A DNA stretch of 39,666 bases, taken from positions 1 through 39,666 of the forward strand of contig CANJQC010000041.1 in assembly GCA_947476295.1 (NCBI GenBank), in the 5' to 3' direction. Below the pieces are notes generated by a model. It worked only from the letters and a program-made list of their open reading frames with translations. It was not told the DNA's origin and searched no databases. This stretch comes from Planctomycetaceae bacterium (lineage in GTDB: Bacteria; Planctomycetota; Planctomycetia; Planctomycetales; Planctomycetaceae). Below, piece by piece: positions 1 to 39,666 of this stretch (position 1 is its first letter; each line of letters starts with the position of its first letter). Both the position numbers and the translations under genes were made by a program.

Positions 1-678
1 GAGGTTGTAGATGATGCTGATGTATCACCAAACATTTATCTGCCCCCGGTCGAAGGCTGGGATCCGTCACCCGCTTCCGACACCAACGAATTTGTTTACT
101 ACGCATTTGACCCACAGCCGTTGGACGATGCTGCAGGCAAACCGGTAGACGTCGTGCAGGACGGTGAACTGTTCGATGGTGATTCGTCCATTGAGGAACT
201 CTCTGACCTAGTGCCCATACGCACTCAGGAACAGTCAGATTTCGATCCGTCTATAATTTTCTTTAGCGCAGCTGCCAGCGGTGTCGAGGTGCAGCGAAGC
301 AACGACAGCAGCAATATTCCAACAGCGGTGACTGCGCCGTCAACACTTGCGATTCCTTTCAAACAAACGTCAGCAACATCACTCTTCAGTTCCAACAGGG
401 ATCGATCGTCAGTTGGCATTTCTGCTGTTGTGGAGCCAAATTCAGCCTTGACCGACAACGCAATCCCGGCGAAACGCAATGCCACCCAGCGGCGTTCGTC
501 AATGCAGGTCAGTACTGCCACGCAATCTGCAGTAGTGTCAGAGGGCTTGAACAGCCTGACGCCACTACTTGGCGAAGACGCAGAGCCCAGTCGTGATGAC
601 GCCGCTAAAAGTACCGTCGATCCGCAAGCTATTGACGATGTCATGGCCCAGTATGCGGAAAACAGCTTCAACAGCTAA
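1..678 (+). CDS. C-terminal part of an unknown acidic protein (5' end outside window)
   Basis: The reading frame is open from the first base of the window to the TAA at 676-678, so this is the last 225 or so codons of a longer gene and no start should be assigned. The visible part is rich in Asp, Ser, Thr and Ala, with an acidic first half and a Ser/Thr-rich, low-complexity middle. No transmembrane segment, Cys pair or catalytic motif is visible. It ends in an acidic, helix-like tail (DDVMAQYAENSFNS). Such tails occur on large planctomycete surface or secreted proteins, but that is only a guess and I do not recognise the family. The following 360 bases separate it from a decayed kdpD remnant. 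Confidence 0.7.
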   Translation, partial: EVVDDADVSPNIYLPPVEGWDPSPASDTNEFVYYAFDPQPLDDAAGKPVDVVQDGELFDGDSSIEELSDLVPIRTQEQSDFDPSIIFFSAAASGVEVQRSNDSSNIPTAVTAPSTLAIPFKQTSATSLFSSNRDRSSVGISAVVEPNSALTDNAIPAKRNATQRRSSMQVSTATQSAVVSEGLNSLTPLLGEDAEPSRDDAAKSTVDPQAIDDVMAQYAENSFNS

Positions 679-765
679 GTTTTCGATCGAATCGAATAGA
701 AACCCTAAATCAACGTCCGCCGGTGCGAGTCTCAGAAAGGACCTAGATCGGGTTATATTATGGTC

Positions 766-930
766 TCACACGCCGCCTTGATACAGGTACTTCTGGAACC
801 CGGCAAACACTCGACAGATTTCGTCTGGCTTGCCAAGGTCGGAAAGAGAGTCGTGATACTTCAGCCGCGTGTGTGCATCAGGAAAGTAGGTAGTCAGGTT
901 CTGGCAAACGAATGCCAGTAGTTTGTCCAC
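766..930 (-). CDS. Possible small ORF or gene remnant, 54 aa
   Basis: This sits in the 364-base gap between the partial first gene and the kdpD remnant, which holds no other gene I can support. The minus-strand frame from GTG (928-930) to TGA (766-768) encodes 54 residues with protein-like composition, including segments such as FPDAHTRLKYHDSLSDLGKP. An in-frame TGA lies only four codons upstream of the GTG, at 940-942. No ribosome binding site is visible. It reads more like the 3' end of a lost gene than a functional small protein. I cannot name a family. Confidence 0.25.
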   Translation of the reverse strand: MDKLLAFVCQNLTTYFPDAHTRLKYHDSLSDLGKPDEICRVFAGFQKYLYQGGV

Positions 931-1042
931 AGTTTTGTTTCACTTTTGAAGAGCGCCCGCAATTGGCAAAGGGCTGTTGTTCCAAACGGTCGCCAGCGCA
1001 TGCCGGGGCCTTTGAGACGGGTGCCGACGATCGATTTGCAGG

Positions 1043-1747
1043 ATGACTTCGGTATCGCACGATCTGCGGACACCCCTGGCTGTCATTTCCGGTGCGACCA
1101 GCAGTATCCTGCGGAATCCTGCCATGAGCGCGGAGACACAGCGAGAGTTACTGCAGAACGTGTTTGACGAATCGGATCGCCTGTCGCGGCTCGTGGAAAA
1201 CCTCCAGCGACTGACGCAGGTGACTTCCGGACAGTTCGTCGTCCAGAAGCAATGGCATCCAGTTGAAAACATCGTGGGGTCGTCACTGCGGAGACTCGAA
1301 CATCTGCTTGCTGCCCGACCCGTGAATGTTCAACTCCCGCCTGAAGTGCTGATGGGCCAGTTCGACGCGGTATTGCTCGAACAGGTTCTGGTCAATCTGC
1401 TGGAGAACGCCTGTCGCTATACCCCGGCGGATACGCTCATTGACATTACCGGATGGGCTGGCCACAGCAACATCGTGATTGAAGTCTCTGACTATGGTCC
1501 GGGATTGGCTGCCGGGGATGAAGAACGAGTCTTCGAGAAATTTGCGCGAGGCGCCAATGTCAAGGCCGACTCGCGAGGCGCGGGACTTGGACTTGCGATC
1601 TGCCGAGCCATTATCCGAGCCCACGGGGGCGACATCACAGCCATGAACCGGAGCGAGAAGAGTGGTCTTATCTTTCGCGTCTGTCTGCCCGTGGAAGGTG
1701 ATGCTCCCAATGGGAATTCAGAAGTTGATTCCGTGTCCCCCGAATGA
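1043..1747 (+). pseudogene. kdpD: KdpD-type sensor histidine kinase, C-terminal remnant (frameshifted)
   Basis: The frame encodes 234 residues that form a complete kinase core: an H-box with the phospho-acceptor His (SVSHDLRTPLAVI, His6), an N-box (LLENACRYTP), a G1 box (DYGPGL) and a G2 box (GAGLGLAICRAI). The sequence style is that of KdpD, the K+/turgor sensor that controls kdpFABC. The usual N-terminal KdpD, USP, four-helix membrane and GAF parts are missing. Just upstream, frame 1 reads VPTIDLQDDF (1021-1050), which fits the residues expected before the H-box, but it is out of register with the kinase frame, so a frameshift lies near 1043-1050. A stop in the kinase frame lies at 1013-1015. 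The ATG at 1043 has no proper Shine-Dalgarno. kdpABC is not in the window. A cytosolic kinase fragment could still be made, but decay is the simpler reading. Confidence 0.7.
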
Positions 1748-1757
1748 AAGTGTGCCC

Positions 1758-1802
1758 ATGTCAAACACAATCCTGATCATTGAAGATGAGGTATTGGCGT
1801 GA
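1758..1802 (+). pseudogene. 14-codon stub resembling the N-terminus of a response regulator
   Basis: An ATG at 1758 opens a 14-codon frame (MSNTILIIEDEVLA) that ends in TGA at 1800-1802. The string is a textbook receiver-domain beginning: a beta strand followed by the acidic pair and Glu. The adjoining kdpE frame has its own receiver start (LVIVIDDE), so the stub is a second receiver beginning. Its TGA overlaps the GTG start of kdpE in a GTGA arrangement. It may be the scar of a fused or deleted second regulator. A translated leader peptide for kdpE is a less likely alternative. Confidence 0.4.
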
Positions 1803-2521
1803 CCAATGCTGCAGCGCACGCTCCTCTCGTCATTGTGATCGACGATGAAATTGCCATTCGGCGATTTTTGCGGGCGTCTCTGACCGACGAAGGCTATCGT
1901 GTCAGCGAGGCCGAGACGGCTCGCCAAGGACTGCGAATGTGATTACAGGAATCCCCCGCTGCAGTCTTGCTGGATCTGGGACTTCCGGATCGCGAAGGAC
2001 GGGAATTAATCACGGAAGTCAGAGGCTGGTCCAGCATTCCAATTATTGTCCTGTCCGCGCGAGATCAGGAGCGTGAGAAGGTTGCCGCGCTGGACGCAGG
2101 TGCGGACGACTACATCACCAAGCCGTTCCACGTCGGAGAATTGCTGGCCCGTCTGAGAGCAGCCTTGAGACGATCAGGAACAATGTCAGGAGGCACCGAT
2201 GCACGACAGCAGTTCAGCTACTCTGCAGGTCGATTCCGAATGGACCTTTCTGCTCGCCGCGTATTCCGGGACGATCAGGAGATTCACCGGACAAAACTCG
2301 AATACGATTTGCTGGCCGCCATGGTCAAGAACTCGGGAAAAGTCCTTACACATAAATACCTTTTGAAAGAAGTCTGGGGGCCGCTGAACGTCCACGAAAC
2401 TCACTACCTTCGTGTCTTCGTCGCGACTCTCAGGAAAAAGATCGAGTCAGACCCGGCTCGCCCAAAACTTATTCTGACCGAGCAGGGAGTGGGATATCGT
2501 TTCGCGGATCCCGATGAATGA
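1799..2521 (+). pseudogene. kdpE: KdpE-type response regulator interrupted by in-frame TGA
   Basis: From GTG 1799 the frame encodes an OmpR/PhoB-type regulator of about 240 codons, a normal length. The receiver keeps the acidic pair (D15, D16), the phospho-acceptor Asp (D59, LLDLGLPD), the conserved Ser (S86, VLSAR) and Lys (K108, ITKPF). The winged-helix DNA-binding domain follows, with KdpE-type wording (VLTHKYLLKEVWG, THYLRVFVATLRKKIE, LLTEQGVGYRF-like end). The frame is broken by a TGA at 1940-1942, codon 48, where the family usually has a charged or polar residue; a CGA to TGA change would explain it. Translation could restart only downstream of codon 48, which would lack the acidic pair. 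It follows the kdpD remnant by about 50 bases, the usual kdpDE order. A sequencing error cannot be excluded, but the damaged kdpD supports real decay. Confidence 0.75.
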
Positions 2522-2780
2522 TTTATAGGCTGGCACGAAATCACCCAAACTGATTCAAAAATGCCACTGACTTACCTTCAAGCTCCAGGATCTGCGCCAA
2601 ATCGCCCTTCCCGACTGCTGGCAATGAGTTGAAAAGCATGCGCAACTTGCCTTAACTCACGCCTAAACATCGTTATGCTGCGTTGAATTCAACATTGTGC
2701 GATGGCACAGGTGTTCAGGTTCGCAGAGAGTCAGTCATGCTTTGCTGCCAACAGAATCCCCCTTCAAAGGTTCCCTCCGA

Positions 2781-4292
2781 ATGTCCTCACCCTCCGCACC
2801 TCGTCTCACTGGCGTCCAGTGGCTTGTCTGCACGATTGCCGCCATTGGTTTCGCATTCGACATCTACGAACTGCTGATGCTGCCGCTGATTATCAAGCCA
2901 GCCGTTGCATCGCTTAGCGCGCCAATCATCGAGCAATTGATCAAAGACGGAATGACACGGCCGGAAGCCATGGCACTCTGGCTGCCGGGTGGTAAGGAAT
3001 ATGTAGCGTGGGCTCGAACATTGTTCTTCGTGCCAGCCCTTGTGGGCGGAGTCTTCGGACTCTGGGGCGGCTGGCTGACAGACCGACTGGGACGCCGCCG
3101 CGTGCTGACATTCAGTATCTTGCTGTACGCTTTCGGAGCCTTCTCGGCTGGCTTTGTGACATCCCTTTCTGCCCTGCTAGTGTGTCGATGTTGCGTCTTT
3201 GTTGGAGTCTGTGTGGAATTCGTCGCTGCGGTCGCGTGGCTGGCTGAGCTGTTCCCGATTCATCAGCAGCGAGAAAGAGTGCTCGGGTGGACTCAGGCAT
3301 TCTCATCGCTCGGCGGGCTGATGGTGGCAGGAATGAACATTCTGGCCGGGACACTGGCGTCCAGTCTGCCGGAGATCGCCGGCGGACACGAAGCATGGCG
3401 ATACACTCTGATTTCCGGGGTGATCCCGGCGCTGCCCTTGCTGCTGATTCGCCCGTTCCTGCCGGAATCACCCGAATGGCAGAAAAAGAAAGATGCGGGC
3501 ACTCTGAAGCGTCCGTCGATTGCCGAGCTCTTCAGCCCAGCACTGCGCAAAACGACAATCGTGACGACGTTGATCTTTGCAGCCAGCTATGGCCTGGCAT
3601 TTGGAGCTATTCAACAGTTGCCTCAAATCATCGGTGCCCGTGCATTGGGCTCTCCCGCCGAGTCCGGCCATAAAGAGATAATCGCGGCCGCCAAGGCAAA
3701 AATTGGCGAGCCCGGTGGGACGAACGCTAAGACCGGGAAACCGGAATACACGCCGAAACAAAAAATGGACGCTGGCAATGAGAGCGATGCCGTCGTCGCC
3801 GGAGTCACGTTATGGCAGGAAATGGGCGGTTTATTGGGACGTGCCCTGCTGGCCATTCTGGCCATCAGGATCGTCAGTCGCCGGAATCTGTTCCGCGTAT
3901 TCCAGATTCCGTCATTGTTTGTCGTGCCGGCGCTGTTCGTCTGGATTAGCAGTGCGTTACAGACGGATTCGCTAATGATGATCAAGATCGGAATCTTTGT
4001 TGCCGGCGTACTGGTTGTTGGTCAGTTCAGCTTCTGGGGCAACTACATCCCGCTGGTCTTTCCGGTCCATCTGCGCGGTACCGGTGAGAGTTTTGCCGCC
4101 AATATCGGGGGTCGTATTATCGGGACGGCTGCGGCGTATCTGACAATCACGTTTTCTGCATCCATCACGCCGGACCCAGCCCGGATCGCGTTTGTCGGTG
4201 CCTGTGTTGCGGGGGCTTATGCCGTCGTGGGTACAATTCTGACTGGCATGTTGCCGGAGCCCACACTTGCTGACGAGTCCAGCGATTCCTGA
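2781..4292 (+). CDS. MFS transporter, sugar/organic acid-type
   Basis: This is a 503-residue, 12-helix major facilitator transporter of the inner membrane. The first helix begins near residue 14. The MFS signature between helices 2 and 3 is clear (GGWLTDRLGRRRV, residues 96-108), and a sugar-porter-like LPESPEW follows helix 6 (residues 227-233). It carries two unusual soluble segments: about 40 residues between helices 1 and 2 (residues 40-78) and a Lys/Gly-rich segment of about 50 residues in the second half (288-338). I chose ATG 2781 because the frame upstream of it (from 2697) reads like non-coding sequence. Substrate cannot be read from the sequence. A weak promoter-like pair (TTAACT, 16-base gap, TATGCT) lies near 2652-2679. 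The CDGSH gene follows after about 50 bases and may be co-transcribed. Confidence 0.9.
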   Translation: MSSPSAPRLTGVQWLVCTIAAIGFAFDIYELLMLPLIIKPAVASLSAPIIEQLIKDGMTRPEAMALWLPGGKEYVAWARTLFFVPALVGGVFGLWGGWLTDRLGRRRVLTFSILLYAFGAFSAGFVTSLSALLVCRCCVFVGVCVEFVAAVAWLAELFPIHQQRERVLGWTQAFSSLGGLMVAGMNILAGTLASSLPEIAGGHEAWRYTLISGVIPALPLLLIRPFLPESPEWQKKKDAGTLKRPSIAELFSPALRKTTIVTTLIFAASYGLAFGAIQQLPQIIGARALGSPAESGHKEIIAAAKAKIGEPGGTNAKTGKPEYTPKQKMDAGNESDAVVAGVTLWQEMGGLLGRALLAILAIRIVSRRNLFRVFQIPSLFVVPALFVWISSALQTDSLMMIKIGIFVAGVLVVGQFSFWGNYIPLVFPVHLRGTGESFAANIGGRIIGTAAAYLTITFSASITPDPARIAFVGACVAGAYAVVGTILTGMLPEPTLADESSDS

Positions 4293-4345
4293 GTACATGT
4301 GTTTTAAGCGTACCTGATTTGTCTCTGCTTACTGAAAGTTCTCAA

Positions 4346-4558
4346 ATGTCTGATGTCAAAGTGCTTGTGAAAGACAACGGCCCGCTACTAGTGACAGGGC
4401 CGATTACTGTGACCGATGCCGCTGGCAATGTGTTTGATCTCAAAGGCAAAGAAACATTTGCGCTGTGCCGCTGTGGTGCATCTGCCATCCGCCCTTTTTG
4501 TGACGGTGCCCATAAGACTTGTGGATTCCAGGCCGCAGAACGAGCGATCACCGGGTGA
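4346..4558 (+). CDS. CDGSH-type iron-sulfur protein
   Basis: This 70-residue protein ends in a CDGSH iron-sulfur motif, CRCGASAIRPFCDGAH. The three Cys (41, 43, 52) and the His (56) are placed as needed to hold a 2Fe-2S cluster with three-Cys one-His ligation, the mitoNEET fold. The N-terminal half is a short beta-rich segment (VKVLVKDNGPLLVTGPI) usual in small bacterial members, and there is no signal peptide or membrane anchor, so it should be cytosolic. Such proteins are thought to act in redox or cluster transfer, and partners are unknown. I prefer ATG 4346 to the upstream TTG 4319 because family similarity begins at MSDVKV. It lies about 50 bases after the MFS transporter on the same strand. 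Confidence 0.9.
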   Translation: MSDVKVLVKDNGPLLVTGPITVTDAAGNVFDLKGKETFALCRCGASAIRPFCDGAHKTCGFQAAERAITG

Positions 4559-4653
4559 TCCGGGAAAAACGCTTTCTCTTATGCCGTTTTTACTCGGCCC
4601 CGATTAAGAAGCAGCTGGATTCGTGAAAATTCAGTGACTGGTCGCCCATTCAC

Positions 4654-4675
4654 GCCGAAGTCTCACGACTTCGGC
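4654..4675. repeat. Perfect 9-bp hairpin with a GTGA (GNRA-type) loop
   Basis: GCCGAAGTC (4654-4662) and GACTTCGGC (4667-4675) enclose TCAC. Read on the minus strand the loop is GTGA closed by C-G, a GNRA-type tetraloop. No T-run follows on either side, so it is not a normal terminator. The same C-GTGA-G cap is seen in two hairpins of the block at 9188-9400, although the stems differ. It lies in the 321-base gap between the CDGSH gene and the hydrolase, which otherwise holds only the inverted-repeat element at 4674-4780. Confidence 0.7.
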
Positions 4676-4780
4676 TAGTGCGCCTGTCAAATTTTGATTT
4701 TGGGGTAGGCCGAACCAAGCGTAGCGCAGTTCCGGCAGGTGTCTGGCAATTGCCGGAACTGCGCTTGGTCCGGCCTACAG
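4674..4780. repeat. Inverted-repeat element, copy 1 (degenerate)
   Basis: The core (4705-4778) is a long imperfect hairpin, GTAGGCCGAACCAAGCG... to ...CTTGGTCCGGCCTAC, around a loop containing AGGTGTCTGGCAAT. A second copy lies at 16029-16184. The two share the leading GCTAGTG, a CTGTCAA/CTTGTCAA and TTGATTTTGG stretch, the core stem and the loop. In this copy the inner stem is GCGCAGTTCCGGCA / TGCCGGAACTGCGC, while copy 2 has C-G where this one has A-T, so the pairing is kept. Four bases of the right arm are missing here and the outer terminal repeats are not intact. No coding capacity. It lies about 100 bases upstream of the hydrolase start and would be in its 5' leader. Confidence 0.85.
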
Positions 4781-4879
4781 ACTGAACCCAAATTCTTACT
4801 CCTGACGACGCACTCCAACGAATTGTCTCACGCCGCACCTTGCATTGCATGTTCCACGAATCCGCAGAAAGTTGCTCCG

Positions 4880-6913
4880 ATGAAATCTGCCCTGTTCCGC
4901 CGCAAGGCATGGCTGCAACAGATGATGCTCTGCATCGTCATGTTCGCGCATGTCCCGGTCTTCGCGCAGGACAAGGAAAAAGTTGATCAACCATCTGCCG
5001 CAGAACTGAAGCCGATCCAGGAGCAGAACGACAGACTGCGTGCAGCGATTGATGCCCTGCGGGGAAATCAGGCACTGCAGACTCGCGATGGGCAGGCACT
5101 GCTGGCGGACGTCGCTGTCTTCGAAAAAGCTGCCTCATGGATGCTTCGCTTCGAAGAATTCCCGAAGGCTGATTGCATCGATCATCTCCGCAAGGTTCTC
5201 GAAAAAGGCATTACCCGTGCCGAGATGCTGCAACAGGGAACGGCCGACTGGCAACTGCAGCCAGGCATCACGGTTCGTGGATACCTCAGTGCCGTTGACG
5301 GCAGTGTGCAGCCTTACGCGATCACTCTGCCAGAGGGCGTCAAACCAAAAGAAGCACACCGCTGGCCGCTGCATATTGTGCTGCATGGCCGTGCAGATCA
5401 AATGAACGAGGTAAATTTCATTCATCGCATGGATGGGAAACCGCTCTCGAAGAAGGACGACCAGCCTCAACAGAACTGGATTCAACTGGATGTCTATGGA
5501 CGCGGCAACAATGCCTATCGCTGGGCGGGCGAAACGGATGTGTTCGAAGCCATGGCCGATGTGCAGCGGCGATTCCGCATCGACGAAGATCGGATCACGC
5601 TGCACGGATTTTCGATGGGCGGTGCCGGAGCGTGGCATCTGGGAATGCACTATCCTTCAATGTGGTCATCGGTGGGCCCCGGAGCAGGCTTTGTAGATTA
5701 TTATCGCTACCAAAAGAAGGATCCGGACAAACCCGATCAGCGTCTGCCCGAACCGCAGCACACAACCTTAGGTATCTACGATTCGATCGACTATGCGTTG
5801 AATGCGTTCAACGTACCGGTCTGTACCTACGGAGGTGAAAACGATCCGCAGTTGCTGGCAGGAGCCAGTATGACGGAAGCCGCGAAGCAGCTGAATGTCC
5901 CGATCAGGCTGATTGTCGGGCCGAAAATGGGTCATGCGTTCGATCCCGAAAGCCAGAAGCAGTTCATGGCGTTTCATCTGGAGAATTCCGCGAATGGAAA
6001 ACCACGCTTCGGTGAGCGAAAGCATATTCGTTTTACGATGCGTTCACTGCGATACAACAATTGTGACTGGGTGACGATTGAAGAAGTCGATACCGTCTAT
6101 GAACCGTCGGTTGTGGAAGCAATAGTCAACGACCATGGTGATGTGGAGATCACAACCACCAACGTGAGGGCTCTGCGATTGGTTCGCGACGTCGGGACCG
6201 ACGCGATTATCGATGGAACGGTTCTGGAATGTCGTCCCGCAGCTGCCGGACTGCTGCCGGATGTCTTCTTCGTTAAGACGGAGGCTGAATGGCAGGTCCT
6301 GGGGTACGAAGAATCGCGAGGCTTCAGCAGCAATCCCGAGCGTCACAAACGCCATGGACTGCAGGGGCCGATCGATGACGCATTTATGAGTTCTTTCGTC
6401 TGTGTCCGTGGAACAGGCAAGCCGTGGAATGAAAACGCCCAGCAATGGGCCAACTGGACGCTGGATCGGTTTTCGAAGGAATTCGCTCAGTGGATGCGCG
6501 GCGACGTTCGCATCGTCGATGATTCTGCAGTGGACGATAAATTGCTGGCAACCAATCATTTGATTCTCTTCGGAGATCCAGGTTCCAATGCCGTGTTGAA
6601 GAAAATCCTCAGAGATCTGCCGCTCGATTGGACGAAAGAACGCATTCGCATCGACAAGGAGCAATGGGTATCCGCTGATCACGGTTTGAGTCTGATCTTT
6701 CCGAATCCGCTGAATCCCTCCAAGTACGTCGTCATCAATTCCGGACACACGTTTCACGAAAAGGAATTCCGTTCCACGAACGCCAACCTGTTCCCGCGCC
6801 TGGGCGAGATCGCTGTGCAGAAATTTGCGGCAGGAGAGTCCGGTGGATTCGAGGAGCAAACCGTCTGGGCGGATATATTCGACGCAAATTGGCAACTGGA
6901 TGCGACGCCATGA
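4880..6913 (+). CDS. Exported alpha/beta hydrolase, prolyl oligopeptidase/esterase-like
   Basis: This 677-residue protein starts with a Sec-type signal peptide (residues 1-30, cleavage likely after VFAQ). A helical N-terminal region follows. The alpha/beta-hydrolase domain runs from about residue 150: an oxyanion-type HIVLHGRAD, the nucleophile elbow GFSMGGAG with Ser245, a likely acid Asp322 (GGENDPQ) and His352 (PKMGHAF). The remaining 300 residues form a beta-rich part typical of large planctomycete esterase/peptidase-like proteins. Substrate is not evident; ester or peptide bonds in the periplasm are likely. ATG 4880 is chosen because the signal peptide begins there; the open frame above it crosses the inverted-repeat element. 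The stop overlaps moaC by four bases (ATGA), implying co-translation. Confidence 0.85.
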   Translation: MKSALFRRKAWLQQMMLCIVMFAHVPVFAQDKEKVDQPSAAELKPIQEQNDRLRAAIDALRGNQALQTRDGQALLADVAVFEKAASWMLRFEEFPKADCIDHLRKVLEKGITRAEMLQQGTADWQLQPGITVRGYLSAVDGSVQPYAITLPEGVKPKEAHRWPLHIVLHGRADQMNEVNFIHRMDGKPLSKKDDQPQQNWIQLDVYGRGNNAYRWAGETDVFEAMADVQRRFRIDEDRITLHGFSMGGAGAWHLGMHYPSMWSSVGPGAGFVDYYRYQKKDPDKPDQRLPEPQHTTLGIYDSIDYALNAFNVPVCTYGGENDPQLLAGASMTEAAKQLNVPIRLIVGPKMGHAFDPESQKQFMAFHLENSANGKPRFGERKHIRFTMRSLRYNNCDWVTIEEVDTVYEPSVVEAIVNDHGDVEITTTNVRALRLVRDVGTDAIIDGTVLECRPAAAGLLPDVFFVKTEAEWQVLGYEESRGFSSNPERHKRHGLQGPIDDAFMSSFVCVRGTGKPWNENAQQWANWTLDRFSKEFAQWMRGDVRIVDDSAVDDKLLATNHLILFGDPGSNAVLKKILRDLPLDWTKERIRIDKEQWVSADHGLSLIFPNPLNPSKYVVINSGHTFHEKEFRSTNANLFPRLGEIAVQKFAAGESGGFEEQTVWADIFDANWQLDATP

Positions 6914-7386
6914 GTGAATTCACGCATTTTTCTCCCGACGGCGCAAGTCACATGGTTGATGTGGGCGAAAAGGCGGTGACACGCCGCACAGCGCGCGCCG
7001 AGGGAATGGTGTTAATGCAGCCCGAGACTTTGCGGTTAGTCCGAAACCGTAGTTTATCGAAAGGAGATGTCCTAGAAGTGGCTCGGCTGGCGGGAATCAT
7101 GGCCACCAAACGCACGGCCGATCTGATTCCTCTGTGTCACGCCCTTCCGCTCGAAAAAGCGGATATTCAATATTCGTTTCCGACGGAAGATAGTGTGCGG
7201 GTGGAGGTGTGCGTTTCCACAGAAGCGAAAACCGGTGTCGAAATGGAAGCTCTGACGGCAGTCAGCGTGACGTGTTTGACGATCTATGATATGTGCAAGT
7301 CAGTCGATCGAGGAATGGAAATCAACAGCATTCGCCTACTGGAAAAGACCGGCGGACGCTCGGGACACTTTGTCAGAAACTCGTAG
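6910..7386 (+). CDS. moaC: Cyclic pyranopterin monophosphate synthase MoaC
   Basis: MoaC converts the MoaA product (3',8-cyclo-GTP) into cyclic pyranopterin monophosphate in molybdenum cofactor synthesis, in the cytosol. The 158-residue length is normal. Family signatures are all present: MVDVGEKAVTRRTA (15-28), AGIMATKRTADLIPLCH (61-77), GVEMEALTAVSV (109-120) and TIYDMCKSVDRGM (124-136) with the active-site Asp127 and Lys130, then LLEKTGGRSG. The ATG overlaps the TGA of the hydrolase gene (ATGA at 6910-6913), and the prenyl synthase follows after 12 bases, so three functionally unrelated genes seem to share one transcript. No other moa gene is in the window. Confidence 0.97.
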   Translation: MSEFTHFSPDGASHMVDVGEKAVTRRTARAEGMVLMQPETLRLVRNRSLSKGDVLEVARLAGIMATKRTADLIPLCHALPLEKADIQYSFPTEDSVRVEVCVSTEAKTGVEMEALTAVSVTCLTIYDMCKSVDRGMEINSIRLLEKTGGRSGHFVRNS

Positions 7387-7398
7387 GACAAAAAACTG

Positions 7399-8403
7399 AT
7401 GTCTGTAGTCGTGGCAAATCGCGACGAACTCAAGCAACGGATTCAGCAGCTTCTCGCTACCGACCTCGTCTCCGTCAATGCGTTGTTGAATCGACAGTTT
7501 CGCAATCCGAACATGTTCGTTCACGATGTTGCACAGCATGTCGGCCGATTCCAGGGCAAGCAGATTCGTCCGATCCTCACGCTTCTGAGTGCCCAGTTAT
7601 TCTGCCCAGACTCCGCTGCACGCGACAACGTGCATCGACTGGCCGCAGTCGTGGAAATGATCCACACGGCAACACTGGTTCATGACGACGTCATTGATGA
7701 CGCCAGCCTGCGGCGCCACGTTTCAACAGTGCATCGGCGCTGGAATACGGAAACCAGTGTTCTGTTCGGAGACTACCTGTTTTCGAAAGCCTTTCACCTG
7801 GCAGCAACAACCGGAGATGCTGAAGCCTGCCGCCTGATTGGTCTGGCGACAGATCGCACCTGTGAAGGGGAACTCAATCAGATCGCCGCACGGCTGGAAC
7901 AGTCCATGTCTGAACGCGACTACTTTCGAGTGATCGGCGGCAAGACTGGCCATCTGTTTGCCGTGAGTTGCCTGCTGGGATCTCGCACCGCTGGCGGATC
8001 AATTGCTCACCAGGCGCAGTTGAAGCAGTTTGGAATGCGGATTGGTCTGGCCTTCCAGATTGCCGACGATGTGCTTGACCTTACGGAGACCACCGAGAAG
8101 ACCGGCAAAGATGCGTCGAACGATTTAAGCAATCATCGCTTGACACTCCCGCTCATCCGAGCTCTCAGACTGGGTACCGATCATGAACAGCAACGGCTGC
8201 ATGACCTGCTGACATCCAGTGACGCCGATGATCAGGCTCGATTGCTCGACGAACGAATCGTTCGTCGGGGGGTGGAGTCAGCCCAGTCCACCGCTGAACA
8301 CTTCGTCAGACGTGCCCTGCGAAACCTGGAATCGCTGCCACCCTGCCCCGCTCGCGAAATTCTCGCAGGGATTGCACAATTTGCGATCCATCGTTCCGCA
8401 TAG
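7399..8403 (+). CDS. Trans-polyprenyl diphosphate synthase (octaprenyl/heptaprenyl-type)
   Basis: This 334-residue all-helical enzyme condenses isopentenyl diphosphate units onto an allylic primer, making the side chain of quinones or related prenyl lipids. The first Asp-rich motif is DDVID (96-100), the second is DDVLD (223-227), and GKQIRP (53-58) is the usual substrate-binding stretch. GGKTGHLFAVSCLLG corresponds to the family's GGKTA-type segment. Length and the lack of a bulky pair just ahead of the first Asp motif (TATLVHDD) favour a long-chain synthase such as IspB over farnesyl synthase, but chain length is an inference. It is the third gene of the hydrolase-moaC unit and converges on the DUF952 gene with a gap of about 35 bases. 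Confidence 0.93.
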   Translation: MSVVVANRDELKQRIQQLLATDLVSVNALLNRQFRNPNMFVHDVAQHVGRFQGKQIRPILTLLSAQLFCPDSAARDNVHRLAAVVEMIHTATLVHDDVIDDASLRRHVSTVHRRWNTETSVLFGDYLFSKAFHLAATTGDAEACRLIGLATDRTCEGELNQIAARLEQSMSERDYFRVIGGKTGHLFAVSCLLGSRTAGGSIAHQAQLKQFGMRIGLAFQIADDVLDLTETTEKTGKDASNDLSNHRLTLPLIRALRLGTDHEQQRLHDLLTSSDADDQARLLDERIVRRGVESAQSTAEHFVRRALRNLESLPPCPAREILAGIAQFAIHRSA

Positions 8404-8437
8404 GTCGGAGTGGCCAACGATGCTCACGCCACTGTGT

Positions 8438-8788
8438 TCAGGCGAACCCAACTCCTTCGATCGCGCCGTCCTCTGACATTGCCAGATTTTGAGCTGACAC
8501 GATTTTCGAGATCAGCAGCGGGCCGTACAAATGCGGAAACAAGTCTCCACCCCGCGAGGACTCCCACTTCAGGGCATTGCCAAGAGCATCAGCATCGATT
8601 GCTAGGAGCATCAGATCGGTCTGTCCGGCGTAGTATTTGCGAAAAGTACCTTCAAGCTGAGACGCCGCTGAAAAATGGATGAAACCGTCTTGCACGTCGT
8701 GCGGTGATCCAGTCCACGATTTGAGCAGTCGAATTTCTTCCCAGACAGCTTTCGAACAAATCTTGTAGATCAATTTTGACTCAGCCAC
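8438..8788 (-). CDS. DUF952 family protein
   Basis: The 116-residue protein matches the DUF952 pattern: an early IYKICSKAVWE, a central DGFIHFSAASQLEGT, and a late FPHLYGPL in which the HLYGP string is typical. Members are small, cytosolic, alpha/beta proteins of unknown function; no enzyme activity is established. There is no signal peptide. It converges on the prenyl synthase gene, and nothing suggests an operon partner. Confidence 0.9.
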   Translation of the reverse strand: MAESKLIYKICSKAVWEEIRLLKSWTGSPHDVQDGFIHFSAASQLEGTFRKYYAGQTDLMLLAIDADALGNALKWESSRGGDLFPHLYGPLLISKIVSAQNLAMSEDGAIEGVGFA

Positions 8789-9187
8789 GATTGTATTGCT
8801 CCGCCCTGGACCGAATGAGACGTTTATTGATGCTTTGTATACCTCGCGCAGGCTACATGAGATATTTCATGAAGTCGATTTTTGCGAGTTTCCGCTGCAA
8901 CTGATGCGCGACGAGTGCTCAGACCAGGTCGGTGTACTGAATTTGTCCGTCAAGTTTTACGGGATGTTGAGAAAAAACCACAAAATGTGTGGTCGGGTGG
9001 CCACTCGTCGGTCTTTCTCCACCTCTGATGATGAGGAAATCAGCGACTCCTGGAGTTCGCAGCGACCGTTTGCCTGGGAGAGTGGTAGAGTGAAATGGTC
9101 GCGAGGTAACTCGCAGACATCATTTACCTGCATGCACTGTGATATCTTGGCGCGGGCTTCGCCCGCAACCCAATTGTGTCGTTGTAG
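8789..9187. other. Gene-poor stretch
   Basis: No convincing gene in either direction. Two open frames (plus 8796-9227, minus 8957-9232) run through here into the repeat block, but both have low-complexity, arbitrary composition and no start signals. A small hairpin ACCACA / TGTGGT lies near 8978-8995, and GCGGGC-TTC-GCCCGC at 9152-9166 immediately precedes the palindrome block. Confidence 0.6.
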
Positions 9188-9400
9188 AAGGCCCGGAGGG
9201 CAGGCACATCCACTGCCGGTGGCGTGAGCCACCGGAAACGAATATTCGTGCGAATTGAGGCCTAAAAGGCCGACACAACAAATCTGTTCACGAGGCGTCG
9301 TGCATACCTTTGTGCCGGCCTTTCAGGCCTTGATTTGTCTCATGGCATCAAACCGGGGCCTCACGACCCCGGCAGAGAATGTGTCTGCCCTCCGGGCCTG
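9188..9400. repeat. Two-fold symmetric block of six hairpins (BIME-like)
   Basis: Six short palindromes form two inverted arms. Left arm: GCCC-GGA-GGGC (9191-9201), CCGGTGGC-GTGA-GCCACCGG (9216-9235), GGCCT-AAA-AGGCC (9259-9271). Right arm, mirrored: GGCCT-TTC-AGGCC (9317-9329), a GTGA-loop hairpin on the minus strand (9353-9372), GCCC-TCC-GGGC (9387-9397). Spacers between hairpins are equal in the two arms (14 and 23 bases). The outermost 20 or so bases match with one mismatch. In the middle hairpin, a T-A pair in the left arm becomes G-C in the right, and a G-C becomes T-G, so base pairing is kept. A CGAATATTCG palindrome (9239-9248) is in the left arm only. The arrangement resembles paired REP units, but the sequence is not one I recognise. 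Confidence 0.85.
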
Positions 9401-9531
9401 AATCGCAATCAGTTCTTTGGCATTGATTGACGAATCAAATGATCACGTCCCGACATTTCCACCGCTTCTGAATTCGCCATAAATCTTCTCAGAAAAACAA
9501 TACTCTTAACGTTTGCAGAGCAGAGCCTTCC

Positions 9532-10578
9532 ATGAACTCCGGCATCGTTCCGTCACGGAACTTCACAAATCCGATCGGTCTTCTGCTCCGCATGCTGACG
9601 TCGGGGCAGCGAGTTGCGTATTCGGCATTGATTCATGAGGCTATGAGACTGGTGTCGCGACCATTGAACCGTCTGCTTGCCGGTCGTGAACGACGACTAC
9701 TCAAAACTGCTCCTTCAGACGTCGCGCCCGTGATTCTGGTCGTGGGTGCTCCTCGCAGTGGCACGACACTGGTCTATCAGACTTTGGCAAGATATCTGGA
9801 TGTTACGTACTTCAGCAATCTGACGTCGCTGTTTCCGAATGCGCCGCTGGCGGGAACAAAGATGTTCCGCTGGTTGCCACGCCGACAGTCAGCAGACTTC
9901 AAAAACTTCTATGGTCAGACGGCTGGATTGAACGGTCCCAATGATGGCTTCAGTGTCTGGAATCATTGGTTAGGTGACGATCGCTATGTACCGCGTACGA
10001 ACTTGTCGGCTGATGAACAACGTTCGCTGGGACAATTCTTTCGCGTCTGGTGTGCAGCATTCGGCAAACCGTTCCTTAACAAGAACAACCGCAATGCCGG
10101 ATGTCTGAATCTGCTGTCCCAGGCGATTCCGCAGTCCAGCTTTGTCGTTGTCCGTCGCAATCCATTGCTGGTCGCTCAGTCACTCATCAAAGCGCGACAG
10201 CAGGTTCAGGGCGATAAATCGGTAGGCTGGGGACTGCACAGCCATTCTTCGGATATGACTGGCGATCCGCTGGCGTACGTTGATGATGTCTGTGATCAGG
10301 TACTGCAGATTGAAGCGGAACTCGATGCGCAGTTGGGACATATTCCGCCGAGCCGAATTGTCGAATTCACGTACGAAGGCTTCTGTGAAGCACCGGATGC
10401 GACGCTCCGCTGGATCGCGTCGCGCATCTCCGGCGTACAGCTCAAGGATGACCTGGTGCAATCTGAACTGCGTCCGTTTGAAGTATCGGCCACGCTGACC
10501 TTGTCGGAAATTGAAAAGGGACGGCTGCTGTCACGATTGCAGGCAGCAAGGATGGCGAAAGCAGTTGCCAATATTTAG
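9532..10578 (+). CDS. Sulfotransferase family protein
   Basis: The 348-residue protein has the two PAPS-binding signatures of sulfotransferases: the 5'-phosphosulfate loop GAPRSGTTL (72-80), following a beta strand VILVV, and the 3'-phosphate site RRNPLLVAQSL (208-218). It probably transfers sulfate from PAPS to an unknown acceptor such as a lipid, sugar or peptide. No signal peptide or clear membrane anchor is visible, although an amphipathic N-terminus could associate with membrane. It follows the palindrome block by about 130 bases and converges on the DUF1501 gene with only two bases between stop codons, so there is no room for a conventional intergenic terminator. Confidence 0.88.
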   Translation: MNSGIVPSRNFTNPIGLLLRMLTSGQRVAYSALIHEAMRLVSRPLNRLLAGRERRLLKTAPSDVAPVILVVGAPRSGTTLVYQTLARYLDVTYFSNLTSLFPNAPLAGTKMFRWLPRRQSADFKNFYGQTAGLNGPNDGFSVWNHWLGDDRYVPRTNLSADEQRSLGQFFRVWCAAFGKPFLNKNNRNAGCLNLLSQAIPQSSFVVVRRNPLLVAQSLIKARQQVQGDKSVGWGLHSHSSDMTGDPLAYVDDVCDQVLQIEAELDAQLGHIPPSRIVEFTYEGFCEAPDATLRWIASRISGVQLKDDLVQSELRPFEVSATLTLSEIEKGRLLSRLQAARMAKAVANI

Positions 10579-10580
10579 CC

Positions 10581-12002
10581 TCAACCCAGATTCCGCAAAG
10601 GGCTGCCTTCGCTGAGAGGATGACGAAGGCCCTGATTGGTCGAAACGTATTCCTGAGTGTGATCCACACCCAGATGGTACAAAATAGTGGCCGACAAATC
10701 GGCTGGCGAGACCGGGCTGTCGGTCACAAAGCCAGCGTGTCGATCCGTGCTGCCGTAGACCTGTCCTCCTCGCACTCCACCGCCCGCCAGCAGAGCGGTG
10801 AACGCATGAGGCCAGTGGTCGCGGCCGGATTTCTTTGTGTTTGAACTTTGAGTGAACTGACCCAGTTTCGGAGTGCGGCCAAACTCACCGATCGCCACGA
10901 CAAGAGTTGTCTCCAGCAGGCCATGATCATCCAAATCCTGCAGGAACGCAGGAAATGCCTGATCGAACATCGGGCAAAGCAGGGTCTTGAGTTTGTCGAA
11001 ATTATCTTTGTGAGTATCCCAGCACGTGTCGGTGCCGGAAATCTTTGTTTCATCTTCCCAGTTGACGGTGACAAGCGACACTCCCGCCTCAATCATTCTC
11101 CGCGCCATCAGCAGACTCTGTCCCACAGACGTGCGGCCGTAGGCGTCACGCAGCGTTATCGATTCCCGCTCCAGATCCAGAATCTCGCCCGCCCTGTGTT
11201 GCAGCAGCGAAAATGCTCGATCACGATGCCGATCGATGTCGGTGACCAGTTTTCTGGAGTACACCTGCTGTGGATCGCGAGATTGCAGATTGTCTGACAG
11301 GCGTCGTCGATTCTCAATCCGCGACAGAGGGACGGTATCGTACAACGCCAGTCCATCGACCTGAAACTCACTGTCGCCCGAGCCTTGTATCAGCATCGCA
11401 TCGTGACGTTCTCCCATCCGTCCTCCCGTCTGACCAGCGATACGAGCAGACTGACCCGGAAACTGCAGATACCACGGTAACACGACTGAAGGCGGCAATC
11501 CCGTTTGTGAATTGCCATACCGCATCGTCATTGCGCTGAGCGATGGCCAGTCTTCCGGAGTGGCCTGATCGGTGATCGGTGCCGAATGATAAGGCCGACC
11601 ACTGAAGACTTCACTGCAGGCTGGACCGTGAACGTTCATCTTGTGCTGCATGGAACGCACCAGGCAGACCTTGTCCATCTGCTGCGCCAGCTTCGGCAGA
11701 TGCTCACAGATCTCAATCCCGGGGACCTTCGTTGCGACCGGCTGAAATTCGCCACGAATCTCCGCCGATGCATCTGGCTTCATGTCCCAAAGATCGATCT
11801 GACTGGGCCCGCCAAACAGAAACAAAAACACGCACGAGTTCTTCCGTCGCTGCGTCGCGCCCGCGTCAGCCTCAGTACCCGCTCGCAACCTCGACAACTG
11901 CGCGGACGTCAACCCCAGCGCGCTTAATCCACCGACATGTAACAGTTGCCGCCGCGAAAAAATGCCGCGATGTGGCAGCCTCCTTCCGAAAGAATTAAGC
12001 AT
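10581..12002 (-). CDS. DUF1501 protein with twin-arginine signal
   Basis: The 473-residue protein is a DUF1501 member, an alkaline-phosphatase-like (sulfatase-superfamily) fold abundant in planctomycetes. It begins with a Tat-type signal (FSRRQLLHVGGLSALGL, residues 15-31). Then come the family hallmarks FLFLFGGPSQIDLWDMKP, LVRSMQHKMNVHG, GEFGRTPKLG and a late DHWPHAFTALLAGGGVRGGQVYG. The start is supported by AGGAG eight bases before ATG 12002. Exact activity is unknown; the group is thought to act in the periplasm, probably with the c-type cytochrome proteins encoded beside it. The cytochrome/WD40 gene lies about 100 bases upstream on the same strand, so the two probably form an operon. Confidence 0.93.
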   Translation of the reverse strand: MLNSFGRRLPHRGIFSRRQLLHVGGLSALGLTSAQLSRLRAGTEADAGATQRRKNSCVFLFLFGGPSQIDLWDMKPDASAEIRGEFQPVATKVPGIEICEHLPKLAQQMDKVCLVRSMQHKMNVHGPACSEVFSGRPYHSAPITDQATPEDWPSLSAMTMRYGNSQTGLPPSVVLPWYLQFPGQSARIAGQTGGRMGERHDAMLIQGSGDSEFQVDGLALYDTVPLSRIENRRRLSDNLQSRDPQQVYSRKLVTDIDRHRDRAFSLLQHRAGEILDLERESITLRDAYGRTSVGQSLLMARRMIEAGVSLVTVNWEDETKISGTDTCWDTHKDNFDKLKTLLCPMFDQAFPAFLQDLDDHGLLETTLVVAIGEFGRTPKLGQFTQSSNTKKSGRDHWPHAFTALLAGGGVRGGQVYGSTDRHAGFVTDSPVSPADLSATILYHLGVDHTQEYVSTNQGLRHPLSEGSPLRNLG

Positions 12003-12106
12003 GACACCAGCTCCTGTGACAGAATGCGAGGTAATCGTGACGACATTGAACCATCAGATTCCATTCGTTTCAATGCTGCGGAAGGCAGGAATCCGAATCA
12101 AACTCC

Positions 12107-14941
12107 TCAGTCCTCTCCGAGACTTGCACCACTTTCACCAACATGGGCTCGATGGCGGACGTAGATCATGACTGGCAGAGATGTGATTCCATCCACGTTG
12201 GATTTTAGATGAAACAAGCGGCTGGTTTCAGGAACCCAGTCGGCGGTTGTGATGAAGAATTCGCGTTCGGTTTGACCGCTGAGCAGCATCAGGCCGTTGA
12301 GTCCGATATTGTCCACAAACACACCGTGCGGCATGTTTCGCCCGGAGTCTTCGTTGCCAAATTTGACCAGATCGTCGTGATTGCTGCGCTCCACTTTCAG
12401 AAACGCACGAACTGTTTCGCCCGCCCAGACTGTCAGTTCGGGGGTCTGTTCAGTGGCGCCTGCTGCCAGTTGTTCGGCTGACAAAATTCGCACGATTACC
12501 TTCGGTGCTTCACCGATCTTCAACGCCTTTAATCCGCCAGCCTCGTGAATCACGTCGCGTCCAGCGATTGTTGCCTTCGCCGTAAATCGAATCTCCTTCA
12601 CGGCGTCTTCTGTTGGCGCAACGACGTCCTTATCGGCGATGAGAATGCCGAATGCCTGCAACTGTTCGTGCTGAATTTCAAGCGGCCCTGAAAATGAAAT
12701 TCCTGCCGGCAGATTCTCCGCTGTAATCTCAATCGGACCGTCGTAGCCATCCAGGCGAGTTGCGGTGAAACTCAATTCGTACCCAACCTGCGGATGCAGC
12801 GTCACATCGTCTCCACCGATCGCGACTGAAAAATCCGGCTGTGGGCTTCGAACCAACAGTTGATACTTGAAATCGGCTCCTTGAAAATCCCGAGCATCGC
12901 GAATGCGCACCAGATAATTTCCATCGGCAGGTGGATCAAACATCAGTCGTGAATCGCTGCCCCACTGCCGGCATGAATCGTCATCATTTTCAAAATAGAT
13001 GGGAAACTCCGGCAAGCCGGTCGCCGTGAGAACTTCATCCGGACGATGTGCTTCCACAATAAACGCCGGAGCCTGCAAAGCGTGTGCAGTCGGCGTGGTT
13101 GCAAAATACGTAAACCGTTTTCCAAAGCCGGGATACACGATGTAGCCCGAATCCGGGCCTCGCGGATACAGCCACAACTTGACGACTTCACCATCAGAAT
13201 ACAGATACTGATTCAGCTCCATTTCCTGCCAGTTGAACATTCGAAAATCACTGCTGGTGTCAGAATCTTTGCCGCGAAAAGTAAAATACGAATCCCGCAC
13301 CGCCTGCAGTCGCGCCTGCAGCACTGAAGTGCCATCGACATTCAGGATGTCAATAAAGGAATCTAGGGCAGATTTATCCCGCGAAGCCTTCACTTCCACC
13401 ATCAGTGGTTCGCCTTTTTTCGCATGAAACTGAAACACATCCTGATCCGGGCCGTCAGTCTCCGCAGCGATTATTCCGCTGATCGTCACTGGAATGGAGA
13501 CCGTCTGCGGCGTTGCCAGTTCATTCGGTTCTGACTCGGTGACGGCAACAGGTTCCGCTGGGGCATCGAGTGGCAGAGTGCTCGTCATCGGGGCTTCCGC
13601 AAGTTCCGCAGCCGCCGTAGGAACCCCGGGGACCGGCACACGACGCAGCAACCCGTCCGTCGTCGCCACGATAAGTTCGCCGCCTTCCGGAGTAAATACA
13701 AAACAGGTGGCTCGGTCACCGCCGAAGTCAAGGGCATCGATTTCATGGACATGTTCAGCGTCCCAGATTTTCAAGACACCGCTGTCTTCCGCTGTTGCCA
13801 GATAACGCCCGTCATTTGACATCGCAAGCGACGTAATCACGCCTTCGTGTGCGAAGCGGGAAATGAGCAGTGGGTTGATCATCGGAATTCTTCTGGACAC
13901 CAGGCTCCATTTGCGTATTCGATTATCGGCACCAGTGGCATATATTGCATTTCCCTCCGGACTAAATCGAACAGAATACTGTTCGGCCTGTGGCTGACTG
14001 AGCGTATCTAAGCGTTCGCCGGAAGCCACATGCCAGACCTTAATTGTTCCGTCGGCAGATGCACTTGCCAGCAGCGTCCCGTCCGGGCTGAATTCCAAAT
14101 CAAAAATCGCACCATTATGACCGTTCATTTCGCGGATTATCGATCCTGATTCAGAATCGTGCATAAGAATACGTCGGTCATAACCCGCTGTCGCAACAAC
14201 TTTCTGATCGGGAGACCACACCGCTGCATAAGCCACATCATTATGCCCGGCAAATTCCTGAACGAACTTTTGCTGTGCCAGATCCACTACGACAGCACGG
14301 CCTGAAAGTCCGGTAACGCCGGTTGCCAACAAGACACGCTTGCCGTCTGCTGAAAACTGAACGTCGTTGACCTTACCGTCATCCACAGGGATCCGTGCAG
14401 ACACTTCATTCGTGCCGGTTGACTGAATCTCCACCGACTTGTATCGTCCGACAATAAGACGCGAGCCGTCGTGCGAAATAGCCATTGAAAGCACAGGATT
14501 TCGCACAAACTCCGCAGACACTTTCACGTCCGGCAATTCTGCCATCACTGCCGCGCGGCTGTCGAATTCGGCACCTTCTTCAAGCCACTTCTGCATCACT
14601 TTCAGATCCTCAGCCGTAAGCTGCGGCTGATCGGCGGGCGGCATATGGTCGTCATTGTTTGAGATCAGGACTCTCCATAATCGCGAATCCTTTGGCATCT
14701 CTACATTCAGGATCCTGCCTTGTTCGCTACCTCGCAGAATATCGTCGGCCGCCTGCAGCGACAGACCTTGTTCTGCGTCAATCCGATTGTGGCAACCAAG
14801 ACAGTACGTTTGTAATACCGGGGCTATCTGACGGCGATAAGAAACCTTTTCATCAGCCTGAGCGTAATGCGGCGCAGGCAGGACAAATGATAGAAAGCAG
14901 ATCATACGTAAGGTCATAGTTTTAGATCGCATTACGAGCAT
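12107..14941 (-). CDS. Secreted planctomycete cytochrome c / WD40 / pre-peptidase-like protein
   Basis: This 944-residue exported protein has several domains in order. A signal peptide (about residues 9-29) precedes a planctomycete cytochrome c module with one CxxCH haem site (CLGCH, C47-C50-H51) and a downstream HMPP that can supply the Met ligand. A WD40 propeller follows (about 150-440), with repeats such as GHNDVAYAAVWSPDQKVVATAGYD-like blades and VKVWH/LKIWD endings. From about 480 it is beta-rich, with a pre-peptidase C-terminal-like region (DGPDQDVFQFHAKKGEPL) and Ig-like parts. It probably binds surface polymers and carries electrons or structural haem in the periplasm. ATG 14941 is tentative; ATGs at 14932 and 14917 are equally good because no strong ribosome site is visible. 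The partner DUF1501 gene follows. Confidence 0.9.
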   Translation of the reverse strand: MLVMRSKTMTLRMICFLSFVLPAPHYAQADEKVSYRRQIAPVLQTYCLGCHNRIDAEQGLSLQAADDILRGSEQGRILNVEMPKDSRLWRVLISNNDDHMPPADQPQLTAEDLKVMQKWLEEGAEFDSRAAVMAELPDVKVSAEFVRNPVLSMAISHDGSRLIVGRYKSVEIQSTGTNEVSARIPVDDGKVNDVQFSADGKRVLLATGVTGLSGRAVVVDLAQQKFVQEFAGHNDVAYAAVWSPDQKVVATAGYDRRILMHDSESGSIIREMNGHNGAIFDLEFSPDGTLLASASADGTIKVWHVASGERLDTLSQPQAEQYSVRFSPEGNAIYATGADNRIRKWSLVSRRIPMINPLLISRFAHEGVITSLAMSNDGRYLATAEDSGVLKIWDAEHVHEIDALDFGGDRATCFVFTPEGGELIVATTDGLLRRVPVPGVPTAAAELAEAPMTSTLPLDAPAEPVAVTESEPNELATPQTVSIPVTISGIIAAETDGPDQDVFQFHAKKGEPLMVEVKASRDKSALDSFIDILNVDGTSVLQARLQAVRDSYFTFRGKDSDTSSDFRMFNWQEMELNQYLYSDGEVVKLWLYPRGPDSGYIVYPGFGKRFTYFATTPTAHALQAPAFIVEAHRPDEVLTATGLPEFPIYFENDDDSCRQWGSDSRLMFDPPADGNYLVRIRDARDFQGADFKYQLLVRSPQPDFSVAIGGDDVTLHPQVGYELSFTATRLDGYDGPIEITAENLPAGISFSGPLEIQHEQLQAFGILIADKDVVAPTEDAVKEIRFTAKATIAGRDVIHEAGGLKALKIGEAPKVIVRILSAEQLAAGATEQTPELTVWAGETVRAFLKVERSNHDDLVKFGNEDSGRNMPHGVFVDNIGLNGLMLLSGQTEREFFITTADWVPETSRLFHLKSNVDGITSLPVMIYVRHRAHVGESGASLGED

Positions 14942-15143
14942 CCATTCTTAAATGTACGAGCGATGAATGTTTGCAACCACAAGAAGATCCAAAGAAATGC
15001 GGCATGCGGTGATTGAAAGCAGCGGATCGGAGTGATACTACGCATACTAATGAAGTGTCGTTCAGAACGCTTGCGAGAATCGGTCCTTGTTCTGAAACGA
15101 CAGAATGACTCACTTTGTTTTAGTCTAATGAGGATAAATCGCG

Positions 15144-15545
15144 ATGGCAAAACGAGCCGGTGCGGGGAAAAATGGAATTGTTGTCGCTCAGGAAATCCGA
15201 GCGATGATCGAAGCGAACAAAGGCATTAAGGGCCCGGAGGTAATGGCTGCGTTGAGGGAGAAGTTTCCCAAAGAGTCATTCAATGACAAAAGTTGCCAGG
15301 TCTCCTATGCCAACATCCGAAGGAGTTTGGGTCTGTCGCGCACATTGAAGAAGAAGCCGAGCGTTCCTAGGAAGAAAGCAGGCCGACCTGTGGGCACTTG
15401 GCGTCAGGCCGCGGCGCCAACTGCAGACAGTGCTGTTAATATCGGTCTGCTTCAGGCGGCAAAAACACTGCTTCAGCATAGCAATGGCGATGCCGCAGTG
15501 GCAGCACAGGCACTCAAGCAGGTCGCGTCTCTGCAGATGGACTAA
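15144..15545 (+). CDS. Small basic protein with AT-hook-like motif
   Basis: The 133-residue protein is strongly basic. The first 65 residues are helical and resemble the short planctomycete proteins that have a KEVVAALA-type helix-turn-helix (here IRAMIEANKGIKGPEVMAAL, then YANIRRSLGL). A Lys/Pro linker with an AT-hook-like core (RKKAGRPVG, 76-84) comes next, then an Ala-rich C-terminal helix. Together these suggest a DNA-binding, possibly nucleoid-associated protein, but I do not recognise a named family. GAGG lies about ten bases before the ATG. A good terminator at 15594-15616 ends the unit, so it is probably transcribed alone, divergently from the cytochrome/WD40 gene. Confidence 0.75.
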   Translation: MAKRAGAGKNGIVVAQEIRAMIEANKGIKGPEVMAALREKFPKESFNDKSCQVSYANIRRSLGLSRTLKKKPSVPRKKAGRPVGTWRQAAAPTADSAVNIGLLQAAKTLLQHSNGDAAVAAQALKQVASLQMD

Positions 15546-15593
15546 ATGTCGTGAATGTCTGTCACCAACGATGCACAGGTTTAAAATCATAAA

Positions 15594-15616
15594 GGCTTCC
15601 GATATTTTCGGAAGCC
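15594..15616 (+). terminator. Terminator of the small basic protein gene
   Basis: GGCTTCCGA and TCGGAAGCC form a perfect 9-bp stem around a 5-base AT-rich loop, followed by ATTTT. It lies about 50 bases after the stop of the 15144-15545 gene. Confidence 0.75.
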
Positions 15617-15622
15617 ATTTTG

Positions 15623-15787
15623 GTGCGCACGCCGGTCCTGGAAGTTGAACGAACCCAAGGAAAGCAGCTGCATGGCAATGCAAAAGCGCATCGGAAGCTC
15701 GCTGCAACAGAGAAGAAGTCCGCATCTCGCGGAAAGTCTCCGGTCTCAATCGGAAGTTATCTGAGCCAGCGACTGCAGGATGTCTGA
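15623..15787 (+). CDS. Possible short ORF, 54 aa, or gene remnant
   Basis: A GTG at 15623 begins a frame ending in TGA at 15785-15787. The product is basic (LAATEKKSASRGKSPVSI, then SYLSQRLQDV) and looks like a C-terminal tail. It begins only seven bases after a strong terminator stem and has no Shine-Dalgarno, so expression is doubtful. Elsewhere in the 15546-16239 gap I see only the terminator, the inverted-repeat element, and a minus-strand 40-codon frame at 15834-15956 with no support. Confidence 0.25.
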   Translation: MRTPVLEVERTQGKQLHGNAKAHRKLAATEKKSASRGKSPVSIGSYLSQRLQDV

Positions 15788-16028
15788 GTTGACAGAATCG
15801 CGTAGACAACAACAAACATCAGTACGTTGAATGTCAACAGCGAACGGCAATACTGCTGCCAGCTCTGACCATTTCTCGTGCTGCTTCCCAACAGGACTCA
15901 ATCCTCTCACCTATGACCGCGCGGAGTACATCTTCGGTTGACGGGGTTCCCGACATTGCAAATTCTGTGCAGGGTGCAGGGTTCGGCAAAATGCGCCGTG
16001 GGCGGGATTGCTGGACGCACGCTTGTCC

Positions 16029-16184
16029 GCTAGTGTTCCTCACCCAGTGCCTTGTCAAGACTTGATTTTGGCGTAGGCCGGACCAAGCGAAGCGCCGTTC
16101 CGGCAGGTGTCTGGCAATTGCCGGAACGGCGCTTCGCTTGGTCCGTCTACAGATTCCAACGATTTCGTTGTCTTGACAAAGCAC
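16029..16184. mobile_element. Inverted-repeat (MITE-like) element, copy 2, with intact terminal repeats
   Basis: The core 16073-16150 is a near-perfect hairpin: a 26-bp stem from GGACCAAGCGAAGCGCCGTT with its mirror, around a loop containing GGTGTCTGGCAAT. Outside it lie 15-base inverted ends, GTGCCTTGTCAAGAC (16047-16061) and GTCTTGACAAAGCAC (16170-16184), with one mismatch. The 138-bp unit between the ends has no coding capacity and looks like a small non-autonomous element. I see no target-site duplication. Copy 1 lies at 4674-4780. The inner stem differs between copies by a paired change that keeps pairing. It ends about 55 bases before the trxB-like start, so it may form part of that leader. 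Confidence 0.75.
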
Positions 16185-16239
16185 GAGGTGCTTTTCAATT
16201 TGAAGATGTGACATGGACTCAGGTGACAAGGCGAATAAG

Positions 16240-17292
16240 ATGACAGAACGAATTACAATCATCGGATCAGGCCCTGCAGGCTGGACGGCAGCGATATACG
16301 CGGCTCGCGCGGAACTAAAGCCCGTGGTCTACGAAGGCGCGTTCAATGAAGAAAATCGCCAGAAGGGCACGCTGCCGTTGGGACAATTGTCGCTCACGAC
16401 CGAAGTGGAAAATTTCCCCGGCTTTCCATTCGGCGATATGACGGGCTACCTCGACACGTCAATTGAAGAGTCCAAACGCAAGTACATGGCACCGCATGGA
16501 AAGCACGGCGTCAGTGGTCCGGAACTCATGGAACTCATGCGCCAGCAAGCCATGAATTTCGGAACGCGCATTGTCACGGACGACATCGTCAATATCGACA
16601 TGTCGCAGCGTCCGTTCGAACTCACGACACTCAGCGGCGACAAGTTCACATCGCACGCGATCATCATCGCCACCGGTGCCCGTGCGAATTATCTGGGACT
16701 GCCGTCCGAGGATCGCCTCAAGAACATGGGCGTCTCAGCCTGTGCCGTCTGTGATGGAGCTCTGCCGCGATTTCGCAACCATCCTGTGGTCGTCGTGGGC
16801 GGCGGCGACAGTGCGATGGAAGAAGCCAACTTTCTGACGAAGTTTGCGTCGGTCGTGTATATCATCCATCGTCGCGATGCATTTCGAGCCAGCAAGATCA
16901 TGGCCGAACGAGTGCTTTCAAACCAAAAGATTCAGGTGAAGTGGAATTCGACGATTGATGAAGTTCTTGGCGACGAAAAAACGGGCGTGACAGGCGTGCG
17001 CCTTCGCAGCACAAAAGATGATTCAAAAACAGAAGACGTTGCTGCGACCGGCTACTTTGCAGCGATCGGTCACACGCCGAACACAGACTTCCTGAACGGA
17101 CAGTTGACGACGAATGCCAAAGGCTACGTTGTGTGGACAACGCCTCAGCGAACTTACACCAGCGTGGAAGGCATTTTCGCTGCGGGTGACGTCGCTGACG
17201 ATTACTACCGCCAGGCGATCACCGCGGCCGGCACCGGCTGCATGGCGGCTCTCGACGCCGAACGCTGGCTGGCCGCTCAGGGAATTGAATAG
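16240..17292 (+). CDS. trxB: Thioredoxin reductase-like FAD/NADPH flavoprotein
   Basis: This cytosolic enzyme moves electrons from NADPH through FAD to an active-site disulfide and on to thioredoxin. The FAD Rossmann motif is GSGPAG (9-14), the redox pair is CAVC (Cys168, Cys171), the NADPH site is [12 protein letters not shown] (185-196) followed by HRRDAFRA, and the C-terminal FAD motif is GIFAAGDV. At 350 residues it is longer than usual because of about 25 extra residues near 66-91 ([20 protein letters not shown] region), between the EVENFPGFP and GPELM segments. Function is otherwise standard. ATG 16240 is preferred because similarity begins at [14 protein letters not shown] 16213 is possible. 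The inverted-repeat element ends about 55 bases upstream. Confidence 0.93.
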
Positions 17293-17318
17293 CCGCGAGA
17301 CAGATTTGCTTTACGACT

Positions 17319-17349
17319 CATAATCTTACTCTTCATCATAATCTTACTC
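17319..17349. repeat. 13-bp direct repeat
   Basis: CATAATCTTACTC occurs at 17319-17331 and again at 17337-17349, five bases apart, shortly after the trxB-like stop. Origin is unknown. The rest of the 225-base gap to the aminotransferase stop has no gene I can support. Confidence 0.6.
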
Positions 17350-17517
17350 GATTCGCGGCCAGCGTCCGTGATACTCGACGGCTGCTTCAGCCATTGTCTT
17401 GAGACCGGATCGAGCCACTAACGAACGATACCGGAGACTACGGAAAAGCGACGAGGCGACAAATGTCGTCGAGGAGTGATGACGACGCTCCCCTGCGAGA
17501 CGCTTGTGGTTGCTACT

Positions 17518-18813
17518 TCAGGCGGCGCTGCGGGAAATGGGCGGTTGATTGGATACCGCCTGTTGCGTCGTGATAAAGTCTGCCACCAGCGAACAGATAC
17601 GGCGAATGTTGTGACTGCCTAGGCCATTTGACAATGGCAAGCCGATGATCTGCAGCGTCAGGCCATATGTGTTTCGCAACGGATTTGAGTCTGCTTCTTC
17701 AGGAAACGGAAACAGGACCGCCGTATCAATTCCCTTAAGCCAGAGATATTGTCTAAGGGAATCTCGCAGTGAAGGGTGAACGCGAAGGCAGAAGTGACTC
17801 ATGGCATCATTGCTGTCCGGCAGCAGGGTTAACCAGCCTGGTTTTCCGGGTGCGGCATCATGCGTCAAATGATCCAATTCTGCTCTGTAGATATTGCTGT
17901 ACTCGATGCGATCATGAGTGAAGGATACAGACCGCGTCAAGTTTTCATTGGCAAGTTTTAGGTGAAAAGCGGTCGGTGCTTGCCACCATTCCGGTGTCAG
18001 CAATTCCAGTTGGGCTGACTTCCGGTTGCTGTTGCTGGCAGAGACTAGAGATCGACTTTCAACAGTCCGGCGGGAAAGTTTGTACAGCCATGACGCATGC
18101 GCGAGCGTTCGAAGCCAGATCTTGGAGACATGGCGTAGTTCGGCCACCGTCGAGTTCCTGCGCATATCCTGATACCGCTGCTCTCGCAGCCAATCCGCCA
18201 TCCTGGCGTCTTTGGTAAATGCCATGCCACCCCATCCGGCATACAAAGATTTCCCTAGACCAAAACTAATCAGTGCGACGTCACGGTCGATGAGTCGCTG
18301 CATATCCCCGGGCGTGGGGATGCACATGGCCATGTCGAAGATCCGCAGAGTTGCATTGCGCAGCAAATTGCGTTTCTCGGGATGGATATAGCGATAACCA
18401 AATACTTCCGAAAGTACGGTTCCGTATCCCGTTGTACTACGGTGGCCATCTGTGGACGCTGCTGGATGTGGCAGACAATCGAGCGTCGAAGACTGTTGCA
18501 GAAATCCCCTGTCCATCAACGGGTCATTTTCATTGCAGTCCACCAATATCATTTTACGTCCGGATCGACGGATGGCCTGATGCACCACTTTGCATGTAAA
18601 AGCGGGACAATAGACTCGATCCTCAACACCCAGTCCAAAGTTGATGGCCTGCCAAATTCCGTATCGAGCCGATGGAAGCCATATCGCATGCGGCACATTA
18701 AGTTTGTCTGCGTAATCCTGCTCGAGCTGTTCGACCCGGTGAGGGCCAAGACCTGGCATCACGGACTTGATAAGTGCAGCGATTCCAAAAGGTGGGCGAT
18801 GTCGCGGAATCAT
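17518..18813 (-). CDS. DegT/DnrJ/EryC1-like aminotransferase (PLP-dependent)
   Basis: The 431-residue protein has the fold-type I pattern of the DegT/DnrJ/EryC1/StrS group, sugar or small-molecule aminotransferases: an Asp for the pyridoxal nitrogen in LRIFDMA (Asp160) and a Lys in SFGLGKSLYAGWGGMAF (Lys188) that should bind PLP. The Gly-rich sequence after the Lys is typical. The overall match is divergent, so its substrate, or even whether it is catalytic, is uncertain. I place the start at ATG 18813 (MIPRHRPPFG), not 18876, because that ATG overlaps the methyltransferase TGA (ATGA, 18810-18813), showing translational coupling. A sugar-modification pair is likely. Confidence 0.75.
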   Translation of the reverse strand: MIPRHRPPFGIAALIKSVMPGLGPHRVEQLEQDYADKLNVPHAIWLPSARYGIWQAINFGLGVEDRVYCPAFTCKVVHQAIRRSGRKMILVDCNENDPLMDRGFLQQSSTLDCLPHPAASTDGHRSTTGYGTVLSEVFGYRYIHPEKRNLLRNATLRIFDMAMCIPTPGDMQRLIDRDVALISFGLGKSLYAGWGGMAFTKDARMADWLREQRYQDMRRNSTVAELRHVSKIWLRTLAHASWLYKLSRRTVESRSLVSASNSNRKSAQLELLTPEWWQAPTAFHLKLANENLTRSVSFTHDRIEYSNIYRAELDHLTHDAAPGKPGWLTLLPDSNDAMSHFCLRVHPSLRDSLRQYLWLKGIDTAVLFPFPEEADSNPLRNTYGLTLQIIGLPLSNGLGSHNIRRICSLVADFITTQQAVSNQPPISRSAA

Positions 18814-19760
18814 GCGTTCGGTTTTCTGGCATAAATCATCGCTCCCGGAGCCAGATGGCACCGAAGCATTTTCCACGAAAGTTGGCCAATCGCGAACAGC
18901 GATCGAACAGCGATTGACGATTCATCACTGTGCTGCGCGTCTCGCGGTACGACACTCTCGATGCTGAATCCGCAGGCTTCAATAGTATGCAGCAGACTTT
19001 TTAGCGGCATACAGAACCGATGATCAGTAACTGAACGCCGGATCAACAGCTTGCCGAATTTCGGCGCGATTGGTCGAATTGCCCGACCGATCGAGACAAA
19101 GTGTGACTTCGTAATGACTCGCATAACCAGCAATCCTCCAGGCCTGATCAATCTCCAGGCTGCAGCGAGTTCAGCTGGCTGGTTTGGCCAGTAAATGTGG
19201 GCATCCAGAACAGTTAGCACATCGACGGGATTCTGCTCGGAAAACAGATGGCAATTTTCTAGGGATTCGCATTCTTCTGCGGCAAACCCCTGTTGCTTAA
19301 CATAGTCTACGGCTTCCGGGACGATATCAACGCCCGATCCATCGTAACCCTGTCTGCGAGCTTCCAGCAGAAATCCGCCAAATGAACAACCCACGTCAAG
19401 AATTGTTTTTGCATCAGAAGCATGTTTATTGATGCCAGCCAGCGTTGCATTAAACATTCGCTTCTTGAAGTCGTTCAATCGAACGCCTGCCCGCAGTTGC
19501 CCCCAGGGCATTTGAACCGTATGGGCCGCCTCTATTGCACAATCGTACTCGCCAATCAGGTGGTACGCCCCACAGTCGCCACACTTAGCCCATGATGATT
19601 CGCCTCGGGGAGAGGCAACCTGCAGTCGTGTGGTGTTTTGTTTTCCGGGGCGACCACATGCCGGGCAAGCTGCAAATTTTTCAGCGACTAATTGTGGTTG
19701 TTGTTTTCTTGTAAAAACCGGTGGCGAACCAGAGTTCTTCGACGCTACGTTTACAGACAT
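18810..19760 (-). CDS. SAM-dependent methyltransferase with N-terminal zinc ribbon
   Basis: This 316-residue protein starts with a four-Cys zinc ribbon (CPAC 32-35, CGDC 60-63), followed by a class I methyltransferase domain with motif I LDVGCSFGGF (121-130), a GVDI acidic strand at motif II and a later WRLIRPGGLLVM. The architecture is that of methyltransferases acting on nucleotide sugars or cell-surface glycans, such as the group that has an N-terminal zinc finger. I chose the second Met (ATG 19760) because GGAGG lies five bases ahead of it; ATG 19772 is the alternative. Its TGA overlaps the aminotransferase ATG. The substrate is not visible. Confidence 0.85.
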   Translation of the reverse strand: MSVNVASKNSGSPPVFTRKQQPQLVAEKFAACPACGRPGKQNTTRLQVASPRGESSWAKCGDCGAYHLIGEYDCAIEAAHTVQMPWGQLRAGVRLNDFKKRMFNATLAGINKHASDAKTILDVGCSFGGFLLEARRQGYDGSGVDIVPEAVDYVKQQGFAAEECESLENCHLFSEQNPVDVLTVLDAHIYWPNQPAELAAAWRLIRPGGLLVMRVITKSHFVSIGRAIRPIAPKFGKLLIRRSVTDHRFCMPLKSLLHTIEACGFSIESVVPRDAQHSDESSIAVRSLFAIGQLSWKMLRCHLAPGAMIYARKPNA

Positions 19761-20004
19761 GGCAGCCTCCATTCTGGGGATGAGTAAGTGTCTTTAAAGG
19801 GAAGAAGGGGTTGCTTCCCATGAACGCTCAACCCTTTCAATGATGTTTCTGGAGCCTTCCGTGTCTTTCGGCGATGCCTGCCGGAAAGTTTCTCGGCTTC
19901 TGCAAATCCTGTCAATATCTCATCATTGCACCCGGCCTGCCGGCCTGTCTGGCGGAAAAAACCTCCGACGCCAGTTAATTGGCAGCATCTTAACGGATCG
20001 AGAT

Positions 20005-20958
20005 CTAGTCGAACAGGTAACTCACCGACTCATTGCGATGGACGCGGCGAATGGCTTCGCCAAGGAGTTCCGCGACGGAAACAACCGTCAGGTTGGACAG
20101 TCGGTGTTGCTGGCTGATCGGGCAGGTGTTGGTAACGACCAGGCCATCAATGCCGGAACGTTCCAGACGTTCAACAGCCGGACCGCACAGAACAGCATGC
20201 GTGGCACCAAGATAAATTTTCTTAGCACCGTGGGCTCGAACGACTTCCACCGCTCCGCAGATTGAACCGGCGGTTGTGATCATGTCATCAAAGATCAACG
20301 CGGTCTTGCCCTTGATCGGTCCGCCAATCAAATTGGCTTGTCGAGTTTCAAGCGCATTCGCGCGACGCTTATCCACGATTGCCAGTGAGCCACCAAGATG
20401 CTCCAAATGCTGCAGCGCGCGTTTGATGCTGCCCTCGTCCGGACTGATGATGACCAGATCTTCCTGTGGAATCCCCAGTGATGAAAAGTGTTTGTCCAGA
20501 ATCGGAGCGGCATAAAGATGATCCACGGGAACATCAAAAAAGCCCTGAATCTGAGCGGCATGAAGGTCCATTGTGAGGACTCGGTGCGCACCGGCTTCCA
20601 CAATCAGATTCGCGATCAGTTTCGATGTGATCGGAACGCGTCCCGAATCCTTGCGGTCCTGACGGGCATAACCGAAGTACGGAATCACTGCCGTGATCCG
20701 CGCAGCACTGGCTCGCCGACAGGCATCGATGAGGACCAGCAATTCGACGAGGTTTTCGTTGACCGGAGGGCAGGTCGGCTGAATCAGAAACACATCGCAA
20801 CCGCGAATGTTTTGATTCAGTTTGACGCTGATCTCACCGTCAGGAAAATTCCCGACGTCAACGTGCCCGAGGCTGATACCCAGATAATTTGTGATCTCGC
20901 GGGCCAGATCCGGATTGGCTCGACCGCTAAGAATTGTCAGGTGCTCGTACATGCGCAT
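20005..20958 (-). CDS. prs: Ribose-phosphate pyrophosphokinase (PRPP synthetase)
   Basis: Makes PRPP from ribose 5-phosphate and ATP for nucleotide, His and Trp synthesis, in the cytosol. The 317 residues are normal in length. Seen: FPDGEISVKL (38-47), YFGYARQDRKD (94-104), the flexible-loop/ribose region DLHAAQIQGFFDVPVDHL (131-148), KRRAN (197-201) and the PRPP loop IFDDMITTAGS (222-232). The loop has Thr where bacterial enzymes usually have Asp (DDMIDTAGT) and Ser for the last Thr. The Lys-Asp-Ser-Gly insert near 103 and the SPDEGSIKRA segment are also off-consensus. The essential Asp pair is kept, so it should be active. The surE gene is upstream on the same strand, 125 bases away. Confidence 0.95.
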   Translation of the reverse strand: MRMYEHLTILSGRANPDLAREITNYLGISLGHVDVGNFPDGEISVKLNQNIRGCDVFLIQPTCPPVNENLVELLVLIDACRRASAARITAVIPYFGYARQDRKDSGRVPITSKLIANLIVEAGAHRVLTMDLHAAQIQGFFDVPVDHLYAAPILDKHFSSLGIPQEDLVIISPDEGSIKRALQHLEHLGGSLAIVDKRRANALETRQANLIGGPIKGKTALIFDDMITTAGSICGAVEVVRAHGAKKIYLGATHAVLCGPAVERLERSGIDGLVVTNTCPISQQHRLSNLTVVSVAELLGEAIRRVHRNESVSYLFD

Positions 20959-21083
20959 AGGATGGCAAAATGGGCACTCGGGGCGTCGGAAAGCTGATTC
21001 ATCGAAGTCTTATTGAAGGACAAATCTGGGAAATCTTCAGAATCAGCGACGAATTCAAATGCTGACAGGTCGCAGCCCCTGAG

Positions 21084-21872
21084 TCAATCCGCGCAGGTTG
21101 CGTTGGACAGAGAAACTCGAGAGTGCATAGAAATTGCCGGACTAGACGTAAGAGACGGTCCAACCGGAGTCGCTGTTATTCGCTGTTCGAAGACATGATG
21201 AACGTCGCACTGCTCGGAACGCGCTCGGTCACGATAAACAGCAGAATACTCAAGGATTTCAACATTTTCCGTCTGTTCGACGACCTTGAACGCCACGGCG
21301 TGCGGTTCAATGCCGTGCGGAGCCAGCGTCATTTCGTCCGGATATTTTTCCTCGGCAATTGTGGGGAAGTTGATGTTCCAAAAATGTCCAATTGGCAACC
21401 TATACTCGGGTTCCATGATCCGGCGAAGGACGCGGGTGACGTGAATTGACAAAATACCCCAGTCCACAGGAAAACGGCTGTTCAGCAGGCGGGACAGGGC
21501 AATCGCAGGCACTCCGAGCAACGCGGCTTCACGAGCGGCCGCTGCGGTCCCCGAATAAAAGAGATCGACTCCCAAATTGGCACCGGGATTGATACCAGCG
21601 ACGACAAAATCAGGCGGCGATTTCAGCACATGCCGCATCCCGACGCGGATACAATCTGCCGGCGTGGAATGCACGATGTGGATTTCGCCAAATGGTTCGA
21701 CCTGGCGACGTTCGACTCGAATCGCATTTTTTGTATCGACTGCGTGGCCCTTGGAACTGTGACATGTCGCAGGAGCCACGACAACAACCTCACCCAATGG
21801 CAGCAGTGCATTGTACAAAGCGGCAAGCCCGGGAGTGTCAAATCCATCGTCGTTAGTGATCAGAAATTGCAC
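21084..21872 (-). CDS. surE: 5'-nucleotidase SurE
   Basis: SurE is a metal-dependent phosphatase that removes phosphate from nucleoside monophosphates in the cytosol. The 262 residues begin with LITNDDG (Asp8-Asp9 metal ligands). CHSSKGHAVD (37-46) supplies the usual Ser, AGINPGANLG (92-101) the Asn, and YSGTAAAAREA (106-116) is the family loop. The start is GTG 21872, at the point where the family begins (QFLITNDDG); no good ribosome site is seen. The last 40 or so residues are longer than typical. It lies upstream of prs on the same strand and is divergent from the lone DUF1501 gene. Confidence 0.95.
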   Translation of the reverse strand: MQFLITNDDGFDTPGLAALYNALLPLGEVVVVAPATCHSSKGHAVDTKNAIRVERRQVEPFGEIHIVHSTPADCIRVGMRHVLKSPPDFVVAGINPGANLGVDLFYSGTAAAAREAALLGVPAIALSRLLNSRFPVDWGILSIHVTRVLRRIMEPEYRLPIGHFWNINFPTIAEEKYPDEMTLAPHGIEPHAVAFKVVEQTENVEILEYSAVYRDRARSEQCDVHHVFEQRITATPVGPSLTSSPAISMHSRVSLSNATCAD

Positions 21873-22116
21873 GGTAAGTATGCCTTAATGCGGATCGTGG
21901 TTTATGACTGGCTCGTGAATTAGTGTTGCAGTATACGAAAAGTGCGTGCTTAGGGCCTGCGCGAAAATAACTTTTACAAGTTCTTGAATGCTGCACTGAT
22001 CGCTGAGGTTAGCAATTCCGGTGTGCGGCAATTTGTGCGGAGAGTCGCAACTCCAGCGTGGCGCTGCTAGCATTTTTGGAGATTCTGCAAGCTTTTCTTG
22101 CCCGAAAGTCGTTCCA

Positions 22117-23547
22117 ATGATTTCGCTTCCTTCTCCCGTAGCGCGCCGAACGTTTTTACGAAACTCGGGCGTCAGTCTAGGTTCGATGGCCCTGACCTCT
22201 CTGCTGGCTCGACAAAGTCATGCAGCGCAGGGCGCGACGGTGCCCCACTGGAACGGGATTCTCAAGCCCCCGCATTTTGAACCGCGAGCCAGGCGGATTA
22301 TATGGCTCTACATGGCCGGTGGCATGACACACATCGACACCTTCGATAACAAACCGAAGCTGACCGAACTGCATGGCAAGGAAATGCCGGAATCTGTAAC
22401 GAAGGGCCAGCAGATCGCTCAACTTCAGGGTCAGAAGCTCAACTGCTTCGCGCCACAGCATCCCTTCAAACTATGGGGGCAGTCGGGGCAATCCATCGCC
22501 GAAATCTGGCCGATGCTAGGCGAAAAATGCGCCGACGATATCTGTATTGTGCGATCGATGCACACCGATGCAATCAATCATGATCCGGCTCACACGTTTA
22601 TGAACACCGGCACGATGATCGCCGGACGCCCGGCAATGGGTTCATGGCTCTTGTACGGCCTTGGGGCAGAATCCGAAAGCCTGCCTGGCTTTGTTGTGAT
22701 GGTATCGACCGGGAAGTTTGGTCAGAAGCAGCCTATCGCGGCTAGACAATGGCATTCGGGGTTTCTGCCCGGCCAGTTTCAGGGTGTGGAATTTCGCGGC
22801 ACGGGCGATCCTGTACTTTACGTGGGGAATCCTAAAGGTGTTACGCAGCAGCAGCAACGAGACGTCGTCGATGCCGTCCAGAAACTGAATGGCCTCGCCA
22901 ACAATCGTTACGAAGATCCGGAAATCGCGACTCGCATCAGTCAGTACGAACTTGCGTTTCGGATGCAGTCGAGCGTACCGGATCTGATGGACGTCAGCAA
23001 CGAGCCGGATCATGTCTTTGACTTGTACGGCACAAAGGGCGGCGATGGTTCATTCGCGTCCAACTGTCTGCTCGCACGTCGCCTAGCTGAGCGCGGAACG
23101 CGATTCATTCAGCTGTATCATCGAGACTGGGACCATCACGGTTCCGTCAAAGACCATTCCGCAGGCACGGCAAAAGAAGTCGATCAGGGCGTCGCAGCAC
23201 TCATCACTGATTTGAAGCAGCGCGACATGCTGAAGGACACAATTATCGTGTTCGGATCTGAATTCGGGCGAACTCCAATGGCGCAGGGAAATGGGCGAGA
23301 CCATCATCTTGCAGGTTTCACGATGTGGTTTGCTGGCGGCGGCTTCAAAGCCGGCTTCAGCTACGGTGCCACAGACGAGCTGGGTTATCATGCCGTCGAA
23401 AATCGAGTCTCTGTGCATGACGTTCACGCCACGCTGCTGCACCAGATGGGCATCGATCACGCTCGGTTTACGTACAAATCCCAGGGTCTGGATTCAAAAC
23501 TGACGGGTGTTGAAGAAGCGAATGTGATACAAGAACTTCTGGTATGA
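22117..23547 (+). CDS. DUF1501 protein with twin-arginine signal (unpaired)
   Basis: This 476-residue DUF1501 member has a Tat signal (ARRTFLRNSGVSLGSMA, residues 9-25) and family blocks IIWLYMAGGMTHIDTFDNKP, CIVRSMHTDAINHDPAH, FGSEFGRTPMAQGNGRDHH and MWFAGGGFKAG. It is a periplasmic, alkaline-phosphatase-superfamily-like protein of unproven activity. ATG 22117 is chosen because the signal starts there; upstream frame sequence reads like leader. Unlike most planctomycete copies it has no neighbouring DUF1549/DUF1553 cytochrome gene in this window, and it differs from the 10581-12002 copy in sequence, so the two are not recent duplicates. Confidence 0.93.
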   Translation: MISLPSPVARRTFLRNSGVSLGSMALTSLLARQSHAAQGATVPHWNGILKPPHFEPRARRIIWLYMAGGMTHIDTFDNKPKLTELHGKEMPESVTKGQQIAQLQGQKLNCFAPQHPFKLWGQSGQSIAEIWPMLGEKCADDICIVRSMHTDAINHDPAHTFMNTGTMIAGRPAMGSWLLYGLGAESESLPGFVVMVSTGKFGQKQPIAARQWHSGFLPGQFQGVEFRGTGDPVLYVGNPKGVTQQQQRDVVDAVQKLNGLANNRYEDPEIATRISQYELAFRMQSSVPDLMDVSNEPDHVFDLYGTKGGDGSFASNCLLARRLAERGTRFIQLYHRDWDHHGSVKDHSAGTAKEVDQGVAALITDLKQRDMLKDTIIVFGSEFGRTPMAQGNGRDHHLAGFTMWFAGGGFKAGFSYGATDELGYHAVENRVSVHDVHATLLHQMGIDHARFTYKSQGLDSKLTGVEEANVIQELLV

Positions 23548-23729
23548 GTGTTCCTGACGTGGATTCGACCACACCGTTGACGTGGCAGCTGAACGTTTCA
23601 TGTTATCCTAGGCGGTCCAGAGAGACAGCACAGCAGGCTATTCACCAATAGGAAGTTTTTCGGGATCGTGCCCCCTCACTGAGTTGTGAAAGTTCGCGCC
23701 TGTAGCTGCAATCCCTGTTCTGGACAAGC

Positions 23730-24145
23730 ATGCTTCCCACCGACTGGCGTACTGATCAGGCAAGGTCTATGGCTTCGCATCATCTCCGATCTCCTTCTGC
23801 CGGCACATGCATCACGCCACCCCGTCTCTTGCTGTCGCTGGTCTTGCTGTTGATCTCGGCGCAAACATTGCGGCGATGAACCGGCCCCAGTTGCTCAACC
23901 CGAGCTGAACCTGCGGATGAATGCCGACACGATTGGGCTATGTGTTTCGAATCGCAGGGGTACGACCAAGGCGTTCGTGACCAATGAGGGCAAAGAAACT
24001 AAAACGGCGTTGATCGGATTATTTCGCCGGGGTCGAAACTGAGTTGTTCCGGCGGCATGCATCCGGATAAGGCTCAGAATACACTGGGCGAAGAACTGCA
24101 GCCTGACGAGGTCGATGTGCATGAACTTTACGACGCGATGTTCCA
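23730..24145 (+). pseudogene. Remnant of an exported protein, broken into three frames
   Basis: Three coding-like pieces follow one another in different frames. From ATG 23730 comes a signal-peptide-like start ending in LLLSLVLLLISAQTL before a TGA (23877-23879). One base out of register the text continues as DEPAPVAQPELNLRMNADTI... to a TGA at 24040-24042. A third frame, from 24057, reads GMHPDKAQNTLGEELQPDEV... to VHELYDAMF. Composition and continuity suggest one original secreted-protein gene with two frameshifts. I do not recognise the family. It ends abruptly where the isochorismatase start fragment on the other strand begins. Confidence 0.5.
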
Positions 24146-24150
24146 AAGAG

Positions 24151-24210
24151 GAAATTTGCCTCGGGGAAGTAGTCGTTCTGAAGATCAATTACCAGTAGTG
24201 CCTTCGTCAC
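24151..24210 (-). pseudogene. 5' end of an isochorismatase-family (cysteine hydrolase) gene
   Basis: AAAAGGAGG (24217-24225) stands six bases before a GTG at 24210, an excellent ribosome binding site, and the frame begins VTKALLVIDLQNDYFPEANF. That is the usual start of isochorismatase-like hydrolases, including the catalytic Asp of LVIDLQNDYF. After about 20 codons the similarity stops abruptly, and the frame runs on as unrelated sequence. The rest of the domain, with the active-site Lys and Cys, is missing, so only a truncated start survives. Confidence 0.65.
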
Positions 24211-24392
24211 AGTCAGCCTCCTTTTAAGGTCTTTCGTCAGCAGGTCACTTGCCGGCACTCGTCCTTTCCCAAGTCCGCATTAACTTCGGCGATAGTAGCT
24301 AGAATTGTACACGGTAGCACCAACCGTAGCACCATTTTCAGCGAGCAAACTTTTGCGTAATGACCTCTTTTTTCCGAAAGTCCAATGAAATA

Positions 24393-24419
24393 GCCACGTT
24401 ACAAGATTTGTAACGTGGC
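24393..24419 (-). terminator. Terminator-like hairpin after the tRNA
   Basis: GCCACGTTACAA and TTGTAACGTGGC form a perfect 12-bp stem with a 3-base loop. On the minus strand it starts 8 bases after the tRNA 3' end and is followed by TATTTCATT, a weak T-rich stretch. Confidence 0.65.
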
Positions 24420-24426
24420 GACAAAA

Positions 24427-24500
24427 TGGGGCCGCAGGGACTTGAACCCTGAACCAACGAATTATGAGTTCGCTGCTCTAACCGATTGAGCTACGGCCCC
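24427..24500 (-). tRNA. tRNA with CAT anticodon (elongator Met, or Ile2)
   Basis: The 74-base cloverleaf is complete: acceptor GGGGCCG/CGGCCCC, D stem GCTC/GAGC, anticodon stem GCGAA/TTCGT with loop CTCATAA, T stem CAGGG/CCCTG with loop TTCAAGT, discriminator A. CCA is not encoded. The acceptor does not begin with an initiator-type mismatch, so it is not fMet. Elongator Met is the default call; a lysidine-modified Ile2 tRNA cannot be excluded from the sequence alone. Confidence 0.95.
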
Positions 24501-24707
24501 GTATTGATAGATCCAAATTCGAATTTTGGGACGAACAGCGTTACGAAATCCTGGCGAGCGATGTTTGAGTGGCCATTCTCTTCCTAGACGACACAGAAAT
24601 CCTGCAAAAGGTGAGTGTCGCGATGAGGCAGTGACACGTTTCATTTCGGGACCTGCTTCCGGGGCGGAATATCTCAGAGTTCGCAACGATCTGCAAGTAG
24701 ACAATTT

Positions 24708-26297
24708 TCAGAGTTTTTGGGCTGAGATTCGCACGGTGACGTTTCCCTCGTTTCTGTCGCGTTTCGACCAGTGATCGTTAATCTGGAGCCACAGGGTGCC
24801 GTCGATTGGTGATCGCAGGAGTTTTGTGGTGCCAATGGGGATGTGCCGCGTGCTTTGGGTGCCGTCGTTGGAGATGAGGACTGCAATGACTTCTCCCAGC
24901 GGGCGGCCACGGACGTAGTCGATTGTGATTCCGTCGGGTTCCGAGAACCACGGCTTGGTCGTTTCTTCGAGGACATAACGGCCTTTGCACTGGATCACGA
25001 TTTCCTGCCCTGCGGTTAAAGACAACCCTGTAGAAGCCCATTGCTGATTCGCGGCCAGTACGAATTCAGTCGGTAACGGGACGTCGGGATTTGACATCTT
25101 TGGTTTCAGGAACTTAACGACCGGGAATCGCACGGCAGCGACATCTGCTTCCTCAAGCCCATCAAGATACAGTGGCCAGATTTGGTCCAGTTGCTTCCAT
25201 ATGGATTCCGGAACGTCGGCAATCGCATCTTGAAATTGCCGTCTCGTGCGGCAGACTGCAACAGCTGCGAAGTCGGGTTGCAGCTCCGGATGATGATTGA
25301 TAAGCCAGACCAATGCCCACGCATTTGCATATTGTGAATCCTCCTGAAACGTCGTGTTCGGCGGATGCAACACAGTTTGGAGCGGCATGATGTCCGCCAG
25401 TTCGCCGTCTGGCGCGGGCTCCTGATTAAAGTGCCTCTGGATTTCTGCAATTCGATGCCAGCCTTCGAATCCCTCGACCGACGATGGAAGGATTCCGAAC
25501 TCGCTCTTTGCGACGTCCGCGTTCAGTTGATGCGTCGCATAGTATTCGGCAATGCCTTCGGTATACCACAACGGCGGAATATCGAGCATTCCGTATTCGC
25601 ACATCAGAAAGCAGTGGACAAATTCATGCAGCATCAAATGGCGTCGGTAGTAGTCTGCCGTCTGGTTGTTCATCCAGAACCGATAACCCAGATGCCGACC
25701 ATGCCGTATCGGATACTGTTCCGACGGCAAGACACCGGCGCGTTCAAAACGGTCTCGAGCGTCCATCAGAAATCCGGTGACCTGAAACTTCGTCCCGGCA
25801 AGATCAGGAGCCAGCTTGCCCAAACGCTGTTCCAGTGTCGCGAACAACGCATCAGCCAGCGGCGGAAGATCTGCCACAGATTCCAACGGCAGATCGGTGA
25901 CCAGAATCAGATGTTCCGATTCCACGATCTGCAGTCCCTCTGCAAGCAGTTCATCGCGATTCAGCATTGGTTGATCATCGGGCAAGCGAAACCGCTGCGG
26001 AAAGGCGGGCGCGACAACGTTAATATTTCCTGAGATATTCTCCTCCGTGTTCCCTGGAGGCGATAATTGCCCGATTGCTGGAGGCGACTGTAACGTTGTT
26101 GCAGGCGCTCCTGTGACGGAAGATGTTTTCTGGCCCGCCGCACCTCCGTCCGGGCCGTCATCTCTCGGTTCTGGAATGTCAGGAACTGTCAGGGGGGTTG
26201 GCGACGTACCGCCGCAGCCGATCAACGCACCAAGCAGCACCCCGCAAGTGGCGCCGACCGCCCATTGACGAATGGTATTTCCGTATCCTGCAGTCAT
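24708..26297 (-). CDS. Lipoprotein zinc metallopeptidase-like protein (HExxH, gluzincin-type)
   Basis: The 529-residue protein has a lipoprotein signal with lipobox ALIGC (Cys28), followed by a Pro/Thr/Gly-rich linker of about 70 residues. The catalytic domain has HEFVH (224-228) and, 19 residues later, the Glu of WYTEGIAEYY (Glu247), the third zinc ligand pattern of gluzincins such as DUF1570/peptidase MA-like proteins. It would sit at the inner or outer membrane facing the periplasm. Peptide substrate is unknown. I prefer ATG 26297 to the TTG at 26324, as the signal peptide begins there. An MFS transporter gene is upstream on the same strand, about 140 bases away. Confidence 0.85.
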   Translation of the reverse strand: MTAGYGNTIRQWAVGATCGVLLGALIGCGGTSPTPLTVPDIPEPRDDGPDGGAAGQKTSSVTGAPATTLQSPPAIGQLSPPGNTEENISGNINVVAPAFPQRFRLPDDQPMLNRDELLAEGLQIVESEHLILVTDLPLESVADLPPLADALFATLEQRLGKLAPDLAGTKFQVTGFLMDARDRFERAGVLPSEQYPIRHGRHLGYRFWMNNQTADYYRRHLMLHEFVHCFLMCEYGMLDIPPLWYTEGIAEYYATHQLNADVAKSEFGILPSSVEGFEGWHRIAEIQRHFNQEPAPDGELADIMPLQTVLHPPNTTFQEDSQYANAWALVWLINHHPELQPDFAAVAVCRTRRQFQDAIADVPESIWKQLDQIWPLYLDGLEEADVAAVRFPVVKFLKPKMSNPDVPLPTEFVLAANQQWASTGLSLTAGQEIVIQCKGRYVLEETTKPWFSEPDGITIDYVRGRPLGEVIAVLISNDGTQSTRHIPIGTTKLLRSPIDGTLWLQINDHWSKRDRNEGNVTVRISAQKL

Positions 26298-26436
26298 AGT
26301 AAACGGCTTACTGGTCGGTGCCAATAAGGGGAACTGGTCCTGTTTTGTTAGCGTCGAGGCGTTTTTTCGGATGTGGCTTACTCAGCATGCGAGTCGGGAA
26401 GCGACATCGCCTGCATAGCTAGGTCGCTCCGCCGAA

Positions 26437-27864
26437 CTATTCAGGCAGCGGCTTGCCCTTGGTCTCCGGCGCGAACGGTAGTGCCATCAGGCCGATCAGG
26501 AACACGGAGCACATGGCCACGCCAGCGTATCTCATCCCCATTCCGGCCTCATATCCGTTGGCTTCTGTGAAAACTTTGCTGGTCAACAACCCCAACGCAA
26601 AAGGGCCTGCTGCGGCAACATACCGACCGACGTTATAACAAAAGCTGATCCCGGTGGATCGCAGACGCGTCGGGAACAGTTCCGGGAAATAGATGGCATA
26701 GCCACCGAATAGAGCAAGCTGACAGAACCCCATCAGCGGAATCATCCAGAAGATCTCGTGGAACTGGTCGAGGTTCCAGAACACCAGAGCCGTACTCAGC
26801 ATGGCAGCGACAAAGGACACTGCAAACGCCGGTTTTCGCCCGAAGATGCTGGTGAGGTGACTGTAGGCATAGATGCCGAGGAAGCCGCCGATGTTCTGCA
26901 TCACCGATGTAATGCCAACCCATGTTGCAACTTTACCACTGACGACATTTTCCGCGAGCCCTTGCGCCTCGAAGTGTTTTCGGAACACCGGGGACAGCAG
27001 GTCGAAGCTGAAGAAACCGATCCCCCATAATCCAATGATCCCTGACGACGCCATGATCAGACCGACAATGGCATTCTTTCTCAGGGCCGGGTTACTGAAG
27101 AGTTCACTGAATGAGCCCAGTTGTTTCCCCAGTCCGGCATTCGCCTGAGCTTTCCAGGTTTCCGGTTCCTTCAGATTTCTGCGGATAAAGATCGTCAGAA
27201 AAGCAGGCAGCGTTCCGATGATAAACAGGATTCGCCAGGCTTTGACCGGAGTATCTGCCACAACCAGGGACTCCAGACCTCCTGAGCTTTCAACCTGGCC
27301 CAGGGTAATGTTCATCAATGCCGCAGTCACATTGCCCACCGCCGACAATGCCTGCAGCAGTCCGAGTGCAAACGGTCGAGCCCTCGACGGCATGACTTCG
27401 GCGACCAGTGAAACGCCGACTGCGAACTCTCCGCCGACTCCAAGCCCCGTCAGAAATCGATAAAAAGCGAAGTCCCAGAATCCGATGGAGAACGCGCTCA
27501 GTCCGGTACAGACGGAATAGATCAGAATCGTCCACATCATGACTTTGGCTCGTCCGATTCGATCGCCAAGGACACCGAAAACCAGTCCGCCCGTGGCCCA
27601 GCCGATCATGAATATAGAAGTGGCCAGCGCACCGTAGAATGTGACCAGATCTTTTTCCGGCGGCTGTCCTATCGCATGCGGCAACAGCTCTTTCATTGCC
27701 GGAACACGCGCCAGATTGAACAACTGCTGATCCATTGTGTCGAACAGCCATCCGAGGGCAGCAATCAACAGCACAAACCAGTGATACCGGTTCAGTTCTT
27801 TGTACCAAGGGCCGCTGGACGAAGAGGATTGTTCGTCGGATGAAGGTGAAAAATCAGCGTGCAA
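26437..27864 (-). CDS. MFS transporter
   Basis: A 475-residue, 12-helix transporter. It has a short Ser-rich cytoplasmic N-terminus, then HWFVLLIAALGWLFDTMDQQ with the Asp-x-x-Asp pair usual in the sugar/aromatic acid proton symporter branch. GVLGDRIGRAKV is the helix 2-3 MFS motif, and LRSTGISFCYNVGRY lies in the second half. The start is TTG 27864, supported by AGGAG six bases upstream; no ATG near fits. Substrate cannot be read. It resembles the 2781-4292 transporter in the family sense but lacks that gene's two soluble insertions. A 320-base gap with a thioesterase fragment lies upstream. Confidence 0.9.
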   Translation of the reverse strand: MHADFSPSSDEQSSSSSGPWYKELNRYHWFVLLIAALGWLFDTMDQQLFNLARVPAMKELLPHAIGQPPEKDLVTFYGALATSIFMIGWATGGLVFGVLGDRIGRAKVMMWTILIYSVCTGLSAFSIGFWDFAFYRFLTGLGVGGEFAVGVSLVAEVMPSRARPFALGLLQALSAVGNVTAALMNITLGQVESSGGLESLVVADTPVKAWRILFIIGTLPAFLTIFIRRNLKEPETWKAQANAGLGKQLGSFSELFSNPALRKNAIVGLIMASSGIIGLWGIGFFSFDLLSPVFRKHFEAQGLAENVVSGKVATWVGITSVMQNIGGFLGIYAYSHLTSIFGRKPAFAVSFVAAMLSTALVFWNLDQFHEIFWMIPLMGFCQLALFGGYAIYFPELFPTRLRSTGISFCYNVGRYVAAAGPFALGLLTSKVFTEANGYEAGMGMRYAGVAMCSVFLIGLMALPFAPETKGKPLPE

Positions 27865-28023
27865 GGATATCTCCTGCGGATTGAATCGTGGGGGAATGAG
27901 GCGCGTGAATTCATCAGGGAACCAAGCAGAATGAAAATCGCGGAAGCTCGGTACTGTTTTGGAAGATTCAGTGGCACTTTGTCAAAACAAGTGCTTTGGT
28001 TCAACCGTCCTCTCCCGTCAAAT

Positions 28024-28131
28024 TCAGGTATCAGTCAATTTGGCGAGAATCAGTCCGATGTTGTTGACGTGGCCGACGCCATCGATCTCGTCTGCTGCTA
28101 CCGGATGCCGATATTCAAGAACTGCTGGCAC
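28024..28131 (-). pseudogene. 5' fragment of a hotdog-fold acyl-CoA thioesterase
   Basis: From GTG 28131 the minus strand reads VPAVLEYRHPVAADEIDGVG then HVNN, which matches the start of 4HBT/YbgC-type thioesterases (D-x-x-D-x-x-GHVNN). After VNN the text no longer fits the family (IGLILAKLTDT) and stops at TGA 28024-28026, after 35 residues. Normal proteins have about 130-150. An in-frame TAA lies just upstream. This is the only recognisable item in the 320-base gap at 27865-28184. Confidence 0.6.
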
Positions 28132-28184
28132 GCTCGTTCCATATTTGCCAGGTAAATAATTCTGGCAATCGCTTTAGGTCGGAA

Positions 28185-29609
28185 TTATTCTGATGGAACT
28201 CGCTTCAGCAATTCATCCGGATGACAAATAAGTCCGTTGTGCATCACCAGTTCAATGCTTCGTGTGTTGCTGATGTCATCCAGTGGGTTCGCTGTCAACA
28301 ACAGAATGTCGGCCACCTTGCCCACGGAGATTGATCCGAGGCTGCCGTGTTCGCGGAGTACGGTTGCGTTGGTCAGAGTCGCGGCTGTTAACGCCGCAGC
28401 AGGTGGCAGTCCTGATTCGACCAGCATTTCCAGTTCCTGATGCAGCGAGAAGCCCGGCGGCACCTGAGGTTCCGGTGAATCCGTGCCAACCAATAGAGGC
28501 ACTCCGGCGCGATAGAGCTTGCCGGTGAGTTCCTGAAACTTAGCGAATTCACGGCGGCGATCTTCCAATGGTCCACCATGTGGACAGCCAGCTCGCTGCA
28601 GGTAGACCGGCCAGAATTCGCGCAGCCGTTTGGGGACGAGAGTGTTATCGGGGTGATCATGGACCTCGGCCACATCGGGCAGCAGAATCATGTTTCGAAA
28701 GACGGCCAGTGTCGGATCGACAAACGTTTTGCGCTGAGCCAGTTCCGCCACGAGCGATTCACAAAGTGGGGTGTTGAAATCCAGTTTCCCGCGGTGGCCA
28801 GGCTGAGTTGTCAATTCCGGCGGAATCACGTAGTTGAAGACCGACCAGATGTGTTCCAGACCGTCCACGCCATCGGCCACAGCGTCCTGGGCAGAGTATT
28901 TGCCAAGGTGGGCCGTCACAAACAGGCCTCGACGATGACTCTCTTCAATAATGGCACGGCCGACTGGTCGCGATGTTCCGGCATATATTTTCACGGTCGT
29001 GATGTCCCATCGCTCAAGGTCGTCGAACAACTCGGGCACCTTGATCGGATCGGTCACCGCACGACCGATATCCCGATGAATCGGAGGATCGGCATCGAGC
29101 AGTGGACTGCATGTGAAGACACGCGGGCAGAACTCCGGATGTGCTGCTGCAAATCGCGCCACGAGCGTTGCAGCCACAACTTCGTCACCGGCACTGCGAA
29201 TCGAAGTGACACCTGCCGCAAGGTAAAGCGGCAGGACTTCATCGCCCGTCACATGCGCGAAGTCCAGTACATGCACGACATGGACATGAGCGTCGATCAA
29301 TCCCGGCAGCGCGAATTTGCCGCGCCCGTCAATTCTTGTCGCATCAGCGGGTATGTCCGGAACAGCATCCTTCCCGGCGATATGGACGATCTGCGATCCA
29401 CGAATAACGATCGTCTGCTCCGGCAGCATCGTTCCGGATTCGGAATCAAACAGGCTGCAGCATTCGATTACGACAGTTGTCTCAGCTGCCGAGCATGTCG
29501 AATAAAAGGCCATGAAGAATGTCACGGCTGCTGCAGCGAGGGAGTGGGGCCGACAACAATGGATCTCGCAGCGATTTCGGTAGACAGCGATTTGACTGGA
29601 ATCAGACAT
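28185..29609 (-). CDS. Exported amidohydrolase-family protein
   Basis: The 474-residue protein has a signal peptide ending near CSAA (about residues 1-41) and an amidohydrolase TIM barrel. Metal and active-site motifs are present: LPGLIDAHVHVVH (His-x-His), KIYAGT (Lys ligand region), VTAHLG, DGLEHIWS and a late LLVGTDSPEP Asp, in the order of imidazolonepropionase/prolidase-like members. SISVGKVADILLL is the typical C-terminal strand. It should hydrolyse C-N bonds in the periplasm; substrate is unknown. ATG 29609 is preferred over the TTG at 29636, since the latter overlaps the previous gene. It follows the KAS III-like stop by 16 bases, so the two probably form an operon. Confidence 0.9.
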   Translation of the reverse strand: MSDSSQIAVYRNRCEIHCCRPHSLAAAAVTFFMAFYSTCSAAETTVVIECCSLFDSESGTMLPEQTIVIRGSQIVHIAGKDAVPDIPADATRIDGRGKFALPGLIDAHVHVVHVLDFAHVTGDEVLPLYLAAGVTSIRSAGDEVVAATLVARFAAAHPEFCPRVFTCSPLLDADPPIHRDIGRAVTDPIKVPELFDDLERWDITTVKIYAGTSRPVGRAIIEESHRRGLFVTAHLGKYSAQDAVADGVDGLEHIWSVFNYVIPPELTTQPGHRGKLDFNTPLCESLVAELAQRKTFVDPTLAVFRNMILLPDVAEVHDHPDNTLVPKRLREFWPVYLQRAGCPHGGPLEDRRREFAKFQELTGKLYRAGVPLLVGTDSPEPQVPPGFSLHQELEMLVESGLPPAAALTAATLTNATVLREHGSLGSISVGKVADILLLTANPLDDISNTRSIELVMHNGLICHPDELLKRVPSE

Positions 29610-29625
29610 CTGCGACTCACCCTGT

Positions 29626-30774
29626 TCATCGTGCAAGTGACGTTGCCGCGACGCGGACTACACTCTTTTCTGCGGACACCCATTCAAGGCAGGCATGACC
29701 AGCAGACATGTGGTCGGCAATTTCGTGCATGCAGATCCCGGCAGCCAGTAGAATAATGAGATCACCATCGCGGATTGGCAGACGGCCATTCTGTTCGAGC
29801 ACCTGCGGCAGGCGCGCCATAATGGTCGGAATAGCTGCTGAAATCATGTTGCCGTAATTGTTGAGGTTGTTCAGGAATTCGAAGTCAGGATACTCAATCC
29901 GTGCGGCTGCGATGAGTGCCTTCAGAAGTTTTCCACTTGGCTGATGCGGAATTACAATCACACGCTGACCGGGCTGATGATCAATCGAAACTACAGCCGA
30001 GCGCAGATTATTGAGCATCAGTTCAATGCCGTTCAAGAACACGGTTTCTGCATTCATGCGCATGACAGTGCGGCTGACGGTTTCGCCTCGAAACGAATAG
30101 ACCGGTCCTGTCTCCTTTCGGAACAACGGATCGGGATTGGGTCGCAGCCCGGGAGAAATGGCAAAGTCGTCCGCACGGATCACGGAGACCGGAAGTCCGG
30201 CGTTGCGTTCGAGTACGACACCGGTTGCTCCGGCAGACACGATTCCGCAGAACAGCCGATCCGATCCGTCGTGCCAGGTTTCCGGCGTTTCTACATTCAG
30301 CAACGCGATGCGTTTCACGGTTCTGCGATCGGCGAGCAGTAATGTTCCTTCCTGCAGCAATTTCAGGAAGCCGCTGCATCCGAAGTTGAAAGGCTGAACG
30401 GTCTGTGGCAAAAGTCCATAGTGCCGCTCAATTTCGGCTGCAAGCTGCTCTGCATTTTCATCGTCCACACCTGAGTGACACAGCAGGATGACGGAAAATT
30501 CAGCGGGTGCGTAGTCTGAAACACGGCACAGTTTGTCAAAGACTGCGGTCGCAAGATCGACAGAAGTAACGCCTGGTTTCAGCATGCGGCGCATTGAGAT
30601 TCCGGTCGATTTCTGAACGGAATCGACACTCGAAAAGCCAGCTTTTTGCCCCAGCGACGACAGACTGACAACGGCCTGATTGTCGATCTTGTCAAAGAGA
30701 TCGACACGCTCAAACACATCGACGAAACAGGACAGCCCAGGAGTTGCATCCTGATCGACTGCACTTTCATCCAT
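29626..30774 (-). CDS. 3-oxoacyl-ACP synthase III-like (thiolase-fold) protein
   Basis: This 382-residue protein has the Cys-His-Asn triad of KAS III enzymes: FNFGCSGFL (Cys133), VIPHQPSGKLL (His277) and NNYGNMISA (Asn309). Overall order and length fit FabH-like condensing enzymes. The sequence around the triad (HQPSG rather than HQAN) shows it is not the housekeeping FabH; specialised condensing enzymes or beta-ketoacyl synthases of secondary metabolism are more similar in style. It would condense acyl-CoA or acyl-ACP with malonyl units, or only transfer acyl groups. ATG 30774 has GGAG at a seven-base distance. It is followed closely by the amidohydrolase gene; no acyl carrier protein or other partner is in the window. 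Confidence 0.82.
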   Translation of the reverse strand: MDESAVDQDATPGLSCFVDVFERVDLFDKIDNQAVVSLSSLGQKAGFSSVDSVQKSTGISMRRMLKPGVTSVDLATAVFDKLCRVSDYAPAEFSVILLCHSGVDDENAEQLAAEIERHYGLLPQTVQPFNFGCSGFLKLLQEGTLLLADRRTVKRIALLNVETPETWHDGSDRLFCGIVSAGATGVVLERNAGLPVSVIRADDFAISPGLRPNPDPLFRKETGPVYSFRGETVSRTVMRMNAETVFLNGIELMLNNLRSAVVSIDHQPGQRVIVIPHQPSGKLLKALIAAARIEYPDFEFLNNLNNYGNMISAAIPTIMARLPQVLEQNGRLPIRDGDLIILLAAGICMHEIADHMSAGHACLEWVSAEKSVVRVAATSLAR

Positions 30775-30861
30775 AGATATCTCCGAACAATATGAAGAAT
30801 CGGCCAGTTAGAACAAACCGGCCGCACTTCGCGAATGCAGACAGGATCGAGCCCACTAAGA

Positions 30862-32247
<1,386 letters not shown>

Positions 32248-32528
32248 GAAAAGAGCCTCCCTTGAGAAGAGAAATGAGAGAACAAGCGTGGTCTGATGTC
32301 GGTGAGCCCGCACTGAATTCACGCAATTGCTGATAAGCGAGAGTCTACCAGGTCCGGAACAGGACTTCCAAACCGGCGGGGCGATTCATCTAACGTTCAG
32401 AAAAATTTTCGCGGTTATGCGGCACAATCTTACTCGCAAGGCAAAATTCACCTGGAGTTCAGGCGAATAATGGTCGTACTCCATCACATCAAATGCTGGT
32501 AACGCATGGTTTTGATTGCAATGTGTAC

Positions 32529-32565
32529 AAAAAAACGGCTTCAACCACTTTCGCAGTTGAAGCCG
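32529..32565 (-). terminator. Rho-independent terminator of a minus-strand transcript
   Basis: On the minus strand a perfect 10-bp stem, CGGCTTCAAC / GTTGAAGCCG, with a 10-base loop is followed immediately by seven T. The next minus-strand gene (Gfo/Idh) starts nearly 300 bases downstream, so this ends an upstream transcript. Confidence 0.85.
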
Positions 32566-32860
32566 CTCGCAAAGAAATGCTCGCAAATAAACAAGAACAG
32601 GAGAACAGCCCGATCATCTCCGTATAGACCGCGCGAGCATTGTCCGGAACCCCCGGATCTGGGATGGAAACCGCCCTGAGCAGCGTCAGCTGCCCGAAGC
32701 GAATAAACCCGATTTTGGATTTTGTATGCGGCAGGAATTCGGTCCATAACCGCAAATTGAAAGATCGAAGTCTCTAACCGCAAAGGCCATGCCAAGAACG
32801 TCCGCACCGCGACAAAGCCAGCATAACCACCCCGAGAGGCAGTGATCATAACTTCAGCGG
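32529..32860 (-). ncRNA. Candidate structured non-coding RNA
   Basis: In the 910-base gap 32248-33157 the only well-supported element is a strong minus-strand terminator at 32529-32565 with no credible protein gene ahead of it. The upstream 200 or so bases fold into small hairpins, such as GGGCAGC-TGAC-GCTGCTC (near 32688) and TCCGG-GGGTT-CCGGA (near 32650). Two promoter-like pairs lie upstream on the minus strand: CTAACA-17-TATGAT (32873 to 32845) and TTGCCA-16-TAACAT (32894 to 32867). A TGTTAGC-CGAAA-GCTAACA palindrome (32868-32886) overlaps them and could be an operator. The start is a guess. It resembles no RNA family I can name; 6S-like RNA is not supported by an evident long rod. The remaining gap has no gene I see. 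Confidence 0.4.
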
Positions 32861-33157
32861 AGTTCGATGTTAGCCGAAAGCTAACAATTGGCAAGTTTTT
32901 TCACGAAAATCTAAAACATTTCTGAAATTCTTCTGGACGAAGCAAAACGAATCGTGGCAGCGTTGCATTTCGCTGCAATCGCCTGTAGCAGTTTTCTACG
33001 TTGAGGGATCTCGCTTGGCGTGACAGTATTTGGCCTCACCAGAATCGTCATAACTTAATAGACTCATTGGCTCAAAGTTGATGGTCTCTGTCAACTTCTT
33101 CTTCCGATTCACGCCACAACCACGAGTTGGCCATTTTTCTTCAGGGCACGGAAGCCG

Positions 33158-33910
33158 ATGAAAATTCGCTCACGCTGGTTCAATATGATTCTGTCGTATC
33201 TGGCGACGTTTTGCCTCAGGCTGCTGTTCCTGACGGCACGGGTGCAGCATCGCGCGATCGTTGACGAAGCCTCGCCTTACGCCCGTTCACAGAGTCCGCA
33301 AAGATACACATTTTGCATGTGGCATGATCAAATTGTGCTGGCTGTGTTTTCGCTTCGAACTTGGAATCTGGCAGGACTCATCAGTCAGCATCGCGACGGC
33401 GGATACCTCGCGGATTCCGTATTGATCGCCGGGATTCAGCCGGTTCGCGGCAGCACAAGTCGTGGGGGTGCAGGAGCTGTCAGCGAAATCCTCAGTCGCC
33501 CTGATCTGCATCTGGCGATGACTCCTGACGGGCCGCGCGGGCCCCGTCGAAAAATGAAGGAGGGCATCGTATACATTTCTTCGCGTTCCGGGCGTCCCAT
33601 CGTGCCTACGGCATTGGTCTGCAACCATTATTGGGCAATTCCCGGAAACTGGTCCGACATGGTGATCCCAAAACCATTTTCAAAAGTCATCCTGATTGCT
33701 GGCACGCCCATCATCGTTCCGCCAGAATTGCCTCGTGAAGAAATGGCGATTTGGGCCGATTTCGTGCATTCTGAAATGGCACGACTGGAATTGATCGCTC
33801 AGCGCCTGCAGGAAGGCGAAACTTCAGCAGCAGACGAAATTGATCGAACTGCAGATCCAGAATATCGGCCACAAACGCAGGCAAACGAGTCAGAATCTAG
33901 GGCGGCATGA
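33158..33910 (+). CDS. DUF374 / lysophospholipid acyltransferase-like protein
   Basis: The 250-residue protein has an N-terminal membrane helix (about residues 10-30) and the DUF374 pattern: FCMWHDQIV (His56-Asp57, the acyltransferase H-D), QHRDGGYLAD, VRGSTSRGGAGA and TPDGPRGPRRKMK (122-134). Members belong to the glycerophospholipid acyltransferase superfamily. It probably moves an acyl chain to a lipid A or phospholipid precursor at the inner membrane. Weak GGAAG precedes ATG 33158. It stands alone, with the terminator-bearing gap upstream and a convergent propeller gene downstream. Confidence 0.9.
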   Translation: MKIRSRWFNMILSYLATFCLRLLFLTARVQHRAIVDEASPYARSQSPQRYTFCMWHDQIVLAVFSLRTWNLAGLISQHRDGGYLADSVLIAGIQPVRGSTSRGGAGAVSEILSRPDLHLAMTPDGPRGPRRKMKEGIVYISSRSGRPIVPTALVCNHYWAIPGNWSDMVIPKPFSKVILIAGTPIIVPPELPREEMAIWADFVHSEMARLELIAQRLQEGETSAADEIDRTADPEYRPQTQANESESRAA

Positions 33911-33984
33911 GAAAACACTCATGAATGCGTGCGAATTGTTTTGTTTTGGTTTGGTCGGACGGCTGACGCCCTGCCACGCGCCTT

Positions 33985-35238
33985 CTACCGAGACTTCACA
34001 TTGATGCACACGACTTCTTTATCATCGCGTACGAACAGATGGCCGTCGGCAAGTGCTGGTGCCTGGCGAGTAGTGTCCATGATCGTGGCGCGGCTCAGTT
34101 CGCGAAATTCTTCGGGACTTGCTTCGACGATGACAACTTCGCCTTCCATCGTGGTGAGAAACAATTTTCCGTCGGCCAGTATCAGATTGCTCTTCCCGAA
34201 GCGGTTCTTCTGCCACACCGTCTTGTGATCTTTCAGTCGCATGCACACCAGATTTGTGATCGGCCCGGCACCGCCTTGATTGTCGAGTCCGTACAAGTGT
34301 CCTTCGTGAATAACGGGCGTCTGCCATTCGGCTCGCAATTGACTGTCCTTGCCCAATGACGACCAGACCTTTTTTGCTGTTGTTCCGTTCGTTTCGGAGT
34401 TTGCCGCCAAGACCACTGAACCATGATTTTCCCCGGCGGAAATCAAAATGTGCTGATCGTCCAGCCGCACCGGTGATGCGGTGTTGCAGTCAAATTCAGT
34501 TGGAAACGGAAATGACCACAACTCTTTGCCAGTCTCCGGTTCAATCCCCATAGCACTGGAACCAATCAGCGAAACAATCTGCGTTTCGCCGTTCAGTGAC
34601 ATCAGCACAGGTGACGAATAGCCCGCGTTTCCACTGCCGGCTTTCCACGCCAGCCTGCCGTCGGCAATTCCGAACGCCGCCACGGCAGCCGCTTTCGTTC
34701 CGGAATGTACGATGACGTAATCGCCCGTGATCAAAGGAGAACATGACACTCCATACCCATTCGGCTTTCCATTGAGCAACTTTGGCACATTGACAGACCA
34801 CAGCTGCTTGCCGTCTTCCATTTTCAACGCGACCAAGATTCCTTCGCCCGTAAAAGCAAACACGTGACTGTCTGCAACCGCCGGAGTTGCGCGAGGGCCA
34901 TGGCCCATGGCATTTTCATAGACCGGAGCGACCGGCGTTCGCCAGCGTTCTTTTCCGTCAACAGCATTCAGGCAAACAACATATTGAGAAATTTTGTCCT
35001 GAAACATCGTGAAAGCCGCACCCTCCACCACCGCAATTCCGGACATACTTACACCAAGCGATGTGCGCCAGACGACTTCCGGCCCATTTGCTGGCCAAGC
35101 ATTGACCAGGCCTGTCTCCGCCGAAACACCATTCCGGTGAGGTCCAAGGAATTGAGCCCAGTCGTCGCCATTTGCATGTTTGACGACAAGGCTTATCATC
35201 ACGACGTTAAGAAACGACCACGTCAGGAATTTCCGCAT
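33985..35238 (-). CDS. Exported PQQ-type beta-propeller protein
   Basis: The 417-residue protein has a signal peptide (MRKFLTWSFLNVVMISLVVKHANG), then DWAQFLGPHRNGVS, the opening of many planctomycete PQQ-like/outer-membrane propellers. Repeats of about 45 residues follow, with A-W/DGKERW-type motifs (DGKERWRTP, DGKQLWSV, TGKELWSF). It resembles BamB and PQQ-dehydrogenase propellers, but the catalytic Asp and disulfide of true dehydrogenases are not evident, so a binding role is more likely. ATG 35238 has AGAGGA seven bases upstream. Divergent from the YaiI-like gene. Confidence 0.88.
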   Translation of the reverse strand: MRKFLTWSFLNVVMISLVVKHANGDDWAQFLGPHRNGVSAETGLVNAWPANGPEVVWRTSLGVSMSGIAVVEGAAFTMFQDKISQYVVCLNAVDGKERWRTPVAPVYENAMGHGPRATPAVADSHVFAFTGEGILVALKMEDGKQLWSVNVPKLLNGKPNGYGVSCSPLITGDYVIVHSGTKAAAVAAFGIADGRLAWKAGSGNAGYSSPVLMSLNGETQIVSLIGSSAMGIEPETGKELWSFPFPTEFDCNTASPVRLDDQHILISAGENHGSVVLAANSETNGTTAKKVWSSLGKDSQLRAEWQTPVIHEGHLYGLDNQGGAGPITNLVCMRLKDHKTVWQKNRFGKSNLILADGKLFLTTMEGEVVIVEASPEEFRELSRATIMDTTRQAPALADGHLFVRDDKEVVCINVKSR

Positions 35239-35329
35239 ATTGATTCCTCTGAAACTTGCCTGAACTTACCCGGAAACAAATCTCGACGAATCGTGACGAA
35301 TTTGACGTGATTCAGAAAGTCAGTTCCCC

Positions 35330-35809
35330 ATGCAGATCTGGATTGATGCGGACGCATGTCCGGTCGAAGCAAAGGAAGTCCTGTACAAGGTGAGCAAACG
35401 CCTGCAGATTCGAATCACCTTAGTAGCCAATCAAATGATGTGGATTCCGAAGTCGAACCTTATTCACTTTGAACTGGTCAAAGCCGGTGCCGACGTGGCT
35501 GATCGCCGAATCGTGGAACTGCTGAATGCAGGGGATCTGGTGATTTCCTCGGACATCCCGCTGGCTGCCAATGCCGTCGCGCGCGGTGCGACAGTGCTGG
35601 ATCCACGCGGCGAAGAATTGAATGCCGACAACGTTGGATCTCGCCTGGCTGCCAGGAATCTGATGGACGAACTGCGAGGCTCCGGAATGGAAACCGGAGG
35701 CCCTGCTGCCTACAGCGCCCGGAACAAACAGGATTTTGCCAATCAGCTTGATCGCCTGCTGACGAAACTCAGCGCAAGACAAAGCCCGACGAAAAACGCC
35801 GGGCTTTGA
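35330..35809 (+). CDS. YaiI/YqxD family protein (UPF0178)
   Basis: The 159-residue protein begins IWIDADACP (3-11), the signature of this family, followed by VADRRIVELLNAGDLVISSDIPLA and LDPRGEELNADN. It has a PIN-like fold and is thought to act on nucleic acid, but no substrate is established. Cytosolic. The last codons and the TGA lie inside the 35780-35808 terminator stem, so the end of the gene also serves as the terminator. Confidence 0.93.
   Translation: MQIWIDADACPVEAKEVLYKVSKRLQIRITLVANQMMWIPKSNLIHFELVKAGADVADRRIVELLNAGDLVISSDIPLAANAVARGATVLDPRGEELNADNVGSRLAARNLMDELRGSGMETGGPAAYSARNKQDFANQLDRLLTKLSARQSPTKNAGL
35780..35808. terminator. Terminator overlapping the end of the YaiI-like gene, probably bidirectional
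   Basis: CAAAGCCCG and CGGGCTTTG form a perfect 9-bp stem around an 11-base loop. It is flanked by short A/T-rich runs on both sides and stands between convergent genes, the YaiI-like gene and the isocitrate dehydrogenase, so it may stop both. Confidence 0.65.
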
Positions 35810-35819
35810 AAGATCATTA

Positions 35820-36995
35820 TTACATCTGCTTAATCCGGCGGCAGATCGCTTCGGCCATTTGCTGCGTTCCCACAGCGGTCGGGTCGTTGCGGTCAGCTTT
35901 CATGTCGTAGGTTACGTCTTTGCCCTCGGCAATGATATCGGCCACGGCTTGTTCCAGCTTTGCAGCGGCTTTCGCTTCACCAAGATGCTCCAGCATCAGT
36001 TTGGCAGACAGGATCAGCGCGGTCGGATTGACCTTGTTCTGACCCTTGTACTTCGGAGCGCTTCCATGAGTTGCTTCGAAGATCGCCCCATCAGGGCCAA
36101 TGTTAGCGCCTGGAGCCACACCGAGACCTCCGACAAGTCCCGCACACAGATCGCTCAAAATATCACCGTACAGATTACCCATGACCAGCACGTCGTACTG
36201 TTCCGGCTTCTGCACAAGCTGCATACACATATTGTCGATGAGACGTTCCATGTACGTGATGTTGCCAGCGTCCAGCTTGCCAGCGTTGGCAGTTGGCGAT
36301 GGAGCGACATTCTTCGCAAGATCCGCCCATTCATGCTTTGCCTTGTATGCGTTCGCGACGGCTCGCGTCACGTCGTACCACAGCCCGTCAGTGAATTTCA
36401 TAATGTTGGCTTTGGAAATCGACGTCACCGACTTGCGCTTCTTTTCGACCGCGTACTTGAACGCATAGTCGGCTATTTGCGTCGTGCCTTGGACGGACAT
36501 GGGCTTGATGCTGATGCCGGTCGTCTTCACGTCAGTCGAAATTTTCTTACCTGTTGAAGCAGCGTTGATCTGGCCGATGAGTTGCTCTGTGACAGCTTCG
36601 CCCGCTTTGAATTCCACGCCAGCATACAGGTCTTCGGTATTTTCGCGGACGATCACAAGGTCCACATTGCACGCATCAAAAAACGTGCGCACACCCTTGT
36701 AAGTCTTGCAGGGACGAACGCAGGCATACAGCCCGAGCTCCTGTCGAAGATAAACGTTGACACTGCGAAAACCTTTGCCGATCGGCGTCGTGATCGGAGC
36801 TTTCAATGCGACTTTGTTGGCTCGGATCGATTCCAGGACGCTGGCCGGTACGCCGCCTTTGGCTTCGATGACTTCGATGCCGCATTCCTGCACATCCCAC
36901 TCAATCTTTACGCCTGTCGCTTCGACGCACTTTCGCGTCGCTTCTGCGATCTCCGGACCAACACCGTCACCTGGAAGTAGTGTTACCTTGTGCAT
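35820..36995 (-). CDS. icd: NAD-type isocitrate/isopropylmalate dehydrogenase family, probably isocitrate dehydrogenase
   Basis: The 391-residue decarboxylating dehydrogenase begins [35 protein letters not shown] (77-95) has the Ser-x-Asn and Arg set of isocitrate enzymes; [12 protein letters not shown] and [15 protein letters not shown] (metal Asp residues) follow, and the adenosine-binding region is [17 protein letters not shown]. This favours isocitrate over isopropylmalate or homoisocitrate, with NAD more likely than NADP. It makes 2-oxoglutarate in the cytosol. The start is ATG 36995, where the family begins; a weak GAAGAAG precedes it. Confidence 0.88.
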
Positions 36996-37315
36996 TGCGC
37001 TTCTTCGTTCTTTCCTGGACCTTGTGGGTTGCTTGACCAGCGATTGAAATAAGGGGGCTCCCCATTTTCTACGCATAAGCTCCAACGTTATCACAACAGC
37101 CAAGCACCTTCAACCGCTGCGCGGACGCTTGTGCTGACTGAGATTGCATGTAGTATGGACATTCATGTCCGTCGTGCGGCCGTGAATCGCAGCTCAGGCG
37201 ACGGCTATTGTGCCGTAAGAAGTCTTCGTCAGCGACACGTTTTCCGGGGGAGTTTCGGACAACAGTGTCCGGGCTGAGAAAATCGCAGATCGTTCCGTGA
37301 TTTTGAGAAAAAGTT
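36996..37315. other. Divergent gap with small palindromes
   Basis: No gene. It holds GGACAT-TC-ATGTCC (37157-37170), ACGGC-TATTGT-GCCGT (37201-37216) and CGGACA-ACAG-TGTCCG (37256-37271), the last ending about 45 bases before the DinB-like ATG. Promoters of the dehydrogenase and the DinB-like gene should lie here; none is convincing by eye. Confidence 0.55.
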
Positions 37316-37822
37316 ATGACCTTATCCCGACTCGAACTGGCGATTGGTCAGATTCGATTTTCCCGTGAATACACTCAGTCGCTGATCGCTGATCTGGAGC
37401 CGTCCGATTGGTTTCGACAGCCCACAGAAGGCGTGTCACATCTGGCGTGGCAGGTTGGTCATCTGGCGATGGCTCAGTATGGACTGTGTCTGTTTCGGAT
37501 GCGGGGCCGCGCCGATGTGGATCAGAGTCTGATGTCGTCCGGGTTTCGTAAACAGTTCAGCAAGGGAACGACGCCGGATCCAGATCCATCTAAGAACCCG
37601 TCGCCGGAAAACATCTGCAGCGTCTTTAATCGTGTTTACGAACAGGCCATGCTTGAACTGCCGACATTCAACGATTTGGTACTCGACGAAGTTGTTGACA
37701 TGCCTTATGCCGCGATCGCCACAAAGTTCGGCGGACTGCTGTTTTGCTCGCACCATGAAATGCTGCACGCCGGTCAGATCGGCTTTCTGCGTCGCCTGCT
37801 GGGAAAAGCACCCGTGCGATGA
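37316..37822 (+). CDS. DinB-like four-helix protein
   Basis: This 168-residue DinB-superfamily protein has the three His that hold a metal: WQVGHLA (His49) and HHEMLHAGQIG (His147, His151). The four-helix bundle order is normal. Cytosolic; related proteins include damage-induced DinB and thiol-transferase-like enzymes, but the substrate is unknown. No SOS-type operator is recognised. A tandem repeat (37845-37884) and a secreted peptidase follow. Confidence 0.9.
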   Translation: MTLSRLELAIGQIRFSREYTQSLIADLEPSDWFRQPTEGVSHLAWQVGHLAMAQYGLCLFRMRGRADVDQSLMSSGFRKQFSKGTTPDPDPSKNPSPENICSVFNRVYEQAMLELPTFNDLVLDEVVDMPYAAIATKFGGLLFCSHHEMLHAGQIGFLRRLLGKAPVR

Positions 37823-37844
37823 CAACTGCGTATAACGTTGTGAA

Positions 37845-37884
37845 CAGAAGGTGCCAGCCAGAAGGTGCCAGCCAGAAGGTGACG
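37845..37884. repeat. 14-bp tandem repeat, nearly three units
   Basis: CAGAAGGTGCCAGC is found at 37845-37858 and 37859-37872, with a third partial unit CAGAAGGTGACG at 37873-37884. It fills most of the gap between the DinB-like gene and the S46 peptidase. No coding frame; slippage could vary its length. Confidence 0.85.
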
Positions 37885-37976
37885 GTTTCTGAAAACGCTG
37901 CCAGCAAACCGGGGGCTCGATGCAATACCACTCACAGGATTTGACGTTGTCCAATCAAACCCGGCAGAATTTCCGT

Positions 37977-39666
37977 ATGTCACGTCCAATACTTTCAACA
38001 GCAACTCTGCTTATGAGCCTTTTCAGTCTTGCTTCAATCATCGCGGAGGACGGCATGTATCCGATGAGCGAACTTCCGCGCCTGAATCTTGCCGACAAAG
38101 GCATTGAGCTTACGGCCGAACAGTTGTTCAATCCCGATCAGATCAGTCTGGTCGATGGAATTTGCCGAGTGAACGGATGCACCGGCTCGTTTGTCTCAGA
38201 CAGCGGACTGATCATCACCAATCATCACTGTGCGTTCGATGCGATCCAGAAAGCCAGTACGCCGCAGAACGATTTACTCACCAGCGGCTTCACCGCTGCG
38301 ACTCGTGAGCAGGAGATTTCTGCACCGGATTATCAGGTCCGCATTACAGAAAACTACCGTGACGTCTCCAGCGACGTCCTTGCGGCTGTCACCGATGGTA
38401 TGTCGTTTCTGGATCGCACAAAAGCTATCGACAAGCGACGAAAAGAGCTGGAAGTCGCCGCAGAAAAAGAAACCCCTAGACTGCGAGCCGAAGTCGCCGA
38501 AATGTTCGCTGGCAAGACGTATGTGCTATTTCTCTACACGTATCTGAAAGACGTGCGGCTGGTGTTCGCACCACCGGCATCGATCGGCAATTTCGGCGGC
38601 GAAGTGGACAACTGGGAATGGCCTCGGCACACCGGCGATTTTTCATTTATGCGTGCCTACACCTCTCCGGATGGGTCATCGGCAACCTACGCGACGAATA
38701 ATGTCCCGTACAAACCGAAGCGATTCATTCAGGTAGCTCCGGATGGCGTCGATGAAAACGATGCTGTGTTCCTTCTCGGTTATCCCGGCCGCACGTCTCG
38801 TCACAGGACCGCCAGTTTTCTGCGATATGAACACGACGTACGACTTCCGTTGATTGTTGAACTCTACAACTGGCAGATCGATGAAATGGAAAAAGCCGGT
38901 GCCAAAGATCGGGCAGTGGAGATCAAACACGCCTCACGCATGAGGTCACTGGCTAACACTGAGAAGCGATCCCGAGGCCAGTTGCTGGGACTTCGGCGAG
39001 CAAAGATTGTCCAGACACGCGCTCAGCAGGAAGCGGAGCTGCAGGCATTTATTGACAGCGATGCGGCGAGATCGGCAAAATTTGGATCATTGTTGAAGGA
39101 CATTGAAGTCATCGATCTCGAGATGTCAGCCTCCGGGCGATTGGAGATCAATCTGGTCCAACTGCGTCAGGCTTGTCGAGCCGCTGCGTTTGGTTACTTT
39201 GTCTACGACGCGGCTGTCGAACGCGAAAAGCCGGATCTTGATCGCGAAACGCCGTACATGGACCGCAACTTTCCGCAGTCCGTGCAGGAACTTCAGGTCT
39301 CCATGAGCGACTGGCATCCGCCAACGGATCAGATTTTGTTGACAGGAATGCTGGAACGCCTGAGCAAGATACCGGCGGCGCAAGAAATCGAGGCGATCAA
39401 GGCGTTACTGGCCGAACCAGGTGAACTGGCATCGAAGGCGGAGGCACTGATTGCAACAACTCGACTTGGCGATGTCAGCTTTGTTCAGGAGTGTCTGAAG
39501 AAAACACCCGCAGAGCTGCATCAAGTCGATGACCCATTGTTAAAGCTGATCGTGCAGTTGCATCCCGTGTATGTGACCTTGCGCGAAACCGACAAAGCCC
39601 GCGATGGTCGGCTGGGCCAGTTGTACGGTTCACTGATTGAGGTCAAGCAGCAGTTTCTCGCCACCA
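37977..39666 (+). CDS. S46 family serine peptidase (dipeptidyl-peptidase 7-like), 3' end outside window
   Basis: The frame is open from ATG 37977 to the window end, so 563 codons are seen. A signal peptide ends near residue 23 (SLASIIAEDG). The S46 N-terminal pattern follows: GMYPMSELPRLNL, CTGSFVSDSGLIITNHHCAFDAI with the catalytic His in the HH pair (83-84), and IGNFGGEVDNWEWPRHTGDF, which carries the catalytic Asp. The expected Ser (GNSGSP-type) would lie beyond the window. It should release dipeptides in the periplasm. A Cys pair (CRVNGC) replaces the usual Gly-Gly-Ser before SFVS. No Shine-Dalgarno is clear. Confidence 0.92.
   Translation, partial: MSRPILSTATLLMSLFSLASIIAEDGMYPMSELPRLNLADKGIELTAEQLFNPDQISLVDGICRVNGCTGSFVSDSGLIITNHHCAFDAIQKASTPQNDLLTSGFTAATREQEISAPDYQVRITENYRDVSSDVLAAVTDGMSFLDRTKAIDKRRKELEVAAEKETPRLRAEVAEMFAGKTYVLFLYTYLKDVRLVFAPPASIGNFGGEVDNWEWPRHTGDFSFMRAYTSPDGSSATYATNNVPYKPKRFIQVAPDGVDENDAVFLLGYPGRTSRHRTASFLRYEHDVRLPLIVELYNWQIDEMEKAGAKDRAVEIKHASRMRSLANTEKRSRGQLLGLRRAKIVQTRAQQEAELQAFIDSDAARSAKFGSLLKDIEVIDLEMSASGRLEINLVQLRQACRAAAFGYFVYDAAVEREKPDLDRETPYMDRNFPQSVQELQVSMSDWHPPTDQILLTGMLERLSKIPAAQEIEAIKALLAEPGELASKAEALIATTRLGDVSFVQECLKKTPAELHQVDDPLLKLIVQLHPVYVTLRETDKARDGRLGQLYGSLIEVKQQFLAT

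Follow-up and report, generated by a model that had tools for sequence, protein, structure and literature searches.

The block at positions 9188-9400 of the window, a 39,666-nt stretch of DNA from a Planctomycetaceae bacterium (contig CANJQC010000041.1), is probably a gene-less, non-autonomous two-arm form of a REPtron-like single-strand DNA element. It is made up of two inverted arms with three hairpins each, in the order H1-H2-H3 / H3'-H2'-H1' (Table 1), and it is repeated throughout its own genome with its hairpin stems kept in pairing. In the complete form, the two arms enclose a transposase gene of a kind similar to TnpA-Y1 subclass 1.2, in the order arm (H1-H2-H3), tnpA, inverted arm (H3'-H2'-H1'). 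Gene-less units with unrelated flanks also occur, in a family of arms of other sequence. The labels H1 to H3, repeat B and repeat D were coined in this analysis.

Table 1. Coordinates of the two-arm block, its parts and the repeat that carries it in the window.
Feature	Positions	Strand	Basis
Two-arm block, H1-H2-H3 / H3'-H2'-H1'	9188..9400	.	Geometry scan, fold, own-genome copies
H1, left arm, GCCCGGAGGGC	9191..9201	+	Helix 1 of arm alignment, 92.9% of cells paired
CTG foot 5' of H2 (this clade NYTG, most others NYAG)	9213..9215	+	Putative guide role
H2, left arm, CCGGTGGC-GTGA-GCCACCGG	9216..9235	+	Helix 2, 99.1% paired
H3, left arm, GGCCTAAAAGGCC (H1-like)	9259..9271	+	Helix 3, 98.2% paired
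Centre between arms; place held by tnpA in the C5 copy	9272..9316	.	C5 comparison
H3', right arm	9317..9329	-	Geometry scan
H2', right arm	9353..9372	-	Geometry scan
CAG (+ strand) 3' of H2'; CTG foot of H2' when read on the - strand	9373..9375	-	Sequence
H1', right arm	9387..9397	-	Geometry scan
Repeat D, host of the window copy; left end CTTGGCGCGGGCTTCGCCCGCAACC, right end TCTTCTCAGAAAAACAATACTCTTAACGTTTGCAGAGCAGAG	9147..9525	+	Own copies, G001 and G012; outer limits by eye

The spacers are equal in both arms, with 14 nt between H1 and H2 and 23 nt between H2 and H3, and the 91-nt arms are identical at 64 of 91 positions without gaps. When the same geometry was scanned over all positions of the window, the mean was 22.8 (sd 4.25) and the next best position reached 43, against 64 for the block. 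Folded as single-stranded DNA, the block gave -71.2 kcal/mol (z -9.8), and none of 200 shuffles was as good. H1 and H3 proved to be variants of one hairpin (AGGCCYGRARGGCC).

The block is a dispersed repeat, found in at least about 40 places in its own genome (G000; 252 contigs, 5.99 Mb), where 81 matches were merged by hand to 40 entries; copy numbers for this genome are lower bounds, 40 of 62 first-look candidates having been scored, and two of the 40 entries are the two arms of a single locus on contig C5. The H3 pattern, with up to three mismatches allowed, was present at 93 sites, compared with four for the pattern read backwards, and a few further places were among them. The copies take several forms: 213-nt copies like that of the window, copies of about 186 nt with a short centre, fragments, and copies without either set of the outer sequences described below (C80 and C7:1144). 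One copy (L042; G000 C30:48775-48929) breaks off after H2 into TAATCGG-like units that continue up to the contig end.

Pairing was assessed in an alignment of 66 arms (A2), comprising both arms of 26 G000 copies, which were hand-picked from the 40 entries, as well as 14 tnpA-flanking arms from seven genomes. Truncated, deleted and interrupted copies were left out, as were the damaged arms of two loci (L098 and L120). Under the three-helix structure, 97.1% of 1182 cells were paired, although these arms are related and their left and right variants represent a few lineages copied many times, so that the cells greatly outnumber the independent paired changes. Of the 18 pairs, nine show both-sided changes; not one of the five measures used was reached in 500 shuffles. 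When the 3' partners were slid by 1 to 3 columns as a control, pairing fell to 20.6-57.3%. Examples of paired changes in H1 include GGCCC/GGGCC, GGGCT/AGCCC and GGTCC/GGACC. The left variants recur among copies, as do the right ones, which indicates that the two arms were copied together as one block.

What the initial annotation had observed in the window alone was confirmed by these results, and its interpretation was partly supported. It had described palindromes mirrored in reverse order across a centre with identical spacers, which agrees with the coordinates of the six hairpins, and the changes it listed (T-A to G-C, and G-C to T-G) and the C-GTGA-G cap are all present in the sequence. 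Its view that neither arm is a recent duplicate of the other is upheld by the variants common to several copies, and its proposal of a selected structure by the stems kept through paired changes. The search for further copies that it suggested showed the block not to be single-copy, with the stems preserved. Its count of three different palindromes has to be corrected, H1 and H3 being variants of one hairpin. The paired changes it noted in H2 stand in part: both-sided changes occur at columns 35/48, 36/47 and 38/45 of A2, but in the T-G pair only one side departs from the more frequent right-arm stem (CCGGGGCC/GGCCCCGG).

In the C5 copy, the arms are inverted, lie about 470 nt apart and enclose an ORF of 149 aa coding for an IS200-like Y1 transposase. 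The ATG follows 18 nt after the end of the upstream arm, and the downstream arm starts 1 nt past the stop codon. The C5 protein scored 83.3 bits against PF01797 (Pfam Y1_Tnp) and 64.7 bits against NF033573 (NCBIfam IS200/IS605; cut-off 55), but only 21.4 bits against NF047646 (NCBIfam REP_Tyr_transpos), where the cut-off is 80. Among the sequences of solved structures, only the transposase chains of 2xm3, 2xma and 2fyx matched it at E up to 0.001 (E 3e-4 to 6e-4); 2xm3 and 2xma are ISDra2 according to the structure comparison. A predicted model of another family member, L177, displayed an HUH Y1 fold (pLDDT 93.9), and its best PDB match was the TnpA of ISDra2 (E 1.6e-08, TM 0.61). ISDra2 and IS608 TnpA came first among the matches, which also included the TnpA-REP structure 4er8; the rmsd of the single-chain model was 8.0 against ISDra2 TnpA and 4.0 against 4er8, such a model being compatible with either a cis or a trans arrangement of the last helix. 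An IS200/IS605 TnpA of the HUH Y1 type is thus indicated by the family models for the C5 protein and by the predicted fold for L177.

Genes matching the C5 tnpA at E up to 1e-20 were found in 24 of 59 genomes (own, genus, family and class), and G000 itself holds a single tnpA of this family at that threshold. Eight genes of the C5 tnpA family, 62-100% identical, lie in seven genomes including G000. The six hairpins, read by eye in the flanks, are complete in six of the eight genes. At L098, the downstream arm is broken in H2' and H1' is lost, and at L120 the upstream arm is without H1. The H2' of L102 has a different stem, which is fully paired.

The Y1 proteins have been divided into 12 subclasses (Quentin et al., 2018; PMC6006769). 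As described there, subclass 1.2 is characterized by the motifs DH[IV]H, WQ and Y---Q--HH, a length of about 148 aa and a C-terminal tail, and it is found mainly in Cyanobacteria and Bacteroidetes. The same features recur here: the C5 protein has 149 aa, the C-terminal tail and the motifs DHVH, WQ and YVERQMDHH. On this basis, the C5 enzyme can be assigned to TnpA-Y1 subclass 1.2 by motif, as distinct from an assignment by the HMMs of those authors. All 13 proteins of an alignment of these enzymes (A1) have the WQ, the tyrosine, the glutamine and the two histidines. A contig scan with A1 gave 571 confirmed loci, and the best 80 of these, which lean towards the query, were combined with 30 loci of the 59-genome search into a set of 110 genes. 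The pattern DHxH..WQ..Y---Q--(H/R)H, with R allowed for the first histidine, was fitted by 106 of the 110 proteins of this set, the best 80 of 571 included. No cyanobacterial locus is among the best 80 of the 571.

Arm symmetry was scored by comparing the 190 nt upstream of each gene with the reverse complement of the 190 nt downstream, a z of at least 4 relative to 60 dinucleotide shuffles being taken as inverted arms. Two of the 110 genes had too little flank, and inverted arms were found at 89 of the 108 testable genes, a set that includes the best 80 of 571; the other 19 had no arm symmetry at z 4. By group, assigned by hand from the locus titles, and among the best 80 of 571, arms were present at 17 of 17 genes in Planctomycetota, 6 of 6 in Acidobacteriota, 15 of 17 in Bacteroidota, 21 of 26 in Verrucomicrobiota with Kiritimatiellota and Lentisphaerota, and 6 of 12 in others. 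The loci of the 59-genome search had arms in 24 of 30 cases. The controls were far lower: windows shifted by 650 nt at the same loci reached z 4 in 8 of 193 cases, and other ORFs did so in 0 of 79 cases in the own genome and 1 of 32 beside tnpA genes (together 1 of 111).

These numbers differ from the published description of subclass 1.2, in which REP is entered as 'no' in the table and typical IS200 end structures are stated in the text to be generally absent (Quentin et al., 2018; PMC6006769). The trait of having no REP-like sequences beside the gene does not hold for the genes with inverted arms counted here. No earlier report of such arms for subclass 1.2 was found in the open-licence PMC literature.

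A role of the hairpins in RNA, as a bidirectional terminator, in mRNA end protection or in attenuation, for which they would have been kept while the transposase is incidental, is quite improbable. Strong stems between genes would suit it, and REP elements of other bacteria have been assigned such roles (as described in PMC6006769). Against this, no Rfam match was obtained for the region 8500-10200 at E up to 1, the sequence has no T run 3' of the stems of the block, and the inverted plan lies tight on both sides of tnpA in many phyla and is rare beside other genes.

The arrangement of hairpins is also shared more widely than their sequence. Automatic detection returned a shared H2 stem for 62 of the 89 symmetric loci, although the automatic choice sometimes picked a neighbouring hairpin (e.g. 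L196, L200 and L217). A perfect hairpin on each side of H2 in both arms was present in 28 of these 62 loci and in none of 3100 shuffles, and three of the four flanking hairpins were perfect in 15 of 62 loci and in 0.2% of the 3100 shuffles, which keep base composition only. The plan of hairpin, H2 and hairpin recurs with unrelated stems, whose sequences vary between lineages, for example CCCAGGGC, CCTCGGGC, CACAGGGT and CCGGGGCC, and the H2 loop carries an insert in several loci.

The bases beside H2 were counted in the 45 of 62 loci kept by a stem rule (starting with C, seven or more in length and containing GG). The dinucleotide directly 5' of the H2 stem was AG in 33 of the 45 loci, against a background of 6.7% of dinucleotides, and TG in five, TG being that of the window's own clade; directly after H2', CT was found in 37 of 45 loci and CA in five. 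This foot looks like the foot of REP elements. GTAG was the foot in 4 of the 33 AG loci, and the GT[AG]G foot of REP/RAYT does not apply to the set. For a Marinomonas REPtron, cleavage at CT is described as being chosen by positions A3 and G4 within GTAG, its foot (PMC8266576). Extrapolated to a TG foot, this rule would select CA.

A mechanism can be proposed from these features. TnpA would bind H2 in single-stranded DNA through its stem and 5' foot (NYAG, here NYTG). H2 is the likely main site because it is the best paired hairpin and carries the constant foot, while H1 and H3 may be additional sites, marking the outer and the inner edge of each arm. Nicking by TnpA near the feet, at CT (or CA), would release or copy the arm-arm unit. 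The whole arm-tnpA-arm unit may sometimes be moved or copied as well. Many arm-arm units in G000 would later have been carried along inside other repeats.

Gene-less and duplicated units were also found in other genomes. G049 contains 44 matches to the arm of its own tnpA, many of them as facing pairs, and this arm is unrelated in sequence to those of the window. When 15 of the G049 blocks were aligned, 11 (L289-L299) had longer flanks in common and one (L300) shared part of the right flank. The remaining three (L301-L303) are 81% alike in the block, and their 60-nt flanks on both sides are 48-67% alike, no more than unrelated sequences score by this measure. The block edges AG and CT were fixed by the search pattern, while the drop in similarity outside them was found by alignment. 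In G039, a single-contig genome, 44 matches were obtained to another, unrelated arm, and five tandem arms with a period of 95 lie directly upstream of tnpA (L318; C1:3637696-3638171), like a BIME array. In G015, the arm-tnpA-arm unit is present twice (L099 and L120), 89.5% identical over 659 bp; the match starts at H2, one copy lacking H1, and stops about 30 nt past H1', with nothing matching beyond. This duplication suggests that the unit can move together with its gene. Uniform mobile boundaries were ruled out in G006, where most of the copies aligned sit inside another, longer repeat.

Many copies in G000 are associated with other repeats. Eighteen are bounded by TTTTGAAGTTGCG-like terminal repeats, with up to two changes allowed. 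The flanks of these 18 copies agree at length 8 (0.542, versus 0.313 for mismatched pairs), and nothing comparable is seen at lengths 4-7 or 9-11. An 8-bp target duplication is not expected from a Y1 enzyme, and the 18 copies were thus probably spread by another transposase. A search for an autonomous element revealed no facing pair of TTTTGAAGTTGCG-like ends in the listed sites besides the block copies.

The window copy and its closest sisters lie within repeat D, which has two constant ends and exchangeable palindromic interiors in G001 and G012 (L255-L260, L264 and L265). The right end of repeat D stops about six bases before the ATG of an ORF called at 9532. The window copy had no empty counterpart site among the matches listed, which come from draft contigs and in which no relative had the genes of both sides on one contig; G001:C394 has only the right side in common, from the block edge onward. 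Many short-form copies, including many with TTTTGAAGTTGCG-like ends, are inserted in repeat B. This repeat is a dispersed, near-perfect palindrome (GTTTAACCCGATGCCGCAGGCGAGG...CCTCGCCTGCGGCATCGGGTTAAAC) with conserved flanks (in G000 e.g. L069, L071, L075-L079, L081 and L082). Given the copies with terminal repeats and those in repeats B and D, hitch-hiking may explain much of the present copy number in G000.

These associations raise the alternative that the block is a mere passenger of other repeats, namely the elements with 8-bp duplications, repeat D and the hairpin repeat B, that the likeness to the tnpA arms reflects an old capture, and that TnpA now plays no part in its spread. The flank agreement specific to length 8 in the 18 copies and the position of the window copy within repeat D both favour this alternative, which is nevertheless unlikely. 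The C80 and C7:1144 copies have no outer terminal repeats in 130 nt on either side, and the G049 blocks with unrelated flanks are also contrary to it. Moreover, stem pairing has been kept through paired changes, and the arms remain with tnpA across phyla. A gene-less form of a REPtron-like element, part of whose copies may have been carried by other repeats, remains the preferred reading.

An integron attC-like recombination site was considered as well and rejected as extremely improbable. Many short-form copies lie inside AACCC...GGGTT palindromes, an IntI match over the cut-off exists in G000, and ends such as GTTTAAC...GTTAAAC resemble the attC consensus. Yet the AACCC...GGGTT hairpin is dispersed in its own right, has conserved flanks and forms a near-perfect stem, whereas attC sites are imperfect palindromes in gene-cassette arrays beside intI. 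Its matches show no clustering, and the long-form copies are without this hairpin. The integron-integrase-like gene over the curated cut-off (L057; G000 C36:4-654) is cut off by the contig start, and weaker pieces are present at C215:4-290.

Among known systems, the REP/BIME (REPIN) sequences with their TnpA-REP (RAYT), the REPtron of class 2, share several traits with the elements described here. Both have a low-copy Y1 HUH gene between inverted hairpin units, dispersed inverted pairs that lack the gene (BIMEs and REPINs), a short unpaired foot 5' of the hairpin, and tandem arms (here in G039). In contrast, the arms found here have three hairpins, with H2 between two others that are H1-like in the window's family. 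The REP foot is GT[AG]G, whereas here it is NYAG or NYTG, and the RAYT enzyme has Y---NP, whereas the enzyme here has Y---Q--HH and falls below the NF047646 cut-off. Judged by the sequence of its enzyme and foot, the block is not a member of the RAYT class, and it would work like a REP/REPtron system. The likeness to two inverted REP units seen in the initial annotation agrees with this, while its REP-type reading as worded does not fit, the foot in this clade not being GTAG. The REP-associated tyrosine transposase that it proposed to look for has a counterpart in the Y1 transposase between two such arms, although this enzyme is not of the TnpA-REP class.

The IS200/IS605 elements (IS608 and ISDra2; subclass 1.1) have the closest enzymes, by sequence and by the predicted fold of the family member, and duplication of the whole unit, as in G015, is common to both systems. 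The two ends of IS200 elements are unlike each other, each with a hairpin on the same strand. The ends here differ in being inverted copies with three hairpins each, and the tnpA has an extra C-terminal tail and a low copy number. TIRtrons also carry a Y1 gene (TIRYT) between long inverted repeats, which are at times dispersed elsewhere (Di Nocera et al., 2013; PMC3733652). Their repeats are described in that work as TIRs, some with self-complementary tracts, and not as three-hairpin arms. Of 26 TIRYT enzymes, 20 are listed in subclass 2.1 (Quentin et al., 2018; PMC6006769).

Subclass 1.2 was published in 2018 with neither typical IS ends nor REPs, and its substrate and role had therefore been open. 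The arms described here are a concrete candidate substrate for these transposases. The chances are about even for a broader proposal, in which subclass 1.2 enzymes would stand alongside IS200/IS605 and REP/RAYT as a third type of single-strand DNA element. Such elements would have three-hairpin inverted ends around a foot-tagged H2, would move with their gene like an IS and would spread as gene-less six-hairpin miniatures, across Planctomycetota, Verrucomicrobiota, Bacteroidota and Acidobacteriota. Should the arms prove to be the substrate, an origin would be given to a class of palindromes that lie between genes in several phyla. Also, the step from a mobile IS200 element to a domesticated REP system would become visible, because whole-unit duplication and gene-less miniature copies both occur in one system.

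Other Y1 genes of G000, with other types of motif, were picked by a simple motif near the locus middle, L052 and L056 being left out. Four of the eight testable genes (L051, L053, L054 and L055) have strongly inverted flanks. Thus, inverted flanks as such are not peculiar to subclass 1.2.
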